A DNA stretch of 64,000 nt from assembly GCA_017445755.1 (NCBI GenBank), contig JAFSSE010000004.1, positions 1 to 64,000 on the forward strand. The letters are read 5' to 3'. This document shows, piece by piece, positions 1-64,000 of the stretch (its first letter is position 1; each line of letters begins with the position of its first letter). The notes below the pieces were generated by a model that ran no database searches, was not told where the DNA came from, and saw only the letters and a list, made by a program, of their open reading frames with translations. The position numbers and the translations under genes were made by a program. Source of the DNA: Bacteroidales bacterium. GTDB taxonomy: Bacteria; Bacteroidota; Bacteroidia; Bacteroidales; UBA932.

Positions 1-1
1 C

Positions 2-100
2 AAACTGGCAAGGGCGGAGCGCCGTATCGGGCAGTTGGAGATGGAACTGGACCTTGTAAAAAAAAAGAACGCCTTGGTGGCGAAACTAAGAAAAGGATAG
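2..100 (+). pseudogene. C-terminal tail of an IS3-type transposase OrfA (cut by window edge)
   Basis: An open frame enters from the left edge and stops at 98-100. Its last 32 residues form a charged helix (ERRIGQLEMELDLVKKK) resembling the C-terminal leucine-zipper tail of IS3-family OrfA proteins, which pair with OrfB through a -1 frameshift. An A9G run at about 59-68, of the kind IS3 elements use as a slippery site, lies inside it. The -1 frame beyond the run stays open to about 327 but shows no integrase-core (DDE) sequence, so the element appears truncated before OrfB. Nothing recognisable is seen in 101-304. The family assignment rests on one helix and is uncertain. Confidence 0.4.
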
Positions 101-304
101 TAGCCCTCCTGTCTGAGGATAAATCTCGATCACTTGATCGTAGTATTGGATTTTCTTCTCTGTTTGATAAACTAACATTGTTAACTCTTTGTTTCGGAGT
201 CAACTTTTTTCAGTTTAAGACAGAAGGTAGCAGGAATGTATCACGTAATGTCCTTATGTATAATTTGGACGCGCTTCTTCCTGTGGGGAGTGACACGTGT
301 TATA

Positions 305-1414
305 TCAATCCGCGAGGATGCCCATGAGCTCTGTATTGAACCAAATGAATTCCTTGCCGACCTTATCCTTGCTGAGCATTCCAAGAGATTCCAACTCCGT
401 CAAATACTTCTTTGCCGTATTGATGCTTTTAATTTTATCCGAAAGCAGGTTCTTCGGCCTGATGTAGGGTTGCTCAAACAATTTTGGAATGTCCATTCTG
501 GCTACTGCAAGCCTGTTTTCCAGCATGATTTCGCGTGTTTTTTCCATCAGGGCTTTTATACGCAAAATCTTGTCCGTGGTATATTCTGCGGTTTGCGAAA
601 CCGCCTCCAGCATATACATGATCCAAGGTTTCCAAAGCATGGTTCCTGTTATGCCATTGAGCCTATTGTAATACTCATCTTTATTCTGGAGTATATAGGC
701 GCTGAGATACAGGATAGGCAAATCCAGCAGTTTTTTTTGTTTCAGATACAGCAGGCAGAGAACTCTTCCGGTTCGGCCGTTACCGTCCCGGAAAGGGTGT
801 ATGGCCTCGAACTGATAGTGAGACATTGCCATTTTCAGGAGCGGATCAATGGGGTACTTTTCATCATCATTCAAGAAATCCAGCAGTTCTGCCATTTTTT
901 TCTCCACCACACCTTTACCTCTTGGCGGCGTGTAAACGGTTTCGGCCACCAGAGACCCCCAGCCTCTTTTTTTTATTACAACTTCTGCCTGATACGGGCG
1001 GATCCCGTCATGGGAACGTTTAATCTCGCGGTAAACGTCTATTATGGTTCCGAGAGTCATGGACTTGTTGGCCACTATGTCTTGATACCCCTTCCAAAGA
1101 GCCTCCCTATAGTGTAGAATCTCTTTGGCGGGACCTTCCATATAATCGTCTTCCTGATATGACAAAGAACGGTAGAGTTCGTCATCAGTGGTGAATATAT
1201 TCTCTATGGCACTACTGGCCTTAGCCTCGCGGAGAGCTATGGTGTTGACAAATATTGATTGGTTGGGAAGCATAGATGCCAATCCTTTTAATTCTGCCAG
1301 ACGCCGGCTGGCCAGCGTAAGCTTGTCAACAAGCTCTTTGTCTTGATACAGGGCTGTTGCCGGGGGTAGAGGTGGCAGTTGATTGTAAGGTGTGTTACGG
1401 TCGTATGCGTCCAT
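305..1414 (-). CDS. Fic family protein (AMPylase-type, class II, with C-terminal winged helix)
   Basis: The 369-residue product has the full Fic core motif HPFRDGNGRTGR at residues 206-217, whose histidine is the catalytic base for transfer of AMP to a target hydroxyl. An N-terminal inhibitory helix motif S67-x3-E71-N72 (within SSAIEN) marks a class II Fic protein that holds itself inactive. The N-terminal part matches the Fic_N region, and the last 90 or so residues resemble the winged-helix domain common in such proteins. It is cytosolic and its target is unknown. It sits alone in an accessory patch next to IS debris. The ATG at 1414 follows a promoter with a large inverted repeat (1438-1484), and the C-terminal DNA-binding-like domain makes autoregulation plausible. 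Confidence 0.9.
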   Translation of the reverse strand: MDAYDRNTPYNQLPPLPPATALYQDKELVDKLTLASRRLAELKGLASMLPNQSIFVNTIALREAKASSAIENIFTTDDELYRSLSYQEDDYMEGPAKEILHYREALWKGYQDIVANKSMTLGTIIDVYREIKRSHDGIRPYQAEVVIKKRGWGSLVAETVYTPPRGKGVVEKKMAELLDFLNDDEKYPIDPLLKMAMSHYQFEAIHPFRDGNGRTGRVLCLLYLKQKKLLDLPILYLSAYILQNKDEYYNRLNGITGTMLWKPWIMYMLEAVSQTAEYTTDKILRIKALMEKTREIMLENRLAVARMDIPKLFEQPYIRPKNLLSDKIKSINTAKKYLTELESLGMLSKDKVGKEFIWFNTELMGILAD

Positions 1415-1437
1415 TTTTTGACGAGTATTCGTTCAAG

Positions 1438-1484
1438 TGTCAAAAATAGCAAAATTTTGACAGAAACAAAAGAATCTGTCAAAA
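1438..1484 (-). promoter_or_regulatory. fic promoter overlapped by TGTCAAAA/TTTTGACA repeats
   Basis: On the minus strand a -7 box TATTTTTG (1448-1441) is preceded, 18 bp upstream, by a TTTG (1470-1467). The TTTG lies in the 10-bp spacer of a perfect inverted repeat, TTTTGACAGA (1455-1464) and TCTGTCAAAA (1475-1484). A third copy of the half-site, TGTCAAAA, lies at 1438-1445 over the -7 box. Any protein binding the repeat would cover both promoter elements. Confidence 0.6.
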
Positions 1485-1590
1485 AAAACAATCTCCCCGG
1501 ATTCAAGTACGAAACGTGGGCTCTCGACATTCGCCGGGTTAAACAATAAGGGGCTATCTTTCCCGCAAGATAAGGATTCCTGACGATAAT

Positions 1591-1628
1591 AACAAAAAGA
1601 AACCGCCCCTCGCTGTGCGGGAGGCGGT
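1591..1628 (-). terminator. Intrinsic terminator after the FISUMP gene
   Basis: Reading the minus strand, a GC-rich hairpin with outer arms ACCGCC (1628-1623) and GGCGGT (1607-1602) and a further CCGC/GCG pairing inside is followed by a T-rich tract (TTTCTTTTTG). It begins 20 bases after the stop codon at 1648. Confidence 0.75.
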
Positions 1629-1647
1629 GAAAAGGTACGCACACTTA

Positions 1648-2265
1648 TCATTTACTGCGAACAGGTCTAACTGAGTTACCAACAAAGCGGTTGGCGGCCC
1701 TCAAAACCACGTCGCTCTCAAGGCAAAGCGAGTAAGCACCGTCCGGGGCAACGGTAGACAAAGTTGAAGACCAGTAGAAACCACGTTGTTCATAATAGAA
1801 GAGATAAGGGTTTGTGAACGTTCTGAATCCACCGTATGGCAGGAAAATGCTTTTCCCGTTAACTTTATATGTAATCTGAAGTCCGGGTTTCCCGTTTAAT
1901 GATTTATGCTCCCACTGATAATTGGAATTCTCCCTGGTCTGTAAAAGCTCATTCAACTCTCTTTCAGTCGGCATTCTCATCTGCCCAGAAGATTTAATAT
2001 AAGCGATGTCGTCTGCGATCTCAAGTTGCGCATTATTGTCTACACGTCCGAAATCTTCGTTATAGTTGTATTTGGTAAGCTTATTATAATCTCCCTCAGA
2101 CCATTTATAATTATCCCAAGACATTTTATCCTTGGTCTCAATTTCTCCCCATGCATAAAGGTCGCCAGTTTCTTCTGGTTTGGTTGCTCCTACATTGCAT
2201 TCCCCCCAGTAAACACTTAGCCCGATATCATGCAACAAACTCTGATTGCTCGGATGAAAATGCAT
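1648..2265 (-). CDS. FISUMP-domain protein, 5'-truncated and fused to a foreign leader
   Basis: From about residue 14 the product is a typical FISUMP domain (Fibrobacter succinogenes major paralogous domain): it opens with IGLSVYWGECNVGATKPEE and DLYAWGE, carries the MRMPTERELNELL segment, and closes with GFYWSST and NSVRPVRSK. Proteins of this family in Bacteroidales are normally secreted or lipid-anchored and begin with a signal peptide and often Ig-like domains. Here there is no signal peptide: the first 12 residues are an out-of-frame reading of an ATPase gene remnant (2228-2305). The domain core is intact, but export is unlikely. It may be transcribed from the ATPase remnant's promoter at 2326-2357. 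It is best regarded as a chimera or pseudogene with an intact 3' half. Confidence 0.7.
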   Translation of the reverse strand: MHFHPSNQSLLHDIGLSVYWGECNVGATKPEETGDLYAWGEIETKDKMSWDNYKWSEGDYNKLTKYNYNEDFGRVDNNAQLEIADDIAYIKSSGQMRMPTERELNELLQTRENSNYQWEHKSLNGKPGLQITYKVNGKSIFLPYGGFRTFTNPYLFYYEQRGFYWSSTLSTVAPDGAYSLCLESDVVLRAANRFVGNSVRPVRSK

Positions 2266-2305
2266 CCTTCAGCCTGCGGATTTCTTCTTTTCTGCCTATC
2301 AGCAT
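2228..2305 (-). pseudogene. N-terminal stump of an AAA ATPase gene (DUF234-like)
   Basis: An ATG at 2305 opens 25 codons reading MLIGRKEEIRRLKDAF and then SSEQSEFVA, ending at TGA (2230-2228). GR-KEE--RL-----S--SEFVAVYGRR is the start of the large Bacteroidota family of P-loop ATPases with DUF234-type C-termini, where a Walker A site follows directly. Here the frame breaks exactly where YGRRRVGKT would be expected, and FISUMP sequence takes over in another frame. Its promoter and palindrome (2313-2380) are still intact. Assignment is by recognition of the family's opening motif. Confidence 0.6.
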
Positions 2306-2312
2306 AAGTCGT

Positions 2313-2380
2313 TACATTTGTTGCCCAAATGTATTTATTTTTAGCGGAATCTGCAAATTTTTCGGCGATTCCGCTAAAAA
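2313..2380 (-). promoter_or_regulatory. Promoter of the ATPase remnant with two inverted repeats
   Basis: On the minus strand, TTTG (2357-2354), a 20-bp spacer and TACATTTG (2333-2326) form a consensus Bacteroidota promoter. The TTTG lies in the 15-bp spacer of a perfect 14-bp inverted repeat, TTTTTAGCGGAATC (2338-2351) and GATTCCGCTAAAAA (2367-2380). The -7 box is itself half of a second perfect repeat, TACATTTG (2313-2320) and CAAATGTA (2326-2333). The start codon follows at 2305. Confidence 0.65.
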
Positions 2381-2409
2381 TAGCGCCGTTCATTGGCGGC
2401 GAAGCCGCC

Positions 2410-2512
2410 TTATTTGTGGACATGCAGCTGCTCGGCAATCTGACTTTTGTTGAGTCCTGCTTTCAGGAAAGCAGAAATTTCGTACCTCTTGGTCGCTGGT
2501 AAGGTGCTTCAT
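2410..2512 (-). pseudogene. IS30-family transposase, frameshifted N-terminal fragment
   Basis: Starting at ATG 2512, the first codons give MKHLTSDQ. After one extra base the sequence continues in the next frame as RYEISAFLKAGLNKSQIAEQ then LHVHK and a stop at 2412-2410. This is the helix-turn-helix head of IS30 transposases (normally continuing -STISREIKRN). The gene is therefore both frameshifted near codon 9 and cut off after about 33 codons. A TACTTTTG -7-like box lies at 2550-2543. A GGCGGC-TTC-GCCGCC hairpin follows the cut. No terminal repeats of the element were identified. Confidence 0.6.
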
Positions 2513-2682
2513 AATGTGACTGAGTTTTGGCGAATGAGGCCACAAAAGTAAGCAATCTTATCAGCACCGGAGATGTCAATCCTTTCGGCATCTCTTTTTC
2601 CGCTTTTGTAACTACTTGTTTTTCAGTCACCTTTAACAAAAGTTGCGTTTAAAAGTTGAAAACGGCGGGTTTCAACGATTCC

Positions 2683-2880
2683 TCAGCACCCGACTGGACG
2701 CTGAAATTTGAAATACTCGAGGTATATCCCGGGGACAGGTATGCCGATACCGTAATCACCGAATTGTTCTTCGACGGAATAGATGTTCATTGAGAAAATA
2801 ACCTCTCCGTTCCGGCCGTTATATATCGTGATTGGATCCCCGTGCATAAAGGTGATGACATAGTTGTACTGGTTGCACAA
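2683..2880 (-). CDS. Hypothetical small ORF, possibly a gene remnant
   Basis: A 65-codon frame that would need a TTG start; the open frame extends upstream to a TAG at 2952-2950 without any ATG. The translated text is not obviously random (FMHGDPITIYNGRNGEVIFS), with aromatic and charged residues in a plausible protein composition, but no family was recognised. It lies just downstream of the ATPase gene on the same strand, separated by 82 bp. It may be the 3' end of a gene destroyed by the rearrangements in this patch. The 170 bp between it and the IS30 fragment show nothing else. Confidence 0.25.
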   Translation of the reverse strand: MCNQYNYVITFMHGDPITIYNGRNGEVIFSMNIYSVEEQFGDYGIGIPVPGIYLEYFKFQRPVGC

Positions 2881-2962
2881 CGTCTCCAGACTGGCGATTC
2901 TCGCCTCATGGTCGTTAATCTTGTTCCGTTTCGGTGAATCTGGGAAATTCTAACTATACTGT

Positions 2963-4321
2963 TCATTCGATGCCTTCTTTTGCCTCAATGCAGAATACCG
3001 CATAAAGCGGAATGGCCTTGATTTCACCCACAAACCCGAAGTTCTTTCCGGAGATTCGGTACGCGAAAGGGCAGTTGTAGGTCTTCTTGAAATAGTTCAT
3101 GCTGATGGCATCTACCTTCCTGCCTTTCTTGACCTCTACAGGAATTACATCCAATCCGTCCTGCAGGATGTATTCCACTTCCTGAGTATTATCATTTTTC
3201 CAATAACGAAGCGTTATGCCATTGGCAGAGAGTGCCTGGGCCACGTAGTTCTCAGCGACCGAACCAAGGAACGTGTTCTCGGTGTCGATGGAACTCAGCA
3301 GTAGCTGGGCAGGCATTTGCGCCATTGTGTTCAGCAGGCCAATATCGGACATATAAATCTTGAAGTCGCTGTCATCTTCCTGGGCCGAGAGGGGAATGAA
3401 ACCATGTGATATCAGCTTGCATTTATGTACTATCCCGGCCAGTATGAGCCACTCAATGGCTTCACCGAAGATTTTGGCGGTTCCGCCCTTTTGTGCGAGC
3501 TTGTACTGGAACTTGCGGTTCTCTTTGGCCAGTTGAGCCGGGATGGAATTGAAACACGCTCTGATCTTTACGGTGGTTGCCGGTTTTGCGTATTTGGCCA
3601 TATCGGCATTGTAACCAATCAAGATGGACTGCTGAACGGCTCTGCACTCCAGAAAACTATGGGTCTGGGCGTATTTACCTACACTTTCGGGCATGCCTCC
3701 GACTATCAGGTAGCGCTGGTACAGGTCAAGCGCCATCTGATGAACAGAAGCCGGCATTGCCTCATTTGAGTTGAAGTGGCTGCGGATATCCTGGGCAAGG
3801 ACATCCATATTGATGGCCCATAGGAACTCTTCAAAATCCATAGGGTAGAGGCGGAGTTCGTCCACCTTGCCTACAGGATAAGAGAACTCCTCTTCTTCCT
3901 GTTTTTCCCTATCTTCTTCTACGGGCTTGTTTCCCTGATTAACAGCCACGCCCAGAAGGCTGCCGGCAGCCACAATGTCATACTGAGGATAATCCTCCTG
4001 AAAATATTTGAGAGCAAGCAGCGCCTGTTTGCAGTCCTGAATCTCATCCAGAATAACCAGCGTCTCGTGAGGGACAATTCGCTCATTATAGATAGTTTCC
4101 AGATAAGCAATAATCTCCAAAGGATTGATATTGTCCTTGAGGAAATTGCGAACATCAGGAAACAAATCAAGACTGACCTTGATATAATTCTTATAGTGCT
4201 CCCGCCCGAATTCTTCCAAAATATATGTTTTGCCAACTTGGCGGGCTCCCTGAAGTATGAGGGGCTTATGATCCGGCCTGTTCTTCCAGTCTATGAGCCA
4301 CTGAGTGATTTTTCTTTTCAT
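2963..4321 (-). CDS. ATP-binding protein, AAA_14 + DUF4143
   Basis: A 452-residue P-loop ATPase. The Walker A motif GARQVGKT is at residues 25-32 and Walker B LVILDEIQ at 88-95, as in AAA_14. The C-terminal DUF4143 region ends in a PD-(D/E)xK-like nuclease fold with E-V-E-Y and VEVKKGRK as the probable metal-site residues. Such genes are present in many divergent copies in Bacteroidota genomes; their role is unsettled, with defence or mobile-element functions proposed. The start was set at the ATG at 4321, giving the usual MKRKI opening; the longer frame back to 4360 would run into the promoter. It stands alone, preceded by its own palindromic promoter (4348-4408). Confidence 0.88.
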   Translation of the reverse strand: MKRKITQWLIDWKNRPDHKPLILQGARQVGKTYILEEFGREHYKNYIKVSLDLFPDVRNFLKDNINPLEIIAYLETIYNERIVPHETLVILDEIQDCKQALLALKYFQEDYPQYDIVAAGSLLGVAVNQGNKPVEEDREKQEEEEFSYPVGKVDELRLYPMDFEEFLWAINMDVLAQDIRSHFNSNEAMPASVHQMALDLYQRYLIVGGMPESVGKYAQTHSFLECRAVQQSILIGYNADMAKYAKPATTVKIRACFNSIPAQLAKENRKFQYKLAQKGGTAKIFGEAIEWLILAGIVHKCKLISHGFIPLSAQEDDSDFKIYMSDIGLLNTMAQMPAQLLLSSIDTENTFLGSVAENYVAQALSANGITLRYWKNDNTQEVEYILQDGLDVIPVEVKKGRKVDAISMNYFKKTYNCPFAYRISGKNFGFVGEIKAIPLYAVFCIEAKEGIE

Positions 4322-4347
4322 AGCAATTACAGCCATTAATTCCCAGG

Positions 4348-4408
4348 CAAATATAATCAAAAACTATGAAAAAGTCACAAAATTTTGATTTTTTCATAGT
4401 TTTCGATT
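4348..4408 (-). promoter_or_regulatory. ATPase promoter with 19-bp imperfect inverted repeat
   Basis: A minus-strand -7 box TATATTTG lies at 4355-4348. A TTTG at 4381-4378, 22 bp upstream, sits in the spacer of a perfect 14-bp inverted repeat, AAAACTATGAAAAA (4360-4373) and TTTTTCATAGTTTT (4390-4403). After one mismatch the arms extend by AATC/GATT to 4355 and 4408. The loop contains a smaller palindrome, CAAAATTTTG (4378-4387). The layout parallels 2313-2380 and 1438-1484, although the arm sequences differ. Confidence 0.6.
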
Positions 4409-4448
4409 GGTTTAGTGGTGGTTTGCCATTCTTAATGTACCGGGCGTA

Positions 4449-5102
4449 TCATATGGTAACAATACCGTCTGCGACGGCGCGGGCGACGCATTCCACAATG
4501 CTGTCAAGCCCGAATTTCCCTTTGATGCGTTCCTTGTAGCTATCCACGGTGTTGAGGGAAATCTCAAGGGCCGATGCAATCTGGGTATTGCTGTAGCCGG
4601 AGGTAGTAAGCTGGAGCACTTCAAGCTCGCGCGGAGTCAGCCCCTGGGGTTTACGATCTTCGAGATTCTCCTTCCCGCCGAAAAGGCGGATAATCCTCGC
4701 CGCATCAATAGTCTCACCGAAGAACAGGCACTTACCGGAGGCCACGTCGGCGATAGCCCCCACGATGGATTCGGGCGCCGAGTCCTTGGCAAGATAGGCG
4801 CAGGCCCCGGAACTGATGGCCTTAAGGATGTACGCCGGCTTTTTGTAATGGGACAGCACGAGGGTTCGAACGGCGGGGAAAGCTTCCCGGAGAATGCCCA
4901 GCAGTGTGAGACCGTCGGTCTCGGCCTCCAGGGTGATGTCCACAACGGCAACGTTCGTGTCAGGATGGGCATTGAGAAAAGCCACGGCTGCCCCGGGCGT
5001 AGCCACAGTGTCAATCCGCGAGAACTCTGAACCGGCTTGAAGGGCCAGCTTAAGACCCATCACAAAGACGGCGGAATCTTCAATGAGAAGTACGTTTATC
5101 AT
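4449..5102 (-). CDS. Response regulator, NarL/LuxR type
   Basis: 217 residues. The receiver domain has the acidic pocket E8-D9, phosphoacceptor D55 in VVDITLE and the switch lysine in AYLAKDSAP. The C-terminal GerE-type helix-turn-helix begins LTPRELEVLQL and includes YSNTQIASALEISLNTVDSY. It would bind DNA as a dimer when phosphorylated. Its ATG overlaps the TGA of the upstream histidine kinase gene (5099-5102), so the two are translationally coupled and almost certainly cognate partners. Targets are not known; the palindromes at 9564-9582 and 9603-9617 near the neighbouring lipoprotein gene are candidates. Confidence 0.92.
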   Translation of the reverse strand: MINVLLIEDSAVFVMGLKLALQAGSEFSRIDTVATPGAAVAFLNAHPDTNVAVVDITLEAETDGLTLLGILREAFPAVRTLVLSHYKKPAYILKAISSGACAYLAKDSAPESIVGAIADVASGKCLFFGETIDAARIIRLFGGKENLEDRKPQGLTPRELEVLQLTTSGYSNTQIASALEISLNTVDSYKERIKGKFGLDSIVECVARAVADGIVTI

Positions 5103-7939
5103 AAATGTATCGTTATTTCTAGCCCCCCTTCAGCCCGGTTGCGGAAGTCCAGACGTGCGCCCATCTTATCCAAGAGTTCGCGGGTGATGACAAGGCCAAG
5201 GCCATGGCCCCATTCCTCCCGGCCGTCTTCCTTCATTCCGGGACCTTCATCGGTGATGGTGATGCTGTGCCCCCCGGCCTGCAAAATTACTCTTCCGCCC
5301 TCAGGTGATGCCTTTACGGCATTGTCCAGAAGGTTCCTTAGGCAGGTCAGGAGCATATTCCGGTCGGTCCGGACAGAAAGATTATCAGGGACGTCAATTT
5401 CTATGCAGCTTCCGATGCGGATGCTCCCGGCCGCCTCCTTAAAAAGCTCCAGAAGGTTTTCTTCCCTCATCACCGGCTCAAGCATGCCCTTTTGATTCAG
5501 GGACCACAGAAGCAGATCCTCCAGAAGGAAGGAAGTATTATCGGTCGATGCGGCCAGAGCTTCAAGCCCTCCTTTCAATTGCTCGGGTGGAAGCGATTCC
5601 ATCTGTTCCAAAAGCTGATGGGAAAGGAAGCGGTTGCCGGAAATAGGACCCCGCAAATCGTGGGAGATAATGGAGAACAGGCGGTTACGCATGTCCAGTT
5701 CCTTTATCAGCATCCTTCGCTCCCGAAGGCGTATGACCGTCCATACAATAACGGCAACCAGGAGCGCATACAGTACCAGAAACGGCCAGCGGAGCCATAG
5801 CGGCAGGGGAACTCGAATCGTCCGGATGCCGTTTTCTCCTTTCTCCCATCGGCCGAAGATGTCGGAGCTTTGCTCCTGAAGAGTGTAGCGCCCCGGCATC
5901 ATGCCCTCCGGAAGTCCGGGGAAGGCCCCTTCTATCCATGGCCCGCCGCCAAGGCGGTAGCGATGGTGCACCAGGGGTGAGAGGAGAAGGTTGTCGGAGG
6001 CGTTGAGGGCGAGAAGACTGTCGGGATGGAAGACGGCGGCCCCTTCCGGACCTCCAAAGCCAAGGCGGCCGTCCCTGAGCATGCATGCCGCACGTTCGCC
6101 ATAGATGTCGGATGGGAAGCCAAGGGCTTTGTGCGCGACGCCGACAGTTCCGTCGGTATCCACGAAATACAGACCCTCTTCGGTTCCGGCCCAGAGGCGA
6201 CCTTTTGCATCTGACTTAACGGATTGGACCAGTTTGCCGCGGAAGAGGCACTTCCCGGAAGGTGTCCATAGGCCTCGCTGGGTGGCCACCCATAAGGTCC
6301 CGTCAGGGGCAAGACAGAGGTCTGTAACGTAGTTGTCAGGGATGGAAAGGGTGTCTGAAGGATTTGGTAAATACTTGGTAGTGAGACGCGTATCCTTGTC
6401 AATGACAGTCAGACCGGCTTCAGTTGTGCCATAGGCCAGATTGCCGTCGGCATCCTCAATGAGGCGGCTTCCAAGACGGGAACTCAGATAGATGGTGGAA
6501 TCCACCTTTGGAGTAGGATAATAGAAGGGACTCAGCCATTCCGGGGGCAGAGTTTTCCCGGTTTTCCGGTCCCATTCGTTGAGGCCGACGCCCTCCCATG
6601 TGACCACGTAAAAGCGTCCGTCGGAGGCCTCCAGGAAGTCCGTAATCCAGTTGGAAGTAATGCGGTCTCCCCATGCCACGATATCCTGCAGCGAAGGGAT
6701 GGGGCCGCTCACGGCACCCCGGCTCACCCGGCCGTTTTTCCAGATATTGAAGCCGCAGCCGGCGTAGAGGCCAATGTAAACGGTTCCCTCACTGTCCTCA
6801 TAGAGGCATGAGACATGCCCCTCGTTGGGGCGGCCCGAAGGACGGTAGTCCACATGCGTCATGCCTGTTTCCGAGCTGGAATCTCCTATGATATATGCTC
6901 CGTCATCGGCCGTTCCTACCCAGATCCGGCCGTCGGATGCTTCCAGAAGGGCCGTCACCTGCTTGGAGGGAACCTCAAGGACCTGCACATGCTGAAGCGT
7001 CGGGCTCAGCACGCTGAGGCCGCTGTCGCCGCCAACCCAAATATTGCCCTGGCGGTCCTCAAAGATACAGTAAAGTTCGGCTGACGCGATGGAGGAGGGG
7101 TTGTCCGGCTCATGGCGGTACACCACTGTCTCTTCCGGCCTGTCCGGATTGACGGTCCCCAAACCATATGATCCTGCCGCCCAGAGCCGGCCCTTGCTGT
7201 CTGTCAGGAGCCGTGCATGGGCGATGGGGAGGCGTCCATGACAGATAACGTCTGGGCCGTCAAAGGTGTTGAGGGTGCTCCGGTGGTCGTCGAAGGCGTA
7301 TAAAGTCCCATTCACCTCGGCGTAGCTGCCCGTGCAATAGGTGTCGGAGTAGCGGAGCTGCGATTGGGGTTTTGTCCGGTCCTGGATGTACTGTGTCCGT
7401 ACAATGCGTCCGCCAAACCAGAGGGCGCCGCTATGGTCTTCAAAGATCTGGTAATAGGGGTAGTCTCCCTCGCTGTGGCGTTTGCTATATGCAGTTCGAA
7501 GCTCCTCCCTGATACCTCCCTTAGGGGAATAGCTGAGTTTCAAAATGACGCTGTCGCCAACGGTCGCCCATATATGACCCTCCGAATCGCAGAGCAATGC
7601 ACGGATGAGACAGCCCTGAAGGGCCATGGAGCCGTCGGCCCAGATTCCATCGGTGGTTCCTGCCCATACATGGCCTTCATGGTCAACTGCGAGCGACGTA
7701 ACCCTCCTGTCGGGAAGGACCGTTCGGAACTCCACGCCATCGAAACGGCACAGGCCGCCGCGAGTGCCCACCCAAAGCATGCCTCCAGCGTCCTGCGCGA
7801 TGGCATAGACCGCCGATGATGGAAGGCCGTCGGACGCACCATAGTTCTTGAAGCGAGGGATGCTGCCATTCCGGGCGAAGCCGAGGACTCCTCCCGGCAT
7901 AGCCAACAGAATAAACAGTATGAGTCCCCATCTCCTCAT
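5099..7939 (-). CDS. Two-component sensor histidine kinase with Reg_prop propeller
   Basis: 946 residues from the ATG at 7939 (a GTG at 7954 gives a longer but less likely form that would contain the promoter). A signal peptide (MRRWGLILFILLAMPGG) is followed by two seven-bladed-type propellers of Reg_prop repeats such as GMLWVGTRGGLCRFDG, a Y_Y_Y-like segment, one membrane helix (about 715-740), and a cytoplasmic kinase core. The H box is ISHDLRGPI with His-760; N, G1 and G2 boxes appear as NLLDNAVKAS, DEGPGMKED and GHGLGLVIT. Unlike the hybrid sensors of many Bacteroides, it carries no receiver or AraC domain; the regulator is the next gene. The periplasmic propeller presumably senses a small molecule or glycan. 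Confidence 0.92.
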   Translation of the reverse strand: MRRWGLILFILLAMPGGVLGFARNGSIPRFKNYGASDGLPSSAVYAIAQDAGGMLWVGTRGGLCRFDGVEFRTVLPDRRVTSLAVDHEGHVWAGTTDGIWADGSMALQGCLIRALLCDSEGHIWATVGDSVILKLSYSPKGGIREELRTAYSKRHSEGDYPYYQIFEDHSGALWFGGRIVRTQYIQDRTKPQSQLRYSDTYCTGSYAEVNGTLYAFDDHRSTLNTFDGPDVICHGRLPIAHARLLTDSKGRLWAAGSYGLGTVNPDRPEETVVYRHEPDNPSSIASAELYCIFEDRQGNIWVGGDSGLSVLSPTLQHVQVLEVPSKQVTALLEASDGRIWVGTADDGAYIIGDSSSETGMTHVDYRPSGRPNEGHVSCLYEDSEGTVYIGLYAGCGFNIWKNGRVSRGAVSGPIPSLQDIVAWGDRITSNWITDFLEASDGRFYVVTWEGVGLNEWDRKTGKTLPPEWLSPFYYPTPKVDSTIYLSSRLGSRLIEDADGNLAYGTTEAGLTVIDKDTRLTTKYLPNPSDTLSIPDNYVTDLCLAPDGTLWVATQRGLWTPSGKCLFRGKLVQSVKSDAKGRLWAGTEEGLYFVDTDGTVGVAHKALGFPSDIYGERAACMLRDGRLGFGGPEGAAVFHPDSLLALNASDNLLLSPLVHHRYRLGGGPWIEGAFPGLPEGMMPGRYTLQEQSSDIFGRWEKGENGIRTIRVPLPLWLRWPFLVLYALLVAVIVWTVIRLRERRMLIKELDMRNRLFSIISHDLRGPISGNRFLSHQLLEQMESLPPEQLKGGLEALAASTDNTSFLLEDLLLWSLNQKGMLEPVMREENLLELFKEAAGSIRIGSCIEIDVPDNLSVRTDRNMLLTCLRNLLDNAVKASPEGGRVILQAGGHSITITDEGPGMKEDGREEWGHGLGLVITRELLDKMGARLDFRNRAEGGLEITIHL

Positions 7940-7943
7940 GTCA

Positions 7944-7973
7944 CAAAGATACACCTTTCCGGCAGCAAAACAA
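7944..7973 (-). promoter_or_regulatory. Promoter of the histidine kinase operon
   Basis: Minus strand: TTG (7973-7971), a 19-bp spacer, and TATCTTTG (7951-7944). Only four bases separate the -7 box from the ATG at 7939, so the message should be leaderless or nearly so. A GC-rich imperfect hairpin (7975-7994) lies just upstream and overlaps the stop codon of the lipoprotein gene; it may terminate that gene. Confidence 0.6.
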
Positions 7974-7993
7974 TGCCCCGCCGGCAGAGCGGG

Positions 7994-9517
7994 CTAATTG
8001 AGCCGGACCATCGTGGTCACCACCATTCCGGCATTGTTTTCGCCGCCGACAGATGATTTGATTACGCCCTTGTCAGCCCCGGAGACGGAAGCATAGAAAC
8101 TCAGCTCCGTTCCATTGGTCATATAGGCCACAAACTGCAGGGTCATGGAGGCCTGTTCGAAACGAACCAGATTCAGGGTGCCCGGAACAATCTTGCTCTG
8201 ATACTCGGAGGCGCTGCTCCAGTCGAGCGAGACATACTCGGCGGCGTCCCTGGAAAGGTCGCATTCCCAATAACCGCTTGTGCCGTCCACCACATAGGCC
8301 ACCCCTTCCACATAGTTATCCGACAGTGAGGGATAGTGCTGCGGCAGGGTGCGGGAAGTCACCTGACCTGCTTTGGGATCCAGGGTATATATTTTCACCC
8401 CGTCATAATCATTGCCTCCCCACCATGAAAGAGTCTCCCCGGCAGAGAGATAGGTACTGTTTTCCATATGTTCATTTATGGTGCAGATGAGATTCCCCCG
8501 TTCGACGGAATTGGAAGATACATTGAGATTGTAGAAGTCCGTCCGCACTTCTGTCCTTGTCCATCCGCCTTCCTTGCCGTCACCTTCCTGGAATTCAACA
8601 GAGTATGTTTCTGCAAGATACAGTTTTCCTCCTATTGAAAGCAGGAAAGCATCATCCTTCCCGGCATTGTCCCGTTGCAGCAGCACCGGCTCAAAGGAGG
8701 GAGAGGCGATGATGCCGAGCGCCGCTCCCATCATTCCGGGATAGTAGAACGCTCCGCCAAGGCAGTCGCCGGCAGGGTAAATCTTTTGGCAGGAGATGTT
8801 ATCCCCAAGTACGTTGACCGCATCCAGCGTATTGCCTTTGTCCTGCAGACGGATCAGTGACGGAAGCCCTCCGTTAATGCCCTCATAATTCCAGCCACCG
8901 GTCCTCACAAACAGGTCCTTGCCCAGCTGGTGGAACCAGCCGTTAAGGAAAGTGGGCTGCTTAAAGCCGTCGTCCATTCCGTCCGGGGCGCCGGCTTCCA
9001 GGGTCCATTCGAACAGGGCTCCGTCGCTCTTGCGGATAAGATAATGGGCTCCGTGGCGGTCGTGGTACTTGGCGCTGAAATCATTTATGATGGTAGATAA
9101 CGCATGGCGGCCGGCGCCGTCAGAGGGATAATTGTTCCATCCTCCCTTTACATCATAGTGGCAATTGGCAAGCCAAAGCCATCCCTCGCCGACCGGGAAA
9201 ACAAACCCGGGCGAAATAATAAGATTGGCCTGGATGCTTTCGGCCACGCTTCCGTCCACACCTTCCACGTCCACCGTGTAAGAAACCTGGACCATGGTGC
9301 CGTCTTCGGAAACCGTGTAAAGGGCCTTGGGGCCAACTGTAAGGTCGCCTTCGGCCTTGGTGGTCGCACCGGAGCCGGAAGCGAGGGCCAGCATGGAGGA
9401 CCCGGCGATATTGGCTTTGCGGAAAGTGACTTTGGCGCCGGAGCCGTAGCCGTCTTTGTTGCAGGAAATCTGGCAGAAAGCCAGAAGCAGCATAAGGGCA
9501 ATAACTGTCTTTTTCAT
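7994..9517 (-). CDS. Lipoprotein of unknown function, propeller-like
   Basis: 507 residues from ATG 9517; the N-terminus MKKTVIALMLLLAFCQISC is a lipoprotein signal with the acylated cysteine at residue 19, so the protein is anchored in the outer or inner membrane. The longer frame to 9607 is rejected because it crosses the promoter and two palindromes. The body is rich in aromatic and glycine residues with repeated segments such as GGKLYLAETYSV and SGYWECDLSRD, suggesting a beta-propeller that might bind a ligand or partner protein. No family was recognised. It is followed on the same strand by the kinase-regulator pair and may be part of the same sensing circuit. Confidence 0.75.
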   Translation of the reverse strand: MKKTVIALMLLLAFCQISCNKDGYGSGAKVTFRKANIAGSSMLALASGSGATTKAEGDLTVGPKALYTVSEDGTMVQVSYTVDVEGVDGSVAESIQANLIISPGFVFPVGEGWLWLANCHYDVKGGWNNYPSDGAGRHALSTIINDFSAKYHDRHGAHYLIRKSDGALFEWTLEAGAPDGMDDGFKQPTFLNGWFHQLGKDLFVRTGGWNYEGINGGLPSLIRLQDKGNTLDAVNVLGDNISCQKIYPAGDCLGGAFYYPGMMGAALGIIASPSFEPVLLQRDNAGKDDAFLLSIGGKLYLAETYSVEFQEGDGKEGGWTRTEVRTDFYNLNVSSNSVERGNLICTINEHMENSTYLSAGETLSWWGGNDYDGVKIYTLDPKAGQVTSRTLPQHYPSLSDNYVEGVAYVVDGTSGYWECDLSRDAAEYVSLDWSSASEYQSKIVPGTLNLVRFEQASMTLQFVAYMTNGTELSFYASVSGADKGVIKSSVGGENNAGMVVTTMVRLN

Positions 9518-9535
9518 AAGCTTATAAGTTTTCGG

Positions 9536-9582
9536 CAAAGATAACACCCCAAAAGGGAAGCCCTGTGGCGGATTCCGCCACA
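9536..9582 (-). promoter_or_regulatory. Lipoprotein promoter with upstream 9-bp palindrome
   Basis: A minus-strand -7 box TATCTTTG lies at 9543-9536, 18 bases from the ATG, with no clear -33 box. Upstream of it is a perfect palindrome, TGTGGCGGA (9564-9572), one central base, and TCCGCCACA (9574-9582). A promoter with a weak -33 box and a dyad at this position suits activation by a dimeric regulator. Confidence 0.55.
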
Positions 9583-9602
9583 AGAGAGTTATTTTCCAAA
9601 AA

Positions 9603-9637
9603 TGCAACCCGGTTGCAAATGAGAAGTCCTAACTTTG
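9603..9637 (+). promoter_or_regulatory. Promoter of the small membrane protein gene with dyad operator
   Basis: A plus-strand -7 box TAACTTTG is at 9630-9637, 19 bases before the ATG at 9657. A perfect dyad TGCAACC (9603-9609), C, GGTTGCA (9611-9617) occupies the position where a -33 box would be. The two dyads of this divergent intergenic region have different sequences and so probably serve different regulators. Confidence 0.5.
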
Positions 9638-9656
9638 AGTGCTAGGACTAATCGAT

Positions 9657-10043
9657 ATGACCCGGAAGGAAATATTATACTCAATCGTAATAATGGTTTT
9701 TCTCGGCGCAGGCATGCATTTCGTCCATCATGTCCCGTTTTTTAACCATTTCCTGGGGTACATATTCCCGGTTCGAGAGAGTGTCATGGCGGTCATGCCC
9801 TGCATAGTTGCGGCGTTCTTCTCATACTGGGTATTCGTTCATCACGAAATCATGGCCATCGACCTCGTTATCTATGTCCTTGCAATCTCGGGCGCTGTTT
9901 TTCTTGCAAACCGCTGGCGCAAAAGCAGTTTCGTTCGAAGGAATTGGCCGTATTGGATTGCGCTGGCCGTTGTGGTCATGCTCTTGACAGCTTTCCTGAC
10001 CTATCATTCTCCCGGCGGAATTCTCTTCGCCGTCCTGGGATAA
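9657..10043 (+). CDS. Small multi-spanning membrane protein, DUF6512-like
   Basis: 128 residues from ATG 9657 (the frame can be extended to a GTG at 9639, which would overlap the promoter). Four membrane helices are visible: ILYSIVIMVFLGAG, VMPCIVAAFFSYWVFV, MAIDLVIYVLAISGAVFL and WPYWIALAVVVMLLTAF. The segment GAGMHFVHH and FPVRESVMAVMP resembles the conserved opening of DUF6512 proteins (G--LHF followed by -PVNES). No function is known. It stands alone, transcribed away from the lipoprotein gene. The 170 bp after it show no gene. Confidence 0.6.
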   Translation: MTRKEILYSIVIMVFLGAGMHFVHHVPFFNHFLGYIFPVRESVMAVMPCIVAAFFSYWVFVHHEIMAIDLVIYVLAISGAVFLANRWRKSSFVRRNWPYWIALAVVVMLLTAFLTYHSPGGILFAVLG

Positions 10044-10154
10044 ACTTGATTCATAACCGCGAATGCAGCTTTTCGCCTTTCAGCAGCCTTCGCTCTCCCG
10101 GATCCCGTAATTGAAGCATAATTTCTCCATGCTTAGCGTCGCGGGGCGAACGCT

Positions 10155-10207
10155 TTTTTCTTATTTTTGAGCAGATTTTTCTTATTTTTGTAGTTTAGAT
10201 AAACTAC
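10155..10207 (+). promoter_or_regulatory. Tandem TATTTTTG boxes and start-proximal palindrome before 10214
   Basis: The 15-mer TTTTTCTTATTTTTG occurs twice, at 10155-10169 and 10176-10190, 21 bp apart, each ending in a TAnnTTTG -7 box. Directly after the second copy lies a perfect palindrome, GTAGTTTA (10190-10197), GA, TAAACTAC (10200-10207), which ends six bases before the ATG at 10214. It could be an operator over the transcription start or an RNA hairpin masking the ribosome site. Confidence 0.5.
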
Positions 10208-10213
10208 GCAGCA

Positions 10214-10522
10214 ATGGCAGGATTTAATTTTGGCTTTTTCGGGGACCAGGAGCACAGGGTCTTCAACTATAAGCCCCGGTACTATGATCCGGAAAAGGAA
10301 GAGCGCAGGGCAATGTTCGGCGATGTCGACGGGACTAACGCCAAGGCAAAGGAAGAAGGGACATATGTCCCCGGTTCCTCTATCCGAGGTGCATTCCGGG
10401 ACGGCGCCTACAAGCGCACACGCAGCACTGCTACCCGTACCCAGACAATAATCGGTATCGTAACCCTCCTTTTGATTGTCGCTGTATTGATTTACATTAC
10501 AAAGTTTTACGAACTTCTCTAG
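10214..10522 (+). CDS. Small conserved single-pass membrane protein upstream of mutL
   Basis: 102 residues. A soluble N-terminal region of about 75 residues, rich in aromatic and charged residues (HRVFNYKPRYYDPEKEERR), precedes one C-terminal membrane helix (TIIGIVTLLLIVAVLIYI). The topology is a tail-anchored cytoplasmic protein. Short proteins of this pattern precede mutL in many Bacteroidales genomes; no function is established. Three bases separate its stop from the mutL ATG, so it heads the mutL operon. Confidence 0.75.
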   Translation: MAGFNFGFFGDQEHRVFNYKPRYYDPEKEERRAMFGDVDGTNAKAKEEGTYVPGSSIRGAFRDGAYKRTRSTATRTQTIIGIVTLLLIVAVLIYITKFYELL

Positions 10523-10525
10523 CGG

Positions 10526-12319
10526 ATGGAACTGAGGATACTGCCGGGCAACATTGCTAATATGATTGCGGCGGGGGAGGTCGTTCAGCGGCCCGCCTCC
10601 GTTGTAAAAGAGTTGATGGAAAACGCCCTCGACGCCGGGGCGACGGAGGTTTCCGTCGTGATCCAGGACGCCGGGAGGACCCTGATCCAGGTGATAGACA
10701 ACGGCTGCGGGATGACTCCGGACGATGCCGTTCTCTGCTTCGAGCGCCATGCAACCTCGAAAATAGCAACGGCTGAAGACCTCGAAAATATTCTGACCTT
10801 CGGCTTCCGCGGGGAGGCGCTCGCTTCCATAGCGGCGGTTGCGGAGGTGACCCTCAGGACCCGCCGGGAAGGGGAGGAAGTCGGCTGCGAAGTCGTATTC
10901 GCCGGCTCTGAACATGTCTCAACGAGGGAGGTCTCTGCCCCGAAGGGCGCCAATTTTGCCGTCCGGAATCTCTTTTACAATGTCCCCGCGAGGCGGAAGT
11001 TCCTGAAATCCGACAACGTCGAATTCCGCCATATCTATGAAGAGTTCAGCAGGGTCGCACTGACCAGTCCCGATATCGCGTTCACCCTCCTTCACAACGG
11101 CAAGGAAATTTCCGTCCTTAAACCGGCCAAGTCCCTGAAGTTCAGGATTATGGACCTTCTCGGAGCAGCTGTGGTTGGAGATATTGTGGACATTTCGGCG
11201 GATACGACCCTAGCCCGCATAGAAGGTTTCATAGGCCGCCCGGAAGGGGCGAAAAAGACCCTTGGGAACCAGTTTCTCTTCGTCAACGGCCGCTATTTCC
11301 GGAGTCCGTATCTCCATAAGGCGGTGATGAAGGCCTACGAGGGCATGATTCCCGAAGGGACGACCCCGTCCTACTTTATCTACCTCTCCGTGGACCCCGG
11401 GTCGATAGATGTGAACATCTCTCCGACAAAGACGGAAATAAAATTCGAGGAGGACAGCGTCGTCTTCCAGATTCTATATGCGGCCGTAAGGGAAGCCCTG
11501 GGCTACAACGCCATTTCCGGTTCCATAGATTTCGACAATCCCGAAGCGGCCCAGATGCCGGTCCTTGGGCGGAAGTTTGAAGAATATCGGCCCTCCAGTA
11601 TTCCGGAAGCCGGGGTTGACCCTTTTTATAACCCTTTCGGCCCGGCCCATCCCTTCGACGAGGACGCCCCGCTCGATAAGGACTTCCCGAACTATACGGA
11701 CCATGTTGACCGCAGCCAGAATTACGGCAAGCTCTTCGAGGACAGGACCCTCCCGACAGCGCAGGTGATGACCATCCATGGCAAGTATATCCTGTCCCAG
11801 TCCCAGTCCGGGGTCATGGTCATCCATGTCCGAAGGGCCCGCGAGAGGGTTCTTTTCGACCGCTTCCTCAAGGCCGTTTCGAAGAATGCCCATGTGACCC
11901 AGACGGCGCTCTTCCCCGTTCATGTCCAGGTCGGCGTCGCCGCGAGGGAGACCTTCGACGCAAATGCATCCCTCCTTTCCTCCCTCGGTTTCGACATTAC
12001 TCCGTTCGGAGCGGACACGGTCGTTGTGAACGGCGTTCCGGAGGGGTATTCCACGGAGCAGGGCAAGGTGGAGGCCCTTCTCTCCGATATCCTCCTGATT
12101 CTCCAGGACGGGACGACCTCCCTCCCGGGGCAGATGGAGGCCTCCCTGGCTGCAAAGTTCGCCCTTCTCGGAGCCATGAGCGGAGACGGCGTCTCCTCCT
12201 CACTTGAGGCCCAGCGCCTGATAGACGCCCTCCTTTCCTCCGACAATCCAGAATTCACTTCCTCCGGGCGGAGAATCATCGCCATTCTTCCGGTCGAGGA
12301 GTTAGATAAGAAGTTTTAG
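10526..12319 (+). CDS. mutL: DNA mismatch repair protein MutL
   Basis: 597 residues. The GHKL ATPase head is complete: ENALDAGAT, DNGCGM, FGFRGEAL and the SIDVNISPTK segment. MutL couples MutS mismatch recognition to strand removal. The C-terminal dimerisation domain is present, but the endonuclease motif DQHA-xx-E-xxxx-E is replaced by IHVRRARERVLFD around His-434, and the terminal cysteine motif is replaced by SSGRRIIAIL. The protein therefore looks nuclease-dead, like the MutL of MutH-containing bacteria, although no mutH is in this window. The gene is followed after three bases by a rhomboid gene. Confidence 0.95.
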   Translation: MELRILPGNIANMIAAGEVVQRPASVVKELMENALDAGATEVSVVIQDAGRTLIQVIDNGCGMTPDDAVLCFERHATSKIATAEDLENILTFGFRGEALASIAAVAEVTLRTRREGEEVGCEVVFAGSEHVSTREVSAPKGANFAVRNLFYNVPARRKFLKSDNVEFRHIYEEFSRVALTSPDIAFTLLHNGKEISVLKPAKSLKFRIMDLLGAAVVGDIVDISADTTLARIEGFIGRPEGAKKTLGNQFLFVNGRYFRSPYLHKAVMKAYEGMIPEGTTPSYFIYLSVDPGSIDVNISPTKTEIKFEEDSVVFQILYAAVREALGYNAISGSIDFDNPEAAQMPVLGRKFEEYRPSSIPEAGVDPFYNPFGPAHPFDEDAPLDKDFPNYTDHVDRSQNYGKLFEDRTLPTAQVMTIHGKYILSQSQSGVMVIHVRRARERVLFDRFLKAVSKNAHVTQTALFPVHVQVGVAARETFDANASLLSSLGFDITPFGADTVVVNGVPEGYSTEQGKVEALLSDILLILQDGTTSLPGQMEASLAAKFALLGAMSGDGVSSSLEAQRLIDALLSSDNPEFTSSGRRIIAILPVEELDKKF

Positions 12320-12322
12320 CCC

Positions 12323-12991
12323 ATGAACAATAGCGGATCATTCCTGTCCCGGATTCCTCCGGTAACAAAGAACCTCCTGATAATCAACATAATATTCTAT
12401 CTGGCAACCCTTGTCGGAGAGGATTTCATGGTTGGAACATTCGCGCTGTTCTATCCCACCTCGCCCTTTTTCCGCTGGTGGCAGCCGCTGACCCACATGT
12501 TCATGCACGGGGGCTTCTGGCACATCTTCTTTAACATGTACACCCTGCTGATCTTCGGCACACCGGTCGAGCAGGCCCTGGGATCGAAACGTTTTTCAAT
12601 CCTCTATTTTGCCGCCGGGCTCGGGGCCGTGGCGCTCCATCTCGGAGTCCAGTATCTCCAGGTCCAGCATTTCCTCGCCGCAGGAACCCCGGCCGCCCAG
12701 CTCAGCATTACAAGGATCCTCCGGACCCCTACAGTCGGGGCTTCAGGTGCCATCTACGGCATCCTCATGGCCTTCGCCATGATCCATCCGGATGCGGTCC
12801 TGACGCTGATTTTCCCGCCCATTCCGCTGAAAGCGAAGTGGTGGGTGCTTATCTTTGCGGCCATCGAACTCTTTACCGGGGTGACCGGCACCCTCGACGG
12901 CGTCGCCCATTTCGCCCATCTCGGCGGCATGCTCTTCGGCTTCCTGCTGATACGTTATTGGCAGAGGCACGGGGGAATCTGGAGGTTCTAG
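12323..12991 (+). CDS. Rhomboid family intramembrane serine protease
   Basis: 222 residues with six membrane helices. The catalytic serine lies in GASGAIYG and the partner histidine in VAHFAHLGGM; the loop-1 histidine/asparagine cluster HMFMHGGFWHIFFNM is also typical. It would cleave substrate helices within the inner membrane; the substrate is not predictable. The PFAM-type features are complete and length is normal. It lies between mutL and an EEP gene with three-base gaps on both sides, in one operon. Confidence 0.93.
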   Translation: MNNSGSFLSRIPPVTKNLLIINIIFYLATLVGEDFMVGTFALFYPTSPFFRWWQPLTHMFMHGGFWHIFFNMYTLLIFGTPVEQALGSKRFSILYFAAGLGAVALHLGVQYLQVQHFLAAGTPAAQLSITRILRTPTVGASGAIYGILMAFAMIHPDAVLTLIFPPIPLKAKWWVLIFAAIELFTGVTGTLDGVAHFAHLGGMLFGFLLIRYWQRHGGIWRF

Positions 12992-12994
12992 CTT

Positions 12995-14086
12995 ATGGCG
13001 GAAAAGAAAAAGCGGAGTTTCTTTTCGAGGATGCTGTTTTTCCTCATAGTGACCGTCGTTTCGGCGGCCCTCCTGCTTTCGTACTCCGCCCTCTTCCTGA
13101 ACCCCGAGAAGGTCTGGTTCGTAACCCTTGCAGGGCTTGTTTTCCCCCTTCTGGTCGTCCTCGAGGCGGTTTTGCTCATCTTTTCCATATTCCGGCGCTC
13201 ATCCCTTTTCAGCTGGATACTCGCCCTCCTTATTCCGGCCTTTCTACTGTCCGGACGCTATGTCCGGTTCAAGGACAGGGGGGCGGACGAGGGCCCTGTC
13301 CGGATTGTTTCCTACAACGTCGGGCTGTTTGCCCATGACGGCGGGAAAGTGGCCTCAGACCGGCTTTCACTGGCGGATTCCGTGGCGAGATTCCTCGTCA
13401 GGACAAAGCCCGATGTGATTTGCCTCCAGGAGTTCTTCCTCCCCTCGAAGGCGGGCATAGACAACTGGCTTAAGACGCATTTTCCGGGATATCATGCCGA
13501 GTATTATATCCTTACGGGCAAGGCCGGTTCAGCGGGCAATGTGACCCTTTCCCGCCGCCCGGTCCTCCATAAGGGGAAGATTGACTTTGAAAAGAGCACC
13601 AACATGGCCCTTTTCACGGATATACGCCTTGCGGACAGCACCGTCATCCGGATATACAACTGCCATTTCGAAAGCTATAACATTTCTCCGGATTCCCTTA
13701 TCCATGCCCTCGGGGACGAGGAGGAGGTCGAGTCCACCGGCAGGAAGATGAAAAAATCAATCCGGCAGCGCCCGGCCCAGGTGGATGAGGTTGTCCGGAG
13801 TGCGGCGGAAAGCCCGGTCCGGTCCATGGTTCTCGGAGATTTCAACGACACTCCGATGTCGTTTACATACCAGCGGCTCCGGCGCGCCCGCAAAGACGCG
13901 TTCATGGAGGCCGGGAAGGGTTTTGGAGCGACCTACATGCGCATGAGACCCTTCTTCCGCATCGATTACATGCTTTATCCGAAGGACCTCGAGGCGAAGA
14001 CTTTTTCCGTCCTCAAGGCCCCATATTCGGATCACGCCCCACTGGAGGCCACCTTCAGCACTGAACCAAACGTTACTGTAAAATGA
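12995..14086 (+). CDS. Membrane-anchored endonuclease/exonuclease/phosphatase (EEP) family protein
   Basis: 363 residues. Three N-terminal membrane helices (to about residue 92) are followed by an EEP domain with the metal and catalytic motifs in order: VSYNVGLF, CLQEFF, NCHFESYN, LGDFNDTP and SDHAPL. The domain hydrolyses phosphodiester or phosphomonoester bonds; the exact substrate (nucleic acid, lipid head group or other) cannot be told. By the positive-inside rule the catalytic domain is probably extracytoplasmic. Its stop overlaps the tsaC start (ATGA). Confidence 0.88.
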   Translation: MAEKKKRSFFSRMLFFLIVTVVSAALLLSYSALFLNPEKVWFVTLAGLVFPLLVVLEAVLLIFSIFRRSSLFSWILALLIPAFLLSGRYVRFKDRGADEGPVRIVSYNVGLFAHDGGKVASDRLSLADSVARFLVRTKPDVICLQEFFLPSKAGIDNWLKTHFPGYHAEYYILTGKAGSAGNVTLSRRPVLHKGKIDFEKSTNMALFTDIRLADSTVIRIYNCHFESYNISPDSLIHALGDEEEVESTGRKMKKSIRQRPAQVDEVVRSAAESPVRSMVLGDFNDTPMSFTYQRLRRARKDAFMEAGKGFGATYMRMRPFFRIDYMLYPKDLEAKTFSVLKAPYSDHAPLEATFSTEPNVTVK

Positions 14087-14688
14087 CAAAGGAACAGGTA
14101 TTTTCCAAGGCCCTCGAGACGCTCCGCTCCGGCGGAACTATCCTTTACCCGACCGATACGGTCTGGGGGCTCGGCTGCGACGCTACAAATCCCTCCGCCG
14201 TCGCAAAGATTTATGAGATAAAGAAACGCTCCGACTCCAAGTCGCTCGTTCTGCTTGCAAGCGACCTCGATATGGTCGCAAAATATATCCGGGTCATTCC
14301 CCAGATGGCGATTTCCCTGGTTGAGGTCAATGACGCCCCCATGACCCTTATCTATCCCGATGCTATTGCCGGGGAAAGTGTCGAAGGTAGCGGAGACAAG
14401 TATCACCTTGCCCTCAATACGGTCGCCGAAGACGGTTCCGTCGGAATCCGTATCCCGATGGCCCGCTGGTGCCGGGACCTTGCCTTCAAGCTTGGAAGAC
14501 CCCTTGTTTCCACCTCGGCGAACATCTCCGGGGAGCCGACGCCGAAGCGTTTTTCCGATATCCCTAAGGAGATTAAGGACGCCGTCGATTTCGTGGTCCC
14601 CCCGTCAATCGACACGGAATCGACCGGGAAGCCCTCCCAGATTATCAGGATTGACCTTGACGGGTCGGTAGAAATAATTCGTAAGTAA
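14083..14688 (+). CDS. tsaC: L-threonylcarbamoyladenylate synthase
   Basis: 201 residues, a single YrdC/Sua5 domain with the nucleotide and threonine-binding segments PTDTVWGLGCDA, KKRSDSKSLVLL, and LVSTSANISG. It makes threonylcarbamoyl-AMP from threonine, bicarbonate and ATP for the t6A37 modification of ANN-decoding tRNAs, in the cytosol. It lacks the C-terminal Sua5 domain, so it is the short TsaC type. Its ATG overlaps the preceding TGA. Confidence 0.93.
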   Translation: MTKEQVFSKALETLRSGGTILYPTDTVWGLGCDATNPSAVAKIYEIKKRSDSKSLVLLASDLDMVAKYIRVIPQMAISLVEVNDAPMTLIYPDAIAGESVEGSGDKYHLALNTVAEDGSVGIRIPMARWCRDLAFKLGRPLVSTSANISGEPTPKRFSDIPKEIKDAVDFVVPPSIDTESTGKPSQIIRIDLDGSVEIIRK

Positions 14689-14692
14689 GGAT

Positions 14693-15397
14693 ATGGAAAT
14701 CTTTTTGGCAGAGGAAGTTAATGGTGACCGCCTCGTTCTCGGAGAGGAAGAGACGGCCCATTGCGTCCGGGTGCTCCGCCACCGGGAAGGAGACCCTGTG
14801 GACGTTATCGACGGGAGGGGGACCATGTTTCATTGCCGCCTTGTCGAAACAGGGAAGAAAGCGGTCCTCGAGGTGCTGGAAAGGGTTGAAGGGTGGGGTA
14901 GCCATCCATATCGCCTCACGCTGGCCGTCTGCCCGACAAAAAACAACGAACGCTTCGAGTGGTTTATCGAAAAGGCCGTAGAAATCGGGGTGGATACAAT
15001 TGTCCCCGTAATCGGCGACCGCTCCGAGCGGAAGGTCTATAAGACCGATCGTGCCAGAAGAATTGCCGTTTCCGCGGCAAAACAGTCCCTGAAGGGAGCT
15101 GTACCGGAGATTCTGGAACCGGTGACGGTAGGGGAGTTCATACGCACCTGCAGCTCCCCGTGCCGCCTTATCGCCTATTGCTTTGATGGGGACAAAGTCT
15201 CCATAAAACAGGCCCTGGAAGGGGCTGAGGGCCCTTTTGCAGTCCTTATCGGACCCGAGGGGGACTTCTCCCCGGAGGAGGTCGAATCAGCCCTTGCCCT
15301 CGGCTGGCGGCCGGTCCATCTCGGTTCTTCCCGCCTTCGTACTGAAACTGCGGCCGTAACAGCCGCCGAAGCCGTATATTTCCAAAACATGATATGA
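14693..15397 (+). CDS. rsmE: 16S rRNA m3U1498 methyltransferase
   Basis: 234 residues. It has the RsmE N-terminal PUA-like part (AHCVRVLRHREGDPVDVIDG) and the SPOUT knot with LIGPEGDFSPEEVE and LGSSRLRTETAAV, which bind S-adenosylmethionine. It methylates N3 of U1498 in the 30S decoding centre. Length is normal. It starts four bases after tsaC and overlaps the next gene by ATGA. Confidence 0.95.
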   Translation: MEIFLAEEVNGDRLVLGEEETAHCVRVLRHREGDPVDVIDGRGTMFHCRLVETGKKAVLEVLERVEGWGSHPYRLTLAVCPTKNNERFEWFIEKAVEIGVDTIVPVIGDRSERKVYKTDRARRIAVSAAKQSLKGAVPEILEPVTVGEFIRTCSSPCRLIAYCFDGDKVSIKQALEGAEGPFAVLIGPEGDFSPEEVESALALGWRPVHLGSSRLRTETAAVTAAEAVYFQNMI

Positions 15398-16557
15398 TAA
15401 AGAAAAGATTTGTAACCCTTGATGTAATGCGCGGTCTGACCGTCGCCTTCATGTGCCTGGTAAACAACCCCGGCACATGGTCTAAAGTATATCCGCCCCT
15501 TCGCCACGCCGCATGGTTCGGCTGCACCCCGACGGACCTCGTTTTCCCCTTCTTCGTGTTCTGCATGGGCTGCGCAATGGCCTTCTCCCTCGCGAAATTC
15601 GGCTCCCTGAGCCGTGAAGCGGCATGGAAGATAACAAAGCGCGGTCTCGGGATCTTCCTCGTCGGGCTCCTGCTAAACCTCTATCCCTTCTATCCGTACA
15701 ATGTCCACGACGAAACCTGGACCTTTGCGCAGAATTACGGTTACTGGCTCCAGCATAAGCGCATACTCGGGGTTCTCCAGAGGATAGGTCTTAGCTACAT
15801 TATCGCCGGCTTCGTTATCCTGGGGCTCAAAAAGAACGTAAAGAAGATATCCCTTGCCGCCCTCGGACTCTTTGTCGTTTACACGGCGGTTCTGGTCATC
15901 TTCCAGGGCCCTTCCGGCGGCCCCTTCTCGATAGAGGGGACCTTCGCCCCGAAGATAGATATCGCCGTTTTTGGAGAGGACCATCTTTACCGCCGTTACC
16001 TTGCCCCCGACGGAAACCGCTACTGGTTTGATCCTGAAGGGCTCTGGGGTTCGCTGACCGGTGCATGCACCGCGATACTGGGTTTCCTCTCCGGGACCAT
16101 GATCCGGAATTCCCAGCTTTCATACGGTGAGGCCCCTACGGAGAAGGATTCCCCGATCGGAGTGGTCGCTCGTCTGGCCATGGCTTCGGCCGCCTCTCTC
16201 GCCGCAGCGATGGTCCTCAGCATCTGGATTCCCCTTTGCAAGCCCCTCTGGACCCCTTCATACGTCCTTTATGCCGGCGGGTGGGCCATGCTTGTACTGG
16301 CGGTGCTTTCCTACCTGATTGATGTAAAGGGCTATGAAAAGCCCTTCACTCCGGCAAAGATTTTCGGCATGAACGCCCTTGCGGCCTTTGTCTTCAGCGG
16401 AGTCCTTGCAAAGACATTCGGGTGGATTGGCTGGAATCCTTCGAAGTACTTCACCGCCAATGAGTTCACCTCGCTCATTTACGCAATACTCTTCGTCTGT
16501 GTGGTGTTCTGCTTTTCGTGGATCCTCTACCGTAAAAAGATATTCATTAAACTCTGA
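15394..16557 (+). CDS. DUF5009 / heparan-alpha-glucosaminide acetyltransferase-like membrane protein
   Basis: 387 residues with about ten membrane helices. The opening RFVTLDVMRGLTVAFMCLVN with RHAAWFGCTPTDLVFPFFVF is characteristic of the HGSNAT-like family (YeiB/DUF1624/DUF5009), which includes lysosomal enzymes that move acetyl groups across the membrane onto glucosamine. In Bacteroidota the members are thought to acetylate sugars or envelope components, but this is by analogy. It lies in the mutL-rsmE operon and shares an ATGA overlap with rsmE. Confidence 0.85.
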   Translation: MIKKRFVTLDVMRGLTVAFMCLVNNPGTWSKVYPPLRHAAWFGCTPTDLVFPFFVFCMGCAMAFSLAKFGSLSREAAWKITKRGLGIFLVGLLLNLYPFYPYNVHDETWTFAQNYGYWLQHKRILGVLQRIGLSYIIAGFVILGLKKNVKKISLAALGLFVVYTAVLVIFQGPSGGPFSIEGTFAPKIDIAVFGEDHLYRRYLAPDGNRYWFDPEGLWGSLTGACTAILGFLSGTMIRNSQLSYGEAPTEKDSPIGVVARLAMASAASLAAAMVLSIWIPLCKPLWTPSYVLYAGGWAMLVLAVLSYLIDVKGYEKPFTPAKIFGMNALAAFVFSGVLAKTFGWIGWNPSKYFTANEFTSLIYAILFVCVVFCFSWILYRKKIFIKL

Positions 16558-16562
16558 GTCAG

Positions 16563-17057
16563 ATGTTTATCGGTCTTCTTTCCGACTCCCACGGCCGTTT
16601 CGATCCTCCGTTCCGGAAGTTTTTCGAACCTGTTGACGAGCTCTGGCATGCGGGCGATTTCGGCGGCGGCCTTGTCACTGCGGCCGAAATAGCCGCCTTC
16701 AAGCCGCTCAAAGGGGTCGCGGGAAACTGTGATGACAGGATACTTCTCTACGATTATCCGGAGCACCTTTTCTGGACCTGCGAGGGCATGAAAGTCCTCA
16801 TGACCCATATCGGCGGCTCTCCAGGGCATTGGGAATCCCATGCCAGAAAGCTTATCGAGGGGTATCGCCCAGACCTTTTCATCTGCGGTCATTCCCATAT
16901 CCTCAAGGTCATGAGGGACCCCTTATACGGATTCATCCACCTCAACCCGGGGGCCTGTGGCCTTCAGGGATGGCAAACCGTCAGGACAGCCCTTCGCTTT
17001 CATATTGATAATGGTCAACTTCATGATTTAGAGGTGTTTAACCTGGCTAAAGATTAA
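16563..17057 (+). CDS. YfcE/MJ0936-type metallophosphoesterase
   Basis: 164 residues. The calcineurin-like metal motifs are complete: LLSDSHGR, HAGDFGG, GVAGNCD, MTHI and CGHSH. Relatives are manganese-dependent phosphodiesterases with broad in vitro activity; the physiological substrate is unknown. It ends the operon that began at 10214, being five bases from the preceding gene. Confidence 0.9.
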   Translation: MFIGLLSDSHGRFDPPFRKFFEPVDELWHAGDFGGGLVTAAEIAAFKPLKGVAGNCDDRILLYDYPEHLFWTCEGMKVLMTHIGGSPGHWESHARKLIEGYRPDLFICGHSHILKVMRDPLYGFIHLNPGACGLQGWQTVRTALRFHIDNGQLHDLEVFNLAKD

Positions 17058-17083
17058 AAATAAAAAATTTTATTAAAAATTTC

Positions 17084-17114
17084 TTGCTTTCTAGGGAAAA
17101 ACAAAGTAATTTTG
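17084..17114 (+). promoter_or_regulatory. Promoter of the small lipoprotein gene
   Basis: TTG (17084-17086), 20 bp, then TAATTTTG (17107-17114): a near-consensus Bacteroidota promoter in an AT-rich stretch. It leaves a leader of about 40 bases before ATG 17161. Confidence 0.75.
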
Positions 17115-17160
17115 TGACGGACATAAGATATCAATGTTTAACCATCTAATATTTTTTAAC

Positions 17161-17397
17161 ATGAAAAAGGTATTTGTAACTTTCGCCGTTGTCGCGATGA
17201 TGTTCACTGTCGCTTCCTGCGGTAACAAGAACGCCAAGAAGGCCGAACCCGCTGAGCCCGCCGCTACCGAGCAGGCCGCTCCTGCACCGAAGGAGGAGAA
17301 CGCAGTAAAGGCCGCTGCCGAGCAGGCCGCTACCGATGTCGCAGTCGAGGCGATCAACGCTGCCGCCAACAAGGCAAAAGAAGAAATCAAGAAGTAA
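17161..17397 (+). CDS. Small alanine-rich lipoprotein
   Basis: 78 residues from ATG 17161. A lipoprotein signal (MKKVFVTFAVVAMMFTVASC, acylated Cys-20) is followed by a short, highly charged, Ala/Glu/Lys-rich tail (KKAEPAEPAATEQAA then NAVKAAAEQAA) that should be a helix. The frame extends to 17134, but the chosen start gives the proper signal. Strong promoter and strong terminator flank it, so it is probably an abundant, single-gene message. By composition it could be a structural envelope lipoprotein comparable to Lpp, which is inference only. Confidence 0.8.
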   Translation: MKKVFVTFAVVAMMFTVASCGNKNAKKAEPAEPAATEQAAPAPKEENAVKAAAEQAATDVAVEAINAAANKAKEEIKK

Positions 17398-17424
17398 TTC
17401 TTTTTCTTTCAGACAAAGAAATTA

Positions 17425-17457
17425 AGCCGTAGGCCTTCGGGTCCCCGGCTTTTTTTC
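17425..17457 (+). terminator. Intrinsic terminator of the small lipoprotein gene
   Basis: A hairpin with arms AGCCG and CGGCT plus internal GG/CC pairs and a TTCGG loop region is followed by seven T residues. It starts 28 bases after the stop codon. Confidence 0.85.
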
Positions 17458-17458
17458 A

Positions 17459-17466
17459 TATATTTG
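17459..17466 (+). promoter_or_regulatory. -7 box of radA
   Basis: TATATTTG ends seven bases before the radA ATG at 17474 and directly follows the previous terminator's T-run. No good -33 box is visible. The radA transcript would be leaderless or nearly so. Confidence 0.5.
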
Positions 17467-17473
17467 TACCATT

Positions 17474-18850
17474 ATGGCAGTAAAGCAAAGCGGAAATAAG
17501 GTAAAGACGCTGTGGTTCTGTTCAAACTGCGGCAACGAGTACGCCAAGTGGATGGGGAAATGTCCCGCCTGCGGCGAGTGGAACACTATGGTGGAACGGG
17601 AGGTGGTAAGCGTCCCTTCAGCCAGAAAGCAGGTTTCCGTCCCTGGGGAAACCCGGAAGCCGGTGCGCCTGAAGGAGGTTTCGACTTCGAAGGAGGATCG
17701 CATTTCGCTCGGCAGCGCCGAGGTGGACCGTATTCTCGGAGGAGGCCTTGTGAAGGGGTCGCTGGTTCTGATAGGCGGTGAGCCCGGAATCGGAAAATCG
17801 ACCCTGTCGCTTCAGATGCCGCTTCGCTGCCCGGAGCTGAAGACCCTCTATGTAACGGGTGAGGAAAGCGTAAGGCAGGTCAAGATGCGCTCCGACCGCC
17901 TTGGCGGCGACAGCTCCAACTGCTTTATTTTCAGTGAGACCCAGATGGAGGAGATTCTCCGTGAGGCGGAGGAAATATCCCCCGACCTCCTCATCGTGGA
18001 CTCTGTCCAGACAATGTACTGCAGCAATGTGGAATCTACCGCCGGAAGCGTTTCCCAGATAAAGGAGGTCGCTTCGACCCTTCTCCGCTACGCAAAATCC
18101 TCTGGCGTCCCGGTCCTCCTGATTGGCCATATTACGAAAGAAGGCGCCATCGCCGGACCGAAGATTCTCGAACACATAGTTGACGTCGTCCTCCAGTTCG
18201 AGGGCGAAAACCGGGGCTCATACAGGGTACTCAGGAGCATTAAAAACCGCTTTGGATCCACTTCTGAACTCGCTGTCTTCGAGATGACGGGTGCCGGGCT
18301 GAGGGAGGTTGACAATCCTTCCGAACTCCTGATTCCCGTCCATGAGGACTCCCTCAGCGGAACCTCTGTCTGTGCCATGCTTGACGGGACCCGTCCCTTC
18401 CTCTTCGAGGTCCAGGCCCTGGTCAGTTCCGCAGTCTATGGGACAGCCCAGCGTTCAGCGACCGGTTTTGACGTCCGGCGGCTGAACATGCTGCTCGCGG
18501 TGCTGGAGAGGCGCGCCGGCTTCAAACTCAGCCAGAAAGACGTCTTCCTCAATATGGCCGGAGGGCTTCGTGTGACGGATCCTGCCTGCGACCTTGCGGT
18601 GGTCTGCTCCGTGCTTTCCTCAAACTTTGATTTTCCCATTCCGAAAGACGTGTGTTTCGCCGGAGAGGTCGGCCTCAGTGGGGAAATCCGTCCCGTCTCC
18701 CAGGTTGAGCGCCGTGCCGGAGAAGCCGCCCGGCTGGGCTATAAGAAACTCTTTGTCTCATCCTACTGCCGGCTGGACAGGAAGCCGGAGGGCATGGAAA
18801 TTGTAAAAGTTGCTGACATTCCCGCCCTCGTCCGGGCGCTATTCAAATAA
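17474..18850 (+). CDS. radA: DNA repair protein RadA
   Basis: 458 residues. An N-terminal C4 zinc finger (CSNCGNEYAKWMGKCPACGEW) precedes a RecA-like ATPase with Walker A GGEPGIGKST and the RadA-specific KNRFGST motif, and a C-terminal Lon-like domain (AGEVGLSGEIRPVSQ). RadA is a hexameric branch-migration helicase acting in recombination. Length is normal. It is three bases upstream of rnr. Confidence 0.96.
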   Translation: MAVKQSGNKVKTLWFCSNCGNEYAKWMGKCPACGEWNTMVEREVVSVPSARKQVSVPGETRKPVRLKEVSTSKEDRISLGSAEVDRILGGGLVKGSLVLIGGEPGIGKSTLSLQMPLRCPELKTLYVTGEESVRQVKMRSDRLGGDSSNCFIFSETQMEEILREAEEISPDLLIVDSVQTMYCSNVESTAGSVSQIKEVASTLLRYAKSSGVPVLLIGHITKEGAIAGPKILEHIVDVVLQFEGENRGSYRVLRSIKNRFGSTSELAVFEMTGAGLREVDNPSELLIPVHEDSLSGTSVCAMLDGTRPFLFEVQALVSSAVYGTAQRSATGFDVRRLNMLLAVLERRAGFKLSQKDVFLNMAGGLRVTDPACDLAVVCSVLSSNFDFPIPKDVCFAGEVGLSGEIRPVSQVERRAGEAARLGYKKLFVSSYCRLDRKPEGMEIVKVADIPALVRALFK

Positions 18851-18853
18851 ATC

Positions 18854-20977
18854 ATGGCCAGAAAAAAATCCACATCCTTCAAGAAAAAAAGAAAGGAGGA
18901 CCGCAAGAAAAGGGCCCTTCCCGAGTTTACCGGAATTGTGAAAATGTCTTCCAGCGGGGCAATTACGCTCCGGGCGGAGGAAGAGGAGGGACTCGAAATC
19001 ATGGTCCGTCCCGGAAAGGGCCGCGGCGCCCTGAACGGGGACCGGGTGAGGGTAGTCATCAAGAAATTCCGAAACAACCTCGGCAAGGCGGAGGGCGAGG
19101 TGGTAAGCATCATCGAACGCAGCAACCGTCCCCTTGTCGGTATCCTCCATGTAGTCGGGGGACGCCAGGCGTGGGTGCTCATGTCCTCGAAGTCAATGCC
19201 TTACGACATAGAGGTTCCCGTTCCGGATAAGGAGCATGCGGTTTCGGGCATCAAGGTTGCGGCCGTTGTGGACCGTTGGGACAGGGGAGAATCCAACCCT
19301 GTGGGCCATATCGTGGACTTTCTCGGAAAGCCCGGCGAGAATGATACGGAGATGCATGCAATCCTCGCCCAGTATGGGCTTCCATACCGCTTTGAAAAGA
19401 GGGTGGAGGATGCTGCAGACAAGATTTCCGATAAAATCACGGACCGGGACCTCAAGGGCCGGAAGGACTACCGCAAGACCCTTACCTTTACCATAGACCC
19501 GACGGATGCGAAGGACTTTGACGACGCCCTTTCATTCCGTAAGCTTGACAATGGCAACTTCGAGGTCGGCGTCCATATAGCCGATGTGACCTATTACGTC
19601 CATCCGGGTTCGGAGGTAGATAAGGAGGCCCAGAACCGGGGTACGTCCGTATATCTTGTGGACAGGACGGTCCCGATGCTTCCCGAAAAGCTTTCCAACA
19701 AGCTCTGCTCCCTCCGTCCTCACGAGGATAAGCTGACTTTCTCGGTGGTATTTGAAATTACTCCTGCCGCAAAGGTCGTCTCGCAGTGGTTCGGAAGGAC
19801 CATAATCAATTCCGACTACCGCTTCGACTATGAACTTGCCCAGGAAATCATTGACTCTGGAGACGCGGCCCTCGAAGGCGTTTTCGGCCTTGGAAGCGAG
19901 TGCGGTGCGGTTCCGCGCGAAGTGAAGGAGGCGGTCCTGACCCTCAATTCCCTGGCCGCAACACTCCGGAAGCGCCGCTTCGATGCGGGCGCAATCAATT
20001 TCGAGCGCCCGGAGATGAAGGTCATAATCGACGACAAGGGAAAACCTGTCGATGTGGTCCAGAAAGTGTCAAAGGAGGCCAACTGGCTTATCGAGGAGTT
20101 CATGCTCCTGGCAAACCGTTCCGTGGCCGAGTTTGTTGCGACGGGCGGCAAGATGAACGGCAGGGCCCTTAAGAATGCAAAGACCTTCGTATATCGTGTC
20201 CATGACCTTCCGAACACCGAGAAACTCGAGGGACTCCGCGACTTCGCCGGGACCTTCGGACACAGGATGGAAGAGGGGGAGAGCTTGACCGACTCACTCA
20301 ACGCCCTTCTGAAGGAGGTCCGCAACACCCCGGAATCCGCCCCGATCCAGCTGATGATGCTCCGGGCCATGGCCAAGGCCGTGTACACAACCGAAAACAT
20401 TGGCCACTACGGACTTGCGTTCAAGTTCTACACCCACTTTACCTCCCCGATCCGGCGGTATCCGGACATGATGGTCCACCGGCTTCTGTCCCTGTATCTT
20501 GACGGAGCGGAAAGCCAGGACAGGAATTACTACGAAGGACAGTGCCAGCATGCTTCGGAGCGGGAGAGCGTCGCTGCGGATGCCGAGCGCGACAGCATCA
20601 AGTACAAGACGGTCGAGTTCATGGAGGACAAGATCGGCAAGGAGTTTGACGGTTCCGTTTCCGGACTGACCGACTGGGGAATCTATGTGGAAATCGAGCC
20701 CACGAAGGTAGAGGGCATGGTTCCGCTCAGGACAATCCGAAGCGATTTCTTCACCTTTGACGAGGAGCATTACCGCATTGTCGGGAAGCGGACCGGACGG
20801 GTTTTCCGCCTTGGCGATCCGGTTCGGATACGGGTAAAGGACGCCTCCCTGGAGCAGCGGCTTCTCGACTATGAGCTGATTGAAGAGGGTATGGACGACC
20901 CGACTCCCCGGGCGGCGGAAGTACCTTACGCTAAAGGAAAACGTCGTGGAGGACGTCGAGGGAGCGGACGGAAATAG
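18854..20977 (+). CDS. rnr: Ribonuclease R
   Basis: 707 residues: cold-shock domains, an RNB catalytic domain with the metal-binding DPTDAKDFDDA and YFVHPGSEVD-like segment (YYVHPGSEVDKEA), an S1 domain near the end (EFDGSVSGLTDWGIYVEIE) and a basic tail (KGKRRGGRRGSGRK). It degrades structured RNA 3' to 5'. The basic tail is encoded in the 47 bp that overlap the convergent recO gene. A terminator at 20998-21030 lies inside recO. Confidence 0.95.
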   Translation: MARKKSTSFKKKRKEDRKKRALPEFTGIVKMSSSGAITLRAEEEEGLEIMVRPGKGRGALNGDRVRVVIKKFRNNLGKAEGEVVSIIERSNRPLVGILHVVGGRQAWVLMSSKSMPYDIEVPVPDKEHAVSGIKVAAVVDRWDRGESNPVGHIVDFLGKPGENDTEMHAILAQYGLPYRFEKRVEDAADKISDKITDRDLKGRKDYRKTLTFTIDPTDAKDFDDALSFRKLDNGNFEVGVHIADVTYYVHPGSEVDKEAQNRGTSVYLVDRTVPMLPEKLSNKLCSLRPHEDKLTFSVVFEITPAAKVVSQWFGRTIINSDYRFDYELAQEIIDSGDAALEGVFGLGSECGAVPREVKEAVLTLNSLAATLRKRRFDAGAINFERPEMKVIIDDKGKPVDVVQKVSKEANWLIEEFMLLANRSVAEFVATGGKMNGRALKNAKTFVYRVHDLPNTEKLEGLRDFAGTFGHRMEEGESLTDSLNALLKEVRNTPESAPIQLMMLRAMAKAVYTTENIGHYGLAFKFYTHFTSPIRRYPDMMVHRLLSLYLDGAESQDRNYYEGQCQHASERESVAADAERDSIKYKTVEFMEDKIGKEFDGSVSGLTDWGIYVEIEPTKVEGMVPLRTIRSDFFTFDEEHYRIVGKRTGRVFRLGDPVRIRVKDASLEQRLLDYELIEEGMDDPTPRAAEVPYAKGKRRGGRRGSGRK

Positions 20978-21581
20978 ATGATTCCGTATGGAATTCGAGA
21001 TAGCGGAGGAGTTCTTCCGCTATCTTTTTTCGCTGTGACCCATTAAGGGGAAGAAGGAGGGCGTCGGCGAATGAAGAGGTAAGGAGGCCGTCAATCGAGC
21101 GGAGGTCATCGCCGGCGAAAGGGGCCAGATCCAGGGTGGTCGGACGGAAGCCAAGGGCTCCGGAGAGTTCCAGGAGGAAACGGAGGTGGAAGTTACTCCA
21201 GTCGCTTTCCAGGGCATCCAGGGCGAGGATGCTTCCGAGAAGCCACTCGTACAGCCCGTCCTCGTTGGCTCCGTCCTTTAGCGTACGGAAAAGGACTTCG
21301 CTCATGAAAAGGGCTATGGTGTTTTTGTAAAGGTTGTCTCTTATCCCTCCGAGGGGCTCCAGGGCAAGGAAGCCGCGGGCGTTCCAGAGATCTGATTTGG
21401 GATTCTGGGTTATGTCGGCTTCGAGGATATTCAGGGGCAGGAAAAGGGCCATGGAGGTTTTCTTTCCGACCCTTGTAATAAAGCTTCGCCGCCCGTATTC
21501 CCGCGATAAGGTATGCAGGATCAGGGCGTTCTCCCCATATCGGGTGGTGGAGAGGAGGATAAACTCAAGCGAAGCGGTCAT
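20931..21581 (-). CDS. recO: DNA repair protein RecO
   Basis: 216 residues, slightly short for the family. The N-terminal OB fold (LEFILLSTTRYGENALILHTL) and helical C-terminal domain (LSGALGFRPT) match RecO, which loads RecA with RecR at single-stranded gaps. The zinc-binding cysteines found in many RecO proteins are absent. Its 3' end overlaps rnr by 47 bp tail-to-tail. It lies seven bases downstream of rdgB. Confidence 0.88.
   Translation of the reverse strand: MTASLEFILLSTTRYGENALILHTLSREYGRRSFITRVGKKTSMALFLPLNILEADITQNPKSDLWNARGFLALEPLGGIRDNLYKNTIALFMSEVLFRTLKDGANEDGLYEWLLGSILALDALESDWSNFHLRFLLELSGALGFRPTTLDLAPFAGDDLRSIDGLLTSSFADALLLPLNGSQRKKIAEELLRYLEFHTESSISVRSLDVLHDVFL
20998..21030 (+). 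terminator. rnr terminator located within recO coding sequence
   Basis: A perfect 10-bp hairpin, AGATAGCGGA (20998-21007) and TCCGCTATCT (21016-21025), is followed by T6. It begins 20 bases past the rnr stop and is entirely within the antisense recO frame, where the same bases encode KKIAEELLRYL. Confidence 0.85.
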
Positions 21582-21587
21582 CGGGAG

Positions 21588-22178
21588 CTAATCTTTGAGG
21601 AAGGCGGCCATGGCGCGAAGGGCCTTTCCGCGGTGCGAAATGGCGTTTTTCTCTTCTTCGGACAGCTCCGCCGCGGTAAGCCCGCCGCAGCCGTCTGGCA
21701 TGAAAACGGGATCATAGCCAAAGCCCCCCTTCCCGGCTTTCGACCTTGCGATGGAACCTTCCATGATACCGTCGAAAAAGTGGGTTTTTCCGTCCAGAAT
21801 CAGGGTTACACAGGTGCGGAAGCGGGCTTTTCTGGTAGAGTTGGGAGTTTCCACGCGGGCGATTTCCTCGAGGAGTTTATCCATGTTGGCGTTGAAATCG
21901 CGGCCTTCCCCGGCATAGCGGGCGGTGTGGACTCCGGGAGCGCCTCCAAGGATATCTACCTCGAGTCCCGTATCGTCGGCAAAGCAGTCACAGCCGGTTT
22001 TCCGGTAGAGGTATTCCGCCTTCTGGAGGGAGTTTTCCCTCAGCGTGGCTCCGGTTTCCGGCACAACTTCCGTCACTCCGGCTTCCGCTGCACTGACTAT
22101 CTCAAAGCCGGGTCCGAGGATTTCCCCCGCCTCCCGGATTTTTCCGGGGTTCGCGCTGGCGAAAACTATTTTTCTCAT
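21588..22178 (-). CDS. rdgB: XTP/dITP diphosphatase (RdgB/HAM1)
   Basis: 196 residues with the signature opening KIVFASANPGKIRE, ADDTGLEVDILGGAPGVHTA and GFGYDPVFMPDG, and ISHRGKALR near the end. It hydrolyses deaminated purine nucleoside triphosphates to monophosphates and so keeps hypoxanthine and xanthine out of DNA. Its ATG overlaps the ctp stop (22175-22178), indicating coupled translation. Confidence 0.95.
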   Translation of the reverse strand: MRKIVFASANPGKIREAGEILGPGFEIVSAAEAGVTEVVPETGATLRENSLQKAEYLYRKTGCDCFADDTGLEVDILGGAPGVHTARYAGEGRDFNANMDKLLEEIARVETPNSTRKARFRTCVTLILDGKTHFFDGIMEGSIARSKAGKGGFGYDPVFMPDGCGGLTAAELSEEEKNAISHRGKALRAMAAFLKD

Positions 22179-23791
22179 ACGGCAGAGGGCTTTTTCAGGG
22201 CCTCATGGAGTTGCCTGTCATAGCGGATACGGATTTTAACCCCGGCCTTCTGGTAGTAGTAACGGACGGCGATTTCCTCCTCTATGAAGGGAATTATCTC
22301 ATCTTTTTTCAGCCGGAGGAAGGTCGCCTTATCCATATCGAGGGACTTTTCCAGGGCAGCGAGTTCATCGCCGACATGCTCGGAGAGCCCTTCTTCCGAG
22401 AGGGTCTTTCTGATCTCATCAAAGAGCGTCCTGGAACTGGAACGATAATCGAACTCCTTATCTGATGCGAAAGCGACAAAGTCCTCGTAATCAGTAAAAT
22501 GGAAGTCTTCAACGGAAGGAATCGAAGCGTGCTCGCGGACGAATTTAAGGGTGTAATCCTCGATTATTCCGTTGAGTACGAGGGAGTAGGTCAAGCGGCT
22601 GTACGGCTGGCGTCTTACCTCGAAGTCGGGGGTGATTCCGCCCCCGTCCCGGACGGTCCGACCCTTCAGGGTCTTGAATTCATGGGTGAGGGAGTCCGGA
22701 ATATGGCCGACGGAGCCGTCTTCGTTACGGTGGCTGTAATCGATTGCCTGGACGCAGCGTCCGGAGGGGGTATAGTACTTTGCGGTCGTGATTTTAAGCT
22801 GCCCGTTATAGGGCAGGTTGCGGATACTCTGGACAAGTCCCTTTCCGTAGGTCCTGGTACCGATAATGGTGCCTCGGTCGAGGTCCTGGATGGCTCCGGA
22901 GACGATTTCCGAGGCCGAAGCGGACGCTGAATCGACAAGGACTACAATGGGAATCGAAGTATCAACCGGATCCGTGGTGGTCTTGTAAACGTAGTCGGAA
23001 CCCGCCGCGCGTCCTTTCTGGCTGACCACTACCGAGCCCTTCGGAACGAAGAGGGAAACAATCTTGACCGCCTCGTTCATAAGTCCGCCGCCGTTGCCGC
23101 GAAGGTCCAGGACGAGTTTTTTCATGCCCTGCGCCTTCAGCGTGAAATAAGCGTTACGAATTTCCTGGGAAACCCCTTCCGTGAACTTTGTCTGGAGGAT
23201 GTAACCGGTTGTGTCATTGAGCATTCCGACGTACTCGATAGCGGGCATATTGATAAGTTCCCGGACAATCGGGATATCGACAGTTTCCCCGGTCCTGACT
23301 TTTTTGACCTTGAAGGTTACGGTCGTTCCGGGCTTTCCCCTCATCTTTTCGCTGCACTCTCCGCTCGTCAGTCCATGGGTGGTCTCCCCGTCGATTTCCA
23401 TGATTTCATCCCCGCAGACCAGCCCGCCGCGGACGGCAGGGGAGTCCTCGTAGGGTTCATTGATGATTACGTTTCCCTTCGGGTCGGGTTTGTAGATAAT
23501 GGCCCCGATGCCCCCATAGACCCCGCTGATCATCATTTTGAAGTTCTCCTGTTCCTCTTCGGGTACATAGACGGTGTACGGGTCCAGCCCTTCGAGCATG
23601 GCGTCAATCCCAAGCCGCTGGATGCGGCTGATAGGGAGGGTATCGACGTATGAACGGTTCAGCTCCTTTAGGATGGCATTGTCTATTTCCACCCATTTAC
23701 CGAGGGTGAAACTCTTTGACTGCGCGAGGGCATTGCTCCCAAGGAGAATTACGGCGAAGGCCGTAGTAAGCGTATAAAGAATTCTTTTCAT
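22175..23791 (-). CDS. S41 family carboxy-terminal processing peptidase
   Basis: 538 residues from ATG 23791, chosen because it gives a clean signal peptide (MKRILYTLTTAFAVILLGSNALAQ). A PDZ domain (GLVCGDEIMEIDGETTHGLT) precedes the S41 core with catalytic Ser in DSASASASEIVSGAIQD and Lys in RTYGKGLVQ. It is a periplasmic protease acting on C-termini of secreted or damaged proteins. The 130-residue C-terminal helical extension is normal for Bacteroidota members. It begins 32 bases after the U32 gene stop. Confidence 0.92.
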   Translation of the reverse strand: MKRILYTLTTAFAVILLGSNALAQSKSFTLGKWVEIDNAILKELNRSYVDTLPISRIQRLGIDAMLEGLDPYTVYVPEEEQENFKMMISGVYGGIGAIIYKPDPKGNVIINEPYEDSPAVRGGLVCGDEIMEIDGETTHGLTSGECSEKMRGKPGTTVTFKVKKVRTGETVDIPIVRELINMPAIEYVGMLNDTTGYILQTKFTEGVSQEIRNAYFTLKAQGMKKLVLDLRGNGGGLMNEAVKIVSLFVPKGSVVVSQKGRAAGSDYVYKTTTDPVDTSIPIVVLVDSASASASEIVSGAIQDLDRGTIIGTRTYGKGLVQSIRNLPYNGQLKITTAKYYTPSGRCVQAIDYSHRNEDGSVGHIPDSLTHEFKTLKGRTVRDGGGITPDFEVRRQPYSRLTYSLVLNGIIEDYTLKFVREHASIPSVEDFHFTDYEDFVAFASDKEFDYRSSSRTLFDEIRKTLSEEGLSEHVGDELAALEKSLDMDKATFLRLKKDEIIPFIEEEIAVRYYYQKAGVKIRIRYDRQLHEALKKPSAV

Positions 23792-23823
23792 ATCGGTTCG
23801 AGCATCCGGCAAACAGCGTGCCG

Positions 23824-25116
23824 TCATCGGTTTATTTCCTTCCAAACATAGACTTTATCGCCCCGGCGGGGGTGGATTGGCTCCTCCGGGCGTTGGGTTA
23901 CGTAGTCGGCGGGCATGTCCCCAAGGGGGACAGCGATGGAGCAATCGACACCCTTAGGGGCCTCGTCGGCGGGTTCGAGGTCCACCCTCATGTCCTCTAC
24001 CTCCATTTCGAGGACTCCGGTCGTGGGCCCGATAAATAGGATACGGTCTCCCTTAGAGATTCCCACGGTCTCAACATGGACCTCTACGACCCCGATCTTA
24101 TGGAACCAGTTGGTAACCTTCCCGCAATAGACTTTCCGGCGGGTCGCCTGGCTGCCATAGACGGAACTCCACTCTCCGAGGGGAGCCCCGAGGTAATAAC
24201 CGTCCCAGAAGCCCCTGTTGAAGACTTCGGCGAGGGAATTTTTCAGCGCGGCAGCGGTTTCCGGGGTGAAAGTCCCGTCGCAGACCGCGTCGGCGGCCTT
24301 CCTGTAGCAGGAGGCGCAGCGGCGGACATAGTCAGCGCTCCTTGCCCGGCCTTCGATTTTGAAGACCCTGACTCCGGAGTCGATGATTTTGTCCATGAAA
24401 TCGATGGTGCAGAGGTCTTTCGGGGACATTATGTATTTGTTGTCGACGACAAGCTTCTCTCCGGTCTCAAGGTCCCGGACCTCGTAGCCGCGGCGGCAGA
24501 TCTGCATGCAAGCACCCCGGTTCGCAGAGGCACCGGTTAGTCCGAGGGAGAGGTAACATTTCCCGGAAACGGCCATGCAGAGGGCTCCATGGGCGAACAT
24601 CTCAATCCTGACGAGATCTCCTTTCGGCCCCCGGATGTCCTCCCGGAGGATACCTTCATGGATTCTTTTGACCTGATCGAGGGTCAGTTCCCTTGCGAGG
24701 ACAATGACGTCCGCGAACTGGGCGTAAAAGCGGAGGGATTCGAGGTTGGAAATGCTGAGCTGGGTCGAGATATGGACCTCCAGTCCAATCTTCCGGCAGT
24801 AGGCGATGGCGGCCATGTCCGAAGCGATAATGGCGTTGACTCCGGCCTCTTTCGCCATGTCGAGGGCCCGGTACGCATCCTCCAGATCCTCCCCGTAGAG
24901 GGTTATGTTGAGGGTCATGTACCCTTTTACGCCGTATTCCCGGCAGATGCGCATGACCTCCGGAAGGTCTTCCGGAGAGAAATTATTCGCCGAGCGGGAG
25001 CGCATGTTAAGCCGCCCGATGCCGAAATACACCGAGTCGGCCCCGCCCTCTATCGCGGCGACGAGACAGTCGAAACTCCCCGCGGGAGCCATGATTTCCA
25101 GTTCCTTCCGATCCAT
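23824..25116 (-). CDS. U32 family peptidase-like protein (TrhP/YegQ group)
   Basis: 430 residues. The U32 signature is GKCYLSLGLTGASANRGACMQICRR with its cysteine cluster, preceded by the TIM-barrel motif GADSVYFGIGRLNMRSRSANNF. E. coli relatives (TrhP/YegQ, RlhA) act in prephenate-dependent hydroxylation of tRNA uridine-34 or rRNA rather than as peptidases, so an RNA-modification role is more likely than proteolysis. Its ATG overlaps the upstream synthase stop (TGATG-type, 25114-25118). Confidence 0.88.
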   Translation of the reverse strand: MDRKELEIMAPAGSFDCLVAAIEGGADSVYFGIGRLNMRSRSANNFSPEDLPEVMRICREYGVKGYMTLNITLYGEDLEDAYRALDMAKEAGVNAIIASDMAAIAYCRKIGLEVHISTQLSISNLESLRFYAQFADVIVLARELTLDQVKRIHEGILREDIRGPKGDLVRIEMFAHGALCMAVSGKCYLSLGLTGASANRGACMQICRRGYEVRDLETGEKLVVDNKYIMSPKDLCTIDFMDKIIDSGVRVFKIEGRARSADYVRRCASCYRKAADAVCDGTFTPETAAALKNSLAEVFNRGFWDGYYLGAPLGEWSSVYGSQATRRKVYCGKVTNWFHKIGVVEVHVETVGISKGDRILFIGPTTGVLEMEVEDMRVDLEPADEAPKGVDCSIAVPLGDMPADYVTQRPEEPIHPRRGDKVYVWKEINR

Positions 25117-26075
25117 CAGTTGTTCCTCCCGACAAGATTCCGGGCAAAGGTGGCGAGAACCTCCAGCTGATCCCCGGAGAGTTTGCCGCGGACGGAGTCG
25201 AGGGCCTTAACGGTCAGCCGCTCTATCTCCTCCCTGGCCTCGCGGGAGATATCCGCCCGGCCATACAGTTCCATTACGGAAGCAATCTTTTCTTCCGCCG
25301 GGGCGGTGGAAGAAAGTGCCTCCGGGAGCCCCTCAACGCCTTTTTCCATGGCCCTGACGGTCAGCCAGCTCTTCTTCCCGTTGAGGATGTCCCCGCCGAT
25401 CGGTTTTCCAAAGACTTTTTCGTCCCCGTAGGCGTCGAGCCAGTCGTCAGCGACCTGGAAGGCGAGGCCGAGGTTATATCCGTAGTTGTAAATGGCTTCG
25501 CAGACATCTTCCGGAGCGCCGGCTATAATGGCGCCGGTTTTTGCCGCGCAGGCGATGAGAACCCCCGTTTTCAGCCCTATCATATTCATGTAGGCGTCCA
25601 TCGGAACCGAGCTCTTTTTCTCGAAATCCATATCGTACTGCTGGCCTTCGCAGACCTCTGCAGCCGTCTTTGAAAACAGGGCCAGAACCTCTCCCAGGAC
25701 CTCTTTCGGGGCCTTTGCCATACGGCGGTAGCTGTCTATGCACATGACGTCGCCGGAGAGAATCGCCGTGTCCGCGTCCCACTTTTTCCACACGGTGTCA
25801 TGGCCCCTCCTCAGGGGGGATTTGTCCATTATGTCATCGTGGATCAGGGTAAAGGTATGGAAGACCTCCAGCCCGGTCGCGGGTTCGATGATTCCTTCGT
25901 TGAACTCATCCCGGAACAGCCCGTACGTTGTCAGGCACAGACGCGGTCGGAGGCGTTTCCCTCCGATTGCAATCATGTACCTGAGCGGGTCGTAAAGTCC
26001 TTCCGGCTCGCGGGTGAAGCTTATTTCCCCGAACATTCTCTCGAGGGTCCTTCCTGTCATCTGTTCACTGATCAT
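25116..26075 (-). CDS. Polyprenyl diphosphate synthase
   Basis: 319 residues from ATG 26075; the longer frame to 26387 would lie antisense to the start of thiN and is rejected. Both aspartate-rich motifs are present: LIHDDIMDKSPLRRG (first) and FQVADDWLDAYGD (second), with GGKRLRPRL for isopentenyl diphosphate binding. It elongates allylic diphosphates, supplying geranylgeranyl or longer chains for menaquinone or other lipids; chain length cannot be read safely. It heads the minus-strand run to recO and is divergent from thiN. Confidence 0.92.
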   Translation of the reverse strand: MISEQMTGRTLERMFGEISFTREPEGLYDPLRYMIAIGGKRLRPRLCLTTYGLFRDEFNEGIIEPATGLEVFHTFTLIHDDIMDKSPLRRGHDTVWKKWDADTAILSGDVMCIDSYRRMAKAPKEVLGEVLALFSKTAAEVCEGQQYDMDFEKKSSVPMDAYMNMIGLKTGVLIACAAKTGAIIAGAPEDVCEAIYNYGYNLGLAFQVADDWLDAYGDEKVFGKPIGGDILNGKKSWLTVRAMEKGVEGLPEALSSTAPAEEKIASVMELYGRADISREAREEIERLTVKALDSVRGKLSGDQLEVLATFARNLVGRNN

Positions 26076-26129
26076 GGGCGCTGTAGGATTTTGATTTTGC
26101 GAAATTACGCATTTTCCCTCGAAAAACCT

Positions 26130-26137
26130 TATCTTTG
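26130..26137 (+). promoter_or_regulatory. -7 box of thiN
   Basis: TATCTTTG lies five bases before the ATG at 26143, so the message should be leaderless or nearly so. A weaker minus-strand box, TAATTTCG, for the synthase gene lies in the same 67-bp divergent gap. Confidence 0.5.
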
Positions 26138-26142
26138 GAGAC

Positions 26143-26796
26143 ATGAAAGCTGTCATAATCGGAAATGGAGAGTTTCCAAGGAAGGAGTATCCCCGCCACG
26201 TAATCCGGGAGGCCGGCGTAATCGTCTGCTGCGACCATGGTGCGGAGAGGTTCTTACGCGCTTCGGAGAAGATTTTCGGTTTTCTCCGTAAGCCGGATGT
26301 CGTCGTCGGGGACATGGATTCCATCTCCCGCTCCTGCAAAGACCTTCTTTCAGACCGGCTTGTCCGGATAGATGAGCAGGATGACAATGACCAGACAAAG
26401 GCCTTCCGCTATGTCCTGGAGCATTATCCGGATGTCACCGAAATCCATATTCTCGGCGCTACGGGGCTCCGCGAGGACCACACTGTCGGAAACCTCGGGC
26501 TCCTCATGGAATATGCCAGGAAATATGACCTTTCCGGCATAGCTGTGGACATGATTTCCGATTACAGTACTTGCTTCGCCCTTACCGGGACGACGGAGCT
26601 TCATGTCGGCGCCGGCAGGAGGGTTTCCATTTTTTCTCCGGACAATTCCCTTAAAATCACCTCTGAAGGTCTCCAGTGGCAGACCTCCGGAGTAGTCTTT
26701 GACAACTGGTGGCCGGCTACCCTTAACCGGGCTGTCGAAGACGTCGTCACCCTTCGTTTCTCCCACCCTTCCATCGCCCTCGTAATCCTCGACTGA
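26143..26796 (+). CDS. thiN: Thiamine diphosphokinase
   Basis: 217 residues with the TPK fold: CCDHGAERFL, VVVGDMDSIS, DQDDNDQTKAF-like segment (EQDDNDQTKAFRY) and ILGATGLREDHTVGNL are the ATP and thiamine-binding motifs. It makes thiamine diphosphate from thiamine and ATP. It stands alone between a divergent gene and alaS. The ATG was kept because the protein begins with the family's MKAVIIGNGEFP-type strand and a -7 box lies just upstream. Confidence 0.92.
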   Translation: MKAVIIGNGEFPRKEYPRHVIREAGVIVCCDHGAERFLRASEKIFGFLRKPDVVVGDMDSISRSCKDLLSDRLVRIDEQDDNDQTKAFRYVLEHYPDVTEIHILGATGLREDHTVGNLGLLMEYARKYDLSGIAVDMISDYSTCFALTGTTELHVGAGRRVSIFSPDNSLKITSEGLQWQTSGVVFDNWWPATLNRAVEDVVTLRFSHPSIALVILD

Positions 26797-26808
26797 GCTG
26801 TTTCCCTC

Positions 26809-26847
26809 CCGGATTATTCGGTAATCCGGAAAAAAGTTGTATTTTTG
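26809..26847 (+). promoter_or_regulatory. alaS promoter region with 8-bp palindrome
   Basis: A perfect inverted repeat CCGGATTA (26809-26816), TTCGG, TAATCCGG (26822-26829) is followed by A6 and then TATTTTTG (26840-26847), 35 bases from the alaS ATG. Its loop falls where a -33 box is expected. No T-tract follows on the plus strand, so it is a poor terminator for thiN and better read as an operator, though it may attenuate thiN transcription as RNA. Confidence 0.5.
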
Positions 26848-26882
26848 TAATTCTATACTGAAAAGAAGAATTATAAAAGAAT

Positions 26883-29498
26883 ATGACTTCAAAGGAAATC
26901 AGACAGAAGTATCTGGACTTCTTCGCCTCAAAGGGACATACGATTGTTCCGTCGGCGCCGATGGTAATCAAGAACGATCCTACGCTGATGTTCACCAATG
27001 CCGGCATGAACCAGTTCAAGGATATCTTTCTCGGGAATTCAGCCCCGAAATACCCCCGTGCTGCGGACTCGCAGAAATGCCTCCGCGTAAGCGGCAAGCA
27101 CAATGACCTCGAGGCAGTCGGCCACGATGGCCGCCATCATACCATGTTCGAGATGCTCGGCAACTGGAGTTTCGGCGATTACTTCAAGAATGAGGCGATC
27201 GACTGGGCCTGGGAGCTGCTTACAGAGGTGTACAAGATTGACAGGACGAAGCTCTATGCCACCGTTTTCGAGGGCTCGGAGGAAGACGGGACGCTTCTTG
27301 ACACGGAGGCCCTCGAGGCCTGGCGCCGCCACCTCCCGGAGGACCATATCCTGACCGGAAACAAGCATGACAATTTCTGGGAAATGGGCGATACCGGCCC
27401 CTGCGGTCCCTGCAGCGAGATTCATATCGACCTTCGCAGCGACGAGGAAATCGCCCGGATTCCCGGCCGAGAGCTGGTCAATACGGACAATGACGATGTC
27501 ATCGAGATATGGAACCTCGTGTTCATGCAGTTCGAGCGCAAGGCCGACGGCCACCTCGAGCTCCTTCCAATGAAAAACATCGATACGGGAATGGGCTTCG
27601 AGCGGCTCTGCATGATTCTCCAGAACAAGAAGAGCAACTACGAGACCGACGTTTTCAGCGGCTGCATCTCCCGTATTGAGGAATTCTCCGGCCACAGGTA
27701 CTCCGAGGGCGGGAATGTCGAGGTCGCAATGAGAGTCATTGCGGACCACCTCAGGGCCATCGCCTTCTCCATTGCCGACGGCCAGCTGCCGTCCAATGTC
27801 AAGGCCGGTTATGTCATCCGCCGTATCCTCCGCCGTGCGGTCCGTTACGGTTATACCTTCCTCGGATTCAATGAGCCCTTCCTCTGCCGTCTCGTGCAGC
27901 AGCTTGTGGACGACATGGGTGAGGCCTATCCCGAGCTGAAAGCCCAGCAGAAGCTTATCGAAAGCGTCATCCGGGAAGAGGAAAACGCCTTCCTGAGGAC
28001 CCTCGACCGCGGTATCCGCATGATGGACGACTATATCGCGAAGTCTGCGGCTACAAAGGTTATTTCCGGTGTGGACGCCTTCGTGCTCTATGATACCTAT
28101 GGCTTCCCGGTGGACCTTACGGAGCTGATTGCAACCGAGAAGGGCTACACGGTCGATCTCGAGGGCTTCAATGTCGAGCTCGCCAAGCAGAAGGAGCGCG
28201 CCCGTAACGCCACCTCCAACGAATTCGGCGACTGGGCCGTATTTTCGGAAGGGGAGGAGGTCGAGTTCCTCGGATATGATTCGCTGAAGGTTGAAGGCGC
28301 CGTCCTGGAGCGGGAAAGGACCGTGAAATCGAAGAATAAGGTGCTTTACCAGCTGGTCTTCGACAGGACTCCGTTCTACGCGGAGATGGGCGGCCAGGTA
28401 GGTGACACCGGAACCATTACCGGAGAGGACGGCGAGAAGATAGCGATCCTCAACACGGTAAAGGAGAACAATCTGACAATCCACCTCGCGGAGCGGATTC
28501 CCGAAAACTGCAACCAGACCTTTACGCTGGAAGTTGACGTCGAGCGCCGCAGAAGGATTGCCGCGAACCATACTGCAACCCACCTCCTTGACGAAGCTCT
28601 CCGGGAAATCCTCGGTACCCATGTCGAGCAGAAGGGATCCTTTGTCGGGCCGGATTATTTCCGTTTCGACTTCTCCCATTTCTCGAAAGTTACCGATGCC
28701 GAGTTGGCCGAGGCGGAAAAGCGGGTGAATGCCATGATAAGGGCGAACTATCTCCTCGAGGAGAAGCGTGACGCCACCATGGAAGAAGCCCGTGGGATGG
28801 GCGCCATCGCCCTTTTCGGCGAAAAGTACGGAGATACGGTAAGGGTCGTCCGTTTCGGACCTTCCGTTGAACTCTGCGGAGGAACCCATACTTCCGCTAC
28901 CGGTAATATCGGCTTTTTCAAGATCGTTTCCGAAGGGGCCGTCGCCGCTGGCGTACGCCGTATCGAAGCGGTGACGGGTGCCGCCGCCGAAGGACTGGTT
29001 TACGGAATGCAGGAGATGATTTCGACTGCCCGGAGTTTCTTCAACAATGTTCCTGACCTTGCCGGAGCGATCCGGAAAATGGTCGAGGACAACGCTTCCT
29101 TCAAGAAGCAGCTCGAGGAAGCCGCCCATGAGAAGGCCGTCCGACTTGCCGAGACCCTTGAGAAAATCGCCGAACCGGTCGGGGATATCAAGCTTATCCG
29201 CTTCGACCGTTCCATGGACCCGGCCCTTGTCCGGGACATCGCCCTCCTGCTCCAGAAAAAACTCAGCCGGACGGTGCTTGCCGGCGCCTACCAGTTTGCG
29301 GACAAGCCGAACCTCGTGCTTATGTACTCCGACGACCTTGTCGCCGAAGGGAAGAACGCGGGCAAGGATATTCGCGAAGCGGCGAAACTGATTCAGGGCG
29401 GAGGCGGCGGACAGCCGGGCCTTGCAACCGCCGGCGGCCGCGACCTCTCAGGCCTTGGAGCCGCGCTCGAAGCCCTCGTATCCCTTGCGACGGCATAA
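26883..29498 (+). CDS. alaS: Alanyl-tRNA synthetase
   Basis: 871 residues, full length. Class II catalytic core with [15 protein letters not shown] and [13 protein letters not shown], an editing domain with [12 protein letters not shown] and the zinc-site [13 protein letters not shown], and the C-terminal domain ending [14 protein letters not shown]. It charges tRNA-Ala and hydrolyses mischarged Ser/Gly. It has its own promoter. A 696-codon antisense frame across it is a codon-bias shadow. Confidence 0.97.
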
Positions 29499-29526
29499 AC
29501 CTTGAGGTAGGCACTCCGGAAGAGGC

Positions 29527-31983
29527 ATGAAAAAGACAGACAGATTCTTAATCACATCCTTTGTGGGACCGTTCATAGCGATCCTTCTGATTGTCATTTT
29601 CATCCTCGCGATTCAGTTCCTCTGGGTTTACATCGACGAGCTTGTCGGCCGGGGACTGTCTTTCAACGTGATCCTTGAATTCATGTTCTGGGGGGTATGC
29701 TCCCAGGCCCTGCCCCTGTCGCTTCCGCTTGCGACCCTCCTCGCCTCGATGATGACCCTCGGGCAGATGGCGGAGAACAGCGAGCTGATCGCCATGAAGG
29801 CCGCGGGAATCTCCCTGACCCGGATCATGGCTCCGCTGATGGGCTGTTCGCTCATAATCGTCGTGGCCACATTCTTCGTCGTGAACGACCTCTCGCCGTA
29901 CGCCACCAACAAGATTTATACCCTCAGGGACGATATCGGAAAGACCAAGTCCGAGATTAAAATCCCGGTTGGAACCTTCTACGACGGCATCGACGGCTAT
30001 ATCCTCCGTATCGAAGACCGCAACGACAAGACGGGGATGATGTACGGGGTCATGGTCTATGACCACACGGGGAACAAGGGAAACACCTCCGTGAGCGTCG
30101 CGGATTCCGGCATCATGAAGATGTCCAAGGCGAAGGACTACCTGACCTTCCAGCTTTACGACGGCTACAATTACCAGGAGACCAACACCAAGAAGTACCG
30201 CGACACGACCCTTGCCCTCCAGAAAATCCGTTTCTCCTCCCAGGAGCTCATCATCTCGCTGTCCAATTACGCCTTCAAGAAATCGGAGGAGGGCCGGTTC
30301 AGCGACCAGGTAAGGTCCATGAACCTGAAGCGCCTGACCCATGGAAGGGATTCCCTGAAGCAGCTTTCGGATGCTGCCCTGGAGCGTCACCTGAAGGACT
30401 TTTCGTCTTCCGCAGTGCTTAGATTTTCCAATCAGCTGGATACTTCCTGGATAAATGCCCATGCGGATTACGGCGTCCTGGAACTGCCTGACCCACTGAC
30501 CTGGAAGAACAACGACAGGCGCCTCGGGGCCTACAGTTCAGCCGCTTCGTCCGCCCGTTCCGCAGAAGGGACAATCAACAATTACAATTTCGAATCCTAC
30601 GAATATACCCACATCCTGAGGAGGACCCATGTCGAAATATGGCGCAAGTTCGCCCAGGCCCTCGCCTGTCTTATCATGTTCTTCATAGGCGCCCCTCTCG
30701 GCGCCCTGATCCGTAAGGGGGGACTCGGCACGGCCGCAATAGTTTCCGTGCTCTTTTTCGTCCTCTACTGGGTCGTGGACATCTCGGGCGTAAAACTCTC
30801 CCGGGACGGGGCTGCCTCACCCTTCGTCGGTACCTTCATATCGACCTTTGTCCTGTTCCCGATGGGTATATACCTGACATGGATGGCCATCCACGATTCT
30901 ACCTTCGTCAGCTTGGACGTGTTCAAGAGCGGGTGGAGAAAAATCAAGAGTAAAGTGAGTTCAGTGTTCAGAAAACCCCGGATCGTCTATATGGGGACTC
31001 CGGAGTTCGCCGTGGCCCCGCTCGACCGGCTTATCGCGACCGGGCATAAGGTGGTCGGCGTAGTTACAGTTGCCGACAAACCGAGCGGCAGGGGCCAGAA
31101 GTTGAGTGAGAGCGCCGTAAAGCAATATGCCGTCGCCCATTCCCTGCCGGTGCTCCAGCCGGAAAAACTGAAGGATCCGGAGTTCCTGGAGGCCCTCGCT
31201 TCCTGGAAGGCCGACCTCTTTGTGGTCGTCGGCTTCCGGATGCTTCCGGAGGTGGTCTGGACCATGCCTAAGCTCGGTACGTTCAACCTCCATGCCGCCC
31301 TGCTGCCCCAGTACCGCGGTGCAGCCCCTATAAACTGGGCGGTCATCAACGGGGAGGCCATTACCGGGGTCACGACCTTCATGATTGACAAGAACATCGA
31401 TACCGGCGGCATCATCCTCCGCCAGGAGAGCCGTATTTCCCGGAGCGACACCGCAGGGGATGTCCATGACCGGCTCATGGAAATCGGTGCGACCCTCGTC
31501 GTCCAGACCGTGGACGGACTTATTGAAGGCAACGCCGAAACCCGCGTCCAGCGCAGTTTCATCCAGGGTTCCGAGCTGTTGAAGCCCGCCCCGAAGCTGA
31601 CCAAGGAGCTCTGCCATATCGACTGGAACGATAAGACGGACCACATCTATAATCTCATCCGGGGACTCAGCCCGTATCCGACGGCTTATACGGAAGTTCT
31701 CCGGGACGGGACTGCGAAGGAGCTGAAGATATTCTTCGCGGAGCCATCATCCATTGCCGTGGCTCCCGGAACGGCTCCCGGCACCATCCTTTCCGACGGA
31801 AAGACCTACCTTGCCGTCGTGACGGCGGACGGGGCCCTTGAGCTTAAGGATGTCCAGCTCTCCGGAAAGAAGCGCATGGATGTCAAGTCCTTCCTTGCAG
31901 GTTTCCGCGAGCCGGAAACATATCGCTGCTCCGAGGGAACGTCCCGTGCCGAGATTGAAAAACACAAGCCCTTCGAAGACTAA
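29527..31983 (+). CDS. Fusion of LptF/LptG-type permease with methionyl-tRNA formyltransferase
   Basis: 818 residues in one uninterrupted frame. Residues 1 to about 470 are a YjgP/YjgQ (LptF/G) permease: three N-terminal helices, a periplasmic jelly-roll and three C-terminal helices (ending MGIYLTWMAIHD). This class pulls lipopolysaccharide from the inner membrane with LptB and LptC. Residues from about 485 (RIVYMGTPEFA) are a complete Fmt: FNLHAALLPQYRGAAPINWA holds the catalytic Asn and His, and NIDTGGIIL the Asp; DKPSGRG is also typical. A short basic linker (GWRKIKSKVSSVFRKP) joins them. In-frame GTG codons at about 30955 and 30964 could start a free Fmt. The permease C-terminus is cytoplasmic, so Fmt would be tethered to the membrane's inner face. 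Confidence 0.9.
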   Translation: MKKTDRFLITSFVGPFIAILLIVIFILAIQFLWVYIDELVGRGLSFNVILEFMFWGVCSQALPLSLPLATLLASMMTLGQMAENSELIAMKAAGISLTRIMAPLMGCSLIIVVATFFVVNDLSPYATNKIYTLRDDIGKTKSEIKIPVGTFYDGIDGYILRIEDRNDKTGMMYGVMVYDHTGNKGNTSVSVADSGIMKMSKAKDYLTFQLYDGYNYQETNTKKYRDTTLALQKIRFSSQELIISLSNYAFKKSEEGRFSDQVRSMNLKRLTHGRDSLKQLSDAALERHLKDFSSSAVLRFSNQLDTSWINAHADYGVLELPDPLTWKNNDRRLGAYSSAASSARSAEGTINNYNFESYEYTHILRRTHVEIWRKFAQALACLIMFFIGAPLGALIRKGGLGTAAIVSVLFFVLYWVVDISGVKLSRDGAASPFVGTFISTFVLFPMGIYLTWMAIHDSTFVSLDVFKSGWRKIKSKVSSVFRKPRIVYMGTPEFAVAPLDRLIATGHKVVGVVTVADKPSGRGQKLSESAVKQYAVAHSLPVLQPEKLKDPEFLEALASWKADLFVVVGFRMLPEVVWTMPKLGTFNLHAALLPQYRGAAPINWAVINGEAITGVTTFMIDKNIDTGGIILRQESRISRSDTAGDVHDRLMEIGATLVVQTVDGLIEGNAETRVQRSFIQGSELLKPAPKLTKELCHIDWNDKTDHIYNLIRGLSPYPTAYTEVLRDGTAKELKIFFAEPSSIAVAPGTAPGTILSDGKTYLAVVTADGALELKDVQLSGKKRMDVKSFLAGFREPETYRCSEGTSRAEIEKHKPFED

Positions 31984-32973
31984 GTGGCGAAAGAAAAAAC
32001 ATACAGGATCAATCCGGAGACCCTTCGATATGAGGTGGAGAAGGTCCGGGAGCACCATTTCCTGCGCCTTGCGGGGATGGTGGCCCTGGGACTTGTGCTC
32101 TTCCTCCTGTATCTGGAACTGTATGTTCATGTCCTTGGGCTGGAACTCCCTAAAACCATCCTCCTGAAGCGGGAGAATGCCCGCCTTTCCGAAAAGGTGG
32201 AACTGCTTTCGGGACGTCTGGATGCCTATGAGCGCGCCCTCGGGGACCTCGGAGCAAGGGACAATGGCATCTACCGCTCGGTTTACGGCCTGGACGAGAT
32301 TCCGGAAGAGGTCCGGGGCGCCGGTTTCAGCGGTGTGAACCGCTATGCCGACCTCGAGGGGGTGAAGCTCTCCGAACTGAAAAAGTCGGTCGTCAGGGTG
32401 GATGTCCTCCTGAAGCGCGCCTACCTCCAGAGCAAGTCCTACGACGAGGTTGAATCGGTGGCTGCGGAAGCGGGAGACAGGATTTCCCACATTCCGGCAA
32501 TCTGTCCTATTTCAACCGACCCAACTACATATCACCTTTCCAGTCCTTTCGGATACCGTAGCGACCCGATGCGCGGGTACCGGAAATTCCATTCCGGGAT
32601 GGACTTTGCCTGTCCTCCCGGGAATCCGGTCTATGCGACCGGTGACGGGGTGGTGATAAAGGCCGAACACGATTTCTTCGGCTATGGTAACAATATAATT
32701 ATCAGCCATGGTTTCGGATACAAGACCCGTTATGCCCACCTTAAGACAATTGAAGTGGAAGAGGGGGAAAAGGTGATCCGGGGCCAGAGGATCGGACTTT
32801 CGGGGAATACCGGGCGCAGCACGGGACCCCACCTCCACTATGAGGTTATTTATCGTAACGAACACGTCAATCCGTACGGGTTCATGGACCTGACGGTCCC
32901 GGTCGAGGAGTATGAAGCCATTCTTTCCTCAGCGGCCGGGGATATGGAAACCGGGGAGGGGGAAGAGTCATGA
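31984..32973 (+). CDS. M23 (LytM) family metallopeptidase, membrane anchored
   Basis: 329 residues with a GTG start immediately after the preceding stop. One N-terminal membrane helix (about 30-55), a coiled-coil stalk, then a C-terminal M23 domain with all metal and catalytic residues: HSGMD, RYAHL and GPHLHYE. It should cleave peptidoglycan cross-links in the periplasm. Direct abutment with the permease-Fmt gene and ATGA overlap with the second M23 gene indicate one operon, all envelope-related apart from the Fmt part. Confidence 0.92.
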   Translation: MAKEKTYRINPETLRYEVEKVREHHFLRLAGMVALGLVLFLLYLELYVHVLGLELPKTILLKRENARLSEKVELLSGRLDAYERALGDLGARDNGIYRSVYGLDEIPEEVRGAGFSGVNRYADLEGVKLSELKKSVVRVDVLLKRAYLQSKSYDEVESVAAEAGDRISHIPAICPISTDPTTYHLSSPFGYRSDPMRGYRKFHSGMDFACPPGNPVYATGDGVVIKAEHDFFGYGNNIIISHGFGYKTRYAHLKTIEVEEGEKVIRGQRIGLSGNTGRSTGPHLHYEVIYRNEHVNPYGFMDLTVPVEEYEAILSSAAGDMETGEGEES

Positions 32974-33911
32974 GCAGAAAAAAATACGCATTTGACCTAA
33001 GGAGTCTTTCCCTTAAGAAGGTAACCGCCTCGGCAGGTTCAGTTGCCTGGAGGGCGGTACGCTTCATCCTTTCTTCCGTGGCCTTTTCCATTGTTTTCTA
33101 TGTTCTTTTCTCCTTGGTTTTCAGCACCCCCGAGGAGCGCCGTATAGCCGATGAAAACCGAATCTACGCGAAAACCCTTCCGCAGCTTATGAAACGGGAA
33201 GCCATGCTCGAACCGGTTATTAAAGGGCTCCAGGAGAGGGATAACAGTATCTATGAGGAAATCTTCCAGACGGAAGCCCCGGCGCCGGATGCCATCGATT
33301 TCAACGGGGTCATCGCCGGAAGCGACTCCCTTACTTCGGAATCCTTCCTTTCCTATTCCTCCTCGAAGGCGGAAAGCGTCATGAGGATGTCCGACCGGGT
33401 TGAAGAGTCCTTCCGGGAGATTTTTGACGCCCTGGTTGACCGACGGGATTCAATTCCTCCGCTTCAGAGCCCGGTCGCAGGTGTGACCCATACCCGGACA
33501 GGGGCTTCTGTCGGAATGAAGCGGGATCCGCTCCTGAAAATTGACGTATTCCACAGCGGGATTGACCTCGTCTATCCGCCGGAGGAGCCGGTATATGCCA
33601 CTGCCGACGGTGTCGTCCGCGAGGCCTCCCGTGCCAAAGGCATTGTTGAAATCGACCATGGAAACGGCTACGTTACCCGTTATACCCTCCTCGGCTCAGT
33701 CCTCGTCAGCCGTGGAATGAAGGTAAAGGCGGGGAGTAAGTTGGGCGATGTCGGGATTTCCCGGGGCTCGTTCGCCCCGCATCTCCATTACGAGGTGCTT
33801 CGCAGCGGAGAGGTTGTCAATCCGGTCGATTATATGTTTGCTTCCCTTACTCCTGAAGAGTATTCCAATATGTTGTTCATGTCCGTAAGTACCGGACAAT
33901 TACTCGATTAG
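32970..33911 (+). CDS. M23 family protein, probably non-catalytic
   Basis: 313 residues, a paralogue of the preceding protein: one membrane helix (about 20-45), stalk, and C-terminal LytM domain. The zinc ligands are present (HSGID and PHLHYE), but the catalytic histidine of the YxHL motif is replaced (RYTLL instead of RYAHL). Such degenerate LytM proteins in other bacteria act as activators of amidases or as cell-division scaffolds. Its start overlaps the previous stop by ATGA, so equal amounts of active and inactive partners may be made. Confidence 0.88.
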   Translation: MSRKKYAFDLRSLSLKKVTASAGSVAWRAVRFILSSVAFSIVFYVLFSLVFSTPEERRIADENRIYAKTLPQLMKREAMLEPVIKGLQERDNSIYEEIFQTEAPAPDAIDFNGVIAGSDSLTSESFLSYSSSKAESVMRMSDRVEESFREIFDALVDRRDSIPPLQSPVAGVTHTRTGASVGMKRDPLLKIDVFHSGIDLVYPPEEPVYATADGVVREASRAKGIVEIDHGNGYVTRYTLLGSVLVSRGMKVKAGSKLGDVGISRGSFAPHLHYEVLRSGEVVNPVDYMFASLTPEEYSNMLFMSVSTGQLLD

Positions 33912-33916
33912 AAGAT

Positions 33917-34234
33917 ATGGAAAAAATGTACTATTCCATTGGCGAAGTTGCGGAGGAACTCGGAGAGAGCGTCTCTCTTATCCGGTTCTGGTCCAATTCC
34001 TTCCCCGCTTTCATTAAGCCGGACCGCACTTCCCGCGGCAACCGCCGTTACACTGCGGAGGATGTAGCCACCCTCAAGCAGATCCACCTCCTTGTCAAGG
34101 GTAACGGCATGACCCTCGAAGGGGCGGCAAACAAACTCAAGGAATCCCGCCGCAAGGTGGACAGCCGGACAAGGGCCATAGAATCGCTCCGGGAGATCCG
34201 AAAGGAACTCGTGGCCGTGAAAAAGACCTTATGA
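33917..34234 (+). CDS. MerR family transcriptional regulator
   Basis: 105 residues: a MerR winged helix (YYSIGEVAEELGESVSLIRFW, NRRYTAEDVATLKQIHLLV) followed by a short coiled coil. No metal- or drug-binding C-terminal domain is present, so the effector is unknown. Short MerR proteins of this type occur next to M23 and nif3 genes in many Bacteroidales. It begins five bases after the M23 gene and overlaps nif3 by ATGA. Confidence 0.92.
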   Translation: MEKMYYSIGEVAEELGESVSLIRFWSNSFPAFIKPDRTSRGNRRYTAEDVATLKQIHLLVKGNGMTLEGAANKLKESRRKVDSRTRAIESLREIRKELVAVKKTL

Positions 34235-35004
34235 GGGCGGGAGATATAGCCCGGGCCGTGGAGGCCTTCGCCCCCGGTTCGATCCAGGAGGACTGGGATA
34301 ACAGCGGCCTTATAATCGGCTCCCCGGAAGATGAGATTCACGGAGTGCTGGTCGGCTTCGACTGCACCCCGGAGCTCGTGGAAGAAGCCGTAGAGACGGG
34401 ATGCAACATGATTGTGACCCACCATCCGCTGATTTTCAAGGGTGTCCGCCGGCTTAATGATTCCGACCCTGTCGGCGAGGCCATCATTTGGGCTGTCCGG
34501 AACGGGATAGCCGTTTATGCGGCCCACACCAATGCGGACAAGGTCCCGGAGGGGGTCAGCGGAGCCATGGCCCTTCGCCTTGGCCTTACCGGGGTGGAAA
34601 TCCTCGTCCCGGAGGAGGGCGGGACCGGGCTCGGGGTAGTCGGCCTCCTGCCGCGTCCGATGACCGCCATGGAGGCGGTCCGGTATGTGAAGGAGCGCTT
34701 CTCCCTTTCCGTAGCCCGCATCTCGGCTCCCATCGAAGGAGAAATCCGGAAAGTCGCCCTCTGCGGCGGTTCAGGGGCTGATTTCATAGGTGATGCGGCC
34801 CGCTCAGGGGCCCAGCTCTATATCTCCGCGGATATTTCCTACCACCGCTTCTTCGCTCCGAAGGGCATGATGATCATGGATATAGGGCATTTTGAGAGTG
34901 AAATTGACATAGTAGATATTTTATATTCTACTATAAGGAAAAATTTTCCTAACTTTGCAGTTCGCAAAAGTGGACGGATGATGAACCCGGTCCACTACGT
35001 ATGA
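34231..35004 (+). CDS. Nif3-like dinuclear metal centre protein (DUF34)
   Basis: 257 residues. Metal-binding motifs are the opening EDWDNSGLIIG, VTHHPLIFKG, AHTNAD and the C-terminal DIGHFESE. The family forms toroidal hexamers; GTP cyclohydrolase activity has been assigned to some members, but its role in the cell is unclear. Residues 227-245, near the C-terminus, are encoded by an unusually AT-rich segment holding two palindromes and a -7 box for the next gene (34909-34957). Confidence 0.92.
   Translation: MRAGDIARAVEAFAPGSIQEDWDNSGLIIGSPEDEIHGVLVGFDCTPELVEEAVETGCNMIVTHHPLIFKGVRRLNDSDPVGEAIIWAVRNGIAVYAAHTNADKVPEGVSGAMALRLGLTGVEILVPEEGGTGLGVVGLLPRPMTAMEAVRYVKERFSLSVARISAPIEGEIRKVALCGGSGADFIGDAARSGAQLYISADISYHRFFAPKGMMIMDIGHFESEIDIVDILYSTIRKNFPNFAVRKSGRMMNPVHYV
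34909..34957 (+). promoter_or_regulatory. AT-rich promoter island inside the nif3 3' end
   Basis: Within an otherwise GC-rich gene lie two perfect inverted repeats: ATAGTAGA (34909-34916) with TCTACTAT (34927-34934), and AGGAAAA (34936-34942), A, TTTTCCT (34944-34950). TAACTTTG (34950-34957), a -7 box, follows directly. The downstream ATG is at 35032. Confidence 0.55.
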
Positions 35005-35031
35005 CGCATACAAACTTATAGAAAACCATAT

Positions 35032-35847
35032 ATGGCAACGACAAAAAAGACAAAGAAAGTCGAGACCCCCATCGACCAGAGGGAAACCTTCGTGTCCCTG
35101 CAGAAGAATTTCGCGGATTCCGAGCTGAGCGTCGAGGAGAAGCTGAAGACCCTGTATGACCTTCAGAAGGCCGACTCTGAAATCGACAAGATCCTCCAGC
35201 TGCGAGGCGAACTGCCCGCCGAGGTGGAGGCCCTCGAGCTCGAAATAGCCGACCTCAAGGCCGAACAGGCGTCCCTGACAGCCGTCATCGACGAATTCAC
35301 CCGCGCCATCGGGGAGAACAAGCAGAATATCGTGGACTGCGAGAATACTATCGCCAAGTACCAGAAACAGCTTGAGACCATCACCAACAGCCGCGAGTAT
35401 GACTCCCTCAACAAGGAGATTGAAAACCAGGAACTGCTCCGCCAGATTGCTGACAAGCATATCGGAGAGCTCAAGTATGAAATCGACAGCCGTCGCGCCG
35501 AGATCGAGGAGATTAAGGACCATATGGCGATCCGTTCCGAGGACCTGAAGGCGAAGAAAGAGGAACTCGCCGTCATCGTCGAGTCCACCGCGAAGGAAGA
35601 GGAAGTGCTGGTAGCTAAGCGGGAGGCGTGCGCCGCCAAGATTGACGAGCGTACCATGAGCGCCTACAACCGCATCCGTAAGAGTGTCCACAACCACCTT
35701 GCCGTCGTCGGCATTTACAATGGCGACTCCTGCGGCGGTTGCTTCAACACCATTACTCCCCAGCGTCTTGTAGATATCGCTTCCAACAAGAAGCTCATCA
35801 TCTGCGAGCACTGCGGCCGTATCATCATCAACCCGAATTTCGAATAG
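35032..35847 (+). CDS. Zinc-ribbon coiled-coil protein (C4-type, DUF164-like)
   Basis: 271 residues. Residues 25-200 form a long antiparallel coiled coil (repeated charged heptads), and the C-terminus is a C4 zinc ribbon: CGGCFNTITPQ and CEHCGRIII. Family members bind RNA or protein partners and some are essential, but the function in Bacteroidota is not established. The gene regularly follows nif3 in this phylum. It has its own promoter in the nif3 3' end. Confidence 0.88.
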   Translation: MATTKKTKKVETPIDQRETFVSLQKNFADSELSVEEKLKTLYDLQKADSEIDKILQLRGELPAEVEALELEIADLKAEQASLTAVIDEFTRAIGENKQNIVDCENTIAKYQKQLETITNSREYDSLNKEIENQELLRQIADKHIGELKYEIDSRRAEIEEIKDHMAIRSEDLKAKKEELAVIVESTAKEEEVLVAKREACAAKIDERTMSAYNRIRKSVHNHLAVVGIYNGDSCGGCFNTITPQRLVDIASNKKLIICEHCGRIIINPNFE

Positions 35848-35860
35848 AGAATACCGAGCC

Positions 35861-37345
35861 ATGGCTGAGCCGTCCCGTAAAACAAAGAAGGACTCCTCAC
35901 TCAATCTGGATACTCTGGGTCTGGCCATGGGGAACACCCCTCCGCAGGCCCTCGATGTAGAAGAGGCCGTGCTCGGAGCCATTCTTGTGGAGCCCTCCAC
36001 CGTGGATGACACGATGGGGGAGCTTTCGCCTGAGTGTTTCTATGATCCGAAACACCGCATGATCTTCGAGGCGATGGTCTCCCTTAACCGGGAGCACACC
36101 GCAATCGACCTCATTACGGTCAGCGACCGGCTCCGTTCCCTGGGCAACCTCGAGACCATCGGAGGCCCGGTCGCCCTTGCTGACCTCTCCCAGAAAATCG
36201 GCGCGGCCGCCCATATCGAGTATTACGTCAAGATTCTGAAACAGAAGACTATCCAGCGTGACCTTATAAAGGCATCGGTGGATATTCTGAAGCAGTCATA
36301 TGACGACGCCACAAACGTTGACGAGCTGATTGACAACGCCCAGAGCAAGATCTACGGTGCAATCCAGAACAGCGTCCGGAAGGATGTCCAGGAGATTGGG
36401 GCCCTGATCAACGACGCGATGGAGGACATCCAGAAAAACCAGAATACGGTCGGGCTCAGCGGGGTTCCGAGCGGATATGTCTCCATCGACTCCATAACCC
36501 AGGGCTGGCAGCCCTCGGATCTCATTATCCTGGCTGCCCGTCCCTCCGTCGGTAAGACCGCCTTCTCGCTGAATATAGCGAGGAACGCCGCCGTGGATCA
36601 CCACATGCCGGTCGCCTTCTTCTCCCTGGAAATGTCCGCGAAGCAGCTTGTCAAGCGTCTTATGACCTCCGAATCCGGGCTTCCGGCCGACAAGATCAAG
36701 GGCGGTTCCAAGCTGGAGAGCTACGAGTGGGTCCAGCTCGAAGATACGCTCAGGAACCTCTCCAAGGCCCCTCTCTATATTGACGATACCCCGGGTATGC
36801 CGGTCATGGAATTCCGCACCAAGGCAAAGCGTCTCGTAAACCAGAAGGGGGTCCGGCTCATTGTCGTCGACTACCTCCAGCTCATGCAGGGCCCGACCGA
36901 ACTGAAGGGGCTCCGTGAGCAGGAAGTCGCCTACATTTCCCGTACTCTTAAAGCTACGGCGAAGGAACTGGATGTTCCGATAATCGCCCTGTCCCAGCTT
37001 TCGCGAAATGCGGTCCAGAGGGCCGGCGCAGTCGGAAAACCCCAGCTCAGCGACCTCCGTGAATCCGGTTCAATCGAGCAGGACGCCGACCTCGTCGTCT
37101 TCATCCACCGCCCGGACTTCGTCGGCATGTCCGAGAACCCTGAGGACAAGGAGAAGACATATATCATCATTGCCAAGCACCGAAACGGCGAGACCTGCGA
37201 TATCCCGATGCTCTTCAAGAGCGAGAGGGTGCGCTTCGTGGAGATGAACGATTCGCTCGACATGCGTGCCGATTCCATCACCTACGAAAGCGGAATGAAC
37301 AGCGGCGATTTCGACGACTCCGGTTTCGACAACTCCCCATTCTAG
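35861..37345 (+). CDS. dnaB: Replicative DNA helicase DnaB
   Basis: 494 residues. The N-terminal domain (PPQALDVEEAVLGAILV) and RecA-like core with Walker A AARPSVGKTAF, the HTH-linker SLEMSAKQL and LIVVDYLQLM (Walker B) are complete. No intein or insertion is seen. It unwinds the chromosome at the replication fork. It starts 13 bases after the zinc-ribbon gene and is followed after one base by rseC. Confidence 0.97.
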   Translation: MAEPSRKTKKDSSLNLDTLGLAMGNTPPQALDVEEAVLGAILVEPSTVDDTMGELSPECFYDPKHRMIFEAMVSLNREHTAIDLITVSDRLRSLGNLETIGGPVALADLSQKIGAAAHIEYYVKILKQKTIQRDLIKASVDILKQSYDDATNVDELIDNAQSKIYGAIQNSVRKDVQEIGALINDAMEDIQKNQNTVGLSGVPSGYVSIDSITQGWQPSDLIILAARPSVGKTAFSLNIARNAAVDHHMPVAFFSLEMSAKQLVKRLMTSESGLPADKIKGGSKLESYEWVQLEDTLRNLSKAPLYIDDTPGMPVMEFRTKAKRLVNQKGVRLIVVDYLQLMQGPTELKGLREQEVAYISRTLKATAKELDVPIIALSQLSRNAVQRAGAVGKPQLSDLRESGSIEQDADLVVFIHRPDFVGMSENPEDKEKTYIIIAKHRNGETCDIPMLFKSERVRFVEMNDSLDMRADSITYESGMNSGDFDDSGFDNSPF

Positions 37346-37346
37346 G

Positions 37347-37763
37347 ATGGCCAAGGAAGTTATTTCCCACAAAGGCCGTGTTGTGGCCATGACTCCGCAG
37401 AAGACCTCTGTGGAGTTTGCTGTCGAAGGGGCCTGCTCTTCCTGCCGCGCAGCAGGACTCTGCGGGATGGGGGAGTACAGGGAAAAACTCGTTGAGGTTC
37501 CGACAGATCCATATGCCCGCTACGGTGTCGGGGACGAGGTGGAGGTCGTCCTGAAGGGTTCCATGGGGCTTAAGGCGGTGTGGCTTGCCTATGTGATTCC
37601 GGTCGCGATCCTGCTTGCGGGAGTGCTCGTTTCCGGGGCCCTTGGCGCCGGGGAACTGCTGTCCGCCGGGGTCGGTGTCGGGATTGTCGCGGTCTATTAC
37701 TTTGCCGTCTGGCTCTTTAGGGACAAACTGGAAAACGAATATATTTTTACTATCAAAGGATAA
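37347..37763 (+). CDS. rseC: RseC/MucC-type protein (SoxR-reducing system component)
   Basis: 138 residues: an N-terminal cysteine cluster (CSSCRAAGLCGMG) that may bind an iron-sulphur centre, and two membrane helices (WLAYVIPVAILLAGVLV, SAGVGVGIVAVYYFAVWLF). It precedes rnfB in most Bacteroidota and is thought to work with the Rnf complex, as in the E. coli SoxR-reducing system. It begins one base after the dnaB stop. Confidence 0.9.
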   Translation: MAKEVISHKGRVVAMTPQKTSVEFAVEGACSSCRAAGLCGMGEYREKLVEVPTDPYARYGVGDEVEVVLKGSMGLKAVWLAYVIPVAILLAGVLVSGALGAGELLSAGVGVGIVAVYYFAVWLFRDKLENEYIFTIKG

Positions 37764-37773
37764 AATCTCAATC

Positions 37774-38712
37774 ATGTCACAAACCATTATCTGGACAATT
37801 GTCATCCTCACGGTGCTGGGGCTTCTGCTCTCGCTCGTCCTCTACCTTGTTGCCCAAAGGTTCAAGGTGGTCGAGGATCCGCGGATTGACGAGGTGGAAA
37901 AGGTGATGCCGGGCGCCAATTGCGGCGGCTGCGGTTTCGCCGGATGCCGTGCCTTCGCCGAAGCCGCAGTGAGGGCTCCGAACCTGGACAACAACTACTG
38001 TCCGGTCGGCGGTAACGAGGTGATGGGGAAGGTGGCCGCGATTCTCGGCTATGAGGTCAAGGCCAAGGCCCCTGAAGTCGCCGTAGTCCGCTGCAACGGA
38101 ACCTGCTCTGTCCGTCCCAGGACCAGTAACTATGACGGTTATCCGTCCTGCAAGGTGAAAGCCGCCCTCTATACGGGAGACACCGGCTGTTCCTTCGGCT
38201 GCCTCGGCTGCGGAGACTGCGTAGAGGCCTGCCAGTTCGGGGCCATTTCCATGAATCCCGAAACCGGCCTTCCCGTCGTTGACGAGGCGAAGTGTACCGC
38301 CTGCGGCGCATGTTCCCGTGCCTGTCCGAAAGGTCTTATCGAAATCCGTCCCAAGGGACCTCGCGGAATGCGTGTCTGGGTTTCCTGCCGGAACCAGGAC
38401 AAGGGCCCTGCCGCGAAGAAGGCCTGTGCCTCCGCCTGTATCGGTTGCGGCATCTGCGCCAAGACCTGTACCCACGACGCAATTGTCGTAGAAAACAATA
38501 TCGCCTATATCGATCCTGCGAAGTGTAAGCTCTGCCGCGAGTGCGAGGCCATGTGCCCGACGGGTGCGATCCATGGAATCAACTTCCCGAAACCCCTTGA
38601 CAAAGAGGGTATTAAGGCCCGTGTCCAGGAACGTCAGAAGAAGGCCCGCGAGGCCGCTGCAGCCGCAGCGGCAAAGCCCTCGGAAGAAACAAATGAGAAG
38701 GAGGACAAGTAA
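37774..38712 (+). CDS. rnfB: Rnf complex subunit RnfB (ferredoxin-oxidising iron-sulphur protein)
   Basis: 312 residues from ATG 37774. One N-terminal membrane helix, then an NCGGCGFAGC domain for one 4Fe-4S cluster and four further CxxCxxCxxxC clusters (CLGCGDCVEAC, CTACGACSRAC, CIGCGICAKTC, CKLCRECEAMC). It takes electrons from reduced ferredoxin and passes them into the Rnf complex. The last 35 residues are an Ala/Lys/Glu-rich tail. A longer frame upstream exists but lacks the family start. Confidence 0.95.
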   Translation: MSQTIIWTIVILTVLGLLLSLVLYLVAQRFKVVEDPRIDEVEKVMPGANCGGCGFAGCRAFAEAAVRAPNLDNNYCPVGGNEVMGKVAAILGYEVKAKAPEVAVVRCNGTCSVRPRTSNYDGYPSCKVKAALYTGDTGCSFGCLGCGDCVEACQFGAISMNPETGLPVVDEAKCTACGACSRACPKGLIEIRPKGPRGMRVWVSCRNQDKGPAAKKACASACIGCGICAKTCTHDAIVVENNIAYIDPAKCKLCRECEAMCPTGAIHGINFPKPLDKEGIKARVQERQKKAREAAAAAAAKPSEETNEKEDK

Positions 38713-38713
38713 C

Positions 38714-40102
38714 ATGGCAAAAAGAACATTCTCCATCGGCGGGGTCCATCCCCACGACAGCAAAATTTCCCGCTCCTGCGCAATCGAGCCCCTTGCCATT
38801 CCCCAGACCGTCTATATTTCCGTCGCCCAGCATATCGGAGCCCCGGCAAAGCCGGTAGTTGCCGTCGGTGACAAGGTCAAGGTCGGAGAGGTCCTGGCTG
38901 AGCCGGGCGGCTTTGTCTCCGCCTTCATCCACTCTTCCGTCTCCGGTACGGTCAAGTCAATAGCTCCGCGCGCAGACCTTGCCGGGAATCCCCAGATGAC
39001 CATAGAAATAGCCGTGGAGGGCGATGAGTGGGCGGAAGGAATCGACACTTCCGACACCCTCGTAACCGAGATTCCGGAAGACGGGAAGCAGATTCTCGAA
39101 AAGATCCGTCTCGGCGGCGTAGTCGGTCTCGGCGGCGCAACGTTCCCGACCCATGTAAAGCTATCGCCTCCTCCGGGATCCAAGTGCGAGATGCTGATTA
39201 TCAATGGCTGCGAGTGCGAACCATACCTTACTTCCGACTTCCGGACCCTTCTCGAGAAGGGCGAGCAGGTTGTCGTCGGAGCTGCCCTTATCAAGCAGGT
39301 TCTCGGCGGCGTTCCCTGTACTATCGGAATCGAGGAGAACAAGCCCGAGGCCATCGCGCATATTAATGAGGTTATCGAGAAGCTGAAAAAGGTTTCCCCG
39401 AAATATGAGGGCATTTCGGTCCTTTCCCTGAAGAAACGTTATCCCCAGGGCGGTGAGAAGCAGCTTATCGACGCGGTCATGCACCGCCAGGTTCCCTCCG
39501 GCGGCCTTCCCATAAGCGTCGGCGCCGTCGTCCAGAATGTCGCAACGGCCCTTGCCGTCTATGATGCGGTCCAGAAGAATAAACCCATCGTTGACAATTC
39601 CGTGACCGTGACGGGCGAATGCTTCCCCGCCCAGGCCAATCTTCTCGTCAGGGTCGGTACTCCTCTTCGTTTCATCATCGATTCCCTCGGCGGAGTGCCG
39701 GAAAACGCAGTGAAGATAATCAGCGGCGGCCCGATGATGGGTAAAGCCGTTGCGAACCTCGATGCGGCGACCCTTAAGGGCACTTCCGCCCTCCTCTTCC
39801 TGACGGCGGAGCAGACCGCCCGCAAGGCCCCTTCCGCCTGTATCCGCTGCGGCCGCTGCGCCGAGGCCTGCCCGATGGGTCTCGAGCCCTTCCTCCTGAA
39901 CCGCCTCTGGAAGGCCGGTGACAATGAAAAACTGGAAGCCAATGCGGTAGCGGACTGCATCGAATGCGGATGCTGCCTCTACAGCTGCCCCGCAAACATT
40001 CCGCTTCTCGACATGATCCGCATGGCGAAGGCCGATGTCATGAAAATAATCCGTGCCCGTGCCGCTGCCGCCAAGGCCGCTGCCGAAGCCACAAAGAAAT
40101 AA
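38714..40102 (+). CDS. rnfC: Rnf complex subunit RnfC
   Basis: 462 residues from ATG 38714. It has the RnfC N-terminal barrel-sandwich (TFSIGGVHPHDSK), the Rossmann-like NADH/FMN domain (LGGATFPTHVKL, INGCECEPY) and two 4Fe-4S motifs (CIRCGRCAEAC, CIECGCCLYSC). It is the cytoplasmic NAD-reducing subunit. An Ala/Lys-rich tail closes the protein. It starts one base after rnfB. Confidence 0.95.
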   Translation: MAKRTFSIGGVHPHDSKISRSCAIEPLAIPQTVYISVAQHIGAPAKPVVAVGDKVKVGEVLAEPGGFVSAFIHSSVSGTVKSIAPRADLAGNPQMTIEIAVEGDEWAEGIDTSDTLVTEIPEDGKQILEKIRLGGVVGLGGATFPTHVKLSPPPGSKCEMLIINGCECEPYLTSDFRTLLEKGEQVVVGAALIKQVLGGVPCTIGIEENKPEAIAHINEVIEKLKKVSPKYEGISVLSLKKRYPQGGEKQLIDAVMHRQVPSGGLPISVGAVVQNVATALAVYDAVQKNKPIVDNSVTVTGECFPAQANLLVRVGTPLRFIIDSLGGVPENAVKIISGGPMMGKAVANLDAATLKGTSALLFLTAEQTARKAPSACIRCGRCAEACPMGLEPFLLNRLWKAGDNEKLEANAVADCIECGCCLYSCPANIPLLDMIRMAKADVMKIIRARAAAAKAAAEATKK

Positions 40103-40105
40103 ACA

Positions 40106-41089
40106 ATGGATAAACTGACAGTTTCCCCGTCCCCGCATATCCATGCGAAGGTTTCCACAAGGTCCCTGATGACTGACGTGGTAATCGCCCTTCTACCGGC
40201 GGTTATCTGCTCCGTTGTCTTCTATGGCTGGAAGGAACTCCTCATTCTCGCGGTCAGCGTCGCTTCCTGCGTGCTCATCGAGTATGTGATTACGCGGTAT
40301 ATGCTGAAAAAGCCCTCCACCGTGGGCGATATGTCCGCTGTGGTCACAGGTATTCTTTTGGCACTGAATGTCCCTTATACAACGCCCTGGTGGGTTGTTT
40401 TCATAGGCGCGGTCTTCGCTGTCGCCGTTGCGAAAATGACCTTCGGCGGCCTCGGCCAGAACATTTTCAACCCGGCTATTGCCGGCCGTGTCTTCCTTCT
40501 GGTTTCCTTCCCGACCGTCATGACCCACTGGGAGCAGCCCCAGGCCCTCTTCGGTGTTGACGCCGTGACCGGCCCGACCCCTCTTGGAGCTATCAAGGAA
40601 GGCCTTCTTAACAAGGTCCCGGTTCCGGACATCATGGCATCCAAGGGATACAGCTATGCGGACATGCTCTTTGCGAATCTCGGGGGCAGCGCCGGCGAAG
40701 TCTGCGCCCTTGCCCTCCTTGCCGGTTTCATCTACCTCTGCTGCCGCAGGGTCATAAAGCCGTGGATTACGCTCTCGATTTTCGTAACCGTGGCCCTTAC
40801 CTCCCTGATTTTCTGGGGTATCAACCCCGCCCGATTCACCGGGCCGCTCTTTAATCTCCTGACCGGCGGTCTGATTCTCGGCGCCTGCTTCATGGCTACC
40901 GACTATGTGACTTCTCCGATGTCAACCTGGGGCGGAGTCATCTTCGGAGCCGGCATCGGCTTCCTTACGGTGATGATCCGTTATTTCGGCGCCTATCCGG
41001 AAGGAGTTTCCTTCGCAATACTGATTATGAATGCCTTTGTTCCGCTTATCAACATGGGCTTTAAACAGAAAAAATTCGGGAGGGCTTAG
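40106..41089 (+). CDS. rnfD: Rnf complex subunit RnfD
   Basis: 327 residues with about nine membrane helices. The covalent-flavin threonine motif appears as DAVTGPTPL, a variant of the usual (S/T)GAT-type motif; NIFNPAIAGRVFL is conserved. RnfD carries FMN and conducts electrons and ions across the membrane. Three-base gap from rnfC. Confidence 0.95.
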   Translation: MDKLTVSPSPHIHAKVSTRSLMTDVVIALLPAVICSVVFYGWKELLILAVSVASCVLIEYVITRYMLKKPSTVGDMSAVVTGILLALNVPYTTPWWVVFIGAVFAVAVAKMTFGGLGQNIFNPAIAGRVFLLVSFPTVMTHWEQPQALFGVDAVTGPTPLGAIKEGLLNKVPVPDIMASKGYSYADMLFANLGGSAGEVCALALLAGFIYLCCRRVIKPWITLSIFVTVALTSLIFWGINPARFTGPLFNLLTGGLILGACFMATDYVTSPMSTWGGVIFGAGIGFLTVMIRYFGAYPEGVSFAILIMNAFVPLINMGFKQKKFGRA

Positions 41090-41091
41090 CT

Positions 41092-41667
41092 ATGGCAAAA
41101 GAATCCAATCTCAAGAACATGGCGCTCGTGCTTACGCTGGTCTGCCTCTTCTGTTCGGCAGTCCTCGGAGGTGCCTATGCCCTTACCAAGAAACCCATCG
41201 ATGCGGCTGCAGCTGAAAAGACCGCAAAGGCCGTCGGAGCCGTCCTTCCTGAGTTCGACGAAACGTCTTACGAGAGCGTTGAGGCCCTCGGGAAGACATA
41301 TAATTATTATAAGGCCGTGAAAGGGGATGAAACGGTCGGTTACGCGGTAGAGAGCACAACTTCCGGCTTTGGCGGGAACCTTTCCCTGATGGTCGGAATC
41401 ACTGCCGACGGAGTGGTCTATAACACCACCGTCCTCTCCCACAGCGAGACTCCCGGACTTGGGGCCAAGTGCTCTACGGACGAGCATTTCATGGCCCAGT
41501 GGAAGGGACTGAACCCTTCGGAGAAGATACTGAAGGTGAAACAGGACAATGGCGACATCGATGCCATCACCGCTTCCACCATCACTTCCCGTGCTTATAC
41601 ACTGGCGGTTGCAAACGCCCTCGCGGTGGTTGCAGCCCTGAATAAGGAGGAAAAGAGCAATGAGTAA
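41092..41667 (+). CDS. rnfG: Rnf complex subunit RnfG
   Basis: 191 residues: one N-terminal helix and a periplasmic FMN-binding domain. The flavinylation site reads DAITASTITSRA, where the usual SGATxTS has Ala and Ser before the modified Thr. HSETPGLGAKC is also conserved. The protein relays electrons on the outer side of the membrane. It overlaps rnfE by eight bases. Confidence 0.94.
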   Translation: MAKESNLKNMALVLTLVCLFCSAVLGGAYALTKKPIDAAAAEKTAKAVGAVLPEFDETSYESVEALGKTYNYYKAVKGDETVGYAVESTTSGFGGNLSLMVGITADGVVYNTTVLSHSETPGLGAKCSTDEHFMAQWKGLNPSEKILKVKQDNGDIDAITASTITSRAYTLAVANALAVVAALNKEEKSNE

Positions 41668-42253
41668 CCGAATGAAATTGATTTCAGGCGGACTGGTAAA
41701 GAACAACCCGACCTTTGTCCTGCTGCTCGGCATGTGTCCGACGCTGGCTACGACGACTTCCGCAATCAACGGACTGAGCATGGGCCTTGCGACCCTCTTT
41801 GTTCTCGTCCTTTCCAATATGGCCATTTCGGCCATCGCACCCGCCGTCCCGGACAAGGTCCATATCCCCGTTTACATCGTGGTGATTGCGACCTTCGTGA
41901 CCCTTCTGCAGCTTCTGATGCAGGCCTTTACTCCGGCGATTTACGAGACTCTCGGGCTCTTCATCCCGCTTATCGTGGTGAACTGCATCGTGCTCGGCCG
42001 CGCCGAGGCCTTCGCTTCCAAAAACGGAGTCCTGGATTCCGCCTGTGACGGTATCGGGGTCGGTCTCGGCTTCACCCTGTCCCTGACCGTACTCGGCCTC
42101 GTACGTGAGATTCTCGGTGCCGGTTCCATTTTCGGATGGAGCTTCCTCGGCGGCCGCGACGGTATGCTTGCCTTCGTCCTTGCCCCCGGCGCCTTCATCT
42201 GCCTCGGCTACCTGATGGTCCTCTTCAACAAACTGTTCAACAAGGAGAAATAA
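41660..42253 (+). CDS. rnfE: Rnf complex subunit RnfE
   Basis: 197 residues with six membrane helices. VLLLGMCPTLATTTSAING and PLIVVNCIVLGRAEAFA are conserved, including cysteines thought to hold the membrane-embedded iron centre shared with RnfA. It overlaps rnfG and is followed by rnfA after three bases. Confidence 0.95.
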   Translation: MSNRMKLISGGLVKNNPTFVLLLGMCPTLATTTSAINGLSMGLATLFVLVLSNMAISAIAPAVPDKVHIPVYIVVIATFVTLLQLLMQAFTPAIYETLGLFIPLIVVNCIVLGRAEAFASKNGVLDSACDGIGVGLGFTLSLTVLGLVREILGAGSIFGWSFLGGRDGMLAFVLAPGAFICLGYLMVLFNKLFNKEK

Positions 42254-42256
42254 GCC

Positions 42257-42859
42257 ATGGAATACTTCCTTATTATTATTTCGGCGATTTTCGTCAACAA
42301 TATCGTCCTTGCGCAGTTCCTCGGAATCTGCCCCTTCCTCGGCGTCTCCAACAAGCTCTCCACGGCTACAGGCATGAGCGGAGCGGTATGTTTCGTCATC
42401 ACCCTGTCCACCCTCGTGACATGGCTGATCAACCATTACCTCCTCGAGCCCTTCCAGCTGGAGTTCCTCCAGACGATCGCCTTCATCCTCGTGATTGCCG
42501 CCCTCGTCCAGATGGTCGAAATCATCCTGAAGAAGATCAGCCCGTCACTCTACCAGGCCCTCGGCATCTTCCTTCCGCTTATTACTACGAACTGCGCCGT
42601 CCTCGGCGTCGCCATCAATGTAGTTACCAAGCAGTTTACCTTCGGAGGCGAGCCCCACATGCTGAACCTCGCGGAATCCCTAGTCTATGCCTTCGCAACC
42701 TCCCTTGGTTACGGGCTCGCGATGGTAATCTTCGCAGGTATCCGCGAACACCTTGCCCTGAACGATGTTCCCAAGTCCTTCAAGGGCGTTCCGATCGCCC
42801 TTGTGACGGTAGGTATTCTGGCCATGGCTTTTATGGGCTTCAGCGGAATGGTGAAATAA
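42257..42859 (+). CDS. rnfA: Rnf complex subunit RnfA
   Basis: 200 residues with six membrane helices, homologous to RnfE in inverted orientation; NNIVLAQFLGICPFLGVSN and PLITTNCAVLGVAI are the family motifs with the paired cysteines. It completes the rseC-rnfBCDGEA order normal for Bacteroidota. No clear terminator follows; a new promoter begins 12 bases on. Confidence 0.95.
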   Translation: MEYFLIIISAIFVNNIVLAQFLGICPFLGVSNKLSTATGMSGAVCFVITLSTLVTWLINHYLLEPFQLEFLQTIAFILVIAALVQMVEIILKKISPSLYQALGIFLPLITTNCAVLGVAINVVTKQFTFGGEPHMLNLAESLVYAFATSLGYGLAMVIFAGIREHLALNDVPKSFKGVPIALVTVGILAMAFMGFSGMVK

Positions 42860-42871
42860 AAAAAATATTAT

Positions 42872-42879
42872 TATATTTG
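42872..42879 (+). promoter_or_regulatory. -7 box of the outer-membrane barrel gene
   Basis: TATATTTG in an AT-rich stretch directly after the rnfA stop, 32 bases before ATG 42912. A -33 box is not obvious. Confidence 0.5.
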
Positions 42880-42911
42880 CGATTGATAAAACCAGTTAAA
42901 CCTTTATTATC

Positions 42912-43349
42912 ATGAAGAAATTTATCCTTGTTATCGCGGCTGTCCTCGGCCTTGCAGTCGTTGCTTCCGCACAGCCCCGCGCCCTCGGTGTCCGTGTCGG
43001 TTGGGGTGGTGAACTTTCCTATCAGCACACCCTTGGCGCCGAGAACTTCCTCGAAGTTGACGCCGGTTGGGGTGCAAACGCTATCAGCGTTGGTGCCGCT
43101 TATGACTTCCAGATTGCTCCGCTCGGACCTTTCGGCTTCTATGCAGGTCCTGCAGCCCATGTCTGGATTGGTGGCAGCGAGGAGCAGAACAATCTCGTTC
43201 TCGGTGTCGGTGCCCAGCTCGGTCTCGAGTATATGTTCGACGGAATTCCGCTTCAGCTTTCCCTCGACTGGAAACCGCTCTTCACCCTAGTCCCTGCGAC
43301 TGGCTTCGGCTGGCAGAGCTTTGGCCTCGGTATCCGTTACGCCTTCTAA
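42912..43349 (+). CDS. Small outer-membrane beta-barrel protein
   Basis: 145 residues. The signal peptide MKKFILVIAAVLGLAVVASA is followed by alternating hydrophobic strands (GVRVGWGGELSYQH, FLEVDAGWGANAISVGAAY) and a C-terminal strand ending in phenylalanine (FGLGIRYAF), the signature of BAM-inserted barrels. Six to eight strands fit the length, as in OmpX/OmpW-like proteins. The function is unknown. It is a single-gene message bounded by a promoter and terminator. Confidence 0.8.
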   Translation: MKKFILVIAAVLGLAVVASAQPRALGVRVGWGGELSYQHTLGAENFLEVDAGWGANAISVGAAYDFQIAPLGPFGFYAGPAAHVWIGGSEEQNNLVLGVGAQLGLEYMFDGIPLQLSLDWKPLFTLVPATGFGWQSFGLGIRYAF

Positions 43350-43366
43350 AAAAGGGGCTTTGACTT

Positions 43367-43403
43367 AAAAAAAGCGGACCTTCGTAAAAAGGCCCGCTTT
43401 TTT
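43367..43403 (+). terminator. Intrinsic terminator of the barrel gene
   Basis: AAAAAAGCGG pairs with CCGCTTTTTT around a GG/CC-reinforced loop, 18 bases after the stop codon. The A-tract on one side and T-tract on the other could let it act in both directions. Confidence 0.85.
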
Positions 43404-43447
43404 GGCATTAAATGTGATTAACCGCTTCCGTACTAAAATAAACGCGT

Positions 43448-45157
43448 ATGAAAAAGATGATTATAGCGGTCCTTGCGGGGGCCATGACTTTTTTTTCCTG
43501 CGAAAAGGATATTATCGATATTGGCACAAGCGGTACTGCGGCCGGAGATTCCGCCGGTGAAGATATAGTGGTGGACTCTTCAGACGACCTGATTGCCAAT
43601 ACCAGCTTTGACAGGACGGTAACGGTAACCTACAGCTCCTCCGGGGCCTCGGTTTCCGGGGCCGACGGCCTTACTGTATCGACTTCAGGCGCGGGTGTTA
43701 CAATTACAAATTCCGGCACGGAAGTCGTGAAATATATCCTTTCCGGATCTTCTTCAAACGGCTACTTCAAGCTCTACAGCAGCAAGAAGCAGGCGATTGT
43801 ACTCAGTTCCCTTTCCCTTACCAATCCTTCGGGTGCTCCGATAAACAACCAGAGCCACAAGCGTACCTTCGTCGTGCTCGAGGGCAGCAATACCCTTACC
43901 GACGGTACCTATACCGAATCCTCCGAGGATGAAAAGGCCGCGCTTTTCAGCGAAGGCCAGCTGGTTTTCAGCGGCAGCGGAACCCTTACGGTCAAGGCGA
44001 CGGGTAAGTCCGGCATTACCTCCGACGACTATGTACGCGTTCTCGACGGACCGACCCTTAAGGTCAATTCTACGGCCGGCCACGGTATCCGCGGCAAGGA
44101 GGCGGTCATAGTTTCCGGTGGAACAATAAATGTAGAGGTTTCCGGAACCGGGAAGAAGGGCGTCTGTTCCGACACCCTGGTCTATATCGGCGGCGGCGTG
44201 ACGACAATTACTTCGACGTCATCGGCCGGGACCGTTGACGGGGAACTCACCGGAGCTGCCGGTATCAAGGCCGACCTCCGTTTTGAGATGGAAGACGGAA
44301 AACTGACTGTAAACTGCTCCGGATCGGGCTGCAAGGGCATTACCGGGGACAATGTCGCCTATTTCAAGGGCGGAAATGTCCTTGTCCGCGTCACTGGTTC
44401 CAACTATGGTTCTTCCTCCTCTTCAAGTGGCATGGGCGGCCGTCCGGGCGGCTTTGGCGGCTTTGGAGGCGGCTCCTCGTCTTCTTCTTCGAATTCCAAG
44501 TCGGCCAAGGCAGTCAAATTCGACGGAAATATCTATATCAGCGGCGGCGTTCTGAACGCCAGGGCTTCTTCCCATGAGGCAATCGAGGCGAAGGGCACCA
44601 TTACCATCAGTGGAGGCGAAGTTTACGCCGAATCTTCTGACGATGCCATCAACTCTGCAGGGAACTTTACGATTTCCGGCGGGACGGTCTGCGCGTATTC
44701 CACCGGGAATGACGGTCTTGACGCCAACGGGAATTTCTACATCAAGGGCGGCACCGTCTATGCAATCGGTTCCGGCGGTGCGGAGAATGCCATCGATGCG
44801 AACACGGAAGGCGGATACAAGCTCTATGTCTCTGGCGGTACCATCGTGACGGTCGGAGGTCTCGAGAACGGCTCCTCCCTTACCCAGACCTGCTACAGCG
44901 CCTCTTCCTGGAGCAAGAATACCTGGTACGAGATGACGGTCGGCTCTTCCTCCTTCGTTTTCAAGACCCCGCAGAGCGGCGGCAGCGGCATGGTTGTTTC
45001 AGGATCCTCGAAGCCGTCCTTGACTTCCGGGGTTACGGTTTCAGGGGGTTCTGAAATCCTCAACGGCATGGCTAAGACCGGCGCTTCCGTATCCGGAGGC
45101 AGTGCGGTTACGCTTTCCTCGTACTCGTCTAGTTCAGGGATGGGCGGCCGCTGGTAA
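43448..45157 (+). CDS. Cthe_2159-like carbohydrate-binding lipoprotein
   Basis: 569 residues. The lipoprotein signal ends at Cys-18 (AGAMTFFSC). The body is a repetitive right-handed beta-helix with units such as GTITISGGEVYAESSDDAI, NFTISGGTVCAYSTGNDGL and NFYIKGGTVYAIGSGGAEN, typical of the Cthe_2159 family, a founding member of which binds polygalacturonate-type sugars with calcium. A Ser/Gly-rich stretch with GMGGRPGGFGGFGGG around residues 320-350 interrupts the helix, and the C-terminus ends SSSSGMGGRW. The ligand here is unknown. Its 3' end overlaps the convergent phosphotransferase gene by 29 bp. Confidence 0.85.
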   Translation: MKKMIIAVLAGAMTFFSCEKDIIDIGTSGTAAGDSAGEDIVVDSSDDLIANTSFDRTVTVTYSSSGASVSGADGLTVSTSGAGVTITNSGTEVVKYILSGSSSNGYFKLYSSKKQAIVLSSLSLTNPSGAPINNQSHKRTFVVLEGSNTLTDGTYTESSEDEKAALFSEGQLVFSGSGTLTVKATGKSGITSDDYVRVLDGPTLKVNSTAGHGIRGKEAVIVSGGTINVEVSGTGKKGVCSDTLVYIGGGVTTITSTSSAGTVDGELTGAAGIKADLRFEMEDGKLTVNCSGSGCKGITGDNVAYFKGGNVLVRVTGSNYGSSSSSSGMGGRPGGFGGFGGGSSSSSSNSKSAKAVKFDGNIYISGGVLNARASSHEAIEAKGTITISGGEVYAESSDDAINSAGNFTISGGTVCAYSTGNDGLDANGNFYIKGGTVYAIGSGGAENAIDANTEGGYKLYVSGGTIVTVGGLENGSSLTQTCYSASSWSKNTWYEMTVGSSSFVFKTPQSGGSGMVVSGSSKPSLTSGVTVSGGSEILNGMAKTGASVSGGSAVTLSSYSSSSGMGGRW

Positions 45158-46211
45158 TTTTCTCCATCTGCTCCCTTTTGGAGAGGGCGCTCTTGAAGAG
45201 GGCGATTTGATTCCGGGTCCGGACAAGATTATGGTCCGGATACCGGATTTTATAATAGGTATCGCCGTTGATGTAATCGGTGAAAAAGCGTACGGCCTGC
45301 ATGTACGGGAAGAGAAGGGCGCCGTAGGGGAGGTTTTCCCTTTCCACGGGAGTAAGGAAGGAGGCGGTCCCTTCGAGGTAACCCTCGGTGAAGGCCTCGA
45401 AAATATCGAGCCGGAAGTCCACTTTTTCCACGTCGGGGTCGTCCTCGGCTACTGTGTTGGCCGCCGTGCGGAGGAAGTCTCCGAAATCCGAGAAGACAAA
45501 GGACGGCATGACGGTATCCAGGTCAATGACACAGAGGACTTTCCCGTCGGCATCGAACATCATGTTATTTACCTTCGTGTCGCAGTGGCAGATCCGTTTC
45601 GGAAGCTCTCCGGAGCGGTACATCCTTTCGGCCTTGCACATCTCGTAGTCATACTCTTCGAGGAAGGCGGCAATTTCCCGAACCTCCTTTTCCGCCATCC
45701 TTCCGGCCCTGTCGGCAGCAATCGCATCCTTGAGCTGTCGGGAGCGGAGTTCCATATTATGGAAGTCAGGTATGGTTTCCCCGAGTTTTTCCGGAAGGTC
45801 GGAGAGCATCGCCTCGAATTCCCCGAAGGCCTTCCCGGCGAAGCGGGAATACTCCGGATTGACTGTCTCATAGGTATATGCATCGGGGATGAATACCGAG
45901 ATACGCCAGTAGTCCTTTCCGTCGAACCAGTAGGTTTTCCCGCTGTCTTTCAGGGGAATGAACCGGAGGACCTTCCTTTCGAGCTGAGGGTCTCCTGCAA
46001 GCTTTTTCCGGATATGGGAGGTTACGGCTTCAATGTTTTTCTGGAGAAGGTCCACGTCGGTAAAGATGGCGTGGTTGATCCTCTGGAGGACATAGTCCGG
46101 ATTCTCCCCTTCGGTTGTAATCCGGTAAGTGTCATTGATCAGTCCGTTACCGAGCGGACGGATGTCGAGGACTTTTCCTTCGACTGCAAAGTGGCTGACT
46201 ATATTGATCAT
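45129..46211 (-). CDS. Aminoglycoside-phosphotransferase-fold sugar kinase (NahK-like)
   Basis: 360 residues. The kinase fold shows LGNGLINDTYRI (P-loop equivalent), CHCDTKVNNMMFD (catalytic Asp) and CVIDLDTVMP (metal Asp). Close relatives in gut bacteria include N-acetylhexosamine 1-kinases, so a cytosolic role in salvaging amino sugars is plausible; antibiotic modification is less likely. Its start overlaps the stop of the gene at 46208 by four bases. Confidence 0.85.
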   Translation of the reverse strand: MINIVSHFAVEGKVLDIRPLGNGLINDTYRITTEGENPDYVLQRINHAIFTDVDLLQKNIEAVTSHIRKKLAGDPQLERKVLRFIPLKDSGKTYWFDGKDYWRISVFIPDAYTYETVNPEYSRFAGKAFGEFEAMLSDLPEKLGETIPDFHNMELRSRQLKDAIAADRAGRMAEKEVREIAAFLEEYDYEMCKAERMYRSGELPKRICHCDTKVNNMMFDADGKVLCVIDLDTVMPSFVFSDFGDFLRTAANTVAEDDPDVEKVDFRLDIFEAFTEGYLEGTASFLTPVERENLPYGALLFPYMQAVRFFTDYINGDTYYKIRYPDHNLVRTRNQIALFKSALSKREQMEKITSGRPSLN

Positions 46212-47203
46212 AGGGCGGAAACGTTCATGAGGGCCTGGTAAAGCCGGTTTACGGCGATTGCGAAGGAGTCGTCCTTGAAGGTGTCGGAGAAGAGACCCTT
46301 CTCGGAGTCAAAAGAAATAGTCCTTACACCCTTTTTCAGTTTACGGATTTCGTCCAGCGTCGGGTACAGGTAGAGGTAATTCACGGCGTCCCGGGTCTGC
46401 CTGAGTTCGACCGTCGAGCCGTCGGAGATGGTGAAAACGACCTTGGACTCTACCGGAATGGAATATTTCTTATCGGAACCGATCTGAATCTTCAGGTCGA
46501 AGTCCTCATTGTAGCTTTCCTTGTAAAAGAGATAGGTCAGCCCGACGTTGTAGATGCTGCTGACGCCCTTGGCAACTACCGGTTTGGAAATGGCGGTGAT
46601 GCTGCCCGTGTTGTCGGAATACCGGGCGAGGTCGTCCTTAAGTTCCACAGTCCCGTTTTCGGCTTTTTTGATAACCTGCATCTGGGAGGCGAGCGCCTTT
46701 GCGAAGGCGTCGTCCCGGAAAACGGCCGTTACAAAGTCGTCGGGATCCCAGCCGGTAATGACGTCCACGGACTTTACCCCATGGCTCATTTTTTCCATAT
46801 CCGCCCCTTCGACAAGGTATTTGGTCCTGTTCCAGTAAACGAGGTCCTTTCCGCGGCGAAAGGCCCCCTTGGTCGCATTGTCGGATCCGATCTGTTCGAA
46901 GCGCAGAATCTTCCCGCCGCTCAAGGTGGCGGCCATTTTCACGCCTTTAGGCACCGTAGTCGCCTTTTTGCTCTCGAAGTTGAGGTAAAGCAGGTAGGCG
47001 GAGGAGCCGTCCGGGAAGCCGACAAATTCAATTCTCGTCCAGAAGGGGTCCGACCCTTCCGGGGTTATGAGTTCATAATCGGCGGATATATGAGTGATGC
47101 CGCCTGCCTTGTAGTTGAACCTAAGGTTGCTTGCTTCGCATGTAACACCGGCAAGGACAAGCATGGCGGCGAGGGAAAGCAGAATTTTTCTCATGTTCCT
47201 CAT
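46208..47203 (-). CDS. Secreted protein of unknown function
   Basis: 331 residues. A signal peptide (MRKILLSLAAMLVLAGVTCEA) starts at either of two ATGs (47203 or 47194). The mature part is all-beta by appearance, with two similar halves: the segments KKATTVPKGVKMAATLSGGK and SIPVESKVVFTISDGSTVEL look like repeated domains, as do the VDVITGWDPDDFVTAVFRDD and TISFDSEKGLFSDTFKDDS parts. No family was recognised. It forms a two-gene operon with the sugar kinase downstream. Confidence 0.75.
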   Translation of the reverse strand: MRNMRKILLSLAAMLVLAGVTCEASNLRFNYKAGGITHISADYELITPEGSDPFWTRIEFVGFPDGSSAYLLYLNFESKKATTVPKGVKMAATLSGGKILRFEQIGSDNATKGAFRRGKDLVYWNRTKYLVEGADMEKMSHGVKSVDVITGWDPDDFVTAVFRDDAFAKALASQMQVIKKAENGTVELKDDLARYSDNTGSITAISKPVVAKGVSSIYNVGLTYLFYKESYNEDFDLKIQIGSDKKYSIPVESKVVFTISDGSTVELRQTRDAVNYLYLYPTLDEIRKLKKGVRTISFDSEKGLFSDTFKDDSFAIAVNRLYQALMNVSAL

Positions 47204-47216
47204 TATTTTTCACCTG

Positions 47217-47253
47217 CAAATATACACATTCCGGACCAAATTCTTTATCTTTG
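47217..47253. promoter_or_regulatory. Divergent -7 boxes between the secreted protein and dcuB genes
   Basis: Minus-strand TATATTTG (47224-47217) is 14 bases from ATG 47203, and plus-strand TATCTTTG (47246-47253) is 41 bases from ATG 47294. The two boxes are 22 bp apart, so the polymerases would compete. Good -33 boxes are not visible. Confidence 0.55.
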
Positions 47254-47293
47254 CGTTAATACATTTTCCTATGGCTTATTACGCTAAACCTAT

Positions 47294-48670
47294 ATGTCTT
47301 TAGTCATGATTATCGAGCTGCTCATCGTCCTTGCAGCTCTCTATGTGGGTTCCCGCTACGGATCCCTTGCCCTTGGAGCCATCTCCGGCATAGGGCTCGC
47401 CATACTTGTCTTTGGTTTCGGACTCAAGCCCGGCACCCCTCCTACGGATGTTATCTATATCATTATTGCCGCCGTGACCTGCGCAGGAACGCTCCAGGCC
47501 TCGGGCGGTATGGATTGGATGATCCAGATTGCGGAAAAGATGCTTCGGAAGCATCCGGACCATATCACCTTCCTGGCTCCGCTGGTGACGTTTTTCCTGA
47601 CGGTCCTGGTCGGTACCGGCCATGTGGTCTATACCATAATGCCGATTATCTGCGACATCGCCCTGAAGAAAAATATCCGTCCTGAGCGGCCCTGCGCCGT
47701 CGCTTCCGTGGCCTCCCAGGTCGGTATCACCTGTTCTCCCATCGCCGCCGCCGTCGTTGCCTTCGTGACGATTTCCAACGCCAACGGCTACATGGTTTCT
47801 ATTCCGCAGGTGCTCATGGTGACCATTCCGGCCTGCCTCTGCGGGCTCATATGTGCCGCCGCGGCATCCTACCGCCGGGGCAAGGACCTCGACAATGACC
47901 CCGAGTTCCTCAAGAGAAAAGCCGATCCCGAGCTGAACCGCTTCATGTACGGAAGTTCCGCAACGACCCTCGACAAGGTAATCACCCCTTCCGCCAAGGC
48001 CTCGGTCTATATCTTCCTCTTCGCCATCCTTGTGATTGTCGGCTTTGCCTTCTGTCAGATGATCCATGTTCCTTCGGGAGAAACCCTTGCGAAGGCGATC
48101 AACCTGCCGAAGATGAACATCAATATCCAGATTATCATGCTCATGGCCGCCGCCTGCAATATTATGTTCTGCAAGGCCGCCCCGAAGGCCGCCGTCGGAG
48201 GAGCTGTCTGGCAGTCTGGAATGGTCGCCGTCGTGGCAATCTACGGTATCGCCTGGCTTGCAGACACCTACTTCTCCAACTATATGGACGAGATGAAAAT
48301 GATGCTGGGAGGCATTGTGGAGGCGTATCCATGGGCTATTGCGGTGGTTTTCTTCCTCGTCTCGGTCCTTATCAATTCCCAGGGGGCGGTCGTCGTCGCC
48401 ATGCTCCCGCTTGCCTATCAGCTCGGAATCGCGGGTCCTGTACTTCTGGGCGTTCTTCCGAGCGTTTACGGATACTTCTTCATTCCGAACTATCCCTCCG
48501 ATATTGCTACGGTCAATTTCGACCGCTCCGGGACCACCAAGATCGGAAAATACCTTTTGAACCACAGTTTCATGTTGCCCGGACTGATAAGCACAATAGT
48601 CGCGACGGTCGTTGGATACCTGATTACCACCGTCTTCTTCCCGGGTTATTTCGCAAGTTTCGTTTCATAA
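47294..48670 (+). CDS. dcuB: Anaerobic C4-dicarboxylate transporter, DcuA/DcuB family
   Basis: 458 residues with at least ten membrane helices. GTGHVVYTIMPIICDIALKKNIRPERP and SQVGITCSPIAAAVV are diagnostic of DcuA/B carriers, which exchange fumarate, malate or aspartate for succinate during fumarate respiration. The A/B distinction is not certain from sequence. A 10-codon frame (MAYYAKPICL, 47271-47303) overlaps the start. The gene is followed after nine bases by a membrane-bound AraC regulator. Confidence 0.88.
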   Translation: MSLVMIIELLIVLAALYVGSRYGSLALGAISGIGLAILVFGFGLKPGTPPTDVIYIIIAAVTCAGTLQASGGMDWMIQIAEKMLRKHPDHITFLAPLVTFFLTVLVGTGHVVYTIMPIICDIALKKNIRPERPCAVASVASQVGITCSPIAAAVVAFVTISNANGYMVSIPQVLMVTIPACLCGLICAAAASYRRGKDLDNDPEFLKRKADPELNRFMYGSSATTLDKVITPSAKASVYIFLFAILVIVGFAFCQMIHVPSGETLAKAINLPKMNINIQIIMLMAAACNIMFCKAAPKAAVGGAVWQSGMVAVVAIYGIAWLADTYFSNYMDEMKMMLGGIVEAYPWAIAVVFFLVSVLINSQGAVVVAMLPLAYQLGIAGPVLLGVLPSVYGYFFIPNYPSDIATVNFDRSGTTKIGKYLLNHSFMLPGLISTIVATVVGYLITTVFFPGYFASFVS

Positions 48671-48679
48671 ACGTTTCCT

Positions 48680-49753
48680 GTGGTCGATTTTCTCTATACT
48701 GTTTTTTCCGTCCTCCCGTTTATGGTCTGCCTGGTATGGCTGGTCATATACGTGACGGATTACCATGAGGCGACGCGCCCGCGGCGGCTGTTGACCTACT
48801 TTGTCCTGGTCTGTACCCTGCTTTATTTCTGCCACGCCTGGTATTTCCTGACGAAGGAGGAGAGTTATGGAGCCGTTGATGCCCTGTACATGTTCTGTAA
48901 CCTCGCGGTTTATCCCCTTTTCTACTGCTATATACTGATGCTGACAAAGGGGGATAAATTCAGCTTCTGGAGCTTAATGGTTCTTTTGCCTTCGATTGTT
49001 TTCACGGTTATTGCCCTCCTTACCGGCGGCCACCCTGCCGTCCTCCTTGCAGCAAAGGCCGTTTTCGCCCTGGAGGTTATTTTGGTTGCGATTTTCGGGC
49101 TTATCTCGCTGGAGAAATTCAACCTGGAGGTCCGGAATTATTATTCCAATCCGGAAAATAGAATGCTGAGAAGTACCTCGGTCCTACTCGTCAACGTTGT
49201 ATTTTTCGTGGTCCTTTCCTCCATCGCCAACGTAATCGGGCGGGATGCTTTCTGGGGCTCCTTGCTTATCGGTATTCCGTCCCTGGTGTTCTCGGGTTTG
49301 CTTTTCGCTGTTTTTCATGTCAGTTCCAGAATTCGTTTTTCCGCAAGCGATTTCCAAAAGGAGATTATGGAAGACGAGGCCTCTTCATCGGATATCCCTC
49401 TGGTCGGAAGGGAAGATGTTCAGCTGGAGGCGAGAATCGCTTCTGCGATGGAAGAGAAGAAACTGTATCTGCTTCCGGGATTGAAGATATCGGATGTCGC
49501 CCTTGCCGTAGGGTCCAACCGGACCTATGTTTCGAATGCCTTGAACAGCGTCGCAAAGATGTCTTTTACGGACTATGTCAACTCCCGGCGTATTGAGTAT
49601 GCGAAGTCCAGGATGACCGAACCGGAGGGCAACAAGGTGCTTGCAAACATAGCGGCAGAGTCGGGATTTTCCTCCTTCCCGTCATTCTACCGTGCTTTTG
49701 TAAAGTTTACCGGATACTCTCCTTCAGAGTGGTTGAAGAAAAGAAAGGTGTAG
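48680..49753 (+). CDS. AraC family regulator with seven-helix membrane domain
   Basis: 357 residues with a GTG start. Seven membrane helices occupy residues 3-215, e.g. TVFSVLPFMVCLVWLVIYV and SLLIGIPSLVFSGLLFAVF. A cytoplasmic linker follows, then an AraC double helix-turn-helix (LKISDVALAVGSNRTYVSNA, IAAESGFSSFPSFYRAFVKF). It should sense a membrane or extracellular signal and bind DNA while anchored. It is co-transcribed with dcuB, and C4-dicarboxylate control is a reasonable guess. A terminator follows at 49790. Confidence 0.88.
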   Translation: MVDFLYTVFSVLPFMVCLVWLVIYVTDYHEATRPRRLLTYFVLVCTLLYFCHAWYFLTKEESYGAVDALYMFCNLAVYPLFYCYILMLTKGDKFSFWSLMVLLPSIVFTVIALLTGGHPAVLLAAKAVFALEVILVAIFGLISLEKFNLEVRNYYSNPENRMLRSTSVLLVNVVFFVVLSSIANVIGRDAFWGSLLIGIPSLVFSGLLFAVFHVSSRIRFSASDFQKEIMEDEASSSDIPLVGREDVQLEARIASAMEEKKLYLLPGLKISDVALAVGSNRTYVSNALNSVAKMSFTDYVNSRRIEYAKSRMTEPEGNKVLANIAAESGFSSFPSFYRAFVKFTGYSPSEWLKKRKV

Positions 49754-49789
49754 TTTTGTACAAATTGAAAACTATTTTTTTTCTAAATG

Positions 49790-49825
49790 AAAAACCGCGT
49801 CTTTTTCTTAAGATGCGGTTTTTTT
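49790..49825 (+). terminator. Terminator of the dcuB-araC unit
   Basis: AAAAACCGC-g-TCTT pairs with AAGA-t-GCGGTTTTT across a short T-rich loop and runs into T7. It begins 37 bases after the stop at 49753. Confidence 0.85.
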
Positions 49826-49923
49826 ATTTTTGTCTGAAGAAAAATACCAACCTGAAAAAGTAAAGCTTAACCCATGAAAAAATGGAAGGTGGCCAACGAT
49901 TATTGGCCACCTTCTCTTTTTTT
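49825..49923 (+). ncRNA. Possible short non-coding RNA ending in a strong hairpin
   Basis: A -7 box TATTTTTG (49825-49832) overlaps the end of the previous terminator. About 50 bases further on is a perfect 12-bp hairpin, GAAGGTGGCCAA (49885-49896), CGATTA, TTGGCCACCTTC (49903-49914), and then a T-rich tract. A transcript of about 85 bases would result. A tiny frame ATGAAAAAATGG lies before the hairpin, but no gene is evident. The -33 box is poor, so a real promoter is uncertain; the hairpin's certain role is below. Confidence 0.3.
49879..49923. terminator. Bidirectional terminator at the end of the Sus-like operon
   Basis: The perfect 12-bp hairpin at 49885-49914 has a T-rich tract on the plus side (49915-49923) and, reading the minus strand, CATTTTTTC on the other (49884-49876). 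It stops the minus-strand six-gene operon, whose last stop codon is at 49938. Confidence 0.85.
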
Positions 49924-49937
49924 ATTCGGGAGTCCTG

Positions 49938-52385
49938 CTACTTGTTGTAGCGGATGGCGAAATATTCGATTGCGCTGGCGTGCGCCGCCTCGCCGGCCGG
50001 CTGGTCGATAAGGTGGGCATTGGCGTAGTCCGCGCCGTTGCTGCATATGTCGCTGGTCGGGCTGAGGCGGATGTAAACGTTCGGCTGACCGAGGATTTCG
50101 AGCGGGAGCTCGAAGTCGATGGTCTTGAATCCGACAAGGGAAGAATACAGTGTATTCGCCCAGACGGAGACATCCGGGATCGTATAGTTGCCGATAAGAT
50201 GCCATTGGCTGTCATCCTTTGCCGCCTGGGACTCGGTGAAGGACCACTCCGCCTTCCAGTAGCGCGGGGAATACCAGTTCTGCTGGGTGTTCAGGACGGA
50301 AATCTGCATAGAAATATGGTTCGTAGAGATTCCTTCCGTCGAGAAGTTGAAGAGCCAGGAATAAGGTCTTCCCGTATCATAATCCCACCAGAAGTGGCTG
50401 GCCCAGCCGGTAAAGCAGCCGCCGTAGGCGTTGCTCTTTCCGTACATGGAGGAAGACTGGTTGTTGATTCCGCCGCCACCCATCGTTCCGTTCCCGACAG
50501 CATCGGTGCTCTTGGCGTTCGGGCCGCACCACTCGATCGTTCCGTCCGGGTTGTAGCTGAGGAGGTTCGCCATAGCGGTCGTCCCGGTATAGTAATACTC
50601 CTTGGCCGGATCGATGACTATTCCGAGTCCGTTCCGGTTACCCCAGTTGAGTCCGAACATGTAATTGACGTTGTTACCCATCGGGCCGAGATACTCATAT
50701 GTACCGGCGCCCCACATATGCTGCTTGTATGTGGCCTGGGTGTAGTTCTTGGCTTCGGAGCCGGTATACTTTGTCTGGTAGGTGCAGGTGAACCAGCCGT
50801 TGGTGCCGTAGGTCGGGCGGCAGACTTCGTTCTCCAGGTCCGGATTCCAGTAACGGTATTCGGTCAGGAGGGCCGAGAAGCTGTCCTCTACGCTGTCGTT
50901 CATCGAGCCCCAGATGTCATCCTTGGTCTGGTGGCGGATCTGGTAACGGCCGATGTTCCCGAGGGTTACGTCGTCCTCCATCTCAAGCGGGTCGGCACCG
51001 TCCCTCCACTCAAAGCGGGAGAAACGCTCGTGGACGATGACGCCGGAGATCTTTCCGGAACCATAGGGGAGACGGGTACCGTCGTTGCGGTATTTGCAGA
51101 CGGTGTTGGTATACATGTAAATCGTATTCGCATTGATGTCACGGACCATCAGCGGGTACTTCGAGAGACGGTGGGCATTCGTGCCGATCGCATAGCCCTC
51201 GTTGACCGGGGTGATGGCTCCCTTGCGGACGGGGAATTCCACGTCCTTGAGGGTTACATAAGTGTAGACATCGTTGTCGGTGAGATCCTTGATGTATTTC
51301 TCCTTGACGGGGACATCCGCCTTGGTACCGGCGACCTGGGAGACGACCATGCTCTTGGTCACACCCTGGATGTTTACGCGGTCCGGCTGTTCGAGAAGGT
51401 TGGCAACCGTTCCGTAGAGGAGGACCTGGACTTTGTCATACTGCTTGAAGACGTTGTCGTCAGCGGTTGCGGTCACGAGCATTACGCCCCTGGAGGCGTC
51501 ACTGTTCTCAAGGTAGACAGAGCGCTGCGATCCGGTATAGTCGATAGTGGATGTGGTCAGCTGCTCGTTCTCTCCGGAGTTTCCGTTCGCAGGGTTGCTG
51601 ACGACGATACCTTCGAGGATTACGTACTCGGGAACCGGCTTTCCGGTTGCGTAGTTCGAGGCGAACTCGTCAAAGGTGACGACCCGTCCCAGACTTTCCT
51701 TTGCGTTCCTCTGGATGATGTTCAACTGGATTCCGACCCGGTCTCCCCATCCGTCAGTATAAGAAAGGGAAACGGTAGCGGTACGGGGGGTCTCGTTGTC
51801 CGGGTTGGCGGCAGCGGTGATCGAGAGGGTTCCGACAGAGTCGGACTTGGCGGTGACGCTGACGTCCTGGAGCCAGGATCCGTCTTCTTCCTCGCCGAAG
51901 ACCTTCTCGACGGTCATATATTCGAAGGGGACATTGGTCTTGATCTCATCCTCAAGGGTGCCGCCGGCGCCGTTCAGGACGATAGAGGTGTTGTCCTTTC
52001 TCATGAAGGCCTCGATGGAACCCTTCTGCTTGATTGACAGGGTATCCCTCCGGTCGTCTACGTCGCTACAGAGGGCGATGCGGGCCATTCTCTTGAATTC
52101 CTCGTTGAAGCTGAGCAGAGCAGTGATTTTTCCGTCACCGGAGCCCTCTGTCTTGTTGAAGGAGATCCAATTGACGGGATCGATCTGTTCCACGTGGTAT
52201 GCCCCGTTGGCGTAGACCTCAATGTCGACCCGTCCGCCGTCCGCTTCGACGACGTACTCCTTGTCGACGGCACCGAGTTCGACAAGGGCGATATCGGTGG
52301 CGTCATCATAGTCGCAGGCCGCTGCCAACCCTCCCGCAAGGATGAGGGCGGCGCAGCTTCTGAGTATGGTTTTAATATCTTTCAT
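49938..52385 (-). CDS. BACON-like and DUF5689-domain surface lipoprotein
   Basis: 815 residues. The lipoprotein signal ends at Cys-24 (LAGGLAAAC). Two BACON-like Ig domains (about 34-115 and 125-215; the first with WISFNKTEGSGDGKITALLS) lead to a DUF5689 region (about 220-460; EYVILEGIVVSNP and SRGVMLVTATADDN). A C-terminal 330-residue beta-sandwich is rich in Trp/Tyr/Gly (GCFTGWASHFWWDYD) and may bind ligand. DUF5689 resembles OB-fold surface domains that often accompany secreted nucleases in Bacteroidota. This is the last gene of the operon and a paralogue of the preceding one. Function by analogy: SusE/F-like ligand-binding surface protein. Confidence 0.82.
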   Translation of the reverse strand: MKDIKTILRSCAALILAGGLAAACDYDDATDIALVELGAVDKEYVVEADGGRVDIEVYANGAYHVEQIDPVNWISFNKTEGSGDGKITALLSFNEEFKRMARIALCSDVDDRRDTLSIKQKGSIEAFMRKDNTSIVLNGAGGTLEDEIKTNVPFEYMTVEKVFGEEEDGSWLQDVSVTAKSDSVGTLSITAAANPDNETPRTATVSLSYTDGWGDRVGIQLNIIQRNAKESLGRVVTFDEFASNYATGKPVPEYVILEGIVVSNPANGNSGENEQLTTSTIDYTGSQRSVYLENSDASRGVMLVTATADDNVFKQYDKVQVLLYGTVANLLEQPDRVNIQGVTKSMVVSQVAGTKADVPVKEKYIKDLTDNDVYTYVTLKDVEFPVRKGAITPVNEGYAIGTNAHRLSKYPLMVRDINANTIYMYTNTVCKYRNDGTRLPYGSGKISGVIVHERFSRFEWRDGADPLEMEDDVTLGNIGRYQIRHQTKDDIWGSMNDSVEDSFSALLTEYRYWNPDLENEVCRPTYGTNGWFTCTYQTKYTGSEAKNYTQATYKQHMWGAGTYEYLGPMGNNVNYMFGLNWGNRNGLGIVIDPAKEYYYTGTTAMANLLSYNPDGTIEWCGPNAKSTDAVGNGTMGGGGINNQSSSMYGKSNAYGGCFTGWASHFWWDYDTGRPYSWLFNFSTEGISTNHISMQISVLNTQQNWYSPRYWKAEWSFTESQAAKDDSQWHLIGNYTIPDVSVWANTLYSSLVGFKTIDFELPLEILGQPNVYIRLSPTSDICSNGADYANAHLIDQPAGEAAHASAIEYFAIRYNK

Positions 52386-52397
52386 ATTCTGGGAAGA

Positions 52398-54866
52398 TTA
52401 ATTGTAACGGACGGTAATGGTTCCTATCCGGATCTCGGTGGCCTTATCGGTGAGGGTTCCTTTTTCGATACCGACATTCTCCAGGTATGTCGCCGCAGCG
52501 GTTCCGGGCTTGGTGTCCGTAACCTTGTCGGCAACCTGGACGCGCAGGATGACCTTTTCCTTTCCGAAGCACTCGGCGGGAAGTTTCCTCATGTGGTCCT
52601 TGAAGCCAGGTGTGCTGTCCTGGGAAGTAGTTGTCCACCAGACAATGGAGCGGTTCTTTATCATCTCGCCGACCTGCTTGAAGGTGGCGCCGTTGTCTAC
52701 GGAGTAGAGGAGGTTCCAGTGGGCCGGGGAGTCGAGGGTGGTGTTGCCCATTGCTCCGTGGTTCCAGACAATGCCGAAGACCATGTTGGTCCCGCTGATC
52801 CCTTCGGTAGAGAAGCTGATGTCAAAATAATTGCCGACGTTATTGGTGAAATCCCACCACTTGTGAGTGAGTTTCAGGGCTCCGCTCGGAACGAGTCCGG
52901 CCTGTCCCTTCGTACCGTATTCGTCGGGCATCATCGAGTTGAAATCGGAGGCGGCGGCAGTAGTTGCTCCGTAGACATTGAGGGTTCCTTCTCCGATTTC
53001 CGGGGTGACATTTGCGGCCTTGTCATTCCAGTTCCACTCGACAATCGTCTTCGAGAAGGCGGGATTCTCCATCTCGATGTCGGATTGTTCGATGGCGCGG
53101 ATCTGGTAACGGCCGACTTCGCCGTAACGGACAAGCGTCTCGCTGACGACTACTCCGCGGAAGGTTCCTGAACCCTGTGCGACGACCGGCTCTGCTGAGC
53201 CGCTGCCCCATCCGTAGTTCCCGTAGAAGGTGCCGTTACGGCGCCAGGGGGTGAGGGAGTTTGTCAGCATGTAGATGACGTCGCCGTTCTTGTCACTCAT
53301 CAGCAGAGGGGCGACATCCCACCGGGGAGCGGAACCCGTACCGGAGACAGGGTTGGGGCCCTGCTTGAGGGAGTAACCGTCGGTGCAGTTGGTGTAGCAG
53401 CCGTCCTTGCACATGATTTCGACATCCTGGAGGGATACGAGGGTGAAGACGTCGTCATCGGTCAGGTCGCTGATTTTCTTCTTCTTCGCGGGAACGAGGA
53501 AGGAGTCGGCGACTCCGAGGGTCTCGATGATGCTGTCGGCGGTGAGCCCGCTGAGGGTGTAGCAGGTGACAGGGGAAGTTTCCTTTTCGAGGGTAAGTCC
53601 GTTGACGCTGATCCTGACGCGGGTCCAGCGCTCTGTGACATTGTCCTCGGCCGTGTTGAACTTCAGCTGGAAACCGTACTTTCCGTCAACGCTCTCGATG
53701 TAGGCCGTCTTGTGGGTTTCGGTAATGTCGAACTTGAACTGTGCCGTCTGGGGATTCTGGCAGTTGTTCTCGCTCTCGGCCGAGGAAACGATGTAACCCT
53801 CGATATACTGGAGGGAAGAAATCGTTCCGGGAGTCATGGCGCGGAGCTCCTCGAAGCTGATGGCGGAAGGATAGGCCTTCTGGGTAATGGCGTAGCTCTG
53901 GGATACGGAAGACTCCCCGTTCTGGTAACTGACCTGGACGGTGGCGCTGCGGTCGGCTCCGCTCTCGTTCTTGGAGAGTTTGAACGAAAGGCCGATATCG
54001 GTCAGCTTGACCGCAGAAATCCACTCTGCAGCAGTCTCGGGAATGGTATAGGAGAGGTTGTTCGAGTAGAGATATACGTTGTTCTCAGTTGCAGGAATGA
54101 TGTATTCTCCGCTGAATCCGGCATAGGTACCTGCCGTCTCTCCAAGGACGAGGGCGGCATCGGTGATACCCTGGGTGACCGCCTGGGTAGCGGCAAATAC
54201 GTCACCTGTCGCGTCTTCCACGAATACGCGGATGACTGCCTGACGGACTTCCCCGGTTGCGTTCTCCGCGACGTCGTAGTCGAGTTTGCTCTTGGTGAGT
54301 TTCTTGACCGTAATCCAGGGCGTGATTTTCAGGGTGTCCGGAGTGGCTTCACCGAAAGTGTCGACGCCGAGGGAGGTTCCTTCATTGTCGAAATATTCGG
54401 TAGCAACCTTGAATTCGGACAGTGAATACTGCATATTCGTCGAAATGGGGAGGGTCATGGAGGCACCGGAGCGAAGGAGTGCAACGGCTGCCGAGCCGAA
54501 GCTGACGGAACCTTCCGCCACCTCACCGATCTGGGTGATGCTGATAGTGTCCTTGAGGGCTCCGGCCGAAAGGATGATCCCTACGTTTCGGGAGATTCCG
54601 TAGTTGGCGCTGTAGGAGAGCACAAGGTCGTTGTTCCCTTCTCCTGAGAGTTTGTTGAGGGACGCCCATTCGATATTGCGGGAGAATTCCGCAGTCCAGG
54701 GGCCGTTGGCATAGACAAGGATATGGGTCGAACCGGCTTCCTTCTGAAGGGTCAGTTTGTGGTTGTTGACCGCAAGCGGGAGGTCCAGTTCAAAGGGCTT
54801 GTCGCAGGAGAAGACTGCCACCGCCGCCACAGCTGCAGCGAGGATGGTCCTGAATGTATGTTTCAT
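52398..54866 (-). CDS. BACON-like and DUF5689-domain surface lipoprotein (paralogue)
   Basis: 822 residues from ATG 54866, which gives the lipoprotein signal MKHTFRTILAAAVAAVAVFSC. It has the same order as the next gene downstream, with more Ig-like repeats: BACON-like domains (about 30-110, 115-225 and 230-320, e.g. WASLNKLSGEGNNDLVLSYS), DUF5689 (about 330-600, LQYIEGYIVSSAESENNCQN) and a C-terminal jelly-roll. No catalytic residues were recognised. It follows the SusD gene after 30 bases. Its role is presumably ligand capture at the cell surface. Confidence 0.82.
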   Translation of the reverse strand: MKHTFRTILAAAVAAVAVFSCDKPFELDLPLAVNNHKLTLQKEAGSTHILVYANGPWTAEFSRNIEWASLNKLSGEGNNDLVLSYSANYGISRNVGIILSAGALKDTISITQIGEVAEGSVSFGSAAVALLRSGASMTLPISTNMQYSLSEFKVATEYFDNEGTSLGVDTFGEATPDTLKITPWITVKKLTKSKLDYDVAENATGEVRQAVIRVFVEDATGDVFAATQAVTQGITDAALVLGETAGTYAGFSGEYIIPATENNVYLYSNNLSYTIPETAAEWISAVKLTDIGLSFKLSKNESGADRSATVQVSYQNGESSVSQSYAITQKAYPSAISFEELRAMTPGTISSLQYIEGYIVSSAESENNCQNPQTAQFKFDITETHKTAYIESVDGKYGFQLKFNTAEDNVTERWTRVRISVNGLTLEKETSPVTCYTLSGLTADSIIETLGVADSFLVPAKKKKISDLTDDDVFTLVSLQDVEIMCKDGCYTNCTDGYSLKQGPNPVSGTGSAPRWDVAPLLMSDKNGDVIYMLTNSLTPWRRNGTFYGNYGWGSGSAEPVVAQGSGTFRGVVVSETLVRYGEVGRYQIRAIEQSDIEMENPAFSKTIVEWNWNDKAANVTPEIGEGTLNVYGATTAAASDFNSMMPDEYGTKGQAGLVPSGALKLTHKWWDFTNNVGNYFDISFSTEGISGTNMVFGIVWNHGAMGNTTLDSPAHWNLLYSVDNGATFKQVGEMIKNRSIVWWTTTSQDSTPGFKDHMRKLPAECFGKEKVILRVQVADKVTDTKPGTAAATYLENVGIEKGTLTDKATEIRIGTITVRYN

Positions 54867-54896
54867 GAAATTCTGATGCATGGCCATTCGTTGTTT

Positions 54897-56423
54897 TTAC
54901 AGTCCGTACTTTTCATATTCCTTGTTGTCAAGGTTGTGGTTGAGACCGACCTGGACATCCGGAATCGGATAGTATTCGTGGCACGGCAGGATATTGGTCT
55001 TCAGGGCGGCGTAGTCCGTATAGTCGAGGGTCGCCTGGTACCAGATACCCCAGCGCACGAGGTCGAACTTGCGCTGGAACTCTCCGAAGAGCTCGCGGGC
55101 GCGTTCGTTGCGGATTTCGTCCTGGAGACGGGCGGAGGTGCGGTAGGTGTACTCGCCGATGCCGGCACGTGTCCGGGTCATGTTGAGGTACTCGACCGCC
55201 TTGTCATCCTGTCCGAGTTCGTTGTAGCATTCTGCCATCAGAAGGATGGCGTCGGCGTAACGGAAAACTTTGTAGTTGTTTCCGTCGGAAGTCCCGATCT
55301 GGCCGGGGCACCAGAACTTGGGGCCGCACCAGGGACGGGTGTTCACGCCGCTGAACTCCTTGCCGTCATAGGACCATGCCATGTTGTAGTTCTTGCGGAT
55401 ATCCTTTCCGAGCTTGGTCTGGAGACCCTGGCAGAAGTAAACGTTCGGACGCATGGCGGCCCATGTGGTAACCTGGTCTCCGAGTTCGGGAATCTCGACA
55501 CCGTCGAAGATGGCGGTTCCGCTCTTTCGGGTCGGATAGCAGATGCTGGCGACATTGGAGGTATAGGTGATACCGCCCTGGGTGTAGGTGTGCTGTACTT
55601 CGAAAATCGATTCCGGGGTATTCTTGTTCCGGAACTGGACGTTCTCTACATAGTCATATGCGGAAAGCGGCCCGTAGATATCCTCGAGTTTCTTGAGGGC
55701 GTCGAGGGCTACCGTCCATTCCTTGTTCCATACGGCCATCTTCGCAATCAGCATCCATGCAGCAGCGGCTCCGAGGCGGTTGCCGTCATTGTCGTAGGTG
55801 CGGGTCTGGGGAACTTTCGCGGCGAGGTCCTTCAGGTCGTCGATGCAGGCGTCGCGGGTTGCGGCTGCGCTCATCCTCGGGAGCTGGCCGATCCGGTCCT
55901 GGGTCTCGAGGTCTTCAACGTCGTCGAAGTAGAAGGGGACGTCTCCGAAGAAGCAGGTCAGTGTATAGTAGTAGAATGCGCGGAGCACTTTGGCTTCGAG
56001 GAGCATCTGAAGCCGCTGAGGGGCCTCTGCGTCGATGTTCCCTTCATCATCGATCCAGGCACGGGAATTCTCGATGCCAGGGATGGCGAAGTTACAGCGC
56101 TGGATGCCGGTATAGCACTGCTGCCAGACCGTGGCTCCGTGACGTGGGGTGACGGGTGAAATGTCGAGCCGGGCGTCAAGGGTTCCGGAAGGACAGTATG
56201 CGATATCGCTTACGCATTCCGTCGCGATCAGGTAAGTGTAGTTGTAAAAGTTCTTGATCGGAATGTAGCATCCGTTCACGACTGACTGGCACTCGGCCGG
56301 TTTCCGGAAGAAGTTGTCCGGGGTGGAGAGGGCTGAGAGGTCTTCATCCAGCGAGCAGGAAACGCTCGAGAAGAGGGTGGCGCAGGCAAGTGCGGCTGCT
56401 ATTATGATATTTCTTTTTTTCAT
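54897..56423 (-). CDS. SusD/RagB family nutrient-binding lipoprotein
   Basis: 508 residues. Signal with Cys-23 (ATLFSSVSC). Tetratricopeptide-type helices and the family motifs SLDEDLSALSTPDNFF, EAKVLRAFYYYTL (the ARAFYY motif) and NERARELFGEFQRKFDLVRWG are present. SusD forms the lid of the SusC pore and binds the imported ligand. It follows susC by 18 bases. The binding-site residues do not reveal the ligand. Confidence 0.95.
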   Translation of the reverse strand: MKKRNIIIAAALACATLFSSVSCSLDEDLSALSTPDNFFRKPAECQSVVNGCYIPIKNFYNYTYLIATECVSDIAYCPSGTLDARLDISPVTPRHGATVWQQCYTGIQRCNFAIPGIENSRAWIDDEGNIDAEAPQRLQMLLEAKVLRAFYYYTLTCFFGDVPFYFDDVEDLETQDRIGQLPRMSAAATRDACIDDLKDLAAKVPQTRTYDNDGNRLGAAAAWMLIAKMAVWNKEWTVALDALKKLEDIYGPLSAYDYVENVQFRNKNTPESIFEVQHTYTQGGITYTSNVASICYPTRKSGTAIFDGVEIPELGDQVTTWAAMRPNVYFCQGLQTKLGKDIRKNYNMAWSYDGKEFSGVNTRPWCGPKFWCPGQIGTSDGNNYKVFRYADAILLMAECYNELGQDDKAVEYLNMTRTRAGIGEYTYRTSARLQDEIRNERARELFGEFQRKFDLVRWGIWYQATLDYTDYAALKTNILPCHEYYPIPDVQVGLNHNLDNKEYEKYGL

Positions 56424-56441
56424 ATTCAGGTTCCTCCTTGA

Positions 56442-59400
56442 TTAGTATCTGAGCTGGATGCTGAATGTGACGGTCCTCGCCTTGGGATAGGCGCCGAGGT
56501 CGACGCGCCGCAGGGTGGAGGATGTTCCTTCGGAAGAAACGTCCGGGTCGAAGCCGTTGTAGTTCTTCCAAAGATAGAGGTTGTCTCCGACGCAACTGAG
56601 GGTCAGGTCGCGGAAGAAGCGGCTCTTTTTCTGGAGGTCGAAGGTGTAGGAGATGGAGACGTTCTTGAGCCGGACGAAAGATGCGTCATGGATCATGAAG
56701 TCACTGGGCATGGCGGCGTCGGAGGTACCGGCAGCCCTCGGGATGTCGGAGAGCGGGTTCCTTTCCGGATGCCAGCTGTCAAGCATGTAGCGGTACTGGT
56801 TCGTGAAGCGGGAACCTGCCATGTAGATCTCGGAATAGTTGTAGATCTTTCCGCCGAGGTTGTAGGCGAAGTATACGCCGAGCTTGAGGTTTTTCCAGAA
56901 ATAGAAGGTATTCTGGATACCGCCGTAGATGTACGGATCGGCGTTACCCTGATAGACGAGGTCCTCACGGCTGAGTGACCCGTCATGGTTGATGTCATAG
57001 AAGCGGGCGACTCCGTTTCCTGTCGATGCGGGGGAGGCATAGGTATGGGTGACGGAGTTGCGGGCGCGCTCCTCGTCGCTCTTCCAGACTCCGCCGTACT
57101 TGAAGCCCCAGAGGGCGTTCAGGGGATAACCGGCGACATAACCATACATCATGTAAGGGTTGTTGCCTGGGGCGTTCAGGGCCGAGACGTATTCCTCGCC
57201 GCCGATATCGTCGACCATCTGGTCATTGTGCGAAACAGTGAACGAGGTGGTCCAGCTGAAGTCCTTCTTTTCGATATTGCGGGTTTCCACCGTGAGCTCG
57301 ACGCCGCGGTTGGAGGTCTTTCCGATGTTTACGAACTTGGAGGAGTAACCGACCTGGGTCGGGACCTGGACGCTGAGGAGAAGGTCGTCGGTCTTTGCCT
57401 TGTAGGCCTCGGCGGTAATGCTCACGCGACCCTTGAAGGCGCTGAAGTCTATACCGATGTTATAGGAGGTTGTCTTTTCCCACTTGAGGTTCGGGGAGTC
57501 GAGACGGCTGCGGTAGAAGGCAACCGGCTGGGAACCGTCGAAGAGGTAGCCGGTCGTCGTGGACGACAGGGTCGCGTGGGAACGGTAGGCGCTGATGGCG
57601 TCGTTGCCGGAGGTACCGGCGCTCAGACGTAGCGCGAGCTCGTCCAGCCAAGGGGCGTTGATCCAGGGCTCATTGGAGATGTTCCACTTGAATGCCGCTG
57701 AAGGGAAGGTCGCATACTTGTTGTTTTCCGCGAAGTTCGAGGCACCGTCCCGGCGGATTGTCGCAGTGAGGTAGAACCGTGAATCGTAGTTGTAGTTGAG
57801 GCGGCCGAAGAATGAGAACTTCGACTTCTCCGAAAGGGCGGTGGAAACCTCATAGGTCTCCTTGTCAAGGACGGCGTTCATGTTGTTCCACATGACTTCG
57901 TCATCCATGTAACCCTTGCCGGAGACCTCAAGGTCATGGGAAGTGAAGCTGTAGGCGGAGAGTCCGGCCATTGCCTCGAAGCTGTTCTTCCCGGTCTTGA
58001 ACTTGTACGTGGCGGTGTTTTCGCTCGAGAGCGAATGCTCGTCCCACTCATAGCGGTAGGCCTGTCCTCCTTCGTTTTCCGCCTTTGCCGGGAGGGAACC
58101 CGGGAGGTAGCGGTAGGTGTGCCTCTGGTAGAGGTAGTAACCGAAGGTGCTCTTGATTTCAAGTCCCTTGATGGGGGTCAGGGTCGCCGTGAAATTGTGG
58201 TTCGAGGTATGGCGCTCAAGATAGTGGGTGTTCAGGTCGATGAGGGCGGCAGGGGTGTTGATGAGACCGCCGCCATAGTAGAGTTCGTTGACAGTGTCCT
58301 GGGGCTTCATGAGCGGGTTGAGGTACATTGCGCCGGTGCTCCATGAGGTACCTCCGATGGTGACCTTGTTCTGGTCGTTGTGGCGCCAGGTGTACTGGCC
58401 GCTGTAACCGACTTTCAGCCAGGGGAAGAGTTCCCGGTCAAGGGAGATACGTCCGGTGAAACGCTGCTGTCCGCTGTCCTTGATGATACCCTGGGTGTCA
58501 TTGTATGAGAAGGAAGTATAATAGGTATGCTTTCCTTCTGTTCCGGTCATCGACAGGGCATAGTTCTGGGTGATGGCGGTACGGGTGACCTGCTTGATCC
58601 AGTCGGTGCCTTCGCCTGCTCCGAGAGGGTTCTTGTAGGCATTTCCGGAGAGCGGGGTGTCCGTTCCGACGTCCGGATGGTTCTCGTCATTGCCGAAGTA
58701 GGCCATATCGTTGCGGAAGATCTGGAACTCGGTGGCATTCATCAGGTCGAGTCCCTTCGGGAGGTGGGCGACGCCGAGGTCTGCCTTGAAGGAGATGTTC
58801 GGCTTGCCGGAGCGGCCGGAGCCCTTCTTCGTGGTGATGATGATAACGCCGTTGGATCCGCGGGAACCGTAGATGGCCACCGAGGAGGCGTCCTTCAGGA
58901 CGGAGATGCTTGCGATATCGTCGGCGTTGAGGTCGTTCAGGTCATGGATTGCATCGATGATGCCGTCTACGACATAAAGCGGCTCATTGGATGCCGTAAT
59001 CGAACGGGTACCGCGGATACGTACCGAGGTCGTGGCTCCCGGGGCACCGGAGGTGGACATGAAGTCCGCGCCGGCGATACGGCCCTGGAGGGCGTTGTCG
59101 ATAGACAGGACGTGGGCGTTTTCGATATCGTTCATCTTGACGTTCGTAACGGAACCGGTCAGGTCCTGCTTGCGGACCGAGCCGTATCCGATGACCACGA
59201 CGTCATCGAGGAGATTCTCGTCTTCAACGAGCTGGACGATGAATTTCGTCCTGCGGCCGTCGATGCGGAAGGTCTGGGTTATGTAACCCATGTAGAGGAT
59301 TTCAATGGTGTTTCCCTTGGAGACGCGGAGAGAGAAGTCACCCTTCTCGTCGGTAATCGTTCCTCGGGTCGTCCCTTCGACGCGGATGGTTGCGCCTGTG

Positions 59401-59540
59401 AGCGGCTGTTCCTCCTCGTCCAGTACGGTACCGGAGATGGAGATGGTTTCCTGTCCATAGAGCGGAAGGGCGGCTGCTCCAAGAAGCAGCAGGCAGAGGG
59501 CTGCAAGCCCGGCTACCCATGATTTTATTGTCTTTTGCAT
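56442..59540 (-). CDS. SusC/RagA family TonB-linked outer-membrane transporter
   Basis: 1032 residues. A signal peptide is followed by a carboxypeptidase-D-like domain (ISISGTVLDEEEQPLTGATI), the plug with VVVIGYGSVRKQDLTGSV and SVAIYGSRGSNGVIIITTKKG, and a 22-strand barrel ending in SIQLRY. It imports ligand delivered by SusD using the proton motive force through TonB. No STN (anti-sigma signalling) domain is present, so it is not coupled to an ECF sigma factor. It is the third gene of the operon, 12 bases after the BACON-like gene. Confidence 0.96.
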   Translation of the reverse strand: MQKTIKSWVAGLAALCLLLLGAAALPLYGQETISISGTVLDEEEQPLTGATIRVEGTTRGTITDEKGDFSLRVSKGNTIEILYMGYITQTFRIDGRRTKFIVQLVEDENLLDDVVVIGYGSVRKQDLTGSVTNVKMNDIENAHVLSIDNALQGRIAGADFMSTSGAPGATTSVRIRGTRSITASNEPLYVVDGIIDAIHDLNDLNADDIASISVLKDASSVAIYGSRGSNGVIIITTKKGSGRSGKPNISFKADLGVAHLPKGLDLMNATEFQIFRNDMAYFGNDENHPDVGTDTPLSGNAYKNPLGAGEGTDWIKQVTRTAITQNYALSMTGTEGKHTYYTSFSYNDTQGIIKDSGQQRFTGRISLDRELFPWLKVGYSGQYTWRHNDQNKVTIGGTSWSTGAMYLNPLMKPQDTVNELYYGGGLINTPAALIDLNTHYLERHTSNHNFTATLTPIKGLEIKSTFGYYLYQRHTYRYLPGSLPAKAENEGGQAYRYEWDEHSLSSENTATYKFKTGKNSFEAMAGLSAYSFTSHDLEVSGKGYMDDEVMWNNMNAVLDKETYEVSTALSEKSKFSFFGRLNYNYDSRFYLTATIRRDGASNFAENNKYATFPSAAFKWNISNEPWINAPWLDELALRLSAGTSGNDAISAYRSHATLSSTTTGYLFDGSQPVAFYRSRLDSPNLKWEKTTSYNIGIDFSAFKGRVSITAEAYKAKTDDLLLSVQVPTQVGYSSKFVNIGKTSNRGVELTVETRNIEKKDFSWTTSFTVSHNDQMVDDIGGEEYVSALNAPGNNPYMMYGYVAGYPLNALWGFKYGGVWKSDEERARNSVTHTYASPASTGNGVARFYDINHDGSLSREDLVYQGNADPYIYGGIQNTFYFWKNLKLGVYFAYNLGGKIYNYSEIYMAGSRFTNQYRYMLDSWHPERNPLSDIPRAAGTSDAAMPSDFMIHDASFVRLKNVSISYTFDLQKKSRFFRDLTLSCVGDNLYLWKNYNGFDPDVSSEGTSSTLRRVDLGAYPKARTVTFSIQLRY

Positions 59541-59552
59541 CTATGTACGTTT

Positions 59553-60677
59553 TTACTGGTTGGAGCTTTCCTCAGTCTGGGCGCCGAGCAGTTTGTCGGC
59601 TCCATTACCGCCGTTGAGCACCCAGAGGTCCTCGTCTGCGTAGGTCTTTGTGACAGCGATGCGGCGGATGTAGACATTGTCGATGAATACGCGGTTAGGC
59701 GTTCCGGCAGCGCCGCTCATGTCCCCGGCCGTGAAGCGGATCCGGGTGTTGCCGCTGAGCGGGCTGGCGGCAGTGCTTTCGAGTCCGATGAGGAAATCGC
59801 TTCCGTTCCACATGGAATTCGGGAAGCTCTCGTCATTCATGTCATAATAAGGAAGATCGATGTCGAGACGCGTTGCGGTCGTATTGTCCGTTCCGCGGAG
59901 GACACCGCCTCCGATGATTTCGACGCTCAGCTTGTTCGCGTCCTTGTTCCCTTCGAGGTCGGTATAGGCGACGGCGCGGAAGGAAAGGACGGCGAGAGAG
60001 TCGGAGACCATGTCGTTGACATACGGTGTCAGCAGGTCGGCTCCGTGGCCGGCGGCGTCACCGAGAAGCAGATAGCCGTTCTTACCGTAAAGATAAGGGC
60101 CGTCTGTACCTTCGATCTTCGTGGATCCCCAGCCGCGGTCGAGGTTGGTCTGGGACCATGAGGAGAAGGCCGTCCCGTCATCCCTCCTGGGGTCTGAGGA
60201 ACCGTACTTGCTCCAGGAGAAGTCGCTGCTCAGCCGGGCGTAAAGTCCCTGGTGGACAGTGACGAACGTGCCGAGCATGTTCTCCGGCGAGGTCAGCATG
60301 AGCGTTCCGGTCCTTCTGGTGTAATAGGCGTAAGTGCTTCGCGGAGAAACCTGAAGGGTGACGACGTAGTTGCCGCCTCCGTTGTCCTTTACGTCCTTTA
60401 CCGAAGCCCAGGGGCTAGACGCATCGTCCTGCCATGCCGCCGAGAATTCGACGTTCGACTTGACATAGAAACTGAATTCCCCTCCGAGGACGCCTACGCT
60501 GTAGGTCGTCAGCGGTTCCTCCTGGTCCTGGGTCTGGAATACCTGGATGAATTCTTTCCGCTCTGCGTTCGGATCGTTCCTGTCGCAGGAGGAAACATTC
60601 ACCAGGACGCCCAGAAGTCCCATTCCGGCGAAGAAGCCGGAGAGGTTCATCAGAGTGCGTTTGATAGGGTTGAACAT
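59553..60677 (-). CDS. BACON-like surface lipoprotein
   Basis: 374 residues. The N-terminus carries a hydrophobic signal ending NVSSC (Cys-31). A BACON-like domain (about 50-140, with GVLGGEFSFYVKSNVEFSA and WASVKDVKDNGGGNYVVTL) precedes a 200-residue beta-sandwich (STKIEGTDGPYLYGKNGYLL). It resembles small SusE-type binding proteins. It lies between the hydrolase gene and susC, so it may be the first ligand-capture subunit. No catalytic residues were recognised. Confidence 0.8.
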   Translation of the reverse strand: MFNPIKRTLMNLSGFFAGMGLLGVLVNVSSCDRNDPNAERKEFIQVFQTQDQEEPLTTYSVGVLGGEFSFYVKSNVEFSAAWQDDASSPWASVKDVKDNGGGNYVVTLQVSPRSTYAYYTRRTGTLMLTSPENMLGTFVTVHQGLYARLSSDFSWSKYGSSDPRRDDGTAFSSWSQTNLDRGWGSTKIEGTDGPYLYGKNGYLLLGDAAGHGADLLTPYVNDMVSDSLAVLSFRAVAYTDLEGNKDANKLSVEIIGGGVLRGTDNTTATRLDIDLPYYDMNDESFPNSMWNGSDFLIGLESTAASPLSGNTRIRFTAGDMSGAAGTPNRVFIDNVYIRRIAVTKTYADEDLWVLNGGNGADKLLGAQTEESSNQ

Positions 60678-60700
60678 GGTTGATTATGAATAATGGTTAA

Positions 60701-63184
60701 TTAGAAAATAAAATCTACGAGAATCGGACGATGGTCCGACGGATCCCGGAAGGAGCTTACATATGTGCTGACCTTCGAGTCGGTCCACTTGTCCATGACG
60801 ATGATGGCCTTGTCCACATACGGCATCAGGGAAGGGGAGAGGTAGACGAAGTCAATCCTTGCAGTCCCGTAGGTAGACGAAATGAAGGCATCTGGATGGG
60901 TCTCGTGGATGACATCTTTGAGGTCGGTGTTCTGGAGTACGACGTCCTGGGTAATCAGGAGGGTGTTGTCTTCTGCGTATTTATAGTAGCCGTTGTCGAG
61001 GCGGGAACGGGAATTCAGGTCCCCGAGGAGGATCCAGCCGTCGCAGGTGTATTTCCCGCTGTTGATGGTGTTCTTTACTATATAATCCATCTCGAACTGC
61101 CGGTAGTAATCCCCTTCGTGGGCCGCCGAGCTGGTTTCCCTGGCACTGTCGCCCGAAACCCCGTAACCATAGGCCTGGGGCCACATATGGCAGGTAACGA
61201 AGTTGATTGTCTTACCCCCGACCGTAATCTGCTGGATTGCGGCGCCGTGGGATATCGGCTTCCCGGAAACGTTCGAATCGGTGATTTTCAGTAGGGTTGT
61301 AATCGGATACTTCGATGTGATTTCCTGGGGATAGTTGTCCCGGAAGCCGCCGAGTGCCGCGTAAGGATGGTTGTAGCGGGCGGCGAGGGAGGTCCATCCG
61401 GAGGGCAGGAAGCGTGCCGAGGAAGCTGCGGAGCTGTTGGTGTTATTCTTATAAATTGAAGATGCCTCGCACCAGACACAGATATCCGGATCGTACTTTT
61501 TCACCCATTTGACAAAGTTGTCATAGTTGTTCGCCTGGTCGGCCCACATGCCGTTCTGGATGTTCCAGTAGAGGAGACGTATGGACCCCGGAGTCCTTCC
61601 GGAAGACGCCTCTTCGAGGGTAACCGTAAGGTTGTCAAGCCAGAATCCATGGACCATAGCCGATGAGGAATTTCCTGCAAAATAGAGTTTCGTTCCGTCG
61701 GTGGCCCCTTTTACGAAGCACTCCAGCCGGTGCCACTCCTTCGCCTGGGCGAGGGAAGAGGGCACGGTGACGCTGCTGTGGTTGAAAATGAGGTTAGACC
61801 CGTTGGCTTCGTAGAAGAGATTGTCCTTGCTTACCGGGACGGAAACCCCGTCAACTGTTACTGAAACAATCTCCCCGCCCTGGATAATCCTGAAGAGCAG
61901 ATTGTCCTGGATCCCGTTCTGGAAGCAGAAATCGAAGGAAACTTTAACGTCTGCCATCGATTCAATGTTCCCGATGCAGGGGGTGGAGACAATGCCCCTG
62001 GCCTGTCCGGTCGTTGCCACGGAGAGTACGCCCTGGTATTCCTGGGCGCGGAAAAGGGTGTTCCAGTCGGCGAGGCCGCGGCTGTTGATGTACGACTCGC
62101 TCATATGGTGGACCGCTCCGACGTTTTTCCCCGACACCTGGTCCCAGTTGTTCGGCTGGATGTAACCCGATCCGGGGTTGTTGTATGTCGTCCTCGTGAG
62201 GGCGTATTCATATCCGGTCCTCGCCGCAGCGCCGTCGATTTCGACCGTGGTCCCGTCGGGAGCATATCCGGTCGAGGAACTGCCTTTCATAACGTCCCCG
62301 CCCCAGACGAAGTTGTCGAAACCCTCATACCATATAATCTTCTCATCCGGTTTCCACTCGAGGGAAATCTGCTCGGCCTCTCCGGCACCGATTGTGAGCG
62401 AAGGGATGGAGTGGGTCATTACGCGGTGGTCCGAATCCACTATCGTAATTGTAACGTTCCCGTAGCTTCCCGGGGCAATCAGTATCGGGAAGTGCCTGCC
62501 GCTTGTCTTGAGCGCTGTGGCAACGCCGCTCTGGAAGCAGTTGAGAACCACGAAGGGAAGTCCTTCGGAGAGGCGGATTTCTTCTTTGGAAGGGAGGAAG
62601 GACCCTTTTCCGGAGAGAAAGCCGCCGCTTTCCGCGGAGATTTTAATTGAAGCAAGGGAGGCCGATCCCTTGAGCGTCAGGTCTAAGACCGAAAAGCCGT
62701 CAGTGAAGTTGAGGACGTTCCCGTCGTCTTTCTTGTATGATGCAAAGAGCGGATAATCCTTCATGTCTGTCGGGGTCTTTCCGGCAAACTGCCCCGTCGG
62801 AATACGGAGATCGGAATAGGGACTGGTTCCCGACCATACGGTCGCGGATTTCTTTGCCAGGGAGGCGTTGTAGGTATCGTTTGTAACGGCCATCACGTCG
62901 GAGTAGAAACGACCGTCGCTGCCCATCTCAATTTTGCTCTCGGTTCCGTTGACCCGAAGGGTATATGCGTTGAATACTTCCGGAGTTATTCCAAGTGCCG
63001 TCCGGGTTCCGCTCTTCTCTGCCGAAAGGTAGAACCGGACCATGCCGTCCTTGACCTCAATTTCCTGCTTCTGTTCATCTCCGCCCTCTTCTCCTCCCTG
63101 TGCCGGTTTTTTGCATGCGGATGCACAGCCGGCAAGGCAGGCCGCAGTTACGGCAAAAGAACAGAGCACCCTTTGAAGATTCAT
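60701..63184 (-). CDS. Surface lipoprotein with C-terminal EEP hydrolase domain
   Basis: 827 residues. A perfect lipobox, LAGC (Cys-20), is followed by an acidic linker of the type that promotes surface export. Two beta-sandwich regions occupy about 45-310 and 310-525 (e.g. IWYEGFDNFVWGGD). From about 534 comes an EEP domain with every catalytic element: YWNIQNG (Asn-541), VWCEASS (metal Glu), CHMWPQ, LLGDLNSRSR and PSDHRP. It should cleave phosphodiester or phosphate-ester bonds outside the cell; nucleic acids are the most likely substrate, with phospholipids or inositol phosphates as alternatives. It is the first gene of the operon, directly after a near-consensus promoter. Confidence 0.88.
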   Translation of the reverse strand: MNLQRVLCSFAVTAACLAGCASACKKPAQGGEEGGDEQKQEIEVKDGMVRFYLSAEKSGTRTALGITPEVFNAYTLRVNGTESKIEMGSDGRFYSDVMAVTNDTYNASLAKKSATVWSGTSPYSDLRIPTGQFAGKTPTDMKDYPLFASYKKDDGNVLNFTDGFSVLDLTLKGSASLASIKISAESGGFLSGKGSFLPSKEEIRLSEGLPFVVLNCFQSGVATALKTSGRHFPILIAPGSYGNVTITIVDSDHRVMTHSIPSLTIGAGEAEQISLEWKPDEKIIWYEGFDNFVWGGDVMKGSSSTGYAPDGTTVEIDGAAARTGYEYALTRTTYNNPGSGYIQPNNWDQVSGKNVGAVHHMSESYINSRGLADWNTLFRAQEYQGVLSVATTGQARGIVSTPCIGNIESMADVKVSFDFCFQNGIQDNLLFRIIQGGEIVSVTVDGVSVPVSKDNLFYEANGSNLIFNHSSVTVPSSLAQAKEWHRLECFVKGATDGTKLYFAGNSSSAMVHGFWLDNLTVTLEEASSGRTPGSIRLLYWNIQNGMWADQANNYDNFVKWVKKYDPDICVWCEASSIYKNNTNSSAASSARFLPSGWTSLAARYNHPYAALGGFRDNYPQEITSKYPITTLLKITDSNVSGKPISHGAAIQQITVGGKTINFVTCHMWPQAYGYGVSGDSARETSSAAHEGDYYRQFEMDYIVKNTINSGKYTCDGWILLGDLNSRSRLDNGYYKYAEDNTLLITQDVVLQNTDLKDVIHETHPDAFISSTYGTARIDFVYLSPSLMPYVDKAIIVMDKWTDSKVSTYVSSFRDPSDHRPILVDFIF

Positions 63185-63247
63185 AATTTGGTCGTTTTTA
63201 GTGTTTTATATCAATTATACCCGGCTAAAATGGGATATTTTACCGTT

Positions 63248-63279
63248 CAAAATTAATATAATTGGTACAATAAACCAAA
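63248..63279 (-). promoter_or_regulatory. Promoter of the six-gene Sus-like operon
   Basis: TTTG (63279-63276), a 20-bp spacer, and TAATTTTG (63255-63248) match the Bacteroidota consensus exactly. The leader to ATG 63184 is about 57 bases. A short dyad TTGGT (63262-63266) and ACCAA (63274-63278) spans the spacer and -33 box and could be an operator shared with the divergent promoter. Confidence 0.8.
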
Positions 63280-63286
63280 TTTTATT

Positions 63287-63294
63287 TACCTTTG
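63287..63294 (+). promoter_or_regulatory. -7 box of the DUF486 gene
   Basis: TACCTTTG with a TTG at 63262-63264, 22 bp upstream, gives a divergent promoter overlapping that of the Sus-like operon. The leader to ATG 63320 is about 20 bases. Confidence 0.55.
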
Positions 63295-63319
63295 CAGCCG
63301 TTTTGTAAATGGGTAAACA

Positions 63320-63688
63320 ATGCAGGGTATCTGGACAATTCTGATGCTGGTTCTGTCGAATGTTTTCATGACGTTCGCCTGGTACGGCCATCTTAAACTA
63401 AGCGAAATGAAGATTTCTACTGGCTGGCCGCTGATTATAGTCATCCTTTTTTCCTGGGGTATCGCCTTCTTTGAGTACTGCCTCACCGTACCGGCAAACC
63501 GTATCGGTTTTTCCGGTAACGGAGGCCCTTTTAATTTAATGCAATTAAAGGTCATTCAGGAAGTTATATCCCTCACGGTCTTTACGCTCATTGTCATGTT
63601 CGTATTCAAGGGACAGACCATCCAGTGGAACCATATCGCCGCCTTCGGCTGCCTTGTCCTGGCAGTCTTTTTCGCCTTTCTGAAATAA
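63320..63688 (+). CDS. DMT-superfamily small membrane protein (DUF486)
   Basis: 122 residues with four membrane helices (WTILMLVLSNVFMTFAWYG, PLIIVILFSWGIAFFEYCL, VISLTVFTLIVMFVF, IAAFGCLVLAVFFAFL). NVFMTFAWYGHLK and CLTVPANRIG are conserved in DUF486. The family is distantly related to small multidrug transporters; no substrate is known. It is divergent from the Sus-like operon and probably unrelated to it in function, since it is conserved widely. Confidence 0.9.
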   Translation: MQGIWTILMLVLSNVFMTFAWYGHLKLSEMKISTGWPLIIVILFSWGIAFFEYCLTVPANRIGFSGNGGPFNLMQLKVIQEVISLTVFTLIVMFVFKGQTIQWNHIAAFGCLVLAVFFAFLK

Positions 63689-63721
63689 AATCTCCGGGCC
63701 GCTTCCGGCCTTCGGGATATA

Positions 63722-63850
63722 GTCCTGATATATAATTAGTTTACTTTTTTGGTAAACGTTTTTCAGGACGACACAACCGTTGTGGCGTGGAAGTGCCTTA
63801 TAGCCAGTGCATTACACAAAACGACATGCCGAATATAAGGTATGTCGTTT
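63722..63850. other. Non-coding stretch with three inverted repeats
   Basis: Between the DUF486 stop and the last gene lie a nested hairpin, GTCCTGA (63722-63728) with TCAGGAC (63763-63769) enclosing GTTTAC/GTAAAC; a tight dyad CACAAC-C-GTTGTG (63772-63784); and AAACGACAT (63819-63827) with ATGTCGTTT (63842-63850). The last could terminate one of the two convergent genes, but lacks a T-tract. No known RNA family was recognised. Confidence 0.4.
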
Positions 63851-63876
63851 CACTTAAATTACTGAATATTAATAAG

Positions 63877-63999
63877 TTACGCGCCACGGCCCAGTAAGAG
63901 GTAGATACCAAGGGCGACGAGTGCCATAATAATCACGGATATGAGCGTTTTTCTATTATCCTTTGATAACGGCTGCTCATCGTCGGACCGATGGTTACC
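63877..63999 (-). CDS. 3' end of a gene encoding a C-terminal membrane helix (cut by window edge)
   Basis: Reading in from the right edge on the minus strand, 40 codons end at TAA (63879-63877). They give a hydrophilic stretch (NHRSDDEQPLSKDNRKT), one membrane helix (LISVIIMALVALGIYLLL) and GRGA. The composition is plainly protein-like and the helix terminates properly. The family cannot be identified from this tail. Confidence 0.55.
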   Translation of the reverse strand, partial: GNHRSDDEQPLSKDNRKTLISVIIMALVALGIYLLLGRGA

Positions 64000-64000
64000 A

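Follow-up and report, generated by a model that had tools for sequence, protein, structure and literature searches.

Promoter repeats of candidate defence ATPases and of a Fic gene: predicted cognate operators for their own gene products

Promoter repeats at candidate defence ATPases of the PDC-S01 and PDC-S27 types, and at a Fic gene, are probably cognate operators, a reading to which we give a probability of about 0.75. That is, each protein is predicted from sequence to bind its own repeat and to autoregulate. By computation, the repeats are enriched, have characteristic spacings and track orthology, and the protein stretch that best predicts them peaks in a winged-helix region. In these common, little-studied families of candidate virus-defence genes, a sign at the promoter changes with the DNA-binding part of the gene. 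This suggests that each protein may read a code of its own and thereby control its own gene.

The window, i.e., the whole 64-kb stretch of DNA analysed, has three promoters with an inverted repeat (IR): those of a Fic gene, of the remnant of an ATPase_2 gene (the dead ATPase) and of an intact AAA_14-DUF4143 gene (the live ATPase). The features are as follows.

305–1414, minus strand: Fic protein, 369 aa (ORF; Pfam Fic_N, Fic, SoFic-like_C; PADLOC SoFic)
1439–1445, minus strand: TTTGACA box 3, overlapping the Fic -7 box (from the sequence)
1441–1448, minus strand: Fic promoter -7 box, TATTTTTG (from the sequence)
1455–1484, no strand: Fic IR, arms 10, spacer 10 (1455–1464/1475–1484); formed by TTTGACA boxes 1 and 2, oppositely oriented
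2228–2305, minus strand: dead ATPase_2 gene remnant, a 25-codon N-terminal frame and then a stop (from the sequence and the intact relatives L234 and L235)
2326–2333, minus strand: dead ATPase promoter -7 box, TACATTTG (from the sequence)
2336–2382, no strand: dead ATPase IR, arms 16, spacer 15 (2336–2351/2367–2382); same arms upstream of intact L234 and L235
2963–4336, minus strand: live AAA_14-DUF4143 ATPase, PDC-S01 (ORF, Pfam, PADLOC); likely start ATG 4336, ORF-tool start TTG 4360
4348–4355, minus strand: live ATPase promoter -7 box, TATATTTG (from the sequence); kept in three orthologous promoters
4355–4408, no strand: live ATPase predicted operator, 26-nt arms, 88% complementary (4355–4380/4383–4408); kept in orthologues
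4360–4373/4390–4403, no strand: live ATPase perfect core IR, arms 14, spacer 16, within the 26-nt arms

The sequence-only reading claimed perfect IRs at all three genes, and all three are present. Across the window there are six perfect IRs with arms of at least 10 and spacers of 3–20, and these three are among them; 12 local dinucleotide shuffles have zero to three apiece. With arms of at least 14, the window has two perfect IRs versus none across the 12 shuffles. One dimension needed revision: the dead ATPase IR has the 15-nt spacer given for it, but its arms are 16 nt rather than 14. The live ATPase IR has the arms of 14 and spacer of 16 described and runs up to 26 nt at 88% complementarity. 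A TAnnTTTG box, which is the -7 consensus, adjoins each IR on the minus strand. The three IRs are confirmed as genuine, and they are cases of a wider phenomenon of promoter repeats.

The Fic protein matches PADLOC SoFic model PDLC03963 (E 4.1e-99) as well as its three Pfam domains, and, at 349 of 550 bits, it stays under the NCBIfam cut-off. Its promoter has three TTTGACA boxes, two of which make up the IR; taken alone, it does not stand out in the repeat significance test (p 0.05). Five of the 15 genes in the Fic set have a significant promoter repeat. For the dead ATPase, the PDC-S27 profile match comes from the intact relative L234 (PADLOC PDC-S27, ATPase_2; E 3.1e-194), the window copy being the remnant, which is 92% and 90% identical in DNA to L234 and L235, respectively, over query positions 18–161. 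The live ATPase matches PADLOC PDLC04786 over residues 3–450 (E 1.6e-162), together with Pfam AAA_14 and DUF4143. No solved homologue was found beyond P-loop similarity, and none for L234. In the live gene's orthologues L184, L185 and L213, which lie in other contexts, both arms and the -7 box are conserved and the spacer centre is not. Upstream DNA homology starts at the outer arm, and the flanks past the IR are not kept.

Repeats of this kind are widespread. Among the matches listed, 105 of 177 DUF4143 genes have a direct or inverted promoter repeat that is significant (p ≤ 0.01), versus 13 of 225 control genes, one of the 13 being the dead ATPase's own IR; relatedness inflates these and all other counts. 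The DUF4143 sample was drawn from the best matches listed, of which 100 stretches and then 20 more were taken, and 18 N-truncated genes, one at a contig end and eight duplicates were dropped before counting; the controls omit 53 promoters touching a family gene. A multi-phylum set (other phyla and archaea; 5 and 1 dropped beforehand) gives 42/86 genes versus 12/110 controls at the same threshold. ATPase_2 genes, with six loci dropped, have an upstream repeat, mostly inverted, in 46 of 64 cases (p ≤ 0.01, by the shuffle test only). Repeats are thus much commoner than in control promoters in the first two sets and than in shuffles in the third, as the sequence-only reading would have it. No repeat at p ≤ 0.01 is found in 72/177 DUF4143 genes among the matches listed and in 44/86 multi-phylum genes, and the PF03008 (DUF234) set is weak, with 6 of 25 genes having a significant repeat.

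The layout of the repeats differs from the shared architecture first proposed, an IR around the -33 element. Among the matches listed, 87 of the 105 significant DUF4143 repeats are direct, and the spacer TTTG of the live gene is found in one of four orthologous promoters, so an IR around -33 is not conserved even there. The pitch of the direct repeats is 22–23 or 32–34 bp in 69 of these 87, with 13 more at 46 or 64–68; in the multi-phylum set, 27 of 29 lie at 32–33 or 64–66. That is, PDC-S01 half-sites are usually direct and two or three helical turns apart, whereas those of the window's subgroup and of most PDC-S27 genes are inverted. The repeats overlap the promoter stretch in 64 of the 81 genes having a TAnnTTTG.

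The arms were also said to be unrelated. Motifs do differ between paralogues of one genome, but the arms are not wholly unrelated: a weak core, AAAAARTGT, is common to PDC-S01 sites, at least two TTTGACA boxes are common to 7/15 Fic relatives, and AGCGGAATC is common to the dead ATPase and to one ATPase_2 paralogue in its genome. Predicted sites are therefore not strictly private. The PDC-S01 core is not a free discovery, as the motif search was seeded with the similar word GAAAAAGTGTA; a core matrix from the multi-phylum set scores at least 8 in 76/112 long-class genes, 20/63 short-class genes and 43/225 controls.

How these motifs vary points to the protein that may read them. Motif similarity follows protein identity in the DUF4143 family (Mantel r 0.41; highest of 1000 label permutations 0.083) and in the ATPase_2 family (r 0.63; highest 0.128), both beyond all permutations, which do not remove relatedness; the proposal that arms track orthology is supported. 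Once overall identity is regressed out, the best-predicting protein stretch in the DUF4143 family is residues 266–286 of the live ATPase (0.152; 1 of 300 permutations reaches it), and that in the second family is residues 274–294 of L345 (0.274; 0/300). The two regions are aligned to each other by profile comparison (97.2%). HTH_34 matches residues 253–311 of L345 (E 0.0016, under the curated cut-off), and a winged-helix part is recognised through this match and the aligned DUF4143 region. Other HTH models match single members of alignment A2; none of the 25 Pfam families shown for alignment A1, the DUF4143 set, is an HTH. The operator changes together with the winged-helix part in both families, the peak being modest in the DUF4143 family, where it falls within 250–300 in 140 of 200 bootstraps; of the 25 highest-scoring single columns, only 7 fall in that range, and residue 167 ranks first. 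In the second family, residues 302–341 correlate negatively, as strongly as the peak (-0.29 at 305), and lesser peaks lie at 149 and 218. Two paralogue motifs searched in their own genome are intact only at their own promoters, in two copies apiece, 33 bp apart. In both families it is the winged-helix stretch of the gene product that best predicts the operator, which makes this product the leading candidate for the cognate binder, as had been suggested.

The same data bear on other readings. Some other host regulator, or a nucleoid protein, might read the repeats, the likeness among orthologues being shared descent only. Related genes do have upstream DNA in common by descent, and both the A-rich core, found by seeded search, and its presence in controls would fit such a protein. 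It appears unlikely, however, since paralogues of one genome have different motifs, motifs recur with the gene across phyla, the live gene's orthologues keep the arms and neither the spacer nor the flanks, and, in two families, the winged-helix stretch has predictive power for the motif over and above that of overall identity. Hairpins acting directly, as cruciform, attenuator or terminator, are highly improbable: all three window elements are indeed IRs, but most significant DUF4143 repeats among the matches listed are direct and form no hairpin. A DNA or RNA cruciform, one of the mechanisms originally offered, fails as a general one because direct repeats cannot form it. In addition, the -7 box and the expected transcript start are downstream of each of the window's three IRs, so transcripts from that promoter should not contain the IR, and the ATPase arms are A+T-rich and, by eye, have no intrinsic-terminator T-run.

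We consider it very unlikely that the repeats mark the ends or the recognition sites of a mobile unit consisting of gene plus operator, with transcription control secondary. Within the PDC-S27 clade closest to the dead ATPase (at least 61% identity), an IR with like arms lies directly behind the stop codon, visible in 9/9 genes and at p ≤ 0.01 in eight, and, for orthologues of the live gene, homology upstream begins at the IR, as might be expected of such a unit. Yet a downstream IR reaches p ≤ 0.01 in only 20/64 ATPase_2 genes overall, several with arms unlike the upstream arms; a second motif copy behind DUF4143 genes is rare (4/105 at p ≤ 0.0165, among the matches listed); the live gene has no downstream copy of its repeat in the window; and the repeats are located at promoters. 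No empty site was found at the 11 loci inspected (the LuxR-side flank was searched in 250 genus genomes, 44 of which matched). A mobile cassette was rejected on the scarcity of downstream DUF4143 copies and the lack of an empty site.

For the cognate operators, the following mechanism is proposed. PDC-S01 and PDC-S27 ATPases and the Fic protein would bind repeated half-sites at their own promoters through their own winged-helix parts, and each would thereby control its own gene, repression being most likely because the repeats overlap the promoter. We infer binding, the sign of regulation, and release once infection activates the ATPase or nuclease. A bolder extension, which we regard as doubtful, is a self-addressing defence repertoire. 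Here each PDC-S01 or PDC-S27 paralogue, an ATPase plus nuclease, would be parked on its own coded site, and infection displacing it would bring derepression and free the nuclease; the second site of the PDC-S27 clade might close a loop or mark a self-recognising unit. If so, dozens of orthogonal winged-helix/operator pairs would coexist per genome. A coded operator for each gene would provide a predicted DNA target for each protein, and promoter activity could serve as a readout of its on/off state. Natural winged-helix/operator pairs would be material for a DNA-recognition code and for orthogonal switches. The arrangement also suggests how one genome may hold many potentially harmful ATPase-nucleases without cross-talk.

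MalT-type STAND activators join a P-loop ATPase to a DNA-binding part and use repeated MalT boxes. The ATPases here are alike in both respects; MalT, however, activates other genes, whereas the paired sites are seen, within the own genome, only at the gene's own promoter. No description of such operators was found in the literature on DUF4143, AAA_14, COG1373, STAND, DUF234 and PDC-S01/PDC-S27, judged mostly from listings, and neither the upstream IR of PDC-S27 nor the second IR behind the stop codon in one clade was found described. PDC-S01 is an AAA_14-DUF4143 candidate defence ATPase, whose models are matched by the live ATPase and by each of the 64 members of alignment A1; as in the live ATPase, the ATPase part is fused to a PD-(D/E)XK-type domain. 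It is reported to rank fourth in frequency among prokaryotic defence systems, with validation pending for most PDC candidates; 'operator' and 'promoter' occur zero times in the main text (PMC12988326). For Fic proteins, a 10-bp IR is already known to mediate autorepression: CccR of Yersinia pseudotuberculosis, which has a Fic domain and an HTH at its C terminus, represses its own promoter by binding a pair of 10-bp inverted repeats located near -35 and -10 (PMC9755527). The CccR spacer is 26 bp and the sequence is other, and the window's Fic is SoFic-like, with three TTTGACA boxes and predicted binding; nevertheless, each has inverted repeats of about 10 bp at its own promoter (PMC9755527).

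We conclude that, in these ATPase families, the promoter repeats probably serve as cognate operators that the gene product recognises with its own winged helix. The computed support consists of enrichment, pitch, tracking of orthology and a winged-helix peak. The sequence-only reading had described inverted repeats at three accessory genes, and their existence and position are confirmed in the sequence, as follows.

1455-1484: inverted repeat of the Fic gene (305..1414, minus strand)
2336-2382: inverted repeat of the dead ATPase gene (remnant at 2228..2305, minus strand)
4360-4373/4390-4403: core arms of the inverted repeat of the live ATPase gene (2963..4336, minus strand)

Counting perfect inverted repeats (arms ≥ 10 nt, spacer 3-20), the 64-kb window has six. 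The three listed belong to this set, and no other is as long as the two ATPase repeats. Local shuffles (n=12) gave 0-3 such repeats each, none with arms of at least 14. The remaining three, with arms of 10-12 nt, lie at 49885-49914, 43368-43403 and 20998-21025. The Fic protein (Fic_N-Fic-SoFic-like_C in Pfam) is SoFic in PADLOC, and the live ATPase (AAA_14-DUF4143 in Pfam) is PDC-S01. The dead gene has 25 codons left; relatives that are still intact encode ATPase_2 proteins in which HTH and DUF234-like matches are weak, and PADLOC assigns one of them, L234, to PDC-S27. Directly 3′ of the remnant, on the strand of its promoter, is an ORF (1648-2265, minus strand) with a weak, below-cut-off Lcl_C match (E 0.00015).

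For DUF4143 genes, 177 upstream regions from the genus and order, taken from the best matches listed, were each tested against 100 shuffles. The predicted excess of promoter repeats held (p ≤ 0.01 in 105 regions and, in the control set of 225 neighbouring promoters, in 13; median z, 4.4 and 0.4, respectively), but the predicted inverted layout did not: 18 of the 105 repeats are inverted, the other 87 being direct. The direct ones have pitches of 22-23 (10 genes), 32-34 (59), 46 (3), 64-68 (10) and others (5), which correspond mainly to some two or three turns of the helix, or twice those distances. Relatives of the live window gene, e.g., L265 (54% identity), L271, L274 and L276, show the inverted layout too. 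In a named set spanning Bacillota, Fibrobacter, Cyanobacteria, Elusimicrobia, Akkermansia and archaea, e.g., Methanocalculus and Methanoplasma, repeats precede 42 of 86 genes versus 12 of 110 controls, and 27 of 29 direct repeats have a pitch of 32-33 or 64-66. A downstream motif copy is rare (4/105); L019 and L094 are exceptions in which the upstream repeat is strongly matched again no more than 120 bp past the stop codon. One 2.6 Mb genome, G039, has 29 DUF4143 matches, a ready-made panel in which many operator/protein pairs could be tested within a single cell.

The window's own genome has six DUF4143 matches, five with an available upstream region, including the window gene. The upstream repeats of the other four, found by eye and tested, differ in sequence.

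L001 and L006: direct repeats, pitch 33 bp (both p 0.012)
L003: three near-copies spaced 23 bp (p 0.025)
L005: inverted repeat (p 0.037)

L001 and L005 lie tail to tail in a stretch of roughly 3 kb (C43, ~79.3-82.1 kb), with unlike promoter repeats (direct, 33 bp, and inverted).

The arms had been called unrelated and private. This is borne out for L001 and L006, whose motifs each have two exact sites in the genome, at their own promoters (plus two sites with 2 mismatches and four with 2-3, respectively), but not for the ATPase_2 paralogue L375 of the same genome (C43:17000-19300), whose upstream arms, CCAGCGGAATCT, have AGCGGAATC in common with the dead ATPase arms. Thus, cross-talk between paralogues is possible. 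The window-gene AACTATGAAAAA has 40 sites with at most one mismatch (5 exact), versus 14 for the reversed pattern; the only close-together pair is the live-gene repeat.

The genus yielded 64 ATPase_2 genes related to the dead ATPase. In a shuffle test, with no separate gene control, 46 of them reach p ≤ 0.01 for an upstream repeat, which is inverted in 41. Arms vary yet stay complementary, e.g., TATTTTTAGCGGAATC, TATAATTAGCGGAATCT, ATAATTTGCGGAATCG, ATTTTCTGCTAAATC and ATTTTTAGCCAAATC. In the nearest clade (at least 61% identity), a second, like-armed inverted repeat follows the stop codon in 9/9 genes by inspection and in 8/9 at p ≤ 0.01, so that a putative operator flanks the gene on either side. 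Overall, 20 of the 64 have a significant downstream repeat, its arms sometimes not matching the upstream ones. In the PDC-S27 relatives L345-L353, e.g., at L234:67-113, the second repeat lies just behind the stop codon with the same or similar arms.

Arms were expected to track orthology, and they do. Motif similarity grows with protein identity for DUF4143 (128 genes, r 0.41; permutation maximum 0.083, n=1000) and ATPase_2 (51 genes, r 0.63; maximum 0.128). The three live-gene orthologues (identity 84%, 83% and, across the first 155 residues, 87%) have different surroundings, and upstream homology begins with the outer arm (window positions 4407, 4408 and 4413). The -7 box and both arms are conserved; the spacer centre is not. 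Of the live-gene promoters compared, the window copy alone has a TTTG -33 element in the spacer, which had been proposed as shared architecture.

The stretch predicting the motif was expected between the ATPase and nuclease parts. Protein windows of 21 residues were scanned against motif similarity with overall identity regressed out. For DUF4143 (153 genes), the top window centres on live-protein residue 276 (0.152; 1/300 permutations as high), and the peak falls within 250-300 in 140/200 bootstraps. Residue 167 is the highest single column; seven of the top 25 lie in 250-300, which holds 51 of the 406 columns tested. For ATPase_2, the top window centres on residue 284 of the reference protein L345 (0.274; 0/300), with lesser peaks at 149 and 218. 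It reads as the recognition helix of a putative winged helix. Across residues 302-341, the relation of identity to operator similarity, overall identity removed, is negative, and at 305 (-0.29) as large as the peak. The two peak regions align in profile comparison (97.2%). HTH_34 matches L345 residues 253-311 below its cut-off (E 0.0016), and a Pfam search of 64 DUF4143 members gave no HTH among the 25 families listed.

Among the 105 DUF4143 genes with repeats, 81 have a recognisable TAnnTTTG, and the repeat overlaps the promoter stretch in 64 of these, so repression is favoured. The gene product would bind its own operator, repress its own gene and be released upon activation.

The Fic arms, thought private to one gene, are not: at least two TTTGACA boxes occur upstream of 7/15 Fic_N genes versus 0/225 controls and 1/177 DUF4143 genes. 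These boxes therefore characterise one Fic subgroup. The Fic-HTH protein CccR represses itself via two 10-bp inverted repeats, as passages of PMC9755527 describe, so the window Fic part is a further case of something already known. Literature searches on DUF4143, AAA_14, COG1373, DUF234 and PDC-S01/PDC-S27 found no account of promoter operators for PDC-S01/PDC-S27; the passages available on these systems cover spread and ATPase-nuclease make-up and not control (PMC12988326 for PDC-S01). An archaeal family is on record, in an excerpt of PMC4158269, as an 'AAA+ ATPase fused to HTH and RecB nuclease domains, likely involved in defense'. Autoregulation via cognate operators is of an already known kind; the spread and coding of such putative operators in the PDC-S01 and PDC-S27 families look new.
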